Source: Tridacna crocea
Taxonomy: Eukaryota; Mollusca; Bivalvia; Cardiida; Cardiidae
Reading direction: 5' to 3'
DNA: 64,000 nt
Assembly: GCA_943736015.1 (NCBI GenBank)
Contig: OX031059.1
Span: 18,166,001-18,230,000 of the forward strand
Shown here: positions 1 to 64,000 of the stretch, piece by piece
How the letters are laid out: every line of letters begins with the position of its first letter
Position numbering within the stretch: position 1 is the stretch's first letter
Translations under genes and position numbers: made by a program
Notes under the pieces: generated by a model
Seen by the model: only the letters and a program-made list of their open reading frames with translations
Told to the model about the DNA's origin: nothing
Database searches by the model: none

Positions 1-18
1 ACATATCTTTTCCACTAG

Positions 19-279
19 CCAACTGAAAATGATCAAACTAATGTGCCAGCAACTGAAGGTGAAGAAATGCCATTAATTGATGAGGAAGAAGATGAGAAGA
101 CAAAACGATCAAGTTCAAGTAGTGATAAAAGAAGTTCAAAGAGATGTAGTTCTAGTAGTGATGGGAAAAAGTCGAAAAAATCTAGATCATCTAGTAGCAG
201 TTCCAGTGAAAATGGATCAGATTTAGATGAGAAAATCTCAGAGTATGATGAAAATAAAGAAAAAATTACAGAAATGTAA
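19..279 (+). CDS. C-terminal exon of an unidentified gene with a Ser-rich acidic tail
   Basis: An acceptor (CCACTAG, ending at 18) opens a frame of 86 codons that ends in TAA at 277-279. The exon reads an acidic stretch (DEEEDE near the middle), then alternating serine runs and Lys/Arg pairs (SSSSS, SKKSR), and a final acidic segment. This is an intrinsically disordered tail with many possible casein-kinase-type sites. No conserved domain is visible, so I cannot name the protein; the body of the gene lies left of the window. The 3' untranslated region runs into a hairpin MITE 39 nt after the stop. The first AATAAA I see is at 595-600, after that MITE. A chance open frame is possible, but the clean acceptor and biased composition argue for a real last exon. 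Confidence 0.6.
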   Translation, partial: PTENDQTNVPATEGEEMPLIDEEEDEKTKRSSSSSDKRSSKRCSSSSDGKKSKKSRSSSSSSSENGSDLDEKISEYDENKEKITEM

Positions 280-317
280 ACAGAACTTGTAAATGCTGTT
301 ATACATTTGGAAAATCT

Positions 318-546
318 TTAACCCTTTACCACACAATGCTGACTTTTAACGCCCCTGACAGAGACGGCTTTTGAAAACATTGTGGGATAAGGAGAAAATG
401 CTGGTTACCAGCATTTTCTCCTTTTCCCACAATGTTTTCTACCCTATCAAAGAAAAATCATTTCATTTAGGCCACATTGAAACCATCATCTACAAATGCT
501 TTCAGTTTGGACCGGTCTAAAATTTTGTCATGTGGTAAAGGGTTAA
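318..546 (+). mobile_element. TTAA hairpin MITE (family A), reference description
   Basis: This copy shows the plan of the dominant family. It has TTAA at both ends, and termini CCCTTTACCACACAATG and its near-complement ending GTGGTAAAGGG. A left arm of about 45 bp is followed by a central odd palindrome of about 65 bp (AAAACATTGTGGG, then AGAAAATGCTGG, mirrored around one central base). A right arm of about 100 bp contains CTGCAAATGC and AAAATTTTGTC. No protein is encoded; the open frames across it are the hairpin read in various frames. TTAA target duplication plus CCC termini is the signature of piggyBac-type transposition, so this is probably a piggyBac-derived MITE (inference). In later entries, plus strand means the left arm lies at the low coordinate. 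This copy lies in the 3' untranslated region of the gene ending at 279. Confidence 0.85.
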
Positions 547-834
547 ATAGCATGTCTATCCACAAAGTTCTTGGACATTGCTAAAAAGTTAGTAAATAAA
601 CAAGTTATCCGTAGTTTTAGAAACTTATATCATCATAAAGATCAAACTTTTCTCAATCGACATGTGAAAAATCATGCAGCTACTATAAATAGTCTTTCAT
701 TTGTCCAAGTCTGCACATACCAATAAGAACAAACCTAGGGCAGATGTTGATGTCGTCATGTATAACAGCATTTAGAAGTGTCAGTTACATTTGGATTCAC
801 GGTAAGTGCCAGACACAGTGGCAATACAATGTCA
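547..834. other. Intergenic, no gene seen
   Basis: This AT-rich DNA follows the first MITE. AATAAA at 595-600 is the best poly(A) signal candidate for the gene ending at 279. Nothing else is recognised. Confidence 0.4.
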
Positions 835-1025
835 GAAAATGATGTCGCCAAAATTGAAAGCATTTGCAGATAACAACTCAAATAATGTTTAACTGATGGT
901 TTCTGTCCTTGATTGGGTAGGAAACATTGTGGGAAATTGAGAAAACGCTGGTTATCAGCATTGTATCCTTTTCCCATTTTTTCAAAAGCTTTTTGTTTCA
1001 GGTTAGTTGAAATTTGGGGTTGTAT
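835..1025 (-). mobile_element. Family A MITE, decayed
   Basis: The arm TTGAAAGCATTTGCAGAT and the hairpin core are recognisable, but both termini have drifted. Confidence 0.55.
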
Positions 1026-1316
1026 GGCGAAAGAATTGTGGTTTTGACAATCAATACAAGAATGTTTTCAGCCAGCTGTTACAAACTTGTTTCAGATGGT
1101 AATGTACAAAAAGTAGGGAAAAGTAGAAATCTCATTGCCATGCCATTTGTAAATAATCACCCTGTGTCCACCCCTACTTATTGTCGTCAAATTTTTATGT
1201 AATTTTAATCATTTTCTTGATAGTGCCAATTTTTAAATAGAATTTCTTTCATCTGTGTTAGAAATTTTTTGTACTTTTATTGTTGTATTGAATCAATTAA
1301 TTGATTGATGTATTGA

Positions 1317-1449
1317 TTAACTCTCTACCACATAATCCAGACTTTTAAGGAACCTGAGAAAGAAGTTTACAGAAAACATTGTGGGAAAAAGGAGAAAATG
1401 CTTTTTTTCTGAGGGTCGTTAAAAGTTAGGATTGTATGATAAAGAGTTA
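1317..1449. mobile_element. Family A MITE, short left-left palindrome
   Basis: Both ends carry the left-arm terminus (CTCTACCACATAATCC and its mirror before GAGTTAA). The right arm and half the hairpin are missing, which makes a symmetrical 133-bp derivative. Confidence 0.6.
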
Positions 1450-1629
1450 AGCCCCCATTTAACAAGGCATGTATTCTTATGTATTACTAACTGCAGACAG
1501 GTGTTGGTTTATTGGTCACCTCCTTTCAAACACTCTCTAGCACAGGGAAAAAAATTGTATGGAATACCGTATTTTCTTATTTGTGTTAATGCATTTAAGA
1601 ATTCTATGATTTATATATCATATTGTCTA

Positions 1630-1800
1630 AACTCTTTACCAGACAAAATTTTTATTCTCGTCACATTAAGATTATTTTCAGACCACACATTAATTGCGGC
1701 TTGAATGATGAAATGGATAAAAAACATTGTGTGAGAAGGAGAAAATGCTGGTTACTAGCATTTTCTTCTATTCCACTGTATTTTCAAAAGTTGTCTAATC
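1630..1800 (-). mobile_element. Family A MITE, decayed
   Basis: The terminus CTCTTTACCAGACAAAATT and an imperfect hairpin near 1730-1790 remain; the rest is diverged. Confidence 0.45.
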
Positions 1801-1979
1801 GGGTAAATAAGATAAAAAAGGCACTGATCTTAGGTTTAAATACATGTATGTAAATAATACCTTGATCAACAATGTCATCTGTAAATAAATGTCAACTAAA
1901 TCAGTTTAAACACTTTAAAATGATATTGCTGTAGTAAGATTATAATTTTAAAGCTATTTGACTTATAATAAGTATGTTG

Positions 1980-2160
1980 CTTAACCAAATGACAAAGCTT
2001 TAAACCTGTCCAAATCGAAAGTACTAGCACACAACTAATGAAGTGCGAGTCAAAGACTGAAATTTCTCTATGGAAGTAAAGAAAACATTGTGGAAAAAGG
2101 AGAAAATGCTGGTTACCAGCATTTTCTCCTTTTTCCACACTGTTTTCATGTCTTAGCTGC
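1980..2160 (-). mobile_element. Family A MITE, partial
   Basis: A right-arm remnant is followed by a well-kept hairpin at 2080-2145. The left terminus is lost. Confidence 0.55.
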
Positions 2161-2196
2161 TACAGTTATTGAAACTTGAAACTGTTTGGCAAAGGA

Positions 2197-2425
2197 TTAA
2201 CCCTTTACCAAATGACAAAATTTTAGACTGGTCCAAATTAAAAGCAATTGCAGACAACAAAATTAACGTAATTCAAAAGCTGAAATTTGTTTCCAGCAGG
2301 GTAGAAAATATTGTGGGAAAAGGAGAAAATGCTGGTTACCAGCATTTTCTCCTTTTCCCACAATGTTTTCAAAAGGCTTCTACCTCAGGGTCGTAAAAAC
2401 CAGGGATTGTTTGGTAAAGGGTTAA
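2197..2425 (-). mobile_element. Family A MITE, full length
   Basis: Intact TTAA ends and a perfect-looking core around 2335. Confidence 0.85.
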
Positions 2426-2752
2426 TATAGGTTTTTTCTGTGAGGACATAGGAATGAGGCTCTGGGGTTTTGTTATGGCAACATAATTTTGAAATTAATG
2501 TTAGGCGCTTAGAAATAACCTCCCAAGGTCAGGAGTTAACATTACAATCACTAATATAATAAGCAAACAATTTACCATGTGGCTACAAAGGCTAGTTCTA
2601 TAGCAAGGAGGAACAAGTGCCAGTTTATACTTCATCATTCTGGCTACGCAAAACATCACTTTTGATGTTTCTTATCATTTATTTGTAATGAGGGCTATAT
2701 AATAACAAAAGTTGAAACAAGGAAGTGTTGCATGAATAGATTGACTTACAGT

Positions 2753-3245
2753 TGAGCCATGCTCTGGCAAAAGGGGGCTTAATGCATCTCTGTCGTGCAT
2801 TACACCAAGCAATTCATCATAAAAGTATGGATCTGTAAAATCCATTCTGTCTAACAACTGAATGAATCTAGAGGAAGAATGGTCCATTTACATGCAGAAA
2901 ATTTACTAATAGAAAAGTGGTTTCAACCCATGACAGCCAGCACAGACTGTGCAGACTGATGTTGGTTAATAGTTTTTGCAGATGCTTTGAGCCTGCCTTT
3001 TAACCCTTTACCAAACAATCCCTGGTTTTTAAGACCCTGAGTTAGAAGGCTTTTGAAAACATTATGGGAAAAGGAGAAAATGCTGGTAACCAGCATTTTC
3101 TCCTTTTTCCGCAATTTTTTCTTCCTTGCTGGAAACAAATTTCAAATTTTGAGTTGTGTTTATTGTGTCATCTGCTGGTTTATAATTTCAATTTGGACAA
3201 GTCTAAAATTTTGTCGTTTGGCAAAGAGTTAAAAAGCATGGCTCA
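2753..3245 (+). mobile_element. Family B element split by a family A MITE
   Basis: Family B begins GAGCCATGCTCTG and ends in the mirror AGCATGGCTCA. It contains GGGGGCTTAATGCATCTCT, ATCCATAAAATCC-like and CTGCACAGACTGTGCAG-like segments. Here the body runs 2753-2999 and its last bases (AAAGCATGGCTCA) resume at 3233, after the MITE at 3000-3232. Inverted ends and lack of coding suggest a non-autonomous DNA transposon. The open frame through 2675-2887 is only this repeat. Confidence 0.6.
3000..3232 (+). mobile_element. Family A MITE inside a family B element
   Basis: Full length with TTAA ends; it sits within the terminal repeat of the surrounding family B copy and is therefore younger than it. 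Confidence 0.85.
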
Positions 3246-4108
3246 AGTTCATCCTAGGTGACCCAGTTTGGATTCATTCTGTAATTGTGTCAGGGTTATT
3301 TCTGCTGGCATTTCCTTGTTCTCATGAATTATTCATGAAGCATTTTGATTGAAAATCTCAGTTTTTCTTTTAGAGAATTTAAACTATTTTTATCACAAAT
3401 ATGCCATCATTTCTATTTTTTCACTTGTCGATATCCACTCACATCACATGTCGCAAATCATGCTTAGAAATAGTTTAAATATGGCAGCACCCATCAACAT
3501 CACAAATGAGAAGTGTTTAAAAGAGATTTTTGGCGTACCACCAAAAGATTGTCAGTTAGAATTGTACACAAAAATTGTTAGTGTTGTTCCTGTATTGCAA
3601 AATGGCATATCTCACAGGAGACAAGCACGGTTACAACTGCCATATTTGTTGACAACCATTTGTTCTTTCCAGGGTTATTTTTAGTGACAGAAGAAATAAA
3701 ATTATCCTCCCTACTAGAGAGTATCATTATGTTATCGATCTTTCAATTGGCTATAAGGGCACTTCTTGACCATAGTGAATAGTTAGTACAAAATTATTGT
3801 AAGTGCCAATTAATTAATAGGTACTTACAATAGTTTTGCACTAACCCCTTAATATGGATATCCATAAGAAACTATGATTTGCTGGTCAATTTTCACAGGG
3901 GTGAGGCATGGAGAGTAATGCAATGCTTCAAACATTGGTTCTGAGGATGAGCTCAGCTATGATTACAGAAGGTAGACTCTTATGGTAACATGTATGTTAC
4001 AGGGCTATGTTGATCACAGAAGCTGGGCATTTATCTTAACATGTATGTCATAGTTATATTATGGAAATCAGTTTCCATTTTGTATATTATCATTTCATCA
4101 TTTATCAA
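3246..4108. other. Intergenic, no recognised gene
   Basis: An open frame at 3349-3684 has no recognisable domain and no flanking splice sites that I trust. A short inverted repeat lies at 3785-3845 (ACAAAATTATTGTAAGTGCC and its approximate mirror). Confidence 0.35.
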
Positions 4109-4325
4109 CCTTTCTTTACCAAACAATAAAATTTTAGACTTGTTCAAATTGAAAGCCTTAATGGACTACAAATGTGGCTGAAATGATGATATTTGTTTGT
4201 GAAAGTTTAGAAAGCCTAGTGGAAAAAGAAGTAATTGCTTGTCAGCAGCATTTTCTTCTTTTTCCACAAGTTTTCAAAAGGCTAATTCCTCAGGGTTGAT
4301 ACTTGGAATTATGTGACAAAGTAAT
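4109..4325 (-). mobile_element. Family A MITE, diverged
   Basis: TTTACCAAACAATAAAATTTTAG-type terminus; the core is weakened near 4210-4275. Confidence 0.6.
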
Positions 4326-4535
4326 TCTTTCCAAAAAATCCAGACTTTTAAAGACCACGGGAAAAAAAGACTTTTGAAAACTTTGATGGAGAAGGAGAAA
4401 AAACTAGTAATCAGCTTTTCCTCCTATTACAGCAATGTTTCCTATTCTAATCTAACCATATAAGAAGTATTTGTTGTGTTAAACCACTTTCAATTTTCAA
4501 CCACATTCTAAAATTTGGTGTCTGGTAAAAGGTTA
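4322..4535 (+). mobile_element. Family A MITE, diverged
   Basis: It abuts the preceding copy head to head. The hairpin is imperfect and the right end GGTAAAAGGTTAA is kept. Confidence 0.6.
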
Positions 4536-4690
4536 AATACTTCTTCCAAACCTTTATCATCTTGTAGATAATTTTTCATATCAGGGTGGTAGAAGTGCAG
4601 CTTCTAATCTCGGCTTCCCTATGTCCCTTGTACCAGTCAGGGGTTGCTCTAGGATAAGCCTACAGTAACACGCTGCATAGTTTCATGGGT

Positions 4691-4918
4691 TTAACTCTTT
4701 ACCACACGAGAAAATTTTAGACTGGTCCAAATTGAAAGCATTTGCAGACGACAAAATAAAGGTGACTAAGAAATAGGAATCTATTCTGGGAAGGATAGAA
4801 AACACTATGGGAAAAGAAGAAAATGCTGGTTACCAGTTTTTTTCCTTTTCCCATAGTGTTTTCTAAAGGCTTCTTTCTCAGGGGCGTCAAAAATAGGGAT
4901 TGTGTGGTAATGGGTTAA
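4691..4918 (-). mobile_element. Family A MITE, first of a touching pair
   Basis: Full length. Its right-hand TTAA (4915-4918) is also the left-hand TTAA of the next copy. Confidence 0.85.
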
Positions 4919-5143
4919 CCCATTACCACACAATCCCTACTTTTGACGCCCCTGAGAACGAAGCCTTAAGAAAACATTGTGGGAAAAGGAGAAAATGCTG
5001 GTTACCAGCATTTTCTCCTTTTCTCACAATGTTTTCTACTCTTTACAAAACAAATTTCAAATTTTCGGTCACTTTTATATCCTTGTCTGCAATTGCTTTC
5101 GATTTGGACAATCCTAAAATATTGTCGTTTGGTAACGAGTTAA
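4915..5143 (+). mobile_element. Family A MITE, second of a touching pair
   Basis: Full length, in opposite orientation to its neighbour; the two left arms face each other across one shared TTAA. Confidence 0.85.
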
Positions 5144-5249
5144 ATCTTTTCCACAACACAAAATATTATCTGCTCTTCTCAAAATCTGATTTCAAAAGCT
5201 TTCTTTCTAAGAGTATTTTGAATTCAGGATGGTGTAGTAATGGGTTAAA
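5144..5249 (-). mobile_element. Family A MITE fragment
   Basis: A left-arm end (GTGTAGTAATGGGTTAA) remains after a diverged stretch. It directly follows the touching pair. Confidence 0.4.
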
Positions 5250-5436
5250 AAGATTGATTTTTTACATTGATTCATTCTTCATACCCACTCACTGTCCCTA
5301 TGGGTATGGAACAGCAGAGAAGCATAACTAGTGAGGTTTTCACAGACTAAACAATGCTCACACTCAAAGGAAATTTAAAGAAAATATTGTAGGAATGAAA
5401 GAATATCAAAAATCCGCACATGTAATTTGCCACTGC

Positions 5437-5685
5437 AATGCAGAGAAATGACCCTCCCCTACAAAATGACCTGGGTCATTATTCTATATAGAGAAATGAC
5501 CCCAGGTCATTATTCTATGTACAGAAATGGCCCTCTTCTACGCAGAGAAATGACCCTCATTATTCTACCTAAAGAAATGACCCTCTGGGGTAATTTCTCT
5601 ACATAGAATAATGACTCGGGTTATTCCTCTACGTAGAGAAATGACCCATGGGTCATTTTGTAGGGGAGGGTCATTTCTCTGCATT
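5437..5685. mobile_element. Palindromic MITE (family F)
   Basis: Ends are a long inverted repeat: AATGCAGAGAAATGACCCTC on the left and its mirror on the right. The interior is made of repeated GAGAAATGACC / GGTCATTATTCTA modules in both directions. It is non-coding. A fragment of the same family is at 32827-32868. Confidence 0.75.
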
Positions 5686-5785
5686 ACACCCGAACAAACT
5701 AAGATTTCCCTGAAACAATCATCAGGATGGGTTAATATTGATTGTAAGAACTTTCTTATATAAACAATGTAAAATAATAATGTTT

Positions 5786-6014
5786 ATCTCTCTACCAAAA
5801 ACAAAATTTTAGACCAGTCAGTATTGAAAGCAATAATTGCTGACAAAACTATAACTGTAACTCAAATTTGAAAGTTATTCTGACAAGAGTAGAAAACACT
5901 GTAAGAAAAGGAGAAAATGCTGGTTACCAGCATTTTCTCCTTTTCGTACAGTGTTTTCAAAAGCAAAATATTTCAGGGTTGTTAAAAAATCAGAATTTTG
6001 TGGTATAGGGTTAA
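5786..6014 (-). mobile_element. Family A MITE
   Basis: Right-hand TTAA 6011-6014; the core has GTACAGTG in place of the usual CCCACAATG on one arm. Confidence 0.75.
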
Positions 6015-6402
6015 ACTTAGGTCTTTAGCCAATATTTTCATTAGTATTTAATGGACAGTATTAATCTTTGTATTCCAGTCATGATATTCTATTAGACATT
6101 TATGTGAGAATTACTGTATAAGTGGAAATATTTGCAATGTAGAAATTTTTGAGATTTTGTGAATTTGAAAAATTCACAAACTTTCCTATTCATATATTTT
6201 GTCGCAAGTATACCAACTAATAACGAGGTTTGTGAATTCACAAATATTTCTGTACGCAAAATGCCCTTAATGGGTAATTCGCAAATTTTTCGACAAGCAT
6301 TTGCGAGAATTACTGTATAAGTGTAAATTTTTGCCATGTTGAAATTTTTGCAATTATGCGATTTTGAAAAAATGGCAGAATTTTGTGTTTGCAAATTTTA
6401 CT

Positions 6403-6631
6403 TTAACCCTTTACCCCATAAGGCATTTCTATGGTATCTCTAGTTGATCCTAAATAACAGCAAGGATGAAACTGTTTCTTATGTGTATATGACACCTTTT
6501 GATAGCATAGAAAACATTGTGGCAAAAGGTGAAATTGCTCGTCACGAGCAATTTCACCTTTTGCCACAATGTTTTCCAAAGGCTCCTACAAACAATGCGT
6601 TAAAACAAGTATCTATGGAGTAAAGGGTTAA
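6403..6631 (+). mobile_element. Family A MITE, second subfamily
   Basis: Same TTAA/CCCTTTACC ends and length, but a different core, GCTCGTCACGAGC, inside GGCAAAAGGTGAAATT, and different arms. It is the uninterrupted reference for the split copy at 9744-11217. Confidence 0.8.
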
Positions 6632-6847
6632 GTATACCAATAATTAATGGATGCCTTAAATTCACAAACAATTCTGTACTCGAAATGTCCATAATTGGTA
6701 ATTTTCAAAATTTTTGACACACATTGATATCGGAGTAATACAATATACCCATGTATACAGTAAATGCCCACAAGTTTAATTGTATAATTAATGCACAAAA
6801 AAAAAACATTTTTTCTCCTTGTCTTGTTTATTGACCATGATACGCAT

Positions 6848-7180
6848 CTGAGTCACACTCTAGCAAAAGAGGGTTTTACCCTTTACCACACAATCCACAG
6901 TTTTACAAACCCGAGTAGGAAGACCTTTCGGAATTTATTGTCGGAAAAGAAGTAAATGCTGGTTACCGGTATTCCCTGTCGAAAATGAATTCTAATTCTT
7001 TATTCACATTTGTCATCTGCAAATGCTTTCCATTTGAACTGGTCCTAAATTTCGTCGTGTGGTTCCATTTAATGCATATCTGGGTGATGCATTATACTAA
7101 GCAAGTCATCATATGATTATAGATCCATGAAACCCTTTTTGTCCGACAAGTAAATGAATCATGAAGTAGACTGGTCCCAT
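6848..7180 (+). mobile_element. Family B element split by a family A MITE
   Basis: A family B left end (GAGTCACACTCTAGC) runs into a decayed MITE at 6876-7065. Family B resumes at about 7066 (TTTAATGCATATCTGG, ATCCATGAAACCC). Confidence 0.5.
6876..7065 (+). mobile_element. Family A MITE, decayed, inside family B
   Basis: Left terminus CCCTTTACCACACAATCC and right end CGTCGTGTGG remain; the hairpin is damaged. Confidence 0.6.
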
Positions 7181-8141
7181 GAAACTGATGACTGATGAAA
7201 CTTTTGACCATGGTCATCCTTTTTGGACTGCACAGGCTGACGTGGGTAGATACTTGTTATACTGGAATCGGCCTGTGTGTCCGTCCGTCCATGTACAAAA
7301 TTCTAGTAATTGCCTGTTTCTGTCAAAGAGCTGGCAGGGATATCGAGTCACATTCAGTGACAGCTCTAGTTTCACATGCAATTAACAAATGACAGGAACT
7401 GGATGCTTTGGCACATCTTCGCAATAATCGGGAACCGTTCTTGGTGTTTCTTAAACCCATCTGGAAACATTCTTAGTGTGTTGGGGCCAATTTGGGATCA
7501 AAAAAGCTTCGGGATTCAAATTTTAAAAGTTTTAAAATTTGGACGCTGATCGTTGAGTTTGGGGAAGCGTCTGGACCATCGGCATACCTTCGGGGAACCT
7601 TCAGCGATCATTCCGGACGTTCTGAAACATATCGCGCATAATCTGGCAGCATTTGGCGAGGTTTCTTATTCACTGTGTCACCCCGAGCAGTTCAGGAAAG
7701 ATAACTCGCCTATATATACCTTGGCACTTACATCGCCAACATGTCGGCATTGATTCTTAAACGCTGCTGTATGTTCTGCAAGTGAATTACAGCCATTCTG
7801 CGTGATCGGGAAACATTCAGTCAACAATCCTGGACCTATCGGCATTTTTCTGTACTGGATCCGCATACTTCGATAAGATTTCGGCAACCTTTCGCATATT
7901 GTTCCGCGTATCACTGCCGAACGAGCCCCGTCTGCCAAGCCCCGCCCATTTTCATCCCAAAAGCTCCCAAAATTAGCCATTTTTCATCTGCAATCGGGGT
8001 TGTAGTGGAGGGCAGGCGTTATGGAAAAGAGAAGGCATAGGCTATAGACTGCAATAGGTTAAGTTCACATTGCCAAGAATTGTATCTTATTTATAAAATT
8101 ATAAACTGATTTTTGATGAGATGTTCTAGCCTAAACAACCT
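7181..8141. other. No gene recognised; possible old repeat at 7215-7400
   Basis: 7215-7400 resembles the GACA-tailed family E. 7400-8050 is less AT-rich and contains open frames on both strands without any domain I know. Confidence 0.3.
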
Positions 8142-8241
8142 TTGACTCTTTATCACCAGACATGGTTTTATCGACATTTCCATATTGAAAGTATTGAGCT
8201 TGGTTGTGCAGTTGTTAGCACATAGGACTTGAGAACACCTT

Positions 8242-8476
8242 GGCCCCTTTTCACCAAGGTAGTTATGAACAATGTTTTCGTAAGTTTTACGTAACTATAG
8301 TATAGTAGCATTAATCTGCCACGAGACACATGAAAACTATCATGATAGTTTTCACGTGTCTCGTGTCATGATAATTTTCATGTGTCTCGTGGCAGATTAA
8401 TGCCACTATACTACATGTATAGTTCCGTAATACTTATGAAAATTATGTTCGTAACTACCTTAGTGAAACGGGGCCC
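8242..8476. mobile_element. Long palindromic MITE (family J)
   Basis: Termini are GGCCCCTTTTCACCAAGGTA and its near-mirror ending GGGGCC. The arms contain GTAGTTATGAAC and CATTAATCTGCCACGAGACA with their inverted copies. The centre has direct and inverted CACGTGTCTCGTG modules. It is non-coding. Confidence 0.75.
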
Positions 8477-8944
8477 TGGTGGCCATTCCCCAACTCTGTC
8501 AATATCTACTTGAGGTTGAATTATTAGTCATTACACCAGGCTTTGTTCCTTTTTCACCACTGATCACTGCGGGAAAGCTAAATGGCTTGGGAAGAATATT
8601 GTATGAGGTATTTTCTCAAAAAATTCATTATTCCAGGACCTTTCTCCTCAGAAGAATAAAATTCTAGGTCCATTTCCTCATAGAGAAAGTCATTATTTTA
8701 TGGTTTTTTCTCCACGAGAAGCTTTTTATTTTGGAGGCAATTTTCTAAGAGAAATCTTACGATTCCACGACCCTTTTTCACAAAGTGGCTCATAATTTCT
8801 GGACCTTTTTCTCCGAGAAGCTCATGATTTCAGGTTCATTTTTTCTCAAAGCTCATGATCCACGTTAAATTTTTTACCTGTCAGAAGCTCATGTTTCATT
8901 CAGGATTTCACACTGAAACCACCTGTGTATTCAATTGACAATTA

Positions 8945-9172
8945 TTAACCCTCTACCACACAATGATGAATTTACACGACCCTGAGGAAGAAGCCTTTTG
9001 AAAACATTGTCCGAAAAGGACAAAATGCTGGTAACCAGCATTTTTTCCTTTTCCCACAATGATTTCTACCCTATCAAAACAAAATTGCACCATTTGAGCC
9101 ACTTTGAAATTGTTGTCTGTTAATGCTTTCAATTTTGATAGATCTAAATTTTGCAGTGTAGTAAAGGGTTAA
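8945..9172 (+). mobile_element. Family A MITE, full length
   Basis: TTAA ends kept. One core arm reads CCGAAAAGGACAAAATG. Confidence 0.8.
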
Positions 9173-9232
9173 GCATCTGTTCATTGTAAACTAGAGTGGT
9201 GTGCTGCATGAAGACAAGGAAGAATATGAGTC

Positions 9233-9456
9233 CATTCTTCAGAATCATGAATTTAACGAACCTAAGGTAGAGGCCATTTGAAAACATTGTGGAAAAGGGA
9301 AAAAATGCTGGTTTCCAGCATTTTCTCCTTTTTGCACGATGTTTTCTACCTTATCAAACTATCAAACATAAATTTTGTCAACTGAGTCTCATTTGCTTTC
9401 TGCATTTGTTTTATATTTGGACAAGTCTACATTTTTTCTCATGTGGTAAAGCATTA
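9233..9456 (+). mobile_element. Family A MITE, left end lost
   Basis: Core at 9275-9350 and right end CATGTGGTAAAGCATTAA are visible. Confidence 0.65.
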
Positions 9457-9743
9457 ATAAAATGTCAAAGGTCTTACTTCCACATCTGAGCGTTACCATA
9501 TCACTCTTTCTATATTCAGGTAAATTACATATTAAATGTATTTTCAACAAAGAACACAAAGAGAACATCATATTTAAACTATGTATTCAAATCTAACAAA
9601 TATATATTAATACTATTATCGTGACAAACAGAACCATACCATTGAATATGGCAACAAAAACAGCACTATATCTGTAAATCTTTTGGCCATATCCAGTGCA
9701 AATTTACCCTGTAGCAGTAATATTGTACTTTTACATTCTTTCA

Positions 9744-11217
9744 TTAACCCTTTACTCCATAGATACTCATTTCTACACATTGCTTGAAGGAGCCTTTGGA
9801 AAACATTGTGCCAAAAGGTGAAATTGCTCGTGACGAGCAATTTCACCTTTTGCCACAATGTTTTCTATGCTATCAAAAGGTGTCATACACACGTAAGAAA
9901 CAGTTTCATTCTTGCTGTTATTAACCCTTTATATACTTTACAAGTTATGTACACTAAACACTGCCTAGTATTCACTGATAGGCAACACAGGCTGGTTGTC
10001 AGGTAGAATACTAGCCTCAAAATGGCTCCCAACAGGCTGCCAAAGCAAACGTGATATTGCTTCAAATTACACTGTTTTGTAAAGCTTTTTGATGATTTGA
10101 CAAAGTAATTAATTTTTAGTACTTACATTCTTTTATTCCTTTTTTAATCCAAAGGTCTTTCCCGTTGAAAAAACACTGATTATATACAAATATTAAGTAC
10201 AAATGTTTTCTGACATGGAGATCAACAGTTGGATTCCATTTTTCACTATAGCCGACACTCTGTAACATATTTGTTTTAAATTATTATTTTTCTCACACAC
10301 TTACAATATTGTTTTTTAAATGTCAAATAATCGTTTTATGCAAGGGGAATTAAGATATCTGCATGAACAATGAAATAACTTTCCCACAAACGCATACGTG
10401 TATTTCTGCCAGATTTTCTAGGTCAGCCTTTTCAGAGTTCTTTCTCGTGGCAAAATTGTTGGTCCCTGGGACATTATATTGCATCGGATGATCTTAAAAG
10501 GATTGCAGAAAAAATGTCATTTATTTTCTTATTCTCTGCTGTTTCGAGTTAAAAAGCTTAGCATTAACGGCCACAAGAAAAGAATTACTTTCGCTTTGAC
10601 TTTGAACAGACGAAGGTTGAACTCGACACGGCCTCGTCCATCTCATTCTCTGACTCATCATTGTCTTATTTCTTATGTCAAAACTGGGCTAAAATTAATA
10701 TCAAAGCAATATTTAGTTCATAAATCATATTATCGACCGATAAAAGATGATATTTGTGCAAAAAAACCCTCGAAATCGATGCAACTCAACTATCATAACT
10801 CGCCATTGTTTTCGAAATCCTTCGAACATATGCCGTGCAATAAAGGTCGGAAAACACCTCGCATTCTTTAGGTTTGTGCTAAAAATAGTATTTTTACATA
10901 CGAATGAAATGAGAAACATTATTTGATTGGATAATGATTTCAGAGTTGTTGCATTTTGGGTAGGTTTGAACCAATCGGCCTCTTTTTAACATCAGGTCTA
11001 GAACTGACCAAAATGCGTCACTGGGATTTCCCAGTGTGGATAACACAACACGACATAGCGTCACTCGGATTTCAAGCCAGGTAAAGTTACAACGCGTTTT
11101 CGCTGCACTGGGATTTCGGGGGTAGTATTTTTCGACGCTTAGAGGCGTCTCTCGTATATAAAGGGTTAAGGGACAATTAGACATACCATAGAAATGCCTT
11201 ATGAGGTAAAGGGTTAA
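9744..11217 (-). mobile_element. Family A MITE (subfamily 2) split by a 1.24-kb insertion
   Basis: 9744-9924 and 11170-11217 together match the reverse complement of the copy at 6403-6631. The break is exactly at a TTAA, which is present on both sides of the inserted element. Confidence 0.8.
9925..11165. mobile_element. Non-autonomous piggyBac-like element, 1.24 kb
   Basis: Perfect 12-bp inverted termini CCCTTTATATAC are flanked by TTAA at 9921-9924 and 11166-11169. The target is the internal TTAA of a family A MITE, so the duplication is confirmed by the uninterrupted copy. The interior (for example 10440-10920) holds open frames of up to 130 codons but nothing resembling a DDD transposase. 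It is therefore presumably mobilised in trans by a piggyBac-type enzyme encoded elsewhere (established for the superfamily; inferred here). Confidence 0.8.
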
Positions 11218-11243
11218 AAACAGCACAAACTAGCATTGTCACT

Positions 11244-11474
11244 GATTGTGACTTTATCAAACAACAAAATTTTAGACTGGTCCAAATTGAAAGCATGTGC
11301 AGACGAAAAAATAAACGAAAATCAAAACGTCAAATTTGTTTCCAGCAGGGAAGAAAACATTCTGGGAAAAGGAGAAAATACTGGTAACCAGCATTTTCTC
11401 CATTTCCCACAATGTTTTCAAATGGCTTCTTTCTCAGGTTGTTAAAAGTCCGGATTGTGTGACAAAAGAGTTAA
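11244..11474 (-). mobile_element. Family A MITE
   Basis: Right-hand TTAA 11471-11474; left terminus altered (CTTTATCAAACAACAAAAT). Confidence 0.75.
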
Positions 11475-11479
11475 TACCT

Positions 11480-11765
11480 CTGCCAGTGCTTTGACAGAAA
11501 AAAAGATAAAGTTCAAAGAAAGATAATTCCTCAACCAGGAAGAGTTGACACTTGAAAATTGCATCATGCAAATCTTCAATATATGATCGATATAATTATG
11601 TGCAAAGTTTCAATACAATTGAAGGAAAACTGTAGAAGGAGTTTGGGATACAAAATTACTAGTATTTTGTACACAAATGAACACCGGACAGACAGAAACA
11701 TGGACAGACGGGCTGATTCCAGCATACCCCCAACATTCGTTTTGCGAGGGTATAATAACAAAGTA
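11480..11765 (+). repeat. Family E-like repeat (GACA-tailed)
   Basis: AAGTTTCAATACAATTGAAGG and a late GGACAGACAGAAACATGG tract, ending in GGTATAATAAC, match the general layout of the family E copies elsewhere. Confidence 0.45.
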
Positions 11766-11918
11766 AACAAAATTTTCAGGACATCTTCATTGTAATGACT
11801 TTCTGACTTATTAGTGGAAAAGAGTGCTGTAACTTAATTTTGCAACCCACAATAAGCACTGGATCGATTATTATAAACATGTAATATCAACAATAATGTC
11901 AAATTTGATATAGAAGTC

Positions 11919-12157
11919 TTAACCCTTTACTGCACAATGCCCACTCTTAATGACCTTTCAAAAGAAGCCTTTCCAAACACAGTGAGAAAAGGTAAAAATC
12001 CTGGTAACCAGCATTTTCTCCTTTTGCTACGATGTTTTTTATGCTGTCCAAAAAAAAAAAAAAAAAAAAATAGCACCATTTGAGCCACATTGAAACTCAT
12101 CTGCAAATTCTTTCAATTTGGGCAAGGCTAAAATTTTGTCATCTGATAAAGGGTTAA
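11919..12157 (+). mobile_element. Family A MITE with an internal poly(A) tract
   Basis: Full length; an A-run of about 20 at 12050-12070 interrupts the right arm. Confidence 0.8.
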
Positions 12158-12189
12158 ATCCTTGAAGCACCTTAAAAAACTATACTTGC

Positions 12190-12275
12190 TTTTGCTGACT
12201 ATGGAGGGGAAGATCAGACTGAACGAAACATGCAGTATGATCTTTGATCTACACTGTCAGCTTTCCTGAGACATT
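12190..12275. repeat. Family S short inverted repeat
   Basis: AAGATCAGACTG facing GATCTTTGATCTACACTG. Related hairpins lie at 27076-27140, 48935-49015 and 50680-50750. Confidence 0.45.
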
Positions 12276-12321
12276 CGGGACTAGAGCAAATTTAAAACAG
12301 CACATACATGTACTTCTAGAC

Positions 12322-12550
12322 TTAACCCATTACCACACAATCCCTACTTTTGACGCCCCTGAGAAAGAAGCCTTTTGAAAACACTGTAAGAAAAGGAGAA
12401 AATGCTGGTAACCAGCACTTTCTCCTTTTCCCACAGTGTTTTCTACCCTTCCCAGAACCAATTTCAATTTTTCAGTCACCTTTATATTGTCGTCTGCAAA
12501 TGCTTTCATTTTGAACCAGTCTAAAATGTTGTCGTGTGGTAAAGAGTTAA
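12322..12550 (+). mobile_element. Family A MITE, full length
   Basis: TTAA ends; left terminus CCCATTACCACACAATCCC, a common variant of CCCTTTACC. Confidence 0.85.
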
Positions 12551-12651
12551 AAGGTCTTTGGTTTACTAGGCATTGTAATCTAATGGTTAATAAAAAAGTT
12601 AATAATTCTTATATTGCACATGAAATTTCATAGTTGTCTAAATTGAAAGAA

Positions 12652-12757
12652 TTTAATCCTTTCCTACTCAATTGTGTGGTAATGGCTTAATTTGTTGTCT
12701 GCAAGATCTCTTAAAATGGACAAGAGAATAATTTTGTCACCTGGTAAAGGGATAAAC
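12652..12757 (+). mobile_element. Family A MITE remnant with internal deletion
   Basis: A left end joined to a right end (TTGTTGTCTGCAAG, TTTTGTCACCTGG) without the core. Confidence 0.45.
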
Positions 12758-12862
12758 TACAAGATAATTGGATATAAAATTCTCAATATTGTTTTTTCAA
12801 CAATGTTTCTGGTGGAAAGATAACTGGCTGTGTGTGATATTAAGAATTGTCACCTGTAAGTA

Positions 12863-13079
12863 TTAACCCAATACCTACTTTTCACGACCCTGAGAAAGAA
12901 GCCTTTAGAAAACATTGTTGGAAAAGGAGAAAATGCTGGTAACCAGCATTGTCTCCTTTTCTCACAATGTTTTCTACCCTTTACAAAACAAATTTCAAAT
13001 TTTCAGTCACTTTTATTTCATCGTCTGCAAATGCTTTGATTTGGACAAACCTAAAATTCTATTGTTTGGTGATGAGTTA
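12863..13079 (+). mobile_element. Family A MITE
   Basis: TTAA 12863-12866; right end GATGAGTTAG has lost its final A. Confidence 0.75.
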
Positions 13080-13533
13080 GGAATCTGCCACTAGAATTCG
13101 GTGTAATGCAGTTGAAAAAGCAAGTCCTAAGGGTAAGTTTTTTTTCAGCATCGTATCCCATTTGTGTGAAAGATTCTTAATATAGACACACACCAGTTGA
13201 TTATCCTATTTATAATATTTCAAATTCAATATTTCAAATTCACCCTTTTTCATTCAGAATGCTGCAATATGACCAATATAGGAAAAAAACAGTTCCAGCA
13301 AGCATTCTATAACTATATTGTCACTAGTGATGCTACCATATTGATCTTCACTGCTGGTGTTATTCACCATTAAATACCGGTAGTTCACTGATAAGAATAT
13401 GATAAACTGCCTTACCTTACCCTGAAGACCCAAGGTAAAATTGCACATTCTATGCAGTTTGATCTAGACAGTTCTGCACTTGAAGGGTTAAAGTTGTGTC
13501 CAATTGATCACGAAGTCTATTTCTATAGGCACT
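13080..13533. other. Intergenic, nothing recognised
   Basis: AT-rich DNA without splice-flanked open frames. Confidence 0.35.
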
Positions 13534-13875
13534 GGCCTTTACCAAACAATCCCTGATTTTTAGCAACCCAGAGGAAAAAGACTTCTGAAAACACTGCAGG
13601 AAAAGGAGAAATGCTTTCTCTTCTTCCAAAGTCAAGATTCTACAGTGCGTGGCCATAATAAAGTACGCAACATCAGAGTTACAATTTGAACAAATTAATT
13701 TCTTGCAATTTTTGTTTATTCTATTATCATCTGTCGCCCTTCAACGGAGAATAAAATGTTTCATAGTAAAAGCTGAAGAAATAATCCTTGAGGATCAAGG
13801 TTTTCATACAAAAAATATATTTTAATAATATGGGGAAAAGGAGAAATTGCTTATTAATAGCAGTTTTTCTTCTTA

Positions 13876-14494
13876 AAGTGTTCCCAATGAAGATTGGTGT
13901 AAAGTTATCTTTTCAGAAGAGACTAAGATTGTTTTAGGTAAAGACAGGAAGGTTTATGTGTGGAGAAAGCCTGATGAAATGTACAGACCCAAGTGTGTCG
14001 GTCAATATTCTGACCATTCCCCACGTTCTGGAATTTCGTCGATGTTTTGGGGATGCATAACTATTAATGGTGTTGGTACTTTAACCGATGTTGATGGAAA
14101 TATTGACTCGTCACCTTATATACATGTGTTCGATGACAACTTGTGGCCAGTTATTTCAAAAAGTTTTGCAGGAAAAGCATGGATTTTGCAGGAAGACAAC
14201 TGCCCAGTACATAGATCTAAGCGGACTAATGTTTGGAAAGAAAAAAACAATATCCCTTTGTTAACTTGGCCAAGTCAGTCACCAGACATGATAGTTACAG
14301 AAAACTTGTGGAGGAAAATAAAGTGTTCACTTGAAAAGCAGTTAGATGAGATAACAAACAGGGCTGATCTCATACATGTAGTCAAAGACATTTGGGGTAA
14401 GATTGATCCTACATATGTACTGTCCCTATACGAGTCAATACCAAAACGTATCCAAGCTGTTGTGAACAGCAAGGGATCAATAACAAAATTCTGA
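13876..14494 (+). pseudogene. Tc1-like transposase, C-terminal catalytic remnant
   Basis: The frame reads from about 13876 to the stop at 14494 with no in-frame ATG at its start. Visible Tc1 marks are SGISSMFWGCITINGVG, an EDNCPVHRS block holding the second catalytic aspartate, and WPSQSPDMIVTENLW, which is normally WPAQSPDLNPIENLW. The usual first aspartate motif FSDE appears here as FSEE, and the N-terminal helix-turn-helix domains are missing, so the enzyme is presumed inactive. The frame ends normally with a short KGSITKF tail. It is a transposon gene, not a host gene, and lies about 1.1 kb beyond the end of the TBC1D2-like gene on the opposite strand. Confidence 0.85.
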
Positions 14495-14535
14495 AAGGTA
14501 GGAACATTATAATGCATATTTGTGATGCTACACCA

Positions 14536-14886
14536 GGCCCGTCGGAAAGGAAATTTCATTTGGTCCGACCAGTATGGCGAGGGACGAAGTCGCTAAGCCA
14601 TGCTAGGGGTGGTGGGTGGGTCCGGGGGGCCCGGAAATTTTTTTTTTAAAATAAGACGCTCTCTGGTGCATTCTGGCACATTTTTTGAGGTTTATATTAC
14701 ACATTTAAGCCATGCTATGGGGGTCCGGGAAAATTTTGAAAATAAGACGCTCTCAGGTGCATTCTGGCGCTTTTGTTTGAGGTTTACATTACGCATTTTT
14801 TTTGAAAATTGGTCTGGCCATTTTTCATTTTCGGCCGAAAATTTGGTCCGGCCATGGCCGGACTGGCCGGACCGCTTCCGACAGCC
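14536..14886. mobile_element. Small GC-richer repeat nested in the Tc1-like element
   Basis: Imperfect inverted ends are GGCCCGTCGGAA and TTCCGACAGCC. Inside, a block of about 100 bp (AAATAAGACGCTCTC, GGTGCATTCTGGC, GAGGTTTA) occurs twice, around 14648 and 14738. The right part is rich in GGCCGGAC. It is non-coding and younger than the Tc1 copy. Confidence 0.6.
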
Positions 14887-15039
14887 TTGTACACCATTGA
14901 GAAGCATAACTTCTTAAAGTTAACATCGTGATAACGTTGAGGTTGCGTACTTTATTATGGCCACGCACTTTATTTTTGTCATCTGCAAAGGCTTTGAATT
15001 TGGACAAGTCGAAAATTTTGTCAAGAGTTAAGCAACAAG

Positions 15040-15150
15040 GAAGAGAGCTTTTGAAAATGTGGTAGGAAAAGGAGAAAATGCTGGTTTTTTTTCATAGTTT
15101 TCTACTTTTCTCGCATTGTTTTCTACCCTACCAAGGGACAAATCTCATTG
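15040..15150 (+). mobile_element. Family A MITE fragment
   Basis: A damaged hairpin (AAAAGGAGAAAATGCTGG, then CTCGCATTGTTTTCTACCC). Confidence 0.45.
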
Positions 15151-15151
15151 T

Positions 15152-15380
15152 TTAATCCTTTACCACACAATCTCAAGTTTAAACAACCCTGAAGTAGAAG
15201 GCTATTGAAAACACTGCTGGAATAAGAGAAAATGCTACTAACCAGCGTTTTCTCCTTTTCTCACTATGTTTTCTATCCTTCCAAAAACCACTTTTAGTTT
15301 GTGAGTCAGATCTAATATGGTGTCTGCAAATGCTTTCAGTTTCAATCAGTCAAAAATTTTGTCATTTGGTAAAGAGTTAA
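15152..15380 (+). mobile_element. Family A MITE
   Basis: TTAA at both ends (15152-15155, 15377-15380). On the minus strand its left end supplies ATTAAA, a possible poly(A) signal for the TBC1D2-like gene. Confidence 0.75.
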
Positions 15381-15383
15381 GCC

Positions 15384-15600
15384 AAATTTAACACATACCA
15401 AGAAGACTGGTCCAAATTCAAAGCATATGCAGTATACAAAAAGAATGTAACTCAAAAACTGAAATTTTGTGTCCAGCATGGTAGAAAATATTTGGGAAAA
15501 GAAAATGCAGGTTACCAGCATTTTTCCCTTTTCCCACAAGTTTTACGTAGGCTTCTATCTCAGGGTCGTAAAAACCAGGGATTGTTTGATAAAGGATTAA
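15384..15600 (-). mobile_element. Family A MITE in the 3' UTR of the TBC1D2-like gene
   Basis: Its right TTAA (15597-15600) lies 41 nt beyond the stop codon at 15641. Transcribed, the hairpin would be part of the messenger unless cleavage occurs within 40 nt of the stop. Confidence 0.7.
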
Positions 15601-15640
15601 TTTGTTATCTGAAAATGAAATTTCATAGACTGATAAATAG

Positions 15641-15742
15641 TTAACTGTCAAGGTCGTCATCACTGAAGAATTCTTCCTCTCTCTCCGTTTGTCTGTTCAC
15701 CTTCAAACCGTGGCGAATCTTGTCTAGTTCAGACAACTCATT
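15641..15742 (-). CDS. TBC1D2: TBC1D2-like exon 20 (last)
   Basis: Residues 1065-1097 and TAA. It begins NELSELDKIR after an ATCCACAG acceptor and ends in an acidic FFSDDDLDS tail, like the LELTELEAIR and DEEE end of the vertebrate protein. Confidence 0.88.
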   Translation of the reverse strand, partial: NELSELDKIRHGLKVNRQTEREEEFFSDDDLDS

Positions 15743-18700
15743 CTGTGGATTAGAGATCAATGTTAATTTAAATGACAGAAAGTAAGCCAAAAAGAAAAAT
15801 ATGTGACCTATTATGCAAATAGAGACCTTCTGGGAACTGCAAGAAGTGTCAATCCTGGTCAGACTGTGCAAACTGTGAAGGCTGACCAGGGTCGACACTT
15901 TTTCATTTTATGATATTTTCTTTATGAAAACTGGTCATTCTACCTTGTTATACAATCATATTTGACCTATCAACTTTAACTGACATGCACTATCTTTGGT
16001 CTATTTGCATCTAATTAAAATGTATGTACAGAATTCCGAGATTGTCTGTTTTCGCTTGAGGGGTGATATATGTATAAATAAAGATTCATTTCTGTGAGCT
16101 TTTAACATCCTTGAACAGCAGCAGACATATTTTAACTCTTTTAAAGACAACTAATCAAGACCAATCAAAATGAAAGCATTTACTGAGGACAATTTAATTG
16201 GTGACCAAATCACAAAATTTAAGACTTGTCCAAATTGAAAGCATCTGCAGATGACAAACATGGCTCAAAAACTGAAACTTGACTTTAGAAGAATTGTAAA
16301 CATTGTGAGAACTAGAGAAAATGCAAGTTACCATCATTTTCTCCTTTTCCCACAATGTTTTCAAAAGGCTTCTTTTTCAATTTTCAGTCACATTTATTTT
16401 GTTATCTGCAAATGCTCTCAAATTGGGCAAGTCTAAAATTTTGGTGTTTGAAACAAAGTTAAGCTCAGAAATGTGTGATAAAGAAATAAAAGAACATCCA
16501 TAACTTTCAAAAGAAATACCTTGATTTGCTGGATATGAAACTGTCTCCTGTTGGCAATGAATCTCATTGGAAATGGATTAATCCAACTGAATGCATACTA
16601 GAAAAAAGGAACAAAAAAAAAAAAATCAATAGGCCAGTCCATTTCCAGATTCTAACAAACCTCTAAATAAAAAACCTTTCATCAAATGACAAATTTAGGC
16701 TAAATTATTTTGAAAGTATTTTCTGAAAAAATTATGCAAAATTGTATAAGAGATAAGATTTGTCTTTGAAAGGAGAGAAAACATTGCTGAAAAAGGGAAA
16801 ATGCTGGCTGCCAGCTTTTTTTCCTTTTCCCATAAGCTGTTATCCGTTACTGTCTCCTCCCTCTTGCTTGTCAGAACCCAGCCTTGTTAGGTAAATATTA
16901 TTGAAGTATGTCATATCACAAGAGCTTTGCAAAATGGCGCATATACGCCCTTAGGGGCTTGTTAGTGAAATGGCTAAAAGTCTAAAAATCCTCCAGATAT
17001 TCGAATTTTAAGAGCCACATGCACAACAACAGCTCATAGAGATTCATTGTGGTAAGTTTCAAATCGTTCTCATGGAAACTGTTGGAGGAGTTGCACACAC
17101 AGGAAATTGCAAACTAATATAGACAGACATACAGACAGACGACATAATATAATACATGTATAACCATTTGGGAGTATAAAAAGTGTGATACTATCAATAC
17201 TCATAACCATGCATCACAAATGCTATATTACATTATTACATTGAATATAAACCCAAAACCACACACGCATGTTACAATCTGTTGCGGTATTTCTATAATC
17301 CAAGGATTAGTGTCATTACATGCATATAACAAGTGCACCACATGTTTTTGCCAAATGGCAGCAACAGTTGCTTTTCTTAGTGAAAATTTTTAATTGAAAA
17401 GGGGTCATAAATGTATTTTGAGGATTAGCCCTCCTGGTGTGGGTTCCTATGTATATACATGGCTTTTAAAAACATTGTGGGAAAAAGAAAAAGATGTCTT
17501 CAAATGCTTTCAATTTAGTCTGATCAAACACTTTGTCGTTTGGTAAAGAGTTAAGTCATCAATAAATTTTGTGCCTTACTCTGCTTTCAGCAATATTTCA
17601 GTCATATCATGCCCACATGTATTTGTATTTCTTTGGTACTAGGTTAGGGCTCTAAAGTGACTTGCCCAAGGACACTCCCAGGAAAACCAAGGGGATCCAG
17701 TAAAGTTTGGGACCTGTGGTCTCCAAGTTACAAGTCCTACAATTTACCACTGAGCAGTTTAGGAACCCTAGTTTGTCCCTTCCCAAACAATCCCGGGTTT
17801 TCATGATTCTGAGAACAAAGCCTAGCTTTTGAAACCCTTGTGGAAAAAGGAGAAAATGCTGGTAAACAGCATTTTCTCCTTTTCCCACAAGGTTTCCCAC
17901 CCTTCCTAGGACAAATTTCAATTTTTGAGTCGCATTAATTTTGTCATCTGCAAATGCTTTCAATTTGGACCCATCTAAAATTTTGCTGTTTGGTAAAGAG
18001 TTAAGATATCACCAGAGAGGCTTTATAGATATGAATAAATGAAGGACAATACTTCAAGGTTCTTACATTGCTGATCAGTTTGACATCTGTCATTTTCTGC
18101 CCTATACTTCGAAGGTATCTATTCAGCTTTAGTCCGTCATCCTGCTGCAATATCTCATGTTCAGACTTCTTCAAAAATGCCACAGCAAAGCGGAACAGAA
18201 CCTACACCCCAAAAAGAGTTGTACTGAATGAAAAAGATTTACATCATGTCAATTGGAACACACTTGTTATGCAGACGACTATATTTGAAAACACTGAGGA
18301 GGAATGAGAGATTGCTCATACCAAGCAATTCATCATTTTCCCTGAATGTTTCCATAGTTACATGAACCATGCTCTGAGAAAAGAGGGTTTAATGAATCTG
18401 CAAAAAGTATTGACTCAGATCAGCCTACACAGGCTAGCTTGATGGGCCTCATAGGTCACATCTAATGCAAATGCTTTCAATCTTAACAAGTTGTTTGATT
18501 GACAGAATGGTGTTTTAACTCTTTACCACACTATCCCGACTTTTAATGACCCTGTGAAATAAGCCTTTTAAAAACATTGTGGGAAAAAGAGAAAATGCTG
18601 GTAACCAGCATTTTCTCCTTTTCCCACAATGTTTTCTACCCTTCCCAAAGTGAATTTTAATTTTTCAAGTCACTTTTTTTGGTCGTCCGCAAAATAATGC

Positions 18701-21700
18701 TTTCAATTTGGACCATTCTGAAATTTTGTTGTTTGGTAAAGCGTTAAGTTGCTTTTATCTTTCTTTCATTCATATCCTGGCAACAGCTCACATATTCATG
18801 TATTTCTTTGGTTTTCACCAGTACTAGGCTAAGGCTCAGAGGTGTCCAACCAAAAGACACTGCCTCAAAAATCACAGTGGACTCAGTGAGGTTCTAAGTC
18901 CTACCAATTACCTTTAACCACACAGGACACCACTTTTAACCCTTTACCAAAAAATCCCTTGTTTTTATGACGCTGAGATAGAGGCCTTTTGAAAACATTG
19001 TGGGAAAAGGAGGAAATGCTGGTAACCAGCATTTTCTCCTTTTCCCACAATGTTTTTTCTACCCTACTGGAAACAAAGTTCAAATTTTGAGTTACCTTAA
19101 TTTTGTTGTCTGCAAGTGGTTTCAATTTGGACCAGTCCAAAATTTTGTCATTTGGTATAAGGGTTAACAAGAAGACATTTTTAGTCATTTTGTTGATTGA
19201 CTAACTGATTGCAAGGTGTTGAAACCCTGTTTTCAAAACTGTTTCATTTATATCAAGGCAGCCAGTGAATCTATCAGTGTTTTCCTGGAGTCTCTTAATC
19301 CACATAATTTTCTTTCCAAGCCACTGGCCACTTTCCCACATAACCATTTTCGATATAATGGTCAGCTGTGAGAGAAGAATGAATCCCGTCAGAATGACTA
19401 TCATCACTCCTCCGTAAGAAATTAGCTAGGCCAGGGATCAAACCCACAAACCCCTTCTCATGTCCTGCCAGCTTGTCATGTCTTACAGGGTTAACTCTTT
19501 ACCACACAATCCAGACTTCTAACGACCCTGAGAAAGAAGCCTTTTGAAAACATGGTAGGTAATGGTGAAAATGCTGGTAACCAGCATCTTCTCCATTTCC
19601 CACAATGTTTTCTACCCTTCCCAACACAAGTTTCAATTTTTGAGCCATATTTTTTTTGTTGTCTGCAAGAACTTTCAATTTGGACAGGGCTAAAATTTTT
19701 CATTTGGAAAAGGGTTAAAACAACATTTAGAATTATCCACAAACAGAATCCCAGACAGACTTACCTTGCTCCCTTCACACAGCATTGTGTCCCATATTCT
19801 TAAGAACATCTCAGTGGGAATGTTGTCTATAAATATTGTCAGGAACCAGTTGAATGCAAATAGAGACATGTCTACATGGAGTCTCTCCAGATGTGCATGT
19901 ATTTTAGGTAGTTTTTCTTGCACTATATCTTTCAACACTCTCTGAAACATGGCACAAAAATGCTGTTTGGTAAATTTAAATTTTGATGGGTGAATGCAAA
20001 AATAACTGATCTGTGTTTCTGAAAATTTTTAAAGACAGCGAAAAGGCCTCACTTCTGTTACAAGCATTGTTCACACTTTACCAAACAATCCGTTCTGAGG
20101 AAGCTTTTGAAATCATTGGGGGGGAAAAAGAGAAAATGCTGGTAATTAGCATTCTCTCCTTTTCCAACAATGTTTTCTACCCTGTCAGACCATTAACCTC
20201 ATTTTCACTAATTCTGTGTTTATTGTCTGCAGATGGGTTTGAATTTTAAAGAATCTAAACTTTGTTGTTTGGGAAAGGGTTAAATCATGTTGTTTAGATG
20301 ATGTGTTTAGTTCATTCACATGACTGAACACACCATACCTAAACAAGATAATCTAACAATGCTTCACGCAGAAATTATAATTTAATCTTTCGCCTGCAAA
20401 ATTTCCCAAGACACAGATGGAAAATTTTTGCATTCACCCCTCGCAACTCTAATGCCAAATGCATTGATGGAGATGACAGATCTATACTGATGCTCAAATC
20501 AAATGTGCATTGCACTAAAAAATGTTTAGCTTTGTGGCGAAATAATTCTTGTGAGTTCTGAAATACCATCAAGATATTGTGTCAATCAAATCAAGGGTTT
20601 CCCTCTGATACCTGTACAAAGTTTCAGCACAACAACTGTAACGCTGTTTACCAAACAATCCCTGGTTTTTACGACCCTGAGGAAGAAGCCTTCTGAAAAT
20701 ATTGTGGTAAAAGGAGAAAATGCTGGTAACCAGCATTTTCTCCTTTTCCCACAAAGTTTTCTACTCTTCTAAAGACAAGTTTCAATTTTTGAGTCACATT
20801 TATTTTGTCGTCTGCAAATGCTTTCGATTTGCATCAATCTAAAATTTTGTCATTTGGTACAGAGTTAAGATCAAGTTCCTGACGTAAATAATCGCATGAT
20901 GGCAGATGACTTGAAGGATCAGCTGTTATCAGTACACCCTTTAACTCAGGACCAAACAACAAAATTTTAGACTGGTCCAAATATCGAAAGCACGGGCAGA
21001 CAACACAATAAATTTAACTCAAAAATCGAAATTTGTTTCAAGCAGGGTAGATAACATTGTGGGAAATGGAGAAAATGCCAATTACCAGCATTTTCTCCTC
21101 TTCTCACAATGTTTTCAAAAGACTTCTAGGAATTCTAGACTTCTAGACTTCAATCACAGGATTGTAAAAACCATGGATTGTTTGGTAAAGCAGTAAAATA
21201 TAATTTTATATTGCATAAAAGAATGAAAAAAAAAGACCAGCATTTTCTCCTTTTCCTACAATGTTTTCAGACGGCTTCTTTCTCAGGATTGTCAAAAGTC
21301 ATCATTGTGTGGCAAAGGGTTAAATAAAGAACGTATGAATATATTTCCCAGCTGTCTGATAAAACTGTAATACCAGTACATGTACTTTCCAAGTGCATAG
21401 AACTTCACTTTTATAAAAGCCATAAAAACATGGCAGCTAACCTGATCTGCCTGGGCTGCCATGAGTGATGTACTAAAATACTCTGGTGGTAAAATATAAT
21501 CTACAATCGCTACTAAACACCAAAATGCATCCTCCTCTTCCAAAATCAAAAGTGCTATTGCTGCTATTCTATTTAATCCCTGCAATACATAAAATTTAAC
21601 TCTTCACCAAATGACAAAATTTTAGATTTGTCCAAACTGATATCATTTTAAGTTGACAAAATAAATGTGACAAAAAAAATGAAACTTGGTTTCAGAAGAG

Positions 21701-24700
21701 AAGAAAACATTGTGGGAAAAGGAGAAAATGCTGGTTATCAGCATTTTCTCCTTTTCCCACAATGTTTTTAGAAGGATTCTTCCTCTGGGTTGTAAAAACC
21801 AGGGATTGTTTGGTAAAGGGTTAAGGTAACATATAATTCTTCATGCGGCAACAGAAGTTTAGGCCTGTCCAGATTGAAAGCATTTGCAGATGAGAAACTG
21901 AATATGGTGTAAACATAGGCTTTGTCTCTGTAAGCAAAGAAAATATTGCAGGAAAAGGAGAAAATGTTGGTCATTTGCATTTCCTTTTTTTCGAACAATG
22001 TTTCAAAAGACTGTCTTATACCTCTTTATAGAGCTGGGTATCGCCAAGAAAAATGTATCGCGATACTATCGCGATACCAGGCAGGCGATACGATACAATA
22101 TCATGATACTTAATTGATCCAGATATACTTAATGACAGCCTATTAAAAGAGAGACTGTTTTCATGCCATATGCGCAAACAAGATTTTATAGATAGATCTA
22201 CATGTTCACACTTAAATGTATATCAACCTCTTCAGAAATTTTAGGAACTTTCCTTAAACTGTGCAAACATTTTTGGCAAAATCAATCCAAATGTTTGCTA
22301 AAACAAGCAGGTAAGACAATTTGTCTACATGATATTAAGTTTATGAGGATGCTGTGTTTTGTACTTCAAAAATCAACGGCAATGCAATACCATTTAGAGT
22401 TTTTGCTTTATTTAAAATCATTCATTTTGGTCCTCTAATTCTAATTTCAAAGTCAGTTTAAAAAAAAATATACCTATTTCAAGCATTCGAAGACCTCCCC
22501 CCCCCCCCCCCCCGGTAGATTTATGTTTTCATTTCCTAAAACAACAATTTTTTTCACTCATGAACAGAATTTTAGCCCCCAACTTTTTGTTTTATTCATA
22601 GTTCTTTTGTAAATTCACTGTTTAACTTCATTATTAAAAATGAGAAGATAGTTTGAAGTCCCTCTGATCGGCCGATGCCACGCTGATCATTGTAGTGTCA
22701 TGGGTTTTCACGGCTTTTTGGCGATCTATTTTTTCGTGACAATTAACTTTTGGAGAAGTATTACTACATTATTTGACATCTGTTTGCCATTTCAAATAGC
22801 AGGTAACTTTAAAATCTGTCACTTTACTCTAGATAAGAGTATTAACACCTTTATTACGTTGTCATAAATGACTCGCCAGCTTCCTGATCATGCGCGTGTC
22901 CTTTGCATTTTATACTGATCGTGTTTAGCCCATATTTCTGCTGGATGTATGAAAGCTAGGTTATATGAAGCTCTAGATCATCACTTAATACGTCAGATTG
23001 ACAATTAGGCAGATACTTTCAGCGTCAAAGACGTCATTTCAAATTTCCCAGCGTCAAAACTCGCACTATTGTCAACTTCGGAAGACGGTTGCCGATCCGC
23101 AGCTCATTCATTTGTTATTTAGAAAGAACAAAGACATTTCAAACTGAGCTATCTTTCGCTAGCAGGTAATCAAATTGCAGCTTATATTCGTCCGGTAAAT
23201 CAAATGACCTTGTTAATTAATGCTTTATTTTATCTTACAGTCCTTGTGACAAAAATGTTAAGTAGGCAAACCGATCTAAGCAGCCGCAACTTTTTGGGCA
23301 CGAACAAAATATGATAACCTTAAAGTATTCCGAATTAGCATCCATATTTAAAACCGGGAAAACCCTAGGCAAGAGCGAGTGACTAAACATTTCGCTGCAA
23401 ATTATTCCCCGAATTGCAAAGTTTTATGAATTTCATTACATTTCTAGGGCGAGTTGTTTGTACGTTCTTGTATGTATAGCAGAGACAAATTGTGCGCATT
23501 TTTTTCTATTTCATACACGAAACATGATCACACACTCTGCACACGACACGACGTAAATGTATCGCCAAGTATCGATACAATGAGTTAGTATCGCGATATA
23601 CTATCGCCAGCAAAAATATCACGATGCACCGATGCATCGATGATATCGCCCCAGCTCTACCTCTTTACTATACAATCCTATTTTGACTCCTTACCAAACA
23701 ATAAAATTTTAGACTGGTCCATCTTAAAAGAATTTGAAGACAACAAAATGAAGGTAAATGAAATATTGAAATAACATGAGGGAGATGCGCTTTTAATCCT
23801 TTACCACACAATGATGACTTTTAACACCCCTGAAAGAGAAAGCTTTTGAAAACATTGTGGAAAAAGGAGAAAATGCTAGTTACCAGCATTTTCTCCGTTT
23901 CCCACAATGTTTTCTACTCTATCAAAGAAAAAATCATTTCATATGAGCCACAATGAAACTGTCATCTGCAAATGCTTTCAATTAGTGCAGGTCAAAAATT
24001 CTGTTGTGTGGTAAAGGGTCAAATTGATGCACTTGTGACATATCTTGAAGTCAGGGAGACAGGTTTTCAGCTGAATGCTTGCATTTTAGGATTCTCATGG
24101 GCCCTTTGAAGTCTGTCCAAGTCTTACACTGGGTCATGAATGATTTGGAATTACTAAATTTGTGGAGTGTCTTATAAGCCAAGGTGTCCGATAGTCAAGA
24201 ATATGTATGGTATAACATTCAATAGTACAAATGACAGTGAAGATGTTCATAACATATTCTTTGATCCATAGTTACCAGAAAATCCTGTATTTAATTGACC
24301 CTAAAGAAGGCTGTTGAATACATTGTAAGATTTGAAAACATAGCGTTATTATTTGTTGATTTACGTTTCATTGTATGTTTACAAGGAAGATACAATCAGC
24401 AATGTCCAGTACACAAAAATTGATACACAAATACTGTCAAAGGGGTCCGGCTTCAAATTCTCACAACTCAGGTTTCGTCATTTCCCTAACCCTGGTTTGT
24501 CTCCGACTATAGAAATACACTTAATTCAGGATGGTTGGTAAATATAGCACCATGTTATTTTACCTGACAATATCCTATGTGTTTATTGTATTCACTGTAA
24601 GCCAGCAATACATTTCTAAGTTTGATGATCCCCACCGACTCTATATCTTCATAATGTTTATTGTTAGGTAGAGTTCGAAGTAAGTCTAATTCTATCTGTT

Positions 24701-27700
24701 AAAGAAAGCAATAATTCATTCTTTATAAAACAATAAAAATCTAAACTTGTCAAATTGAAAGCATTTGGAGAGTGCAAATTAAAGACAGATCAAAATGGGC
24801 TTATTTGTTTCTCAGTGTCAGCCTTTTCTAAGGGCATAACAACATAAAGCCTGCATTTCAAAAGAGATAATTTGCATATATCAAACAATGCTAAGTGCTG
24901 TCACACACACACCACCACCAAACAAACTACCAGAGTGGTGCCTGCTGTTGTGAGGTATAGCGCTGGCTTTGTAACCATAAGGTCCCAAGGCCAATACCCA
25001 GGAGTAGGTGTCATCTTTGGGATTGTTCACTGGCCCACACATTCTGCAGGAGTACTGGTGTATTTCTCAAGAAGCAGAATCAAGAGAGACCAGTATAAGT
25101 TGTTAGAACTTGTCTCTCAATCGATGTAAAATATATACATTTGAACTTAACTCATTACCAGATGACAATATTTTAGGCTTGTCCAAATCGAAAGCATTTG
25201 CAGATGACAAAATAAAAGTGACTGAAACTTTGAAATTTGTTTGTAGAAAGCATTATGGGAAAAGGAGAAAACGCTGGTTACCAGCATTTTCTCCTTTTCC
25301 CACAATGTTTTCTATATGCTTCTTTCTCAGGGGTGTAAAAATTAGGGATTGTGTGGTAATGGGTTAAAACAAACTACTGCTGCAACAAAAGCACATCTCA
25401 AAAATCCAAATAATCAAGTGTTACATGCACTAATGGTAATGTTTGTCCATCTTTTTATGAAAAAAATCTCTGTTTTCTGGAGACAGAGGAATAGAGATAG
25501 TGAAAACATTTTTCCACAATGTTTCCTACTCTTTTGACGACAAACCTCATCACTTTAGCTGATTTTAATTTGTCCCCTGAGGTTGCTTTCAATTTGGTTG
25601 ATCTAAACATTTTGTCATATAATAAAATAATTATCCAAACCAGTAGGTAAGGGAATAGAAACCTGTTTTATTGAAGGATCTGACTTCATAGTTTCCTCCT
25701 GTTTCCTCTGCAGTAGATTGATATAATGGTCTGGACCAACTTCCTCTCTCTTTGCTCCAACATACAAGTTTATCAACCTAGTCAAAAAGAACATCCAGTT
25801 TACCCTTCACCATTACTTTTAATAGAAATAAAATTGACTTGTCCAATTCAACAGCATTTTCAGTACATAATTAGTTTTTGATATCTTTAGACTTTTTTTT
25901 TTATTATGCAGTATCTAGGCCACCCGGCACATAATACAAAGAAGTAACATACAAATATGTCACAGAGAGTGACTACAGGTAGTTAATTTCTAAGAAAAGA
26001 ACAACAGAAAAAAAAAATATGTTTAATATGTCGTCTGCAAGAGCTTTCAATTTGGACCAGTCTAAAATTTTGTCAGTTGGTAAAAAGTTTTAAGCACTAT
26101 GTTTTTAAGTCTTTTTTCCTCATGGTTGAAAATATAGGACAATTAACTCTTTACCAAATGACAAAATTTTAGACTGGTCCAAATTGATAGCATCTGCAGA
26201 TGACAAAATAAATTAACTCAAAAACTGAAATTTGTTTCCAGCAGGGTAAATAACAATGTGGGAAAAAAAGAAGAAAATGCTAGTAACCACCATTGTCTCT
26301 TTTTCTCACAATGTTTTCAAAAGGCATCTTTCTCAGGGTTGTAAAAACCTGAGATTGTTTGGTAATGGGCTAATAGTTCAACTTTTGATCAACTGAAGAA
26401 AATGTAGACACTTGGAGGCATTTGTAAATGAAAAAATAATCTTAATGGAGGCATTTGTAAATGAAAAAATAATCTTAAAACCCTTCTCTTATATGTTAAA
26501 CTCAGTACATGTACTTCAGTCAGCAACATATTCGGCTTGAAACTCACACGATGCTTTCCATGAAGGGTCCATGCAATAAAATTCATGAGAGAATGCATTT
26601 AAAAGGCTAAGCATCAGAAAAAAATCAAAATCATTCTACCCTTTCCAAACATCCATTCTGTGGTCAGCAGGGATTCCTAGTCGAATCAAACCTTTTAACT
26701 CATTATTTCTGGTCAACTTTCCGCCTCGTCCAATCAGCAAATTCTCCCATTTAACTCGTAATGATGCTTCAAGATCTGCATGCTGGAAAAGTGTTATTTA
26801 ACTCTTTACCACACAGTGCCGACTTTGACGACCCTGAGAAAGAAGCCTCTTGAAAACATTGTGGGAAAAGAAGAAAATGCTGGAAACCTGCATTTGCTCC
26901 TTTTCCCATGATGTTTTCTCTCCTCTTCGATACAAGTTTCAAATTTTGAGTCACTTTTATTATGCATCTGCAAATGCTTTCAATTTGGACCAGCCTAAAA
27001 TTTTGTTGTTTGGTTAGCTAGTTAATGAAGAGAGTCTAATCCCATAAAACACCTTTTACTACTATTGTTGCCTTTGCTGCAGTGTAGATTGAGATCAGAT
27101 TGCACTTTTGTGCATTCTGATCCTGATCTACACTGGCAGCTTTGCCTACACATTCCTTACAATAGCAACCTTGAAACTGCTTTGATAAAGGTCTTATTAC
27201 TTGAATGAAATTAGCATTTAGGTTTATTTGGTGCTCTACGAATTAAAAATGTGAAAGAAGAAAAAAATGAATAAAATCAGCAATTAGAGACATGTTTATG
27301 AGCTCGTTACAGACACATTTATGAAGTACATTCTTATCAAAATCATGACAAGTGAATAGATGAGGTAATACCAAAAGATGAATATTCCCCTTGTATGGTG
27401 TTCAATGCAGTTTTTAATATCATTTTAGTCATATTACAGCAGCCACTGCACCTATCTATAGATTTCTAGAATTACTTTCACCTATCTTACATACCACCTT
27501 TTCTAAGCTACTGGTTGCTTTCTCACATAAACATTGTAGCAATAACATGCAGAGATAAGAGAGGAATGACCCTCATCAATCCTTGACCAAATTTTGTTAG
27601 TAGTTGTATTTTGATTAACCCATTACCACACGAGAAAATTTTAGACTAGTCCAAATTGAAAGCATTTGCAGACGACAAATTAAAGGTGACTGAAAAATTG

Positions 27701-30700
27701 AAATTTGTTCTGGGAAGGGTAGAAAACACTGTGGGAAAAGAAGAAAATGCTGGTTACCAGCATTTTCTCCTTTTCCCAGAGTGTTTTCAAAAGGCTTCTT
27801 TCTCAGGGGCGTCAAAAGTAGGGATTGTGTGGTAATGGGTTAACCTACACTCAGTTTCTTTAAACCCGACTCTAAACCATGTGACAATATACGTGTGTAA
27901 CAATAGGTTAAGAATAATTCTAACATGACACATGCATTTGTCACTATAAACACAATGCTGCAAAAGCATGGTGAAATCATTCTATATAGTGTGATGTTAT
28001 TCTGTACAAAGTAAGTTAGTCACTGGAATATAATCTGTGTCCACGTTTTTAGTTTAAGTATGAACTTGTTTTCCTTTCATTAAGAGTTGGTTATGTTAGA
28101 ACCGAAAAAATCTTCTTTCTATCATGGTTTACAGTTCAATAAACCACATTGTGAGTTATGAGGCACAATAAATAAACCACTTGGGCTATTGCCCTCATGG
28201 ATTATTTATTGTGCCTCATAACTCACACAACTGTGGTTTCTTTGAGAAATCTTCTTTCTATTATGTTTATCATTCATTAAACAACAATTTTTTGTTGTTT
28301 GGTAAAAGGTTAAACAGCTTTTGTTGTTATTGCTGTTTGATGGCTTTTGAAGCTGAGAAATAACAAGCTGAGAGTAAATTTGCATTACTTTGACTTGACT
28401 AGAAAGTTCTTCTGATTGCCTCTCTAACACTGCTGCCTTGTTACTGAGTGGATCTATATCTACGTCTTGTTCTTCTTCATACAAGAACTGTTTCCGTGAG
28501 AATCCATAACTGTCATATTCTTGAATACTGTCAAAATGAAAGTAAAAAGTAAATACTATTTTGGGGCTCTTTACCACTCAAGTTACAATCCAGTGTTTCA
28601 CCCTTTACCAAACAATTCCCAGTTTTCATAACTCAGAGGAAGAAATCTTCTGAAAACATTGTGGGAAAAGGAGAATATGCTGGTTACCAGCATTTTCTTT
28701 TTTTCCACAAAGTTTTCTGCTCTTGTAGGGTCAAGTTTTGATTTTTGAGTCAAACATATTTTGTCGTCTGCAAATGATTTCAATCTGGATGAGTCTAAAA
28801 TGATTTTGTTTGGTAAAAAGTTAAAACATACAAATCTAACCAGCAACGGTGTTTAAGTTTTCTGTATGTATAATCCAACTGATCAGTTCTGATCTGAAGT
28901 GATTTTCAGTTAATATTTAAGTCTTATGCATGACTAAAGGAGAATATACTGCTAGACTTCTTCTGAGAATTTGCCCTTTTTACCACACCATCTTCAAGAT
29001 GGATCTGTGAAAGATGAAAAAGTTTAGTGAAGGGGACACCCAGTTAACCCATTAGCACACAATCCCTACTTTTGATGACCCTGGGAAAGAAGCCTTTACA
29101 AAACATTGCGGGAAAAGGAGAAAATGCTGCTAACCAGCATTTTCTCCTTTTCCTACAATGTTTTTCGAACTTTACAGAACAAATTTCAAATTTTCAGTTA
29201 CTTTTCTTTTGTTGTCTACAAAATTAATGCTTTCTATTTTAACAAGCCTAAAATATTGCTGTTTGGTAATGAGTTAAATATTTACTATAAAAGACAGTTT
29301 TTGACTGCCAAAAGTTTGCACAATAATACAAAAGTATTTGCAGGAAAAGAAATGACCTTCTTCCAGGTCTTGTCCTCATATATAGGAAAACAGCAATAAA
29401 TTGTGACCTGCAACTGATTCATTGTCCGAAATATCTAACAAGAGCTTCCCAAAGCGGATCATATTCATCCAAAGGGGACTTGTTGGTGAAATGGGTTAAA
29501 ATCTAGAATGCCTGCAGACAAACAAATTTTAAAGCTCACATGCACAACTAAACATCATGGAGATTCATCGCGGTAAGTTTGAACTTATTCCAATGAAAAT
29601 TGTAAGAGGAGTTGTGCACACAAGAAATTGCTAACAGATGGATGGACAGACAGACAGGAGGATGGATGGACAGTCAGACAGGAGTACAGAAACAACATAA
29701 TACGACCCTTTGAGCATGTAAAAAAAAAAACCTGAAAAATGCATTGAAATTCAAAGTGTTACTATACCTGCCAGTGAGACGTAGTTCAACATCATCCTCA
29801 TCCGCTTCCATGGCATCCTGTATCAGCTGACTGACAACTTCATGTCCATCTTCATCCCCTGTAAAAGTATAATGTCCATATCACAGGTGCCTGACATGTC
29901 TGGTATCATACCATCCCTCCATATAGATACAGAGGGATAGTATGATACCAGACATGTCAGGCACATGTGGTCCTTATCACACAACACTGATTTAAGTCAT
30001 TACCAAACAACAAAATTTTAAGTTTGTCCAAATTGAAAGCGTTTGCAGATGACAAAATAAAAGTGACTGAAAATTTGAAATTTGTTTTGTGAAGGGTAGA
30101 AAACATTGTGGGAAAGTGAGAAAATGCTGTTCACCAGCATTTTCTCCTTTTCCCACAATGTTTTCTAAATGCTTCTTTCTCACGGTTGCCAAAAGTAGGG
30201 ATTGTGTGGTAATAGGTTAACTCATTACCCAACGAGAAAATTTTAGACTGGTCCAAATTGAAAGCATTTGCAGACTACAAAATAAAGGTGACTAAAAAAT
30301 AGAAATTTGTTCTGGGAAGGGTAGAAAACACTGTGGGAAAAGGAGAAAATGCTGGTTACCAGCATTTTCTCCTTTTCCCATAGTGTTTTTAAAAGGCTTC
30401 TTTCTCAGGGGCGTCAAAAGTAGGGATTGTGTGGTAATAGGTTAAACAAGCATTTTTTCTGCCCTATCACAGACAGAAACTGTTACTTTACCAACATGTA
30501 ATTTATCATATGCAAATGCTATAAATTTGCCATTAGTAAACTTTCACAGTTTATTAGAGTTAGCTAACTATTAACAACCATAAAAGATTTAGATACCTCC
30601 TACTTGAAAGCATATGCAGCCAAAAATTAAAAAGTGTTTCAAATAATGGAATTACTTGGAGAAAGTCAGAGAGAAGAAAACAGCCTTTTCTCCTTTTCCC

Positions 30701-33700
30701 CAAGGTTTTTGTGTGGATTTCCTCCTTTAACCCATTACCACACAATCCCTACTTTTGACGACCCTGAGAAAGAAGCCTTTGGAAAACACTGCGGGAAACT
30801 GGTAACCAGCATTTTCTCTTTTTCCCACAATGTTTTCTACCCTTCACAAAACAAATTTTAACTTTTCAGTCACTTTTATTTTGTCTTCTGCAAATGCTTT
30901 TGATAATGGACAAGCCTAAAATACTGTTGTTTGGTAATAGGTTAACTCATTACCAAACGATCAGATTTTACACTGGTCCAAATTGAAAGTATTTGCAGAC
31001 AACAAAATGAACGTAACCCAAAATTTGAAATTTGTTTCCAGCAGGGTAGAAATCAATGTGGGAAAAGGAGAAAATGTTGGTTTCCATCATTTTCTCCTTT
31101 TACCACAATGTTTTCTTCAGGCTTCTTTCTCAGGGTCATCAAAAGTAGGGACTGTGTGGTAATGGGTTAAATGATCCTAATATAAAGGCTTTTTAAATGT
31201 ATGTGCATCCTGCAATGTATTCTCCCTTTCAAAGAGAAATACCGTCATTTGAGCTATACTTAATTTCTCATCTGCAAATGTTTTCAATTTGGACAAGACT
31301 AAAATTTTATCATGTGGTAAAAGAGGTAAGACATAGTTTTCTGAGTGTAGTTTGAATGTTTTCTCTTATTATGTGAAAGAAAAAAGAAATCCATTACAGA
31401 TTGTAAGACCCTCTGCAGATGATACTTTAAAGAAAGAATTGTGAGAAAAGGAGCAATTATTGCTTCTATTTCAAAACTTGTTTATCTTCTCATTCCTGTC
31501 CTTTTGATTTCTATTTTGAATAACTTGTGCAAGAAACATTGAAAAGGCCATATAAACTTGATACGAAAAAGATGTAACTGTTTACCTCTTACTGGCATAT
31601 GTTCTTTAGTCTGTTTTAGCAGGACAAAGTATTTACTTTTCACCTGGCAGAATTTGGCCTCAAGTTTTGCTAAATCTCTGCAACAGAATAACAATGTGAC
31701 ATGAAAAGCACATGCCATTTTCTAGCCTCTCGATAATTTTATCGATGTATAATTACATAAATATGATAAGGAAATCTTCAAACATACTTTATCCTTTTAT
31801 CTTTCAATTCCAAGTTTTAACAACCCTAAGGAAGAAGTCTGTTAAAAAGATCATGGGAAAAGGAGAAACATTAACAGGCAGCAGATGGTAAATAAATTCA
31901 GTTTTTAATCTTTATCTTAACTTTTTACATTAAATCTTTACCGAACAAAAAGATTTTAGACAGCTCTAAACCCAAAGCATTAATTTTGTAGACAAACTAT
32001 CAAATGTGGCACAAACTGTGGAATTTTGAGATAGCAGAAAAGATTTTGTGAAACGGAGAAAATGCTGGGAACCAGCATTTTCTCCCTTTTCAATAATGTT
32101 TGTAAAGCCTTATCACTCAAAGTCAAAGCTGATGACTGTGAAGTAAAGGGTTGAAACCATGGCATTTGCAAACATGTGTCACATGCCCATTTGCACAGGT
32201 CTACTCAATAGGAAGAAATACAATTTTACGAAAGATTATGTAGTAGTAATTTTTCTGGTGCTTGCATTTGATTCCAGCAGCTTGAGAACATTTGACATTG
32301 CATGAGACTCAAAGTCTTGTGAAATGTCAAATTTTTTTACACAATGAGAAGCAAACACATTCAAAAGGAACGATACTTCAACATAACATTCCTTTCATTA
32401 TATACACATTTCGATGACAAAACTTTGAAATGTTAACCATAATATTCGAAAACAGTAAACAAAGTTAATGATCGTTTTTATGAAGGGCAAATGAAAATAA
32501 TAACTTAGCATTTTGACCAATCAATGCTTTATACATCTTTGTACCATATTTCACAGCGTGTACATACAAATATATTTCTGATTTTGGGTTGGTGTTATTT
32601 TATTTGCTTGTGATTTCAGCCAGAAAATGTACCGATATATGGCTTGCAACACGTAAAAAGAGGCATTGGGACTTCTGTGTAAAGCATCTTCTCAGATAAG
32701 CCTGTGCAGTCTGTACAGGCTAATCTGAGATGGCGTTTACGACTACATTAGAATTTGTTCATCAATAGACTTGTGCAAAACAGAAAATTACATAAAAACA
32801 GAAAGTGTCATTTTGGATTAGCCTGCGGGTCATTTTGTAGGAGAGGGTAATTTCTCTGCATTATACAGGCCATATAAAAAGTCTTACTCTTTCAGCTTTT
32901 TCTCTCTAGCCAAATCCATCTTTCTAAGTTCATTTAGCTCGAGAATTTCCTTTGTCAGAAATTTGTGCTGTAGCTCATATCCTTGGCACATATCCTGGAA
33001 AATATTTATTTACTAAGCCTTTACAACACAATCCTGACTTTCAACAACCATGAAAAAGAAAGCTTTATGAAAGCATTTTTCGCAAAGCTAAGCATATACA
33101 TCTGAAGGGGCTTGTGACTGAAATGGATTAAAATCTAGAATACCTGCAGACATACAAATTTTCTAAAGTCACATGCACAACTACACATCATAAAGATTCA
33201 TTGTGGTAAGTTTGAATTTATTCCAATGAAACCTGCATGAGGAATTGCGCACACAAGAAATAGCTAACAGAGGGACAGACTGATGAACAGACAGGCGGAT
33301 GGATGAGCAGACAGATGGATAGACAGATAGTCGACTGGCCAGGGTCGCAACATAACATGATCCTTGGGGCATATGAAAAAGAGAAAATGCTGGAAACCAG
33401 CATTTTCTCCTTTTCAGACAATGTTTTCTTCCCCATTTTAAGCAAATTTTACTCTTTGTCTACAAATTCTTTTAATTTCGAAAAAAAATCTAAAAATTTT
33501 ACAATCTTCACAATTTCTACCAATTTGTTTTTACAGAGTTATTTATGCACAACTGATAGCACTAATCTATCTGTTAATCCATTAGTCAGTTCATAAAATG
33601 TTAAATTAGTCCGAAATGAAACCCTAAGCAGACAAAAAATCGAAGTAGCTTCAATGACAAAATTTATCCTTGATAGGATAGAAAACATTTTGTAGAAAAT

Positions 33701-36700
33701 GGAGATGTTGGTTACCAGTATTTTCTCCTTTCCCAACAAAGTTTTCAAAAGTCTTGTTGTTCAATGTTTTCTTAAGCTTTCTTGGTCAGGGTTGTTAACT
33801 CAACAACAATCATTTAGGCATGTCCAAATCAAAAGCATTTGCAGATGACAAAATAAAAGTGAATGAAAATTTGAAATTTGTTTTGTGAAGGGTAGAAAAC
33901 ATTGTGGGAAAAGGAAAAAAAATTGCTGGTTACCAGCATTTTTCTCCTTTTCCCACAATATTTTCAAAAGGCTTCTTTCTCATAGTCATCAAAAGTAGGG
34001 ATTGTGTGGTAATAGTTTGACAGTGGGATTGTTTGGTAAAGGGTTAATCTGTTCATTAGATGAAAAAATGTGTGACTGATTACAAGCATTTTCTCCTTTT
34101 CTCACAATGTTTTCAACATGAACTTCACATAGCTGGGCATATAATATGCCTGAAGGGACTTGCCACGGAAATGGGTAAAAATCTAGAACACCTGCAGATA
34201 TCCAAGTTTTAGGAGTCACATGCAAAACTAAATAGAGAATAGTTGTTGTAAGTGTGGAGTTATTCCGAATGAAAACTGCCGGGGGAGTAGGGCACACAAG
34301 AAATTGCCAGACAGACAGATGGACGTACAGACTAATGACTTGGGCCATGACATAGTGCAACCTTACGAGCGTATAAAAACCTTCTCTTTTGTTGAAACAC
34401 AGAACTTAACCCATTACCACACAATTCCTAATTGTGACAACCCTGTGAAAGAACTTTTTGGAAAACATTGTGGGAAAAGGAGAAAATGCTGGTAACCAGC
34501 ATTTTCTCCTTTTCCCACAATGTTTTCTACCCTTCACAAAACAAATTTCAAATTTTCAGTCACTTTTATTTTGTCATCTGCAAATGCGTTTGATTTGGAC
34601 AAACCTCAAGTTTTGTTTGGTATTGAGTTATTGCACACAGGCCTCTAAATATCACTGAACATGTGACAACTGAGTCCCACTCACCCAACACAGGCCTAAC
34701 TCCTTACCAAATGACAAAAAGTAGACTAGTCCAAATTGAAATCATTTGTGGGCAACAAAATAAATGTGACTCAAAAATTGAAATTAACTTTGGGAAGGAT
34801 AGAAAACATAGTGGGAAAAGGAGAAAATGCTGGTTACCAGCATTTTCATTTTTTCCCACAATGTTTTCAAAAGCTCTCTTTCTCAGGGTCGTTAAAAGTC
34901 AGGATTGTATGGTAAAGTGTTAAAATAATTAAATCAGTGCAGAGGTATACATACTTTCATTCGCGAAACTTCCTTTTCATATGATGCTGATGAACCCAAG
35001 TCTAACAGAGGTTGCACACTTTCTGATTGGTCTATCCCAGGAAATGCTTGATGCTCTTTGTCAAATAATTGTGTTGACAAACTGATTATTGTTTCATCTT
35101 TGGCTTTTAGCATGTCCTCATACATTGCAAGCTGTTCCTTACTAGCACTGAATTCTTTTTCTACAGATCTTAAAGAAAATAATGTAAGATTTACAGACAT
35201 AGCCCAAAGACAAAGCAAGAGAAATTTATGCATAAAGTGGTGAATCCAGACAACTAACTTTTCACCACAAGTTATATAAATGCATCCCCAAATGATTTGC
35301 TACATCTTCTTTTGCTCGTACCTCCTGCAACCCTTTTTCAAGGTCAAGGTTTTTTTTCCCTCATTAACAATATTAACCCATTACCACACAATCCCTACTT
35401 TTGACGCCCCTGAGAAAGAAGCCTTTAGAAAACATTGTGGGAAAAAGAGAAAATGCTGGTAAACAGCATTTTCTCTTTTTTCCCACAATGTTTTCTACCC
35501 TTCACAAAACAAATTTCAAATTTTCAGTCACTTTTATTTTGTCGTCTGCAAATGCTTTCAATTTGGACAAGTCTAAGATGTTGTCATTTGGTAATGAGTT
35601 AAACGATATATGGCCATAAGACAAAAATGAACTTTGTCTCAATACTATGATCAATCCCGGGCGCGAGTTTTCAAAATGATACCCTGACTAAATATGGTTA
35701 TAAGACATGCAAATGTAACAAACTGCATCTGTTGAACATGATCGATAAATACAGTAATACAACTGATTCATTTTTCTTGCAAACAATGACTTTTAGCTCT
35801 TTGAAAAACCTGTAATAAGTGTAGTCTATTAAACTTACTGTAATTTTTCTGTGGTTACTGCATATTCTTGTTTAATAACAGCTAACTGGTTGTTCAAGTC
35901 AGTGACTAAAATCTCCTTTTCAATTAATAAATCTGTTTTACCCTGATCATCCAAGTCAGCAGTTTTTTCTCTGAAATATACATTTTAGTTGTCCAATCAG
36001 GTGGCAGGAAAAGAGGGAAATTGTCAAGGCCTGTAGTGTATTATGTCGCCCCAAGCTAATTGGCTCGAGGTGACATAGTATGCCACAGCCCTTTTCAAGA
36101 TCCCTTGTGGCCTGCTACCTGAACAGGCAACTAATATTATTATGCTGAAAAGAAATCTCTCAGGATCTGACTGAATCTTATACTCTGAATATTTACTGCT
36201 GTACACTGGCAACTTGGCAAACTCCAGAAAAGAGCAGTTTCCCTGTCAGGAGTCTCATAGACTTGACAACATTTCAAATAAAAAATAATCCATTCTTTCT
36301 ACTTTAATGGCAACCATCAAGGGAAACTAGTTGTAAAATGGTGTATTACCGATAAGTTGGTCTTGTGGGCGTTTCGTATCTAGATCTCCCATTTGGAGTT
36401 GGAATTGAAGTGTATAGTCACGCCTACTTGGCTCCCAACATCCCAACAGGAAAACTGTGTTTCAATGAAGCATGCCAGTGTACAGCAATTCTAATACATG
36501 TATATACTTAAACCATACTATCCAATGGGGTTGCAAGAAATTTCTGACCTAAATATTGCTTCTTGCAGAAAACCTTCCTTGAAGATATTATTAGGATAGG
36601 AGAAGGCTAATTTATCCTTTGCAACAATGTTTTTGTGCATTAATGAAGTACGGTAAGTCCTAGCCCATGTAGAGCCATCAAAATGAAATGAACATTCTTA

Positions 36701-39700
36701 GTCAGTACTAAAGATGCAAATTATTTATGATATTTGTAAGCTGGTACACGAATTAGAGCCATACACTTGAAAAAAGGGGGTTTAATGCATCCCTTTGATG
36801 CACGATTCTATCCAGTCATCATATCATTATGATCCATAAAATCTACTTTGATGGACAATGATTAAATCATGAGCTCGAGTGTTCCTTTGACATGCAAAAA
36901 ATGAGCAAAAGCATAAAGTTTTGAAAAAGGACTACAATCTGGAATAATTACCGGTATGCCATAAATAGAGGATCTTACATGAGATGGTTTTTGAGATAAA
37001 ATTCTATTAAATGAGTCTACAAAAAAATCTTATTAACTCATTACTACACGATCCCTACTTCTGACGGCTCTGAGAAAGAAGCCTTTAGAAAACATTGTGG
37101 GAAAAGGAGAAAATGCTGGTAACCAGCATTTTCTCCTTTTCCAACAATGTTTTCTATCCTTCCCAAATCAAATTTCAAATTTTCAGTTACTTTTATTTTG
37201 TCGTCTGCAAATTTTTTTGATTTGGACCAATCTAAAGTTCTGTTGTTCGGTAATGAGTTAAGTGAACCTTTGTGGACGAGTTTAATAGATTTTTTACCTC
37301 AAAAGCCAACGAGTGACAGATTCTTTTCATCACAAAACTGTATAACAAGAATCATAGTTCACAATGTGTTAAAAAAGAGGCATAGATGTATAATGTGTAA
37401 TGAAATTTACATGAAGCCTACAGTTGCCTCTTTGACAGGTATATTACGATAAAAAAATAGTTCAGAAGAAACTTGTATATACTGAATTTGTTTGAATGTA
37501 AAATCGATTAACTCAACAACTTTATCATGATTAAGAATGTTGACCATTAATTTCCTCCAGGAAACTTAGGTCAGCAATGTTTTTAGAGATAAAGGGTTTG
37601 ATTACAAAGTGTTGACCACATACAGCACTACTTTCATCTCATACATGTGTTAGACAAAAAAATCTGTAATTGTTGTATTACATTGAAAACTAAGGAAGTT
37701 AAGTGATAAATAGAGGATCTTACATGAGTGTTTATTTATTATCATTTTTATCAATCCAGTTGATTAAAATTGTATGACTCGAGCCTTGGCGAGCGTCAAA
37801 TACATTTTAGTCAACAAGTTTGACAAAAAAGATATTGCAAAAACAGGAATGTGAAATTCTTATCATCAATAAAACAAATGACAGACAAAAAATATCCTGC
37901 CTCATCACCTTTTGCCTATAATTATACAGTTCACATTTCCATGTTTACAACTGTAGTTCAGTTTAAAGGTGGGTATTTAGATTTTTCACTCACTGAAATT
38001 TATATGAAAAAACAATATAAATCATCAATAATCAATAATCGTAAAATTACAACTTTTTTGATGGCTGCGTAGCCTCTTGAGCTGTTTATAGTCGCATAAG
38101 AAATCAAAAAGGCATTGTGGGAACGTCCAGTGACTGGCATGTGACTAATGACGCTTAATTTCCATAACATAAAAAACAGGTAATTATTTTCTATAATGTC
38201 TTCTTTGAACGCTATATTTGAAGCTTTGTCTGTGTATTTCCAGTATGTAAATGAGCAAGTTGCTCATGGAAAAATAGAATGTGTTTCCTTTGGTGTTGAC
38301 CTGGGCTGTAGTAAATCTCTAATTTCTCTTGATGTCGGATGGTTTTCGATTAATGGGGGTTTTATAAATGAAGATGGAGAGGCTTTGGGAGTATAAGGAT
38401 AATTCTCATTATCTCCCGCTAGATGGCATTCTATAAATACTCATCTATCTAATATGGGCATCCTGGTTACAGAACCGAACCACTTTCCTACGCGACAACC
38501 GTTGAATTTAAAACTAAAATAAAGATTTACTCAATAAAGCGCTACATCGTGCAATTCACTCAGCTGTGATCAGCAGTTTAGAGAAATCTAGAGCTAAAGC
38601 AGGTCTCTTTTCTCCTCAAACATATTGATAAAAGCTTTCTTCAACATTGCTACTTTATAGAGCATATTATTACAGTCAGCCCGCTTTCGGGGCTATTGAT
38701 GCGTAATAAGACAGACGAATCTTCGACGAATATGAAATGCACAGACAACGAAGGACAATTTTTTTGCATTTTTATAACTTTTTTGTCCCAAAATCTGAAA
38801 GGCCACCTTTCAAATGTGTACATACACAAGTTGATAGCTCCATGACACTCAGACCAAAAGTAGAATAAGAACGGTCTCTGGAGGTGGTTAGTGTGACAAA
38901 TGCAAGAGTTTTGTTGTTTTTAAACAGCTTTCCTGTATTTCCTGCTGCTTTTGCTGCATTTCTTGCTTTTTATTAAACATGAAAATCAAAGACTGTTCAA
39001 CTGCACTCTTCTTAGGAACAAAGATGTCACGAAAATTAATATAAGTTCAATTTCCTGTGGATGGCTTCTCAAGCTTCACATGCTCATGACTAGAAATTGA
39101 TCAGAACTGGGACCAAAGAAAAACGATATTACACTAGTGTATTATCAAAAATAAATCAGGGTTTAACCCTTAACAAGACAACAAAATTTTAGCCCCGTTC
39201 CAAACTGAAAGCATTTTCAGACGAAACATTGTAGGAAAAGGAGAAAATGCTGGTTACCAGCATTTTCTCCTTTTCTCATAATTTTTTCATAAGCCTTCTT
39301 TCCAAAGATCGTCAAAAGTCGTCATTATGTGGTAAAGGGTAAATACATTGTCTGGGAAGATTTTTATGTGATAAATACAATATCCCATTAACTTGTTACC
39401 AAACGACAAAATTTTAGGTTTGTCCTAAACGAAAGCATTTGCAGATGACAAACTAAAAGTTCCTGAAAATTCGAAATTTGTTTTGTGAAGGGTGGAAAAC
39501 ATTGTGGAAAAGGAGAAAATGCTGGTAACCAGCATTTTCTCCTTTTTCCACAATGTTTTCTAAAGGCTTCTTTCTCAGGGTGGTCAAAAGTAGGGATTGT
39601 GTGGTAATAGGTTAATATACCTGTACCTTGCAGATAATTCTCCATTGATATACTTGTACCTTGCAGATAATTCTCCATTAATATACTTGTATCTTGCAGA

Positions 39701-42700
39701 TAATTCTCCATTAATATACTTGTACCTTGCAGATAATTCTCCATTAATATACGTGTACCTTAGAGATAATTCCTTTTGCAGGCCGTCTAACTGTTTATGT
39801 AGGATTTCAACAATCTCCCTGTTGGCTGTCAGCTCTACCTCCAGATCTTCATAATCTTTCAATGATCCAACATCATTCTGTACAGACTGTGACCCTTGGA
39901 CATTCTGTGATAGAGGCTGAATAAGTTAAACAAAAAGTTTACCACATTTACTTCACTAATCATCATATCTCAAAACATAAGATTCTATATTTGTAGAATT
40001 TTCAGATGTGTAATGAAATGTGCCTAAAATGATGGATGCACCAGAAAGTTGTGTGTTAAAGAGTAAAAAGCAATACACTAAGACAGAAGAAAATGCTATT
40101 TCTCATTTTCCACACGATTTTCAAAAACTAACTGGTCTGAATGTAGTTTAACTCTTTACCAAACAACAAAATTTTAGACTGGTCCAAACTGAAAGCATTT
40201 GCAGACGACTAAAAAAGCCCAACTCAAAAATGGATGTTTCTTTCAAGCAGGACAGAAAACATTGTGGGAAACAGAGAAAATGTTGGTTGCCAGTACATGT
40301 ATTTCTTTCTTTTCTGACAATGTTATTTTCAAAAAAGCTTCTTTTCCAGGAGTTTCAAAAGTCGGCATTGTGTGGTAAAGGGTTAAATAAACAACTTAAT
40401 AGAGAAAGCCTTTCCCATGTTTTCTATCCTGCTGGAAACAAATTTCAATTTTTAAATTAACGTTTATTTTGTCATCTGCAAACGCTTTCATATTTGGGCC
40501 AGTCTAAAATTTTGTTGTTTGGTAACTCTAGTTAAATGAGAAAACAAGACGCACCTTTATGAACTGTATGGAAAAGATTAGTGAGAAATTTCTTCAAACT
40601 TTTACAGTACACAATCTTTTCATCATAAATGAACCATGCTCTCTGAAAAAGGCATTTAATGCAGCTGCAAAAAGTACTGACAAGCTTAACCCTTTCCCAA
40701 ATGGCAAATTTTGGACTGGACCAAATTGAAAGCATTTTGCAGATGATTAATTAACCATAGCTAAAAAGATGATTTTTCTATATCATAGGGTAGAAAACAT
40801 TATGGGAAAAGGAGAAAATGCTGGTTACCAGCATTTTCTCCTTTTCCCACAATGTTTTCAAAAGACTTCTATTCCTGACCCGTAAAAACCAGAGATTTTC
40901 TGGGAAAGGGTAAACACTTTCCCACACAATGACGACTTTAGACACCCCTTGGAAAGAATTAAGCCTTTTGAAAACATTGTAGCAAAAGGAGAAAATTACC
41001 AGCATTTTCTCCTTTTCCCACAATGTTTTCTACCCTGTCAATAAACAATTGCACCATTTCAGCCACAATTAAATTGTCGTCTGCAAATGCTTTCAATTTG
41101 GACAGGGCTAAAATTTTGCCGTCTGGTAAAGGGTTAATTATCTTGGTCAAAATTAATTTCTTTTTGCAAATTTTCTGCATTCCTAACACCAATTGTAACT
41201 CGGGTTTCAGGTGAGTGTTACCATGTTAGACAAAATAGATTTTATTGATCCATAATTATGTGATGAATTGCTTGGTAGAATGCATTATGTGATGAATTGT
41301 TTGGTAGAATGCATTATATGATGACTTGCTTGGTAGAATGCATCATGAAGATGTATAAACCATAGGAATTTGACATTCTATAACCAAAATAAATGATGAA
41401 ATAGGAAATTAAAATCTCCGCTAAATAGGGGAGATTTTTTTTTCATATTTTATCATTTATTTTGATTATAGAATGTCAAATTCCTGAACATAAACCCATT
41501 GATTTCCACACAATCCCCACTTTTAGTGACCCTGAGAAAGAAGCCTTTTGAAAACATTATAGGAAAAGGAAAGAATGCTGGTAACCATGCTTTCTACCTT
41601 TCCAAAGCAAAATTTCAAATATCTGACTTTGATAGGATATATCATATCCCACAATGTTTTTCACAGGCTTCTTTCTCAGGGTCATCAAAAGTAGGGATTG
41701 TGTGGTAAATTTTATACTTATATTCTGTTTACCAATTAAACGACAAAATTTTACGCTGGACCAAATTGAAAGCATTTGCAGATGTCAAAATAGAAGTGAC
41801 TGAAAGTCTGAAAATTACCAGCTTTTCTCCTTTTCCCACAATGTTTTCAAAAGGCCTCTTTCTCGGAGTCACTAAAAGTCGGGATTGTGTGGTAAACGGG
41901 TAAATGAATCCCTTTCTGCCTATAAATGTTACTAAATACAATGACAGCTATCTTTACCTTTTTGGACCTGAAATTGGACATTTTTGAGAATAGCTTACTC
42001 CTCATCATGGCTGGTGTTTGAGTATTTATAAGAATTATGATGACAGAAATGACCTTATCAAAGGCATTAACTAATATTTACGTTCAAATCGAACAGTCTC
42101 TGTAACACAGAAAACCATGATTAGTCATCATAAATCCGGTCTGTCCTATCAGCATGAATGGGAAACACTTAAATCCATCCAGAATGCTGCATGAGTTTTC
42201 ATTTCAATTCATAAAAATCCACTTGACCTTACTGCACAATAATAATATCTGAAAAAGCCTTTTCAATGTGATAATATTTTTGAAAAACACAAAGTTGGCA
42301 CATAAATAGATGGCTCTGCCAGTTACAGTTGTGAGTTTGATCTCATGTGATAGAACAAATCTATGACATCAATCCCTTTTTTAGTATTCATGCATGTTAT
42401 AATTATTGTTTCTCCCCCTTCAACCAACCCGTCTTGACAAGGAACAGAACTATACAGTTGTCCTATAAAATCTGAATTTTTTCAACAATTTCACTGTACA
42501 TGCATCAATGCAATAGTTTAGTTTAACCCTTTACCAAACAAAAGCAGAAAGCATTTGCAGATGACAAATTAGAAGTTATTCAAACCCTGAAATTTTTACT
42601 TCAAAGTGTACAAAACATTGTGGGACAAGGAGAAAATGCTGGTAACCAGCATTTTCTCCTTTTCCCACAATGTTTTCAAAAGGCTTTTTCCTCAGGATCG

Positions 42701-45700
42701 GTTAAAAGTTGGGATTGTGTGGTAAAGGATTAAAAGCACAGATTCAATTATGACTGTATCAGATGGTATGAGCCTGCACCAAAGTAATTTGTAAAATCTT
42801 TTTAGAGATATAAAATTGTCTAGTTTTCTCACTCCACAGATGTAAAGAAATAAAATAGCCTGACTTTTGTGGTTTCCTGTCTGTTTTCAACTGTTTATTT
42901 ATCTATACATAGTTGTATACTCCTATCTTCACTGATTGTCAATGTATTCAGGACATGTACAAAACCAGATGTGGTAATATCTTATTCCGTTACCAAACGA
43001 TGAAATTTTAGACATGTCCAAACTGAAAGCAATAATTATTGCAGAAAACAAAATTAACATAACTCTAAAACTGAAATTTGTTCTGGGAGGGTAGAAAACA
43101 TTGTGGGAAAAGGACAAAATGCTGGTTACCAGCATTTTCTCCTTTTCCCTCTTCGTTTTCAAAAGGATTCTTTTCCAGGGTCGTTAAAACCAGGGACTGT
43201 TTACAAAAGGGTTAACTCTTTACCACACAATTCTGACTTTCAACGACATGGATAGAGAAAGCTATGAAAATAAAAGGGGACCATTTTCTCCTTTTCCCAC
43301 TGTCTTCTACCCTTTTTGAAACAAGTTTCAGTTTTTGGATCACATTTTATTTGTTGTTTGCAAAAACTATCAATTTAGACCAGTTGATCTTTTTTTTCCG
43401 TTTTGGTAAAGAGTTAACCCTTTACCAAAATATAATCTGGTGTTTTAAATCTTCCTTTCCCAGTGTTTCTATCCTTTCCCAACCAAATCTCACCATTTGT
43501 ACCATAGTGAACTTGTCGTCTGCAAATGTTTTTTTATCACTGACAAGTCTAAAATTTGTTGGCAAGTTGTGTTCACAGTTAATCTCTTTACTACCCATCA
43601 TACTGAAAACATTTCCAGACAACAAATCAAATGAGGTAATTATCATGGTCTTTGTGTTCAAAAGCATGAAAAGCATTATGGGAAAAGGAGAAAAGGCTGG
43701 TTACTTCCATTTTCTCCTTTTTTCCACAATGCTTATAAAAGATTTCTTTTTTGGGGCCTGTTATATGATGTGATTATAGGACAAAGAGTTATAATCAGAC
43801 AACAGTAACTACATCCCTGTTCTCATGTAGTATTAACTTCTACTGATAACTGACCCTTTTCTGATATGTTATTTCATCCCACCTATGAATCGTTTTCAAG
43901 CACATAAATGGTCTGGCCATCTGAAAACATGTTTAGAAAAGGAGAAAAATGCTGGTTATCAGCATTTTCTCCTTTTTCCACATTGTTTTCTAACCTTTCA
44001 GAGATAATTCTCCTCATTTAAGCCACATTTGGATTATCGTCTGAACTTCTTTCAATTTGGACCTGTCTTAAATTTTGTTGTATTGTACATAGTTTACTTA
44101 ACCCATTACCACCCAATCGATCCTACTTTTGACGCCCCTGAGAAAGAAGCCTTTAGAAAACATTGTAGGAAAACGAGAAAACGCTGGTAACCAGCATTTT
44201 CTCCTTTTCCCACAATGTTTTCTACCCTATCCAAATCTATTTTCAATTTTTGATTCACATTTATTTTGTCGTCTGCAAACGCTTTCAAATTGGACATGTC
44301 CAATATTTTGTGAAATGGTAAAGAGTTAACAGTGCATAATTACAAATTTCACATCCCTTCACGTGACAAATCTTAAAAGATTTCCAGCATGTTAAGATTT
44401 GATTGGCTTATACATTTCCGTAACTATTTGGGACAATGCCAAGTGATGCTGGGGGTAAAAATAGAGTATTAATTTATGCAAATAATTTTGACCTGAGTCA
44501 GGTTAACCCATTACCACACAATCCCTACTTTTGACGCCCCTGAGAAAGAAGCCTTTTGAAAACACTGTTGGAAAAGGAGAAAATGCTGGTAACCAGCATT
44601 TTCTCCTTTTCCAACAGTGTTTTCTACCCTTCCCAGAAAAAAATTCTATTTTTCAGTCACCTTTATTTTGTCGTCTGCAAATGCTTTCAATTTGGACCAG
44701 TCCAAAATTTTCTCATGTGGTAATGAGTTAAATGAAGTAAATATTAAACAACAACATTCTCTTGCAAGAGAAAATGAAAAAGTATTTGTATACTCTACTA
44801 ATAAACTCAAAATAAAACTCAATTTTGCCAAGTATGTTTCACATGAAGAAGACAATGTTTGTTTTGTGCGGTCTGATCTTGATATATATTAACCGCAAAA
44901 CAATAATACTTGTGAAAGGCACTTTAAAGGTTAAACTTCAGACAAGCATGCAAAAAAGGAGGGACAAAAGGAAAGAAAAGCTTACCTCTAGCAGGTATGA
45001 TAGGTGACTATAACGAATGCAAGAAATCTGATTTTTGATAGTTGAGATGTATGTATAGACAGATGAAGGTTTCCAGATATTCATATTTGGGTACAATTTA
45101 CATTAATTTTGCTTAACTCTTTACCAAATGATAAAATTTTTGATTTGTCGAAAGTGAAAGAATTTGCAGACAACAAAACAAATGTGAATCAAATATTGAA
45201 AATTTATTTGGAAAGGGTAGAAAAAATTGTGGAAAAAGGAGAAAATGCTGGTCACCAGCATTTTCTCTTTTTCCCACAATATTTTCAAAAGCCTTCTTTC
45301 TCAGGATCGTCAAAAGTCATGATTGTGTGATCAACAAAAGCTTAGCTGGGCCTTTTTTTAACTTATACAAATGTGAAGGGCCTGGGTTCAATCTGCAATC
45401 ACAGCACTGGGTTTCTGTGCAAGGCTGTCACAATATGACTGAAACCATGTTAAAAGTGGTGTCAATCAATTGGGGAATCCATTGGTACAAAGGTAGATCG
45501 ATCCGAGGAAACAGAAATTTATTGTCTGTAATTTATTAACTGGAGCCCCTGTGATTTATACCTATGGGGAAAGTACTTACATGTATATACACAGGTAAGC
45601 TATTTAATTCCAACATATCATGACCATTTGGGACATATGAAAAAGGCTGCCCAATATAAAAGAGGGTAAAAATAGAATTTTAACTTATTTATTATATTGC

Positions 45701-48700
45701 ATTGACTTGAGTCAGGTTAAATGGAGTGGGCAATACCAGAAATTAAACTGGGCAACTTCCCAAACACCCCCAGAAACTAGTGACAATCAATATGACTGAA
45801 TGTTAAAACTAAAAAATGATTGTAACAGTCTATTCCTTGTTTTGTATTAAAGTTTTAAAAAGTGGTCTGCGGCAAATTAAACAAGGAAAGTTGTCGGAAT
45901 GTAGATGTTAGAGTAATTATGTAGAAAATACTGACTGAAAATAGAACGGAGACATTTTTAGCACGTATTTAGAGAAAATGGGTGGTTCAAGATAATGGAG
46001 AGTAGGGGAGGGGGTACAATGATATACATGTATAAAGAGTACAAGAAATATACATCTGCAAGTTTATACAGATAAGCCTATCTGGCAGGATGTCTTTTTG
46101 ATCTTCTCTCTAGCATAATTCTAGTCAGTAGCCACAATAAGCAAGCATTGTGTACATCCTGACTGACTTTGATCACAAAGAGATTCAAATTGCAATTTGT
46201 ACTCAAGAAATGATCTGGGTCCATATTCACCAACCATTCTTAAGAATATTCTTTGTGTTATTCTCCAGAATATTCTATATTTGTAAGTAACACAACTTCT
46301 GATTGGCTAAACCATTTCATTTAGCCAATCAGAAGTTGTGTTACTTACAAATTTAGAAAACCTTGGAGAATAAGACTAAGAGTATTTTCAAGAATGGTTG
46401 GTGAATACAGGCTCTGATAACTGTGCAAGTATGACCATTTTTCAAAACCCCTTATGATAACTTTGGAAAAAGTTGTTAGCAAACAAGCAACAGCTTGTAT
46501 CTTGCATCAAGCAATTAATCCTTTTCTTGCAATATTTTCCATACCCTTGTAAAATACATATTTTCCTTACTTTCAAATATTTTCAAATCCTTTGTGATAA
46601 CGATTACAGCTGAGGTAGGTCTATAAATAGCTTATGCAGTAAAGAAGTACATAGAAGTAGAAGATCTGGGCCCGTATTCACCAACCATTCTGGAGAATAT
46701 TCTTTGTCATATTCTCCAGAATTTTCTACAGTTGTTAGTAACATAACCTCTGATTGGCTAAACCATTTGGTTTAGCCAATCAAGTTGTGTTACTTACAAA
46801 TGTAGAAATCCTCTGAGAATAAGACCAAGAATGTTCTCAAAAATGGTTGGTGAATGCTGGCCCAGACTAGATAAAGATGAGTCATGTTCTGGAAAAGGGG
46901 GATTTAGTGCATCTCCGTGACGTATCATATCAAGTAGGTCATCGTATTATGATTATAGATCCATAAAATCCATTTTTCTAACAACTGCCTGAATCATGAG
47001 GTAAAATGGTCTTTGGATATGCATAAAATTTACAAATAGTAAAAAAGCCTGTGCAAACTTCTCAGGCTGATACAGGTCAATGTCTTTTTGCAGATGCACT
47101 TAGCCCCTTTATCAGGAAGTTTGACTCAAATATAGTGTACTTACTCTTTTACACTTTGGACACACAGTGTTGCAGTTTTGAGTTTTTGTTACACCAGTTG
47201 CTGGCTCTGATATCTGTCTTTTTCCAATGCGGATTTTCTTCAGTGTAGACAAGAATTTTCCTGTTCTTCCCTGATCACTTTCACTGTCACTTCTTTCAAT
47301 GCTCTGCCCATTGTCGCCTTCACCATTTCCAGTGTAAAATGTAGACTTGGAATTTCTTGAGAAGTCATCTCTATCAATTTCACTCTGAGCACCTTTTGCT
47401 TCATTATCATTTATCAGAGTCCAGCTGCCAGTGTTAATACGACTTTCGGAATTATTTGAAAGGTCCCGCAGCAATCCAAAATCACTTCCATCCGAATATG
47501 TAGACAACTGTGAATGACTTCTATCTTTGTTATCTTCACAACTAGAGACAGACTGTGTCCCATCCTCGCCTGTTATGACTAGACTGTCTTGTGAATTAAC
47601 ACTCACTGTTGATGTGCTCATGGCATCCTGGTTTTTTCTCTCAAAGGAGAAAGGTTTATTGTTTGGTTCCTGAGCGGTTTCTTTCTGTGTTCTACCTGAA
47701 AGATACGTTACTAGAAATGTGTAATGACATGGCTGCCCCCTCAAAATGCAACTTTGACCTTTGATCTGGCTACATGGTTGTTACATCCACCAGGTCGTCT
47801 ACCTATGTTAATTATTTGTGCCACATTTCTTTAGAATCATACCATGCACCAGGGAGTTATAGGCCAGATACGATTAGCTCTGTTAACAGAACACACATAC
47901 AAACAAATGCTCAAACACACAGAGACTGGTGTAACAAAATATGCGCTCTGCATTCTAACAGCAATCTTCACATCCTTGACTGAAGCTGTATTCAACAACC
48001 ACTCAGGTTTCTATTCCACTGATTTTCAAGAAAAGGTTCTACAATGCCTTGCAAAAGGATATTCAAATGAAGAACCAGACATACATGTGAAGATCAAACT
48101 AAGAAAATTCTAGAGCCATATTGACTCGTATAAACCTTTTTTTTTTTTGGGGGGGGGGATGGAGATTCTTTGTCTTATTCTAAAGAAGTTATGATTGGCT
48201 AAACTAATTGGTTTAGCCAATCAGAAATTGTGTTGCTTTCTAAATCTAGAACACGACTAAGAGTGGCAGTAAGAATTGTTGTTGAATACAGATCCTAGAT
48301 TTACTAATCTAAAACTTCAACCACAAAGCTATGCAAGACCCTCACCATAAATGCATCAAATACAATAAATACAGGGAAGAAAAAAGAACTAATCTAAATA
48401 AATAGCCCTTAATTAATGCAACAATCCCTCTTTTAACTACCCTGTGGAAGAAGGCTATGGAAAACATTGTGGGCAAAGGAGAAATGCTTGTCTGTATCCT
48501 TCCCCCAGAATGTTTTCTACTATTTCAAGAACAAATCTAAACATTTGAGTTATATGTAAATTACTGTCTACAAACACTTTCAATATGGATTTTTCTAAAA
48601 TTTTGTCACCTCTTCACCAAACAACAAAATTTTAGACTTGCCCAAACTGTAAGCATTTTCAGATGACAAAGTATATGTGACTTAAAAAATTGAAATTTGT

Positions 48701-51700
48701 ATAGGGATGGATAGAAAACATATAGGGAAAAGGAGAAAATTCAGGTTCCAACATTTTCTCCTTTCACAACAGTGTTTTTAAATGGCCTCTTTCTCAGGGT
48801 AGTTAAAATTCGGGATAGTGTGTTAAAAAGTTAGCCTTTAAAGCACAGAATAAGAGCAAAAACATTAAACAAATATGAACCCAAATGAGTGCAATATTAT
48901 GGTTGCTTTAGTCTATAGTGTTTCAGTAGAGTGGGCAGTGTAGATCAAAGATCAGACTGCAGTTTTTGTTGCAGTCTGACCTTGACCTGTATTAGTCACA
49001 AATGCATCTATGGTTGTAATAGGTGCTTCAACCCTTAACTTGCTGAATAACTTAAATGAATCTTTCAAGCAGATAGTAAAACGCAAATGTTGCTATTTTA
49101 GAGTTATCAGGGGTGGGTAAACATCTCCTGATTGGAAAGTGTATTTCAAAGATCAGAAAGTCTGCAGGTTTCTTGCAGTCTGATAGGTCCTTGTGTCATC
49201 TTTAACCCTTTCCCAAACAAGCCCTGGTTTTTACGTGTCTGCAGTAAAAGCCTTTTGAAAACACTGTGGGAAAAGGAGAAACTGCTCGTAACGAGCAATT
49301 TCTCCTTTTCCCACAGTGTTTTCTACCCTTTTTGAGAACTTTCTGCCATTATCTCCAAATCTAAAATTGTCATTTGCAAACTCTTTTGGTTTGGATGAGT
49401 CCAAAATTTCTCGTTTGGGAAAGGGTTAACACTGTAGGGATTACCCCTTTCCCAAACAGCAAATTTTAGACCTACCCAAACTGAAAGAGTTTTCAGATGA
49501 CAATTGTTAAGTTGATGGAAATAGCAGAAAGTTCTTGAAATTGGTTGCAAACACTGTGGGAAAAGAAGAAATTGCTTGTTTCGAGCAATTTCTCCTTTTC
49601 CCCCCAGTGTTTTCAAAAGACTTGTACAGCAGACGCGTAAAAATAAGGGCTTGTTTGGGAAAGGGTCAAGGGATAATAGCTAGTAAGAGATTACCTGGAC
49701 GTTTGAAACTGCTCAGTTTACTCTGTATGGCACTTAATCCAGAAGAAAGCATGTTCCTTGATGACGGCACAGAGTTTAGGCTAGAATTACTGCCAGATGT
49801 CTCAGACAGGGTAAGACGTATCTCAGGAATGCTGTCTACTCCAATCCGGCTCTGATCAAATGCCATCTGTGTTGTTAAACTAGGATCTGCCTCTTTTGCA
49901 ATAAGCCCACCGTACTGTCTTTTATTCTGAATCAAAACAAGGAGGCCCAAATGAAAAATTGTGATAAAAAATAAACGCACTTGTAAGAGACAGATCAGGA
50001 CATGTGGAGTATTCTAATCATAAACACACTATATCTTTCAATGTATACCAAACAACAAAATTTTAGACTTGCTCAAGTTGAAAGCAAATGCAGACGACAA
50101 ATGAGAAGTACTCAAAACCTAAAATTTTTCTTTCAAAGGGTAAAATCATTCTGGGAAAAAGAGAAAATGCTGGTTACCTGTATTTTCTCCTCTCCCACAA
50201 TGTTTTCAAAGGGCTTTTATGCCACTTATATGCATAGGGCTGTATCATGAATGGAGAGGCATTTGCCGGTATTATGCCTGTTTGTCACTCTGAAAAGTTT
50301 TTCTGTAGAAAACTTACAAGAGGATGTGCTTCCATTTCCTATTTTCTACAATACAAAGGAAATTTTTTGAAATAGTGAACAGTTTATTTCTTCAACTTCA
50401 CTAGTAAAAATCACAAAAACTTAGCAAAATGACAACTGTGAAATCATGTACCGGTAATATTAAAAATGTTCAACACACTGAGCAAGTATGCATTTCCTTC
50501 AAGGTGAGTATTGTTTAGCCGGATTTGCGGCCTCCTCAAGCCCGCAGAAGAAAAACGCAGCGTAAATGCTTGCGTGTCTGAAAACGCAAACATTTTTTGA
50601 TTTGAACATTTCCTGGTTTACAGTACTCATTTACCCTTAAGGTGCAAATCATAACATGCTGACCTTTTGCGATTAGTATAGATCAAGATCAGACTGCACA
50701 GAACATGGAGCCTGATCAATGATCTACACTGTCCAATGGGGATATAACTTTGAAATAGCAACACAGTCATGGGTTTTTACTTCTGTATAAGAGGAAATAC
50801 TTTTGTGATTTCACGAATTTAAGAAATTTGAAAACTTTTCTGTTCCCTTAACCACACATGTACCAATATATAACAAGTGTCCTGTATTTGCAATCATTTC
50901 TGTATGCAAAATATCTGTAATCATTCGCAAGCTGTTCGACACATGTATATATTAATGTATACTGTATGTGCTTAAAAGTTTCATTTCACTTACTTAGTAA
51001 CCCTTTAACAGACAATCCCAGTTTTTACGACATGGAGGAAGAAGCATTCTGAAAACATTGTGGGTAAAGGAGAAAATGCTTGTAACCAGCATTTTCTCCT
51101 TTTCCCACAATATTTCCTACTCCAGTAAAGTCAAGTTCCAATTTTATAGTCATGTTTATTTTGTCGTCTGCAAATGCTTTTAACTTGGACAATTCTAAAA
51201 GTTTGTCGTACGGTAAAGAGTTAACTGAAGAACACTAGGGGAAATTACTCTTTGAAACCCAAAATACTAGTACTCTCCATAGCCATGACCTCAACAAGAT
51301 CATGTGACTTGCCATTTTCCTTTTCAAAAAAAATCCTGAATATGAAACTTTAGATTCATTACATACAATCATGTTCAAAGATAATGAAATATTGTGAGGA
51401 ACAGTGGAGCAGTAAGTTATACCATTTGTGGCCTCAGTACACCTGAGTTTAAAGCTGGAAATCCCCTTGACAAATTAAACATTTTACGTTTGTTCTGCAA
51501 AGCTTGCAGCCAATACATCATATTGTGTCGAGTACCAGCATCCAAAAACACATCTTTTCCATCCGTCCTATTCAAGAAAAGAGCATATGTGTGTATTCTG
51601 GTGAAAAAAAAATTACAACCAAAGTTTTTCCAGATGCCCTGCCTCTTTGAATTTGGAAACACCTTCTTTCCTCCCATTTTTAACATTTTGACAAACAACA

Positions 51701-54700
51701 ACGTGTTTTTACTCTTCCAAGCTGAAAACATTTGCAGAAAACAAAATTAACAAGACTTGAAAATAGATGTTGTCTGGGAAGGGAAGAATACATTGTAAGG
51801 AACTCAGCTACATCCTCAGGTGGTGGTAGTTGGGGATTGTTTCTGTTAGAGTCATTATATAGCAAAGGTTAAATGTTGTTTTAAGTTTCATTCAATACAT
51901 AAAGCCTTATGGGAGTAATAAAGAAACCATGAAAACTAAATAGGAGAACTGTCGGTAGGATATAACAGAATTGACCTTTCTGCCGATTTTGATTGACAGG
52001 TCTACCAACGTCTTATCAGACAATGAAAACTCAATACAGGGCGTAATGTAAACAAAAAAGTCTGACACAATTTCTGGTTAGCTTGTCAGGCTTGACAACC
52101 AATATAGCTTATTACTAAGGGGGGCGCGCCAAACTCGCATTTACAGAAAGGTTAATTGTTGTCAAAAAGCACACTCCAAATACATATAGACTTAACACAA
52201 TGTGAAGTCTGATTTAACTTATAGTTCTATACTGTCCTCTATGTTCTCAATGAATTTCAAGATATAAAAATATCACAGATTTTCCAATATCAAAATTAAA
52301 TTCCTGTTAAAGCCCCAATTGCAGCCAAAAGTGAAGAAAGCGTTGGCTAAAATGCATTCAAATCAAAACCATATCATATCAAAGTATGGAAAGCTGACAA
52401 TCTGTTATTGTTAAGTCTGTCCAAGAATTAGTCCATGGTAGTCAAATAAACTATAAAAGTAGGTCAAAAGTTGTCATGTCACTTTTGTTTCCCTTTGAAA
52501 ATTATTCGGCCAGTGACTAACACTTGGACAATAAAAGATTGTCATCCTCACAATAATTTCTACATTTTTAAAAGATACCAATTTAAACTTCAAAATATGA
52601 CTTTAACTCTGCTTTGTTCACTTTAGGTTGCTGTTGAGGCTTTAGCCTTTTCCCACCCAATCCTGCAAAGAAACAATCCTTGGGAATTAGCTTTTTAAAA
52701 CACTGGCATAATTATAGCAATTTCCCCTGTTTTCACACCATTATCTATACTCTCAGAGACAAGGATTTTCATCAACGAAGTCACATATGGTTTGTAACAT
52801 GCGAAAAGGGGCCTTTGGAAATTTGGATGAAATGTCATCTCGGATCAGCCTGCGCAGTCCCCGCTGGCTAATCCGAGATGACACTTTCCGTTTTTATGTG
52901 ATTTTCTGTTTTGTGCAAGCCCACTGTATCACAAAATCCAATGTAGTCATAAAGGGCCATTTTTGATCTAACACGACACTTTACCTAACTGTCCAAACGC
53001 CCCTATGTATGTGTTGCAAGCCGTATAATCTGTGATCTGCAACTAATTTGGATTTGGACACAGGTAGAATTTTGTTGTCCGGTAAAAAGATAAAGGCATG
53101 CCTAAATTTGCAAACACAAATTTATAATCAATTATTTCAAAGCTTCTCACTTAATCTCAAATATTCCTGGTCTGTCAATGTTCCCTCCATCAAAATAAAA
53201 TGAAGCAGTGTCAATGTTGAAATCTCCCACAGGACAGAGGTCATCTGGATGCCTGAAATGTTGAAAGACTGTTGATGTATCCACTTTATCATTTTAGTTA
53301 AGTTCATATCATATAGAAGATAATTGTCTGTTTCTTTGTATGATCGAAATTTCTTGCATCAATGAAAAGCGAAGGCTTTATTTTCATGAGTGAAAACATG
53401 TGCTTTGCATTTCATAAGATGAAAGAAATTTCAGTCATCACTGAAACAAACAATTGTCATATTTCTTTAATTGTCATCACTTTAACATTTCTTTTTACAT
53501 CAAATTTCTTCCTCATCCTGAAAAATATGTACACTTTTCATGCAAAATAGATCTTTTCAACCTAGTCTAATATGAACTAACTGCAATAATGATATCAATA
53601 GTGATGCTGATTACATTGTAAAACGTGACATTCACCCATTCATGTTCTATAAATATTTGTGATATGTCAAAAATAAAAATATATTATTTGCCTGTGTTAA
53701 TATAACATTCACGGTGAATTATAAGGATATAATTCTCTATTCTAACATAACGTGATTTCGGCTCTATAAACAATGTGCAATGAAAGCATGGTAAAATCTA
53801 TGTTATTCCATATAGGGTGACGTCATTCTATGTAGAGTGACATCATTCTGTATGAAGTAATAGTATCAAATAGTACCCAATCAATAACTTCCACAGTATG
53901 ATTAGCTAATCATATGGAAAAAGGGACACCTGGTCTCTAGGTCTATCTATCCACTCCCCCCTTTTGAGTTAACAACTTCAAGTTTGAAGTAAAAATTTTT
54001 TGGTAAGAACAGTGATACTACAAGATGTCAAAGTTTTTTCTCCACATTGATGGTGCTAATGTCACCAGAAATGTGATAATAACTTGCCATCCTTTTTATG
54101 AAAAAAAAGCCTAGCTAGAAATCACAGTGTAAATAGAAATTATTATCCTGAAACCAAAAAATCTAATTCATTTACTTTTTTCAGTAAGTATAAGTTACCA
54201 AAACTACTGTAAGACATATACATCCTTTCATAAAAAAAGATTTTAGATTTAGAAATTTAGATTTTATCCGTTGAAACCTTAAAAAAGAATAGAATCTGAA
54301 AGTTGGCATTGCAAGAAGGAAACACAAGAGGGCTGCTTTGGGGTGCAAATGCTGGGTTGCAGATGCTTAATTTTCAATGAAACTTAGAAAAAGGAGCATA
54401 ACTTTGTGAACAAGACTTGATGGTTAGCTACCCTTGTTGTATGGGCTCCCCTTTTGATAGGGAACAATTTGTCCAATTTTAAAGTTTTTCTTCTCAACAG
54501 CCAAGCTAATAAGAAAAACACAGAGATAAAATATTGAAACAGTGAGAAGACTAGCCACAGAAAGCACCTTATAACCCTAGTACAGATAACTGTCCCCAAA
54601 GGCGATGTTACTTTTTGACTGGTCGCCTCTGGGTACAGAGACAATCCAGACAAAATCAGTTAAAAGTTCCGCACTGACCTTGTGTGCAAGTTTTGAAATC

Positions 54701-55990
54701 TTATAATTTCGCAAATAGAGCACAAAACTAGGATTTAAACATGCCTGTTGCTTGTGTATACAATATTCCTTCGTTTGAAATATGAATATTTCCATTTAAA
54801 TGCTGAACGTGAGAAAAAAATGTGTTTTCATCAGTTACTCGAGTTGTTACGTTCCCGAAAACATACAAAATGGCCGCCATGCACTACAAATTTCGTCAGT
54901 GATTTTTCGGAGATAAACATGTTATAAATGACTTCTACAAGCTCTTTATGTAATGAATGATTTAACAATTTATTTTTGGTCATGTTTATTACTCAAAGTT
55001 AATTGCATTTCGCTGCAATACCGATAAAACTGACTAAACAGAAAGTCAGTATAGCACTCTAAATTTACTATGGACTTGAGAAGGTACAGTGCACAGTAAA
55101 TGTCCAAATATGAAAAAGATCACCAGAGCGTCTCATTATTAAGACTACTTATAACCTGGGCTCTTCACCAAAATGAATGTTAAAACCAAATAAATAAAAC
55201 CCAAAAGATATAGTAACTAACTTGGCAACCTTTGACCTAGTTTAGATAATCATTTTCAACCAGTAAGAAATGTTTTAACAATTAAAACAGTTCAACTAGA
55301 GATTGTCATCTTACAATAATTTCCTTACTTTTATATTAATGATTAAACCCATTGCCACACAGCAAAATTTTATACCTATCAAAATAGAAAGCATTGCAGC
55401 CGACAATTTCAAAGTGGCTTAAATGGTGCTATTTTGCTTGGATAGATAAAAAAAATTGTGGGAAAAGGAGAAAATGCATTTTCTCCTTTTCTCACAATGT
55501 TTTCAAAAGGCATCTTCCTCAGGTTCATTAAAAGTGGCCATTGTGTGGTAAAGGGTTAAATATGAATGCATTTTCAACACCCACATTGTTTAGTTTTTGG
55601 CCAATACTGGGCCTTTAAGAGAAGTGTATAGAAAATGAATACTAGGACAATTCTGCATTGGAATCTAATGAATATTCACCTGTACATATAAAGCTTGCAA
55701 TTTTCTTCGCTGAATAAGAACCATCTTTGGCGATTTCCCTTCAAATTTCCAATTCCTTTTGCCCTGTGATGCAGCCAGCCACAGAGTTTTTCTTCCGGGT
55801 TTGTTTCTTCCTGTTTCTCCGCAATTTCTATCGCATCTGCAGATTTATTTTCCACCAAAGAACCGTTTGAGTTAAGATTTGTTCGTTCATTTATTTGATT
55901 TTTATCATCAGCAGGGTTGTCATCTTGTAAATTAAGTTGTCCGATTAATTCAGTTTCATCACCATCAATTGTGTTTCCACCCACTTCCAT
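15641..55990 (-). CDS. TBC1D2: TBC1D2/TBC1D2B-like Rab GTPase-activating protein (whole gene, 20 coding exons)
   Basis: Joined exons give 3294 coding nt, 1097 codons plus TAA, with matching phases at all 19 introns. Domains: an acidic N-terminus (1-67); a PH domain (about 68-166, CGWLHHRAKG start and MMYWLQAL closing helix); a serine-rich disordered region (264-447); coiled coils (about 448-680); and a TBC domain (about 789-1015). The TBC catalytic residues are both present: Arg851 in IELDLLR and Gln888 in GYCQG. The C-terminus is acidic (EEEFFSDDDLDS). Vertebrate TBC1D2A/2B (Armus) proteins share this order, are about 930-960 residues long, and act as Rab7-type GAPs on endosomes and at cell junctions. 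That role is known for the family and inferred here. Only one of the two vertebrate paralogues may exist in this animal, so 2A versus 2B is not decided. The introns are packed with family A MITEs. Confidence 0.92.
15828..15920. repeat. Short inverted repeat related to family B
   Basis: AGTGTCAATCCTGGTCAGAC faces GCTGACCAGGGTCGACACTT; in intron 19. Confidence 0.45.
16200..16463. mobile_element. Family A MITE, right-right palindrome
   Basis: Both arms are right arms (AAATTTAAGACTTGTCC and its mirror AAGTCTAAAATTTT), so the whole 260 bp folds back on itself rather than only the core. Lies 57 nt below exon 19. Confidence 0.65.
16520..16597 (-). CDS. TBC1D2: TBC1D2-like exon 19
   Basis: Residues 1039-1064; WINPFPMRFIANRRQFH matches the NPFPLRQIRNRRAYH segment after the TBC fold in vertebrate TBC1D2B. 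Phase 0 at both sides. Confidence 0.9.
16680..16885 (-). mobile_element. Family A MITE, decayed
   Basis: Core CTGGCTGCCAG; termini drifted. Confidence 0.5.
16925..17182 (+). repeat. Family E repeat (GACA-tailed)
   Basis: Begins CGCATATACGCCCTTAGGGG, continues AGATTCATTGTGGTAAGTTT, and ends in an ATAGACAGACATACAGACAG tract and GAGTATAAAAA. Other copies: 29445, 33081, 34126 and, reversed, 62588. Confidence 0.65.
17455..17554 (+). mobile_element. Family A MITE with internal deletion
   Basis: Half hairpin fused to the right end TTTGGTAAAGAGTTAA. Confidence 0.5.
17585..17770 (+). repeat. Family Q repeat
   Basis: CTTTGGTACTAGG, CCAAGGACACT and AAGTCCTAC are shared with 18775-18918, about 1.2 kb away. 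Possibly an old SINE body. Confidence 0.4.
17775..18004 (+). mobile_element. Family A MITE, full length
   Basis: Right TTAA 18001-18004; the left TTAA is altered. Intron 18. Confidence 0.8.
18067..18201 (-). CDS. TBC1D2: TBC1D2-like exon 18
   Basis: Residues 994-1038, VLFRFAVAFLKKSEHEILQ onward; end of the TBC domain (VIFRFALALFKYKEEEIL in vertebrates). Confidence 0.92.
18357..18470 (+). repeat. Family B, short copy
   Basis: GAACCATGCTCTGAG and GGGTTTAATGAATCTGC are joined to the GCCTACACAGGCT segment; the middle is missing. Confidence 0.5.
18515..18747 (+). mobile_element. Family A MITE, full length
   Basis: TTAA ends at 18515 and 18744. Confidence 0.85.
18775..18918 (+). repeat. Family Q repeat, second copy
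   Basis: ACCAGTACTAGGCTAAGG and AAGTCCTACCAATTA; about the same length as the first copy. Confidence 0.4.
18936..19167 (+). mobile_element. Family A MITE, full length
   Basis: TTAA ends; a run of six T follows the hairpin. Confidence 0.85.
19491..19718 (+). mobile_element. Family A MITE, full length
   Basis: Lies 47 nt into intron 17, just past the donor of exon 17. Confidence 0.85.
19765..19941 (-). CDS. TBC1D2: TBC1D2-like exon 17
   Basis: Residues 935-993. FAFNWFLTIFIDNIPTEMF and RIWDTMLCEGSK are the classic late TBC helices (ITFNWFLVVFVD and KIWDSFLYEGPK in vertebrates). GTAAGT donor. Confidence 0.95.
20071..20283 (+). mobile_element. Family A MITE, left arm shortened
   Basis: Core with a GGGGGG run; right end GGGAAAGGGTTAA. 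Confidence 0.75.
20643..20868 (+). mobile_element. Family A MITE
   Basis: Left TTAA lost, right TTAA at 20865. Confidence 0.8.
20941..21197 (-). mobile_element. Family A MITE with a small internal duplication
   Basis: The left arm contains a repeated TTCTAGACTTCTAGACTTC stretch at about 21130-21150, lengthening the copy. Confidence 0.75.
21237..21322 (-). mobile_element. Family A MITE, left half only
   Basis: Starts in the hairpin (CCAGCATTTTCTCC) and runs to GGCAAAGGGTTAA. Confidence 0.6.
21442..21579 (-). CDS. TBC1D2: TBC1D2-like exon 16
   Basis: Residues 889-934. Opens with the Gly that completes GYCQG, then LNRIAAIALLILEEEDAFW, nearly identical to the vertebrate LNRLVAVALLYLEQEDAFW. 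Confidence 0.95.
21596..21824 (-). mobile_element. Family A MITE next to the exon 16 acceptor
   Basis: Its TTAA (21596-21599) is 14 nt from the AG of exon 16, so the branch site of intron 15 must lie in or at the edge of the MITE. Confidence 0.85.
21840..22015 (-). mobile_element. Family A MITE, right part lost
   Basis: Arm AGTTTAGGCCTGTCC and a loosened core; directly followed by the hAT insertion. Confidence 0.6.
22029..23659. mobile_element. Non-autonomous hAT element, 1.63 kb
   Basis: Ends TAGAGCTGGG and CCCCAGCTCTA are inverted and flanked by the 8-bp duplication CCTCTTTA (22021-22028 and 23660-23667), the size typical of hAT. Subterminal regions on both sides carry repeated TATCGCGATAC-like and GTATCGCC modules, as transposase-binding repeats do in hAT elements. 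A C-homopolymer (22498-22513) lies inside. No transposase reading frame is seen. The 22650-23400 part is less repetitive and ends in a donor-like GCAGGTAATC at about 23160. It could be a retained promoter and first exon of the parent element (inference). Confidence 0.85.
23690..23770 (-). mobile_element. Family A MITE fragment
   Basis: Only the right arm (CTTACCAAACAATAAAATT, TAGACTGGTCC) remains. Confidence 0.5.
23793..24022 (+). mobile_element. Family A MITE, full length
   Basis: Left TTAA 23793; right end GGGTCAA. Confidence 0.8.
24023..24563. other. Intron 15 of the TBC1D2-like gene, nothing else recognised
   Basis: No repeat of the named families. An open frame at 24353-24541 has no domain. 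Confidence 0.35.
24564..24695 (-). CDS. TBC1D2: TBC1D2-like exon 15 (catalytic Arg and Gln)
   Basis: Residues 845-888. IELDLLRTLPNNKHY carries the arginine finger (Arg851) and the exon ends GYCQ with the glutamine finger (Gln888). Both are required for GAP activity in TBC proteins. Confidence 0.96.
24714..24790 (-). mobile_element. Family A MITE fragment beside the exon 15 acceptor
   Basis: Right arm only (ATAAAACAATAAAAATCTAA, ATTGAAAGCATTTGG), about 17 nt from the acceptor. Confidence 0.5.
24925..25135 (+). mobile_element. tRNA-derived SINE, older copy
   Basis: The head resembles a tRNA with a CAT-less, decayed anticodon stem (GTGAGGTATAGCGC, AAGGCCAATACCC). The body CACTGGCCCACACATTC and tail CTCAATCGATGTAAAAT match the younger copy at 57591-57800. 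Confidence 0.75.
25147..25367 (-). mobile_element. Family A MITE, full length
   Basis: TTAA ends at 25147 and 25364; a few bases are missing before the core. Confidence 0.85.
25490..25632 (+). mobile_element. Family A MITE, left end lost
   Basis: Half hairpin and a diverged right arm ending CATATAATAAAAT; ends about 30 nt beyond exon 14's donor. Confidence 0.45.
25663..25777 (-). CDS. TBC1D2: TBC1D2-like exon 14
   Basis: Residues 806-844; VGPDHYINLLQRKQEE continues to SIKQ, matching GHFQTLLQKALEKQN..SKQ in vertebrates. Confidence 0.9.
25800..25870 (-). mobile_element. Family A MITE fragment
   Basis: TAAAATTGACTTGTCC and CAGCATTTTCAG remain; about 20 nt from the exon 14 acceptor. Confidence 0.35.
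26020..26093 (+). mobile_element. Family A MITE fragment
   Basis: Right arm only: GTCGTCTGCAAGAGC to GTTGGTAAAAAG. Confidence 0.5.
26143..26374 (-). mobile_element. Family A MITE, full length
   Basis: Left TTAA 26143; right end GGGCTAAT. Confidence 0.8.
26414..26479. repeat. 33-bp direct repeat, two copies
   Basis: GGAGGCATTTGTAAATGAAA occurs at 26414 and 26447; simple intronic duplication. Confidence 0.75.
26640..26782 (-). CDS. TBC1D2: TBC1D2-like exon 13 (start of TBC domain)
   Basis: Residues 759-806. RVKWENLL precedes LKGLIRLGIPADHRMDVWK, the TBC entry motif (LIRAGIPHEHRSKVWKW in vertebrates). Confidence 0.95.
26798..27025 (+). mobile_element. Family A MITE next to the exon 13 acceptor
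   Basis: Its TTAA (26798-26801) is 13 nt from the acceptor AG (26784-26783); the pyrimidine tract ACTTTTCC fills the gap. Confidence 0.85.
27076..27140. repeat. Family S hairpin
   Basis: CAGTGTAGATTGAGATCAGA faces CTGATCCTGATCTACACTGG; intron 12. Confidence 0.55.
27144..27614. other. Intron 12, nothing clear
   Basis: 27490-27590 weakly resembles 19306-19390 (ACTGG, TTTCTCACATAA, AAGAGAGGAATGA), perhaps an old dispersed repeat. Confidence 0.3.
27615..27843 (-). mobile_element. Family A MITE, full length
   Basis: TTAA ends, near-consensus left arm (GACGCCCCTGAGAAAGAAGC when reversed). Confidence 0.88.
28142..28232. repeat. Hairpin with 24-bp arms
   Basis: GTGAGTTATGAGGCACAATA and its complement are separated by about 30 bp; intron 12, overlapped by duplicated AATCTTCTTTCTAT flanks at 28108 and 28249. 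Confidence 0.7.
28389..28527 (-). CDS. TBC1D2: TBC1D2-like exon 12
   Basis: Residues 712-758. EYDSYGFSR matches vertebrate EYDIYGFR, followed by an acidic run and a short coiled coil (AAVLERQSEELSSQVK). Confidence 0.9.
28598..28824 (+). mobile_element. Family A MITE
   Basis: Right TTAA 28821-28824; left end reads CACCCTTTACC without TTAA. Confidence 0.75.
29044..29277 (+). mobile_element. Family A MITE, full length
   Basis: TTAA at both ends. Confidence 0.82.
29445..29722 (+). repeat. Family E repeat
   Basis: GGGGACTTGTTGGTGAAATGG to a duplicated GGATGGACAG tract and GAGCATGTAAAAA. Confidence 0.6.
29768..29858 (-). CDS. TBC1D2: TBC1D2-like exon 11
   Basis: Residues 682-712, GHEVVSQLIQDAMEADEDD; vertebrates have REVIAQLLEDALQVE at this place. 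Confidence 0.88.
29884..29970. repeat. Hairpin with about 28-bp arms
   Basis: GTGCCTGACATGTCTGGTAT and its complement flank a short loop; only 25 nt upstream of the exon 11 acceptor in intron 10. Confidence 0.75.
29992..30220 (-). mobile_element. Family A MITE, first of a touching pair
   Basis: Shares TTAA 30217-30220 with the next copy. Confidence 0.85.
30217..30445 (-). mobile_element. Family A MITE, second of a touching pair
   Basis: Same orientation as its partner (head to tail). Core arm CCCATAGTGTTTTT is slightly damaged. Confidence 0.85.
30727..30945 (+). mobile_element. Family A MITE, hairpin arm deleted
   Basis: One core arm lost about 12 bp (GCGGGAAACTGGTAACCAGC); shares TTAA 30942-30945 with the next copy. 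Confidence 0.8.
30942..31170 (-). mobile_element. Family A MITE, touching the previous one
   Basis: Right arms of the two copies face each other across the shared TTAA. Confidence 0.85.
31195..31330 (+). mobile_element. Family A MITE, right part
   Basis: TCATCTGCAAATGTTTTC to CATGTGGTAAAAGAGG. Confidence 0.5.
31586..31677 (-). CDS. TBC1D2: TBC1D2-like exon 10
   Basis: Residues 651-682. LAKLEAKFCQVKSKYFVLL is close to the vertebrate YSSLEAKLCQIESKYLILL coiled coil. Confidence 0.92.
31930..32154 (-). mobile_element. Family A MITE, diverged
   Basis: Core CTGGGAACCAG with weakened arms; right end GGGTTGAA. Confidence 0.7.
32637..32826 (+). mobile_element. Family C MITE, truncated
   Basis: Left end ATATGGCTTGCAACACG and central hairpin GATAAGCCTGTGCAGTCTGT / GGCTAATCTGAGATGG. 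The right part is replaced by a family F fragment (GGGTCATTTTGTAGGAGAGG). Confidence 0.6.
32888..32994 (-). CDS. TBC1D2: TBC1D2-like exon 9
   Basis: Residues 616-651. QGYELQHKFLTKEILELNEL matches vertebrate QGYKTQNKFLNKEILELSAL, one of the best conserved coiled-coil stretches. Confidence 0.95.
33015..33080 (+). mobile_element. Family A MITE fragment
   Basis: Left arm only (GCCTTTACAACACAATCCTG), about 20 nt from the exon 9 acceptor; followed by family E. Confidence 0.5.
33081..33376 (+). repeat. Family E repeat
   Basis: AAGCATATACATCTGAAGGG to an extended GACAGACAGATGGATAGACA tract. Confidence 0.6.
33378..33600 (+). mobile_element. Family A MITE, diverged
   Basis: Good core (CTGGAAACCAG) and a decayed right arm. 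Confidence 0.5.
33600..33785 (-). mobile_element. Family A MITE, diverged
   Basis: Core ATGTTGGTTACCAG with deletions; right end missing. Confidence 0.45.
33795..34020 (-). mobile_element. Family A MITE
   Basis: Left TTAA 33795; extra A residues in one hairpin arm; right end degraded to AGTTTGA. Confidence 0.75.
34126..34378 (+). repeat. Family E repeat
   Basis: GCATATAATATGCCTGAAGG to GACAGACAGATGG and CGTATAAAAA. Confidence 0.6.
34406..34632 (+). mobile_element. Family A MITE
   Basis: Left TTAA 34406; right end GGTATTGAGTTA. Confidence 0.82.
34697..34923 (-). mobile_element. Family A MITE
   Basis: Right TTAA 34920-34923, about 30 nt inside intron 8 from the donor of exon 8. Confidence 0.8.
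34955..35168 (-). CDS. TBC1D2: TBC1D2-like exon 8
   Basis: Residues 544-615. EQLAMYEDMLKAKDETIISL matches EQLGMLMETIQAKDEVIIKL in vertebrates, followed by a less conserved Ser-rich linker. Confidence 0.93.
35373..35602 (+). mobile_element. Family A MITE, full length
   Basis: TTAA ends; core CTGGTAAACAG has one mismatch. Confidence 0.85.
35839..35970 (-). CDS. TBC1D2: TBC1D2-like exon 7
   Basis: Residues 500-544. A coiled coil (LLIEKEILVTDLNNQLAVIK) with GTAAGT donor; the upstream phase 2 fits exon 6 with any of its candidate donors. Confidence 0.85.
35971..36754. other. Intron 6, nothing recognised except a MITE trace
   Basis: 36545-36620 may be a family A remnant (ATAGGAGAAGGCTAATTTATCC). 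Otherwise no gene or repeat family identified. Confidence 0.3.
36755..36915 (+). repeat. Family B repeat, partial
   Basis: GAGCCATACACTTG, GGGTTTAATGCATCCC and ATCCATAAAATCTAC; right half absent. Confidence 0.55.
37033..37261 (+). mobile_element. Family A MITE, full length
   Basis: TTAA ends; preceded at 36964 by an AGAGGATCTTACATGAG tag like the start of repeat L. Confidence 0.85.
37711..38875 (+). repeat. Dispersed repeat L, longer copy
   Basis: It begins AGAGGATCTTACATGAGTG. Blocks shared with 61063-61345 include GACAGACAAAAAATATCCTG-like and TGTACATACACAA segments, so the other copy is an internally deleted relative. An open frame at 38196-38396 lies only in this copy and has no domain I recognise. 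I cannot assign a class; no termini or target duplication could be fixed. Confidence 0.5.
38876..39162. other. Intron 6, nothing recognised
   Basis: AT-rich, with a TGCTGCTTTTGCTGC-like run near 38942. Confidence 0.3.
39163..39342 (-). mobile_element. Family A MITE, arm deleted
   Basis: Good core; about 50 bp of the right arm next to the core is missing. Confidence 0.75.
39388..39615 (-). mobile_element. Family A MITE abutting the tandem donor array
   Basis: Full length. Its TTAA (39612-39615) lies 12 nt from the last candidate exon 6 donor. Confidence 0.85.
39616..39773 (-). repeat. 33-bp tandem repeat spanning the exon 6 splice donor
   Basis: On the minus strand the unit GAATTATCTGCAAGGTAC..(33 bp) is repeated four times after the founder copy. 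Each unit holds the last exon bases and the donor AAG|GTAC. Donors are present with exon ends at 39759, 39726, 39660 and 39627. The unit ending at 39693 reads AAGATAC and has lost its GT. All units keep one open frame, adding 11 residues (YTYINGELSAR-like) per step. Confidence 0.9.
39759..39916 (-). CDS. TBC1D2: TBC1D2-like exon 6, with tandem alternative donors
   Basis: Residues 448-500 in the shortest form. PLSQNVQGSQSVQNDVGS leads into a coiled coil (LEVELTANREIVEILHKQLD). The shortest donor is used for the 1097-residue model; in-frame donors further on would add 11, 33 or 44 residues. Confidence 0.88.
40148..40386 (-). mobile_element. Family A MITE
   Basis: TTAA ends; ACATGTA inserted in the hairpin loop region. 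Confidence 0.8.
40405..40535 (+). mobile_element. Family A MITE, right part
   Basis: CCATGTTTTCTATCC to TTGTTTGGTAACTCTAGTTAA. Confidence 0.6.
40629..40685 (+). repeat. Family B left end
   Basis: GAACCATGCTCTCTG and TTTAATGCAGCTGC, cut off by the following MITE. Confidence 0.5.
40686..40915 (-). mobile_element. Family A MITE
   Basis: Left TTAA 40686; right end GGGAAAGGGTAAA. Confidence 0.82.
40913..41137 (+). mobile_element. Family A MITE, touching the previous copy
   Basis: Core lost the CTGGT arm (GAAAATTACCAGC); right TTAA 41134-41137. Confidence 0.78.
41255..41341. repeat. 29-bp tandem repeat, three copies
   Basis: Unit begins ATTATGTGATGAATTGCTTG; starts at 41255, 41284 and 41313. 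The unit is a piece of family B. Confidence 0.85.
41366..41485. repeat. Hairpin with about 40-bp arms
   Basis: GGAATTTGACATTCTATAAC and its complement at 41465-41485. Central GAGATTTTTTTT and TCTCC-flanked loop; intron 5. Confidence 0.8.
41500..41709. mobile_element. Family A MITE, left-left rearranged copy
   Basis: Both ends are left arms (CCACACAATCCCCAC and GTAGGGATTGTGTGG); the core is scrambled. Confidence 0.6.
41722..41904 (-). mobile_element. Family A MITE, half core deleted
   Basis: AACGACAAAATTTTACGCTG to GTGGTAAACGGGTAA. Confidence 0.65.
41905..42532. other. Intron 5, nothing recognised
   Basis: No known repeat family or splice-flanked open frame. Confidence 0.35.
42533..42733 (-). 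mobile_element. Family A MITE, arm shortened
   Basis: TTAA ends; about 25 bp missing after the right terminus. Confidence 0.8.
42984..43215 (-). mobile_element. Family A MITE, member 1 of a chain of four
   Basis: Shares TTAA 43212-43215 with member 2. Confidence 0.8.
43212..43417 (+). mobile_element. Family A MITE, member 2 of a chain of four
   Basis: First core arm deleted; shares TTAA 43414-43417 with member 3. Confidence 0.75.
43414..43582 (+). mobile_element. Family A MITE, member 3 of a chain of four
   Basis: Core reduced; right arm GTCGTCTGCAAATG present; shares TTAA 43579-43582 with member 4. Confidence 0.65.
43579..43792 (-). mobile_element. Family A MITE, member 4 of a chain of four
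   Basis: Core ACTTCCATTTTCTCC diverged; right end AAAGAGTTATAA. Confidence 0.65.
43845..44090 (+). mobile_element. Family A MITE, left arm decayed
   Basis: Core at 43925-43990 good; right end TTGTATTGTACATAG weak. Confidence 0.55.
44098..44329 (+). mobile_element. Family A MITE, full length
   Basis: TTAA ends; near-consensus. Confidence 0.87.
44503..44731 (+). mobile_element. Family A MITE, full length, near-perfect hairpin
   Basis: Core arms AACACTGTTGGAAAAGGAG and mirror pair without visible mismatch, including a compensated GTTGG/CCAAC change. Probably among the youngest copies. Confidence 0.9.
45113..45332 (-). mobile_element. Family A MITE
   Basis: Left TTAA 45113; right end GTGTGATCAA. 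Confidence 0.78.
45333..46216. other. Intron 5, nothing clear
   Basis: 45340-45540 contains CTGGGTTCAATCTGC, a weak B-box-like word, but no convincing SINE structure. Confidence 0.3.
46217..46412. mobile_element. Palindromic MITE (family G)
   Basis: Ends TATTCACCAACCATTCTTAA and complement; perfect centre CTGATTGGCTAAACCATTTC facing its mirror. Confidence 0.75.
46669..46866. mobile_element. Palindromic MITE (family G), second copy
   Basis: GGGCCCGTATTCACCAACCA start and GAATGCTGGCCC end; 257 bp from the first copy. Confidence 0.75.
46873..47120 (+). repeat. Family B repeat, near full length
   Basis: GAGTCATGTTCTGG, GGGGGATTTAGTGCATC, ATCCATAAAATCC and a terminal TGCAGATGCACTTAGCCC. Confidence 0.65.
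47145..47695 (-). CDS. TBC1D2: TBC1D2-like exon 5 (disordered linker)
   Basis: Residues 264-447, the largest exon. It is serine-, aspartate- and asparagine-rich (SDSESDQG, SVSSCEDNKDRS) and intrinsically disordered. It ends in a basic patch (KKIRIGKRQ) and a CPKCKR knuckle directly before a GTAAGT donor. The first residues complete the conserved SSFKRPG/GR junction. Much longer than the vertebrate equivalent, which explains most of the extra length of this protein. Confidence 0.9.
48140..48297. mobile_element. Palindromic MITE (family G), decayed copy
   Basis: Centre ATTGGCTAAACTAATTGGTT kept; poly(T)/poly(G) run at the left end. Confidence 0.6.
48410..48610 (+). mobile_element. Family A MITE, diverged
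   Basis: Half of the core deleted; right end TTTTGTCACC. Confidence 0.55.
48608..48834 (-). mobile_element. Family A MITE, touching the previous copy
   Basis: CTCTTCACCAAACAACAAAA start; imperfect core. Confidence 0.65.
48935..49015. repeat. Family S hairpin
   Basis: GTGTAGATCAAAGATCAGAC faces GTCTGACCTTGACCTGTATT; intron 4. Confidence 0.5.
49202..49429 (+). mobile_element. Family A MITE, third core type
   Basis: Core GCTCGTAACGAGC within AGGAGAAACT; termini CCCTTTCCCAAACAAGCCC. Perfect arms. Confidence 0.85.
49445..49669 (-). mobile_element. Family A MITE, third core type
   Basis: Core GCTTGTTTCGAGC; terminus CCCTTTCCCAAACAGC; 16 bp from its neighbour and inverted to it. Confidence 0.8.
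49695..49926 (-). CDS. TBC1D2: TBC1D2-like exon 4
   Basis: Residues 187-264; ends LSAIQSKLSSFKRPG, matching the vertebrate GNELKNSMSSFRPG. Phase 0 in, phase 1 out. Confidence 0.88.
50044..50245 (-). mobile_element. Family A MITE, ends worn
   Basis: ATACCAAACAACAAAATTTT and a loosened core; intron 3. Confidence 0.65.
50246..50996. other. Intron 3, one short hairpin
   Basis: Family S hairpin at 50680-50750 (GATCAAGATCAGACTGCAC facing TGATCAATGATCTACACTG). No gene. Confidence 0.4.
50997..51224 (+). mobile_element. Family A MITE, full length
   Basis: Right TTAA 51221-51224; left end GTAACCC. Confidence 0.8.
51423..51567 (-). CDS. TBC1D2: TBC1D2-like exon 3 (end of PH domain)
   Basis: Residues 138-186. 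FLDAGTRHNMMYWLQALQNK forms the last strand and the Trp-containing helix of the PH domain. The donor ATG|GTATAA (phase 0) is chosen because it fits exon 4; an earlier TCAG|GTGTAC is out of phase. Confidence 0.88.
51700..51870 (-). mobile_element. Family A MITE, heavily decayed
   Basis: CTGAAAACATTTGCAGAA and GGGGATTGTTTCTG traces; no hairpin left. Confidence 0.35.
51871..52785. other. Intron 2, no gene recognised
   Basis: A possible family A remnant at 52640-52760 (TTTTCCCACCCAATCC, TTTTTAAAACACTGG). Otherwise single-copy-looking DNA. Confidence 0.35.
52786..53032 (+). mobile_element. Family C MITE, full length
   Basis: Inverted ends CATATGGTTTGTAACATGCG and GTGTTGCAAGCCGTATA; central hairpin CTCGGATCAGCCTGCGCAG facing GGCTAATCCGAGATG. 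Confidence 0.75.
53151..53252 (-). CDS. TBC1D2: TBC1D2-like exon 2 (PH domain middle)
   Basis: Residues 104-138. PVGDFNIDTASFYFDG corresponds to PLGHLDIADACFSYQG; phase 2 at both ends. Confidence 0.93.
53253..54576. other. Intron 1, no gene recognised
   Basis: 53770-53880 has ATTCTATGTAGAGTGACATC-type modules also seen near 27985-28005 (possible family P). Nothing else recognised. Confidence 0.35.
54577..55118 (-). repeat. Dispersed repeat O, minus copy
   Basis: About 540 bp, reverse-complementary to 61812-62384: CCCCAAAGGCGATGTTACTT, AAAATGGCCGCCATG, AAGAGC-like and GCAATACCGA segments all correspond in order. Each copy contains a GGCGGCCAT word like a YY1 site and a CCAATC-like word, so the unit may carry a promoter. 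The class is unknown. Confidence 0.7.
55343..55559 (-). mobile_element. Family A MITE, loop deleted
   Basis: The core is shortened to GAGAAAATGCATTTTCTCC, losing CTGGTNACCAG; TTAA ends kept. Intron 1. Confidence 0.85.
55680..55990 (-). CDS. TBC1D2: TBC1D2-like exon 1 (start codon)
   Basis: Residues 1-104. ATG at 55990-55988 opens an acidic 67-residue leader. The PH domain begins KLCGWLHHRAKG and reads NRQRWFLFSEENCKLYMYR to an AG|GTGAAT donor. The start is chosen because no earlier in-frame ATG is seen before the promoter region. Confidence 0.9.
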
Positions 55991-57102
55991 CCTTGTTTAC
56001 ATCGGAAGTTTAACAGACGATGGATGCTGGCGAATTATGGACATTTCGTACCATAACCATTTCGTACCAGTCATTTCGTACCATAGGATTGGTCATTTCG
56101 TACCATGAAATTACCATTTCGTACCATAGGATTGGTCATTTCGTACCATGATATTACCATTTCGCACCATATGTGTGGTCAGTTTTTTATCATGATTTCA
56201 CCGAAAAAATCTATTTGAATATAGAAAATAATAGTCGAATTTAGATGTAAAAAAAGTTTATTTGATTAATAATCCTCAAATATAAGATAAAATTGCAATA
56301 GATATAAACGAAATATTATGGATGAATGTATGGATGATAAATGCAATGATGTTGTTTTTTGCATTCGACATTTCTATTTCAATTTTGTAACAAATAAAAT
56401 TAAAGGCAAACACCAAACAAATTATTTTCAAATTGTAATTTACCAATCTTGTAACAAACATTAACCAAACAATGTAATTATCTATCAACTGTGTCAAACA
56501 TCGATTACTTCCTTTAATTGATTAGCGAATATTAAGTTTATAAGTATGCAATAAATGCAACTATAAAACTTTTGGTAATTATAAAAGCATAATTTTTTTT
56601 TAAAAAAATCATCGAAGAATACATTTTAATAATCGTTAGGTAAATAAACTATCAACTTGGTACGAATTCGTAAGGTATGGTACGAAATTGTAACATTATA
56701 GTACGAAATGGTCAATGCATGGTACGAAATGGTAATTCTTTGGTACGAAATGGTAATATGATATATATATATGGTACGAAATGGTTATGGTACGAAATGA
56801 CTGTATACTATGCTGGCGGATTAGTTACCTCCCCTGCCTCTTTGCACTTTCACTGAGAATCTAGCATCACTTTCTCAAACGTGTTTAGGATTGGAAAAAC
56901 TCTCTATGCCTCATTTCTGATCTGATAGTTTATAAAACCGCAAATATATCAACATAGGAGACACCAGTGGCTTTAATTTAACCAACTTGTTTGCCCTAGT
57001 TGAGCTTTTGTCATGAATTGTGTAAATAGCATGTTCAGGGGAGAGAACTGAATTTTACGAAGACAGAAAGAAACTGTGAACACATTTCTTCAACTGAGAA
57101 AA
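55991..57102. promoter_or_regulatory. Divergent promoter region of the TBC1D2-like gene and EIF2B2
   Basis: Start codons are 1112 bp apart and point away from each other. Without the 777-bp transposon at 56033-56809 the spacer would be about 330 bp, typical of a shared bidirectional promoter. No TATA box is obvious. Promoter activity is inferred from layout only. Confidence 0.6.
56033..56809. mobile_element. Mutator-like non-autonomous element with 9-bp TSD
   Basis: Inverted ends share CATTTCGTACCATAACC. The 9-bp direct repeat ATGCTGGCG flanks them at 56024-56032 and 56810-56818. Six forward CATTTCGYACCAT-type modules sit in the first 140 bp and about seven inverted GGTACGAAATGG-type modules in the last 150 bp, probably binding sites for the mobilising transposase. 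The middle is very AT-rich and non-coding. A 9-bp duplication suggests a Mutator-type enzyme; other 9-bp superfamilies are possible. Confidence 0.78.
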
Positions 57103-57179
57103 ATGCCAGGTGACACAGATAGAAGAGACCAGGAACTTGGCGAAAAGATAGAAACATTTATCAGTGACATGAAACAAGG
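57103..57179 (+). CDS. EIF2B2: EIF2B2 exon 1
   Basis: Residues 1-25 and two bases. [20 protein letters not shown] resembles human MPGSAAKGSELSERIESFV; donor GG|GTAATT. Confidence 0.92.
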
Positions 57180-60100
57180 GTAATTTTATAAAATTTTTAT
57201 CAATATGAATCAGGTGTTGGAGTCAAGTTGAATTTGGAAAGGATTGCTGCATGATGAAATATTGATTGTTTTTTCTGAAACTTGTTATTACTGGGCTTTC
57301 ATGAATCAATCTTGCTTTAGGCTAAAGTTTAGCATTTCCTATTTATCTCAAAATATTCCAAAAGCCCAACGTAATGTTGATGTAAGGGTTACATGGTAAA
57401 AATATTCTTTCAAATGGTAGAAAACATGAAGGTAAACATCCCTCTGTGGTTTCCAAGACCCCTTTTCTTAAGGGTCATTAAAAGTGGGAATTGTTTGGAA
57501 AAGGGTTAAAGACACTCAGATAGGAGACAGATAAAAAAAATGGAAAAGAAAGAGAATATGGTCAATAGGTAAATCTGATCATTTTATTTGGTGTCAGTGG
57601 TCGTGAGGTAGAGCGTCGGCCTCATAACCTAAAGGTCCTGAGTTCGATACCCGGGAGCGGGTGTCAACTTCGGGATTTTTCATTGGCCCACACATTCGGC
57701 GCGAGTACTGGTGTAGTTCCCAGGAACTACGAGAGAGATTAGTGTAAGTTGTAAGAACTTGTTTCTCAATCGATGTAAAATAAATATGTTTAAAACTAAA
57801 GATCATTTTATTTGTCTTCTACCACAGGAATCGGACGTTTATAATAGAGAGTGACCACTTCGGCTGACATTTAGCTATTTTCACCAACTAAACGTCCGAT
57901 AAAATATATTTTATAATAGAGAGTGACCACTTTGGCTGACATTTAGCTATTTTCACCAAATAAACGTCCGATTCCTGTGCTTCTACAAATGCCTTTCAGG
58001 TGGAGCCTAAAAGTTTGCAAGTTACACATGTTTTACCCTTTCTTACAAAGTTTTATTTAAAAGTCCAGTTTGGGTAATAAAATCATGGGATCTTGTGGTG
58101 AAGGTTAGTATTGTGAAATACTTACCAAAGTAATATTTTCTATGGTACTCAACATACTCTCCTTATTTGTACTTCGGACTTTGTATAACTCGGGCTTATA
58201 TTTCAGGGTTACACAAGGTTCTTACAATGTTGCTTTTAGGACAGTGTCCTTGCTGAGAACAATTATAGGCCAGACAAAATGGTCAACAGCACAGTGAGTC
58301 ACTCTTGTCTGTCTGCCTGTCTGTCTTTCTCTCTGTCCTTTTGTCTGTCTATCTTGCTGTCATTTTGTCTGTCCATCTGTTTGTCCATCCAGTCTGTCTG
58401 TCGTGACTCTCTCTCTCTTTTTCTCTCTCTGAGTCTCTCTCTGGACAAATTTGTGAAAATTTGTGGTTATACTTAGTTAATCCTTTCCCAAATGACAAAA
58501 TTTTAGAATGATCCAAATCGAAAGCATTTGCAGACGACAAAAGTAATGTGACTCAAAAATTGAAATTTGTTTTGGGATGAGTAGAAAACATTGTGGGAAA
58601 AGGAGAAAATGCTGGTTACCAGCATTTTCTTCTTTTCCCACAACGTTTTCAAAAGGCTTCTATCTCAGGGTTGTAAAAACCAGGGCTTGTTTGGTAAAGG
58701 GTTTATCAGAGGTTATATGTATAATTTCCATCCTTAGGCAGAAGGGGGCTTAATGCATCTCTGCAATGAATGGTACTAAGCAAACCAACAGATGATTATA
58801 GATCCCCATGAAATCAATCTCATCTAACTACTGACAGAAGCCTGAGTTAAGTCTGGTCCTTGGATATGCAAGAGACCAATATCAAAAGGTTTTTGGCCAA
58901 GGTCAACCTGAGGGCAGCTTGAAGGCTGACCTTGGTTGATACTTTTAGCAGATAAATTAAGTTAAGTTTTCACAGAGCATGGCTCATGCATTTAGGTAAA
59001 GGTTACAATTGAAAATGGATGGCCATAAACAAAGCTTTCATAATGCTCTCCTTTAACATCGAGAGTGCTGTGCACAATTTTAGTTATTTTTCAGGACAGG
59101 ACAAAATCAGACTGGACAAATGCACAGTTTTGTTCTAGATGTATTCAGCCGATCTTCTTTGTCAACTTTTACATACTTGTATATGAGCCATGCATTTGTG
59201 AAAAGTATTGTCACAGGTCAACCTGCACAGCCTGCGCAAAAATGTTTTGCTATTGGTTAATTTTCTGTATACCCAAGGACCAGTCTCATGGTTAGGTTGG
59301 TTATTAAAGAAAGTGGATGTTATGGATCCATAAGTATGTGATGGCTAGCTGGGTTACATGGTTCACAGAGATGCATTAAGCTCCCTTTTATCAGAGCATG
59401 GCTCATTTGTAAGTGTAACTTGCTAATGATTAACCTATGCTTGGCATAGGTTGTACCGAAAACCTCCTGGTCCACAAGCAAATATCTACTGCTATCATGT
59501 AGCAGACAATACAGGCATAATTTACATTAGTCTTGGTTATCCGCATTCTCTTGAGTTTGCATTTGGTCCTCAAATTTTTCAGACACCATGATGTGTGTGA
59601 AATGGTCTTGAGGCTTTTAAAAGCAGCCTAAGATACCACTACACAGTACCCTGGTGGTCACCAGATGAAACAGGCAGATAATTAACATGTCCATGGTGGG
59701 GATCAAGCCTGAAACCTCTTGGCCAATGAGCCAACACTCCGCTACCTCGCTACAAAAGCTAGCTCAGAAGCAAGACAGTACAAAAGCCAACCTATACGCC
59801 ACTTGGCTACATAAGTAAATGTAGGTTTAACTCTTTACCAGAGGACAAAATTTTGGACTAGTCCAAATTGGGAACATTTGCAAGTGACAAAAATGTGAAT
59901 CAAGAATTGAAATTTGATTTGGAAAGGGTGGAAAACATTGTAGGAAAAGGAGAAAATGCTGGTTACCAGCATTTTCCCCGTTTCCCACATTGTTTTCTAA
60001 AGGCTTCTTTCTCAGGATCGTCAAAAGAAGAGATTGTGTGGTAATGGGTTAAGCTGGCTTCTAGCAATTTTCTATTTATTCCACAATGTTTTTAAATAAC

Positions 60101-63100
60101 CTCTTCCTTATATTAATGAAAAATGTTTGTTTTGCAAAGGGTTCACACCATTTAACCCTTTACCAGACAATCCCTGGTTTTTGCGGCCCTGAGACAAGCC
60201 TTGTGAAAGCATTTTGGGGAAAGGAGAAAATGCTAGTATTCAGTATTTTCTCCTTTTCCAACAACGTTTACTGCCCCATTGGAAACAAATTTAAATGTTT
60301 GAGTTGTGTTTAATTTGTTGTCTGCAAGTGCTTTCAATTTGGACCAGCTAAAATTTTGTCATTTGGTAAAGGTTTAATGTTTTTACAGAGAGCTCATGAA
60401 CATTGTGAAAACAGAAGGAAGGAAGCTTATGGCAGCTCAGCCCTCGGAGACCTCCATAGGGAATATTGTACGAAGGATTTTGAAAATAATCAGAGAGGAG
60501 TATTCAAGGTTAGTTGGGGAGATTTGTTTGTTTGTTTGTATACTGTTTAACACTATTTTTAACATTACTTTAGTTAATCATAGCGGCAAGTCTATCTTTT
60601 CATGCTTTTGTCAAATTTTCTTTCAAGTCTTCATTCGTAGGTTGTAGTTTATTTTTTATTGTGCCTCAAACCTTTACATAACAGCAAAATTTTAGACTTG
60701 TTTTAATTGAAAGCATTTGCAGATTACAAATTGGTTGTTGGTTTCTTCCAAAGGGTAGAAAACCTGTGGGAAAAGCAGTAAATGCTAGTAATCAGCTTTT
60801 CTCCTTTTCCCATTTTGCTTTTCAAAGCCTAGATGGTTTGGTGATGAATTAACTCTTAACTCTTAGTCCAGATTGAAAGCATTTGCAGACAACAAAAGTT
60901 AATGTGGTGGAAACATTAAAATTTGTTTTTGGAAGGTTGGAAAACATTGTGGGAAAAGGAGAAAATGCTTGTCACCAGCATTTTCTCCTTTTCATACAAT
61001 GTTTTCAAAAGACTTTTTGCATAAGGCTGTTAAAAGTTGGGATTGCATGGTAAAGGGTCAAATAGAGGATCTTACATGAGTGTTTGTGTATTATCATTTT
61101 TATCAAACGAGCATCAGATACATTTTATTCAACGAGTTTGATAAAAATAATAATACATGTAATTAACACAAATATGAGATTCTATTCATCAGGTCGAATG
61201 AATGACAGACAGAAAAATATCCTGCATCATCACCTTTAGCCTCTATTCCGTTCACGGGTTCATGTTTATGTTATAGTTTGGTTTCAAATACATGTACATG
61301 TATGTACATACACAACTAGATAGTTCTGTGACATTTACGCAGAAAGAAGAGTGGATATAGAGTATAGAGGGGTTAAGTCCACCTATTTCCCCAATAATAA
61401 TAGATGGACCCTGAGCGAGAAACCTTTTGAAAACAATGAGGTAAAAGGAAAAAATGCTGGTCATCAGCATTTTCTCTTTTTTCCACAATGATTTTCTACC
61501 CTTCCCAACATGAATTTCAATTAAGCAGTCACATTTATTTTGTTGTCTGCAAATGCTTTCAATTTAGACTAGCCTAATATTTTGTTATTTGTTAAAGAGT
61601 TAAGAGTTAATAGATAGGAATCTTTGGACATGGAAAGTTTTCCTGTTATTTGTTCCTGTAGGTAGAATTTTAGATTAAGCTTTGAATCATTCTGTTTTCA
61701 ATGTTTTACTTCAGTGGATTAAAAGGCAGATCTGAGGAAGGAGACCCACAAGAATCGCTTCATGTAAGTGACATAACATCCTTGTAGTCTCTATAATAAG
61801 ATGCTACGTTGATATTTTTCATATTTGGACATTTATTGTGCACTGTACTGTCTCAAGTCAATCATAGATTTTCCGGTAGCAAAGAAAGCGCTCTAAACTG
61901 CCTTCCTGTGTTGTCGGTTTAATCTGTATTGCAGCGAAATGCAACTGACCTATAGTAACATTCATTACCAAAGACAAACTGATAAGCTTTTCATAACATA
62001 AAGAGCTTGTAAAAGTCATTTACAACAGTTACATGTCAATCTTGGGAAAAAACACTGGCAAAATTTATCATGCATGGCGGCCATTTGGCAGCCATTTTGT
62101 CTGTTTTCGGGAAAGTATACAACTTGAGTAACAGATGAAATGAGCGTTTTTCTCTGTGTTCAGGGTTTGCATCGAAAATATTTGTATTTCAAAGGAAAGG
62201 TTATTAAATACACAAGCAACAGGTATATTTTAAATCATAGTTTAGTTCTCTCTTTGCAAAACTATTAGTAATAAAACTTGCTGGCAAAATCTGTTTGGAG
62301 CTTTCAACTGTTTTGTCTTGATTGCCTCAGGGTGACCAATCAAAAAGTAACATTGCCTTTGGGGACAATTATGTGTACTAGACATCAGTCCTTGTTGACC
62401 TAATTTTGATTCATTCTGTAATAATGACGTAATGCTTAAACCTCAGAGGCTGGTGATATGATGACTTTGCAGTGTTGTAGAAAGTTCTCTCTGATATTAC
62501 TGTAGCTCACCACTCATAGCATTTTCACCACCTGCAGACATATTTAGCTTGGCTGTTTCTTTACCCTTTATGTTTTGCCCTGGTAGTCTGTCAGTCTGTC
62601 TGTCTGTTTGTTCATCCATCCGTTAGCAGTTTCTTTTAAGTGCAATTCCTGGGGCAGTTTTCTTTTTAATAAGTTGAAACTTATCACAATCAATTTCTAT
62701 GATAATGTTGTCTTAGAATTTGGATATCTGCAGGTGTTCTAGATTTTATCCATTTCCAAGGGCAAGCCCCTTCGGGCATATATACGCCGCTCTGTGCTCT
62801 GGTTTTGCTACATTTTACATTCTTTGATTAGATTCATGTTCAATGCTTTATATTTAGACAAGGATATATAATTTTTTTTTTTTCTTTTGCTAAAAAGAGT
62901 TAACTATTTACTGAAGAGACCTGTGTTTGAACATCCTTGAGGAGGTTGGCTTTTAAAATCGACATCTGAAAAGCAAAAAGTAATGGTAGCTAGTATTTTC
63001 TCAATTTCCCACAAGTGACTTCACGGCGGGAAATCACGTGACACAACGACAACAACAATGACCGACATTTGAAGAAATTCCCCCACTTCAGGTAAGAAAA

Positions 63101-63767
63101 TCTGCAATAATTCCATTAATACCGGGGATTTGCTTGATGTGTTAGATTTTTTAAACAAGACCTGACAAAAAAGTTATTGACGAGCAAACAAATTATCCAG
63201 GGTAAAAATTTGTTTGCTCGTCAATAACTTTTTTATCAGGTGTTGTTTAAAAAATCTAACACATCAAGCAAATCCCTGGAGTCCTTCTGCCTTCTCTGCT
63301 TCAAACCAAATTCCAATCGGTCATGTATTAACGGAATTATTGAAGATTTTCTTACCTGAAGTGGGGGTATTTTTTCAAATATCGGTCATTGTTGTTGTTG
63401 TTGTGTCACATGATTTCCCGCCGTGGACTTGTTGTCTTTCAAACCACAATCTTACCATTTGAACCATATTCAATGTGTCAGTACTTTCAATATAGACATG
63501 TGCAAAATGACCATCATCTGGTAAAGAAACCATTAGTGAGATTTTGATAAATCACATCTCAGACTAACTGAATGTTCCCTGTTGATTTCAGCTCATAAAG
63601 GTAGGTTTTACTCTAAGTATGTTTGAATGAGTACATGTAGTGTTATTATTTTTACAGAAATTACTGCTAGCCGAAGGTCAGATAGATGACTATAGTGTAC
63701 TTGTTAGAGATCTGAAAGCTACTGTCATTGAAGCCATTGGTGAACTGAAAACAGAACTGGAAACTAG
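57103..63767 (+). CDS. EIF2B2: Translation initiation factor eIF2B subunit beta, 5' five exons
   Basis: Five exons (443 coding nt, about 147 of some 350 residues) with consistent phases 2, 2, 2, 0, 2. The product is part of the regulatory core of eIF2B, the guanine-nucleotide exchange factor for eIF2 that is targeted by the integrated stress response (known for the family). Diagnostic stretches: [19 protein letters not shown] and LKIIREEY in exon 3, nearly identical to human [29 protein letters not shown], plus [12 protein letters not shown] and [12 protein letters not shown] downstream. It is divergent to the TBC1D2-like gene. The 3' part lies beyond the window. Confidence 0.95.
57591..57800 (+). 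mobile_element. tRNA-derived SINE with intact target duplication
   Basis: The head contains an A box (GTGAGGTAGAGCGTCGG), an anticodon region CTCATAA like elongator tRNA-Met, and a B box (GAGTTCGATACCC). The body holds CATTGGCCCACACATTCGGC. The tail is CAATCGATGTAAAATAAAT. The 14-bp direct repeat GATCATTTTATTTG is at 57577-57590 and 57801-57814, proof of retroposition. EIF2B2 intron 1. A second copy is at 24925-25135. Confidence 0.9.
57826..57981. mobile_element. Small MITE with internal 76-bp duplication
   Basis: Ends CAGGAATCGGACGTTTA and AAACGTCCGATTCCTG are inverted. ATAATAGAGAGTGACCACTT through TTTTCACCAA occurs twice inside. It begins 12 bp after the SINE's duplication. Confidence 0.75.
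58207..58293 (+). CDS. EIF2B2: EIF2B2 exon 2
   Basis: 87 nt between TATATTTCAG and GTGAGT. Translates [20 protein letters not shown] and on to QTKWSTA; aligns with human [20 protein letters not shown]. The first 10 residues are poorly conserved. Phases fit exons 1 and 3 exactly. Confidence 0.88.
58299..58446. repeat. Pyrimidine-rich CTGT/CTCT low-complexity tract
   Basis: CTGTCTGTCTTTCTCTCTGTC-type microsatellite that starts 6 nt after the exon 2 donor. Confidence 0.85.
58477..58705 (-). mobile_element. Family A MITE
   Basis: Left TTAA 58477; right end GGGTTTAT. EIF2B2 intron 2. Confidence 0.82.
58735..58990 (+). repeat. Family B repeat
   Basis: GGGGGCTTAATGCATCTCTG to CAGAGCATGGCTCATGC; central GGTCAACCTGAGGGCAGC hairpin. 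Confidence 0.65.
59184..59410 (-). repeat. Family B repeat, inverted copy
   Basis: Ends GAGCCATGC and GAGCATGGCTCAT; ATGGATCCATAAGTATGTGA inside. About 190 bp from the previous copy. Confidence 0.6.
59411..59826. other. Intron 2, old repeat traces only
   Basis: 59570-59780 has a GGTCACCAGATG and GGGGATCAAGCC-type segment that looks like a decayed dispersed repeat; no gene. Confidence 0.3.
59827..60052 (-). mobile_element. Family A MITE, full length
   Basis: TTAA ends at 59827 and 60049. Confidence 0.85.
60152..60377 (+). mobile_element. Family A MITE next to the EIF2B2 exon 3 acceptor
   Basis: Its TTAA (60374-60377) is 11 nt from exon 3. TTTAATG at the junction matches a branch-site pattern (YTNAY) and the following TTTTTACAG is the only pyrimidine tract. 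Confidence 0.85.
60389..60508 (+). CDS. EIF2B2: EIF2B2 exon 3
   Basis: [20 protein letters not shown] then [19 protein letters not shown]; the signature of the eIF2B beta N-terminal helical domain. Donor AG|GTTAGT. Confidence 0.97.
60668..60853 (-). mobile_element. Family A MITE, diverged
   Basis: Imperfect core (GCTAGTAATCAGC); touches the next copy. Confidence 0.65.
60849..61061 (-). mobile_element. Family A MITE
   Basis: Right terminus partly lost, core GCTTGTCACCAGC, end GGTAAAGGGTCAA. Confidence 0.7.
61063..61345 (+). repeat. Dispersed repeat L, short copy
   Basis: AGAGGATCTTACATGAGTG start and AAAATATCCTGCATCATCAC block as in 37711-38875. Confidence 0.55.
61373..61603 (+). mobile_element. 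Family A MITE
   Basis: Right TTAA 61600-61603; left arm altered. Confidence 0.72.
61715..61763 (+). CDS. EIF2B2: EIF2B2 exon 4
   Basis: [16 protein letters not shown], 49 nt, matching human LHGRSDESDQQESLH; GTAAGT donor. Confidence 0.95.
61812..62384 (+). repeat. Dispersed repeat O, plus copy
   Basis: Reverse-complement relative of 54577-55118. Contains ATGGCGGCCATTTGG followed by GCAGCCATTTTG, and GACCAATCAAAAAG near the right end. EIF2B2 intron 4. Confidence 0.7.
62588..62800 (-). repeat. Family E repeat, reversed
   Basis: Starts in a GTCTGTCTGTCTGTTTG tract and ends CGGGCATATATACGCC. Confidence 0.6.
63012..63430. mobile_element. Foldback element with about 190-bp arms
   Basis: Left arm CAAGTGACTTCACGGCGGGA onward is mirrored by the right arm ending CGCCGTGGACTTG. 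The inner part TTGACGAGCAAACAAATT sits near the hairpin tip. The arms include CACTTCAGGTAAGAAAATC, which contains a donor-like GTAAGA in one direction. No coding capacity; EIF2B2 intron 4, 228 bp before exon 5. Confidence 0.82.
63658..63767 (+). CDS. EIF2B2: EIF2B2 exon 5
   Basis: [20 protein letters not shown] then [16 protein letters not shown]; human has KLLTSGGLNEDFS..LQSNIIEAINELLVELEGT. Donor AG|GTACAT. Confidence 0.93.
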
Positions 63768-64000
63768 GTACATGTACACAAATTTCATAAGCATTTTCTT
63801 ACTTTACCAAATGACCCTATGCTTTTATGACCTTGAGGTAGAAGTTTTAGAACATTGTTGATAACTTAGTGTTTTCTACTTTTCAAGAACTTTTAACCAG
63901 AAACTCTAACACTTACAAAGCAAGATGCCATTTTTGTGTTTCAGCTTTTATGCCTGAAAAAAACTTTATCCTTTTGAAGATAGACAATTTTGTGTGTAGT
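63768..64000. other. EIF2B2: EIF2B2 intron 5, runs off the window
   Basis: A decayed family A MITE trace is visible at 63790-63880 (TTTACCAAATGACCC, CTTGAGGTAGAAG). Confidence 0.4.

Follow-up and report, generated by a model that had tools for sequence, protein, structure and literature searches.

The exon-intron junction at the end of exon 6 in a TBC1D2-type gene of Tridacna crocea is covered by a minisatellite with a 33-bp unit and 4.9 copies, and five candidate GT donors lying in this array can all be joined in phase to one and the same downstream acceptor. The analysis was made on a 64,000-nucleotide stretch of genomic DNA (the window), in whose coordinates all positions are given. It is, in our estimate, an even proposition that these donors were born by duplication from an original in unit 1, and that splicing would mainly use the two at 39759 and 39621. 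The features of the locus are collected in Table 1.

Table 1. Features of the exon 6 junction and its surroundings (window coordinates; units numbered from the exon towards the intron).
Feature	Position	Strand	Details
Exon 6, constant part	39760-39916	-	acceptor TTATTCAG/CCTCTA at 39916; supported by open frame, join and match to a provisional human TBC1D2 sequence
Exon 7 (next exon)	35839-35970, 132 nt	-	acceptor TATATTTCAG/AGAAAA; donor ACA/GTAAGT
Minisatellite	39612-39772	-	units from 39772, 39739, 39706, 39673 and 39640
Array coding frame	39612-39772	-	ELS(L/A)RY(T/K/R)YING
Donor AAG/GTACAC	39757-39759, exon end 39759	-	in unit 1; likely the original junction; 4.0 bits
Donor AAG/GTACAA	39724-39726, exon end 39726	-	+11 residues; 3.7 bits
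Lost donor AAG/ATACAA	39691-39693	-	unit 3, reads AAGATAC
Donor AAG/GTACAA	39658-39660, exon end 39660	-	+33 residues; 3.7 bits
Donor AAG/GTACAG	39625-39627, exon end 39627	-	+44 residues; 4.1 bits
Donor CAG/GTATAT	39619-39621, exon end 39621	-	+46 residues; 5.8 bits; U1 duplex -7.7 kcal/mol
MITE, 220 bp	39392-39611	-	inside unit 5; TTAA at 39612-39615 and 39388-39391

The array was delimited by TRF on the minus strand, with 93% matches between copies and a score of 280, and a further repeat search returned spacings of 33, 33 and 33; over a total of about 161 bp, the tandem repetition is far above chance level. Unit 1, GAATTATCTCTAAG, is made of the final 14 bases of the exon and 19 bases of the intron, so that the exon bases 39759-39772 double as the start of the array. 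Units 1, 3, 4 and 5 can each be told apart by private differences. The initial annotation had already described a repeated 33-bp unit with its donor, donors with AG/GT at 39759, 39726, 39660 and 39627, and a copy at 39693 in which the donor was lost; TRF and a scan for GT[AG], which lists AAG/GTAC at all four positions, bear this out, while the limits it gave (39616-39773) mark the right region but lie a few bases off those of TRF. A search of the assembly (1.05 Gb, 31 contigs) with the DNA of the exon plus array returned the self-match only, with no paralogue or second haplotype, and a search with the 171-residue protein matched its own three exons only.

The assignment of the gene to the TBC1D2 type, as initially annotated, fits what was found along the strand. 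Pfam RabGAP-TBC matched two of ten scanned exon stretches, with E-values of 4.7e-19 and 2.8e-9, and a match to half of a PH domain scored below the Pfam cut-off. We further compared the window with a provisional human TBC1D2 sequence; eight of the 21 listed stretches matched at E ≤0.013 (best 2.3e-17), all of them on the minus strand and in the right order. In this human sequence the motifs WEFHN, YLAGL and WEAGE start at residues 142, 510 and 542, and the same positions are printed for them in PMC3898768. Given the agreement of these three landmarks, the coiled-coil part of the human sequence probably has the correct length. The distance from ILHK to ICKLS or IISLS is 87 residues in the provisional human TBC1D2, 86 in the short form ending at 39759 and 132 in the form with 46 added residues, and the old junction was therefore probably the one in unit 1. 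When aligned to the same human sequence, the short form scores 94 with one gap and the +46 form 62; 1,000 shuffles put through the same alignment averaged 40 and peaked at 74.

Scripted joins were made from each candidate donor to 35970-35839 and then to 35168-34955, and all five remained open with no stop, adding 0, 11, 33, 44 and 46 residues for exon ends 39759, 39726, 39660, 39627 and 39621, respectively. The in-frame, stop-free steps of +0, +11, +33 and +44 proposed at the outset are thus reproduced. The open frame across the array is unremarkable and gives no evidence of selection, since two of its six frames are stop-free, a period is divisible by 3 with odds of 1 in 3, and a run of 11 random codons is free of stops with a probability of about 0.59 by arithmetic. 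A GT at 39839 (4.0 bits), upstream of these donors, was considered as well; it is out of phase with 39759 and therefore misfits the next exon.

The donor at 39621 was missing from the initial list. It has the top score of the five and lies closest to the body of the intron, and it owes its CAG/GTATAT sequence to the codon AGG in unit 5, where units 2-4 have AAG. Its duplex with the 5′ end of U1 is also the most stable, the other four reaching -5.6 to -6.2 kcal/mol. Weaker sites, CAC/GTATAT or CAA/GTATAT, likewise missing from that list, stand at 39753, 39720, 39687 and 39654. The bit scores were calculated with an approximate human matrix, which may not suit this species. On this matrix the four AAG/GT donors are individually weak, with about one in ten GTs of the window equalling them: the two strands together hold 6,812 GTs, of which 10.5% equal or exceed 39759 in score and 3.3% equal or exceed 39621. 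None of the five candidates has G at +5. For comparison, 12 other predicted donors or alternative donors of the same gene, only some of them checked for frame, score 2.7-12.5 bits, nine of them at 5.5 or above.

How could such a series of donors come about and be used? The 14 last bases of the exon and the 19 first bases of the intron were duplicated in tandem to give the array, whereby each copy gained a potential donor, as the sequence shows. We propose that unit 1 is most likely the original junction and units 2-5 later copies, and that the TTAA-flanked MITE landed in unit 5. The spliceosome would now face up to five rival donors, each of them weak. Among equal donors, intron-proximal sites tend to be preferred. 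Splicing may mainly use the two end donors, namely 39759, with which the protein would have its ancestral length, and 39621, which has the best score and lies nearest to the intron body, with the middle donors playing a minor part; the outcome would be two proteins, one short and one longer by 46 repetitive residues that are compatible with helix. The ladder of alternative 5′ splice sites originally described here was called a clear case, which is too strong on DNA sequence alone. The multiplication of the donor sequence stands, but a ladder presupposes that several donors are used, those listed reach only 3.7-4.1 bits, and 39621 was overlooked. With the strongest donor left out and donor use putative, that interpretation appears plausible but incomplete.

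A rival reading, to which we give a considerable though smaller probability, is that nearly all splicing goes through a single donor. This would be 39759 if units 2-5 are inert intron, or 39621 if the whole array is exonic, and the remaining sites would be by-products of a neutral minisatellite. Arrays are indeed common enough to hit donors by chance. In 20 sampled 10-kb regions, searched for periods of 10-60, at least three copies and at least 80% match, we found five arrays, one each in five regions, covering 605 of 200,000 bases (0.3%). An animal genome has on the order of 10^5 donors. From this number and the array frequency in the sampled regions, a few hundred overlaps of an array with a donor would be expected genome-wide if there were no selection against them. 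By the same survey criteria the window holds two arrays, that at 39612-39772 among them. A second minisatellite, at 41255-41347 with a 29-bp unit and 3.2 copies, lies in the intron before the studied exon. The lack of statistical weight in the open frame also suits a single dominant donor, as does the fact that residue spacing points to 39759 and score to 39621. However, spacing and score thereby indicate opposite ends of the array, and tandem donors of similar strength seldom have one exclusive user.

Two further explanations have much less in their favor. A mini-intron of 99 or 132 nt could be excised, with one copy supplying the AG and another the GT, as in the model of Rogers; every intact copy reads AGGT and is preceded by TATTAAT, which resembles a branch site, and introns inside tandem repeats are reported in PMC4974935 and PMC3629103. 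None of the AGs in the array, however, passed a filter of nine pyrimidines in the preceding 15 bases, and we hold this route to be highly improbable. The number of units could also be wrong in the assembly, as tandem repeats mis-assemble easily, but the array is just about 161 bp long and four of its units are individually marked, which makes such an artefact the most improbable of the explanations considered.

If donors other than 39759 are used as we propose, the added residues may lengthen the coiled coil. For the exon as far as donor 39621, AlphaFold predicted from the single sequence one helix spanning residues 3-97 of 98; the kept model has a mean pLDDT of 90.7 and a pTM of 0.52, the means of the five models being 90.7, 88.8, 87.4, 86.4 and 55.8. 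Single-sequence AlphaFold models may favor helix, and the addition of the repeats as a continuous helix is compatible with the coiled-coil reading on the basis of one uncontrolled model. Of the initial proposal of coiled-coil isoforms, helix compatibility is retained to this extent, and the isoforms are putative. The idea that the YINGEL motif forms a β-hairpin or breaks the coil was dropped in view of the single modelled helix. By arithmetic, 11 residues make about three helix turns with a net rotation of 20 degrees and a length of about 1.65 nm. The hydrophobic periodicity of the array was strongest at 3.667 among the periods tried, a weak signal in that an 11-residue repeat can peak only at 11/k. 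One may go further and picture the array as a ruler set by splicing, in which donor choice lengthens the coiled coil of a Rab7-type GAP by helix steps of 11 residues, a last step to 46 residues comes through the donor born in unit 5, and the set of isoforms varies with the number of units between individuals; we attach rather little probability to this picture. In human Armus the coiled coil binds active Rac1, according to PMC3898768.

Closely spaced alternative donors are a known class. The present donors resemble it in being potential rival 5′ splice sites whose choice would change the protein length in frame, and differ from it in that their spacing is set by a 33-bp repeat, with only 39627 and 39621 close to each other (6 nt). 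In reporters with rival 5′ sites, the balance moves with the intervening sequence, as stated in PMC1877881. Variable internal tandem repeats with units of 30 bp on average, four copies and 160 bp are described for human segmental-duplication genes in PMC2812944, which states that they alter exons or, at exon-intron boundaries, yield alternative splicing through novel introns. The array studied here is like them in unit size (~30 bp), copy number (~4), length (~160 bp), position at an exon-intron boundary and potential to change splicing and produce amino-acid repeats, and so belongs to a kind of boundary repeat for which altered splicing has been published in human genes. Intron gain through tandem duplication is treated in PMC4974935 and PMC3629103, and the Rogers model likewise invokes short tandem copies (24 nt in fission yeast), each with a proto-splice site; for yeast this site is AGGC in PMC3629103 and is cited as AGGT in PMC4974935. 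Our case differs from both: the changes in the human repeats are backed by transcripts and mostly involve novel introns among recent paralogues, whereas here a single-copy gene would offer a choice of donors, and, unlike in the Rogers model, a pre-existing donor with its intron was duplicated. Among the papers listed from the open-licence literature, none has a title about a TBC1D2-type gene with such an array, which leaves absence unproven, and no title on donors within tandem repeats stands among those listed for duplicated or tandem donors. In this compact locus nature has set up an experiment on spliceosomal choice between near-identical donors 33 nt apart, and on the way a minisatellite can make intron coding. 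Its importance would grow if several donors were used in RNA and the number of units varied in populations.

The MITE that interrupts unit 5 bears on the former extent of the array. When the flanks are joined without it they read GTATATTAATGGGATATTG, in which the repeat runs on to TTAATGG. It therefore seems that the repeat extended to TTAATGG before the insertion and that five near-complete units existed by then. Three near full-length copies of the MITE occur in the window, this one included; in two of them each end has a TTAA no more than 3 nt away, and in the third neither end does. A genome search gave at least 42 matches, this locus included, among the best 40 of 1,493 candidates that were scored. 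The stretch holding the MITE hairpin folds far better than its shuffles (z -7.55). At 39600-39640, unit 5 and the MITE end form a hairpin of -5.8 kcal/mol, versus 0.0 for the joined empty site; when the MITE end was shuffled 5,000 times, this value was reached in 161 cases. Masking of the donors by the MITE was considered and is unsupported: mean unpaired probabilities, calculated at four window sizes, are 0.27-0.28 with the MITE versus 0.34-0.60 without it for 39627, but 0.56-0.57 versus 0.17-0.43 for 39621, so that the former is less open and the latter more open. Some quarter of the window is MITE-related sequence, with 16,050 bases spread over 72 merged places (for example 39392-39611 and 4919-5139), and in the sampled 10-kb regions it amounts to 20,747 bases in 122 places, present in 18 of the 20 regions. 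A direct tandem of two MITE-like units, each 225 bp long, occupies 29992-30445. On the plus strand, an open frame of 205 residues at 13877-14494 matches Pfam DDE_3 with an E-value of 8.7e-8 and is presumably part of a Tc1-like transposase.
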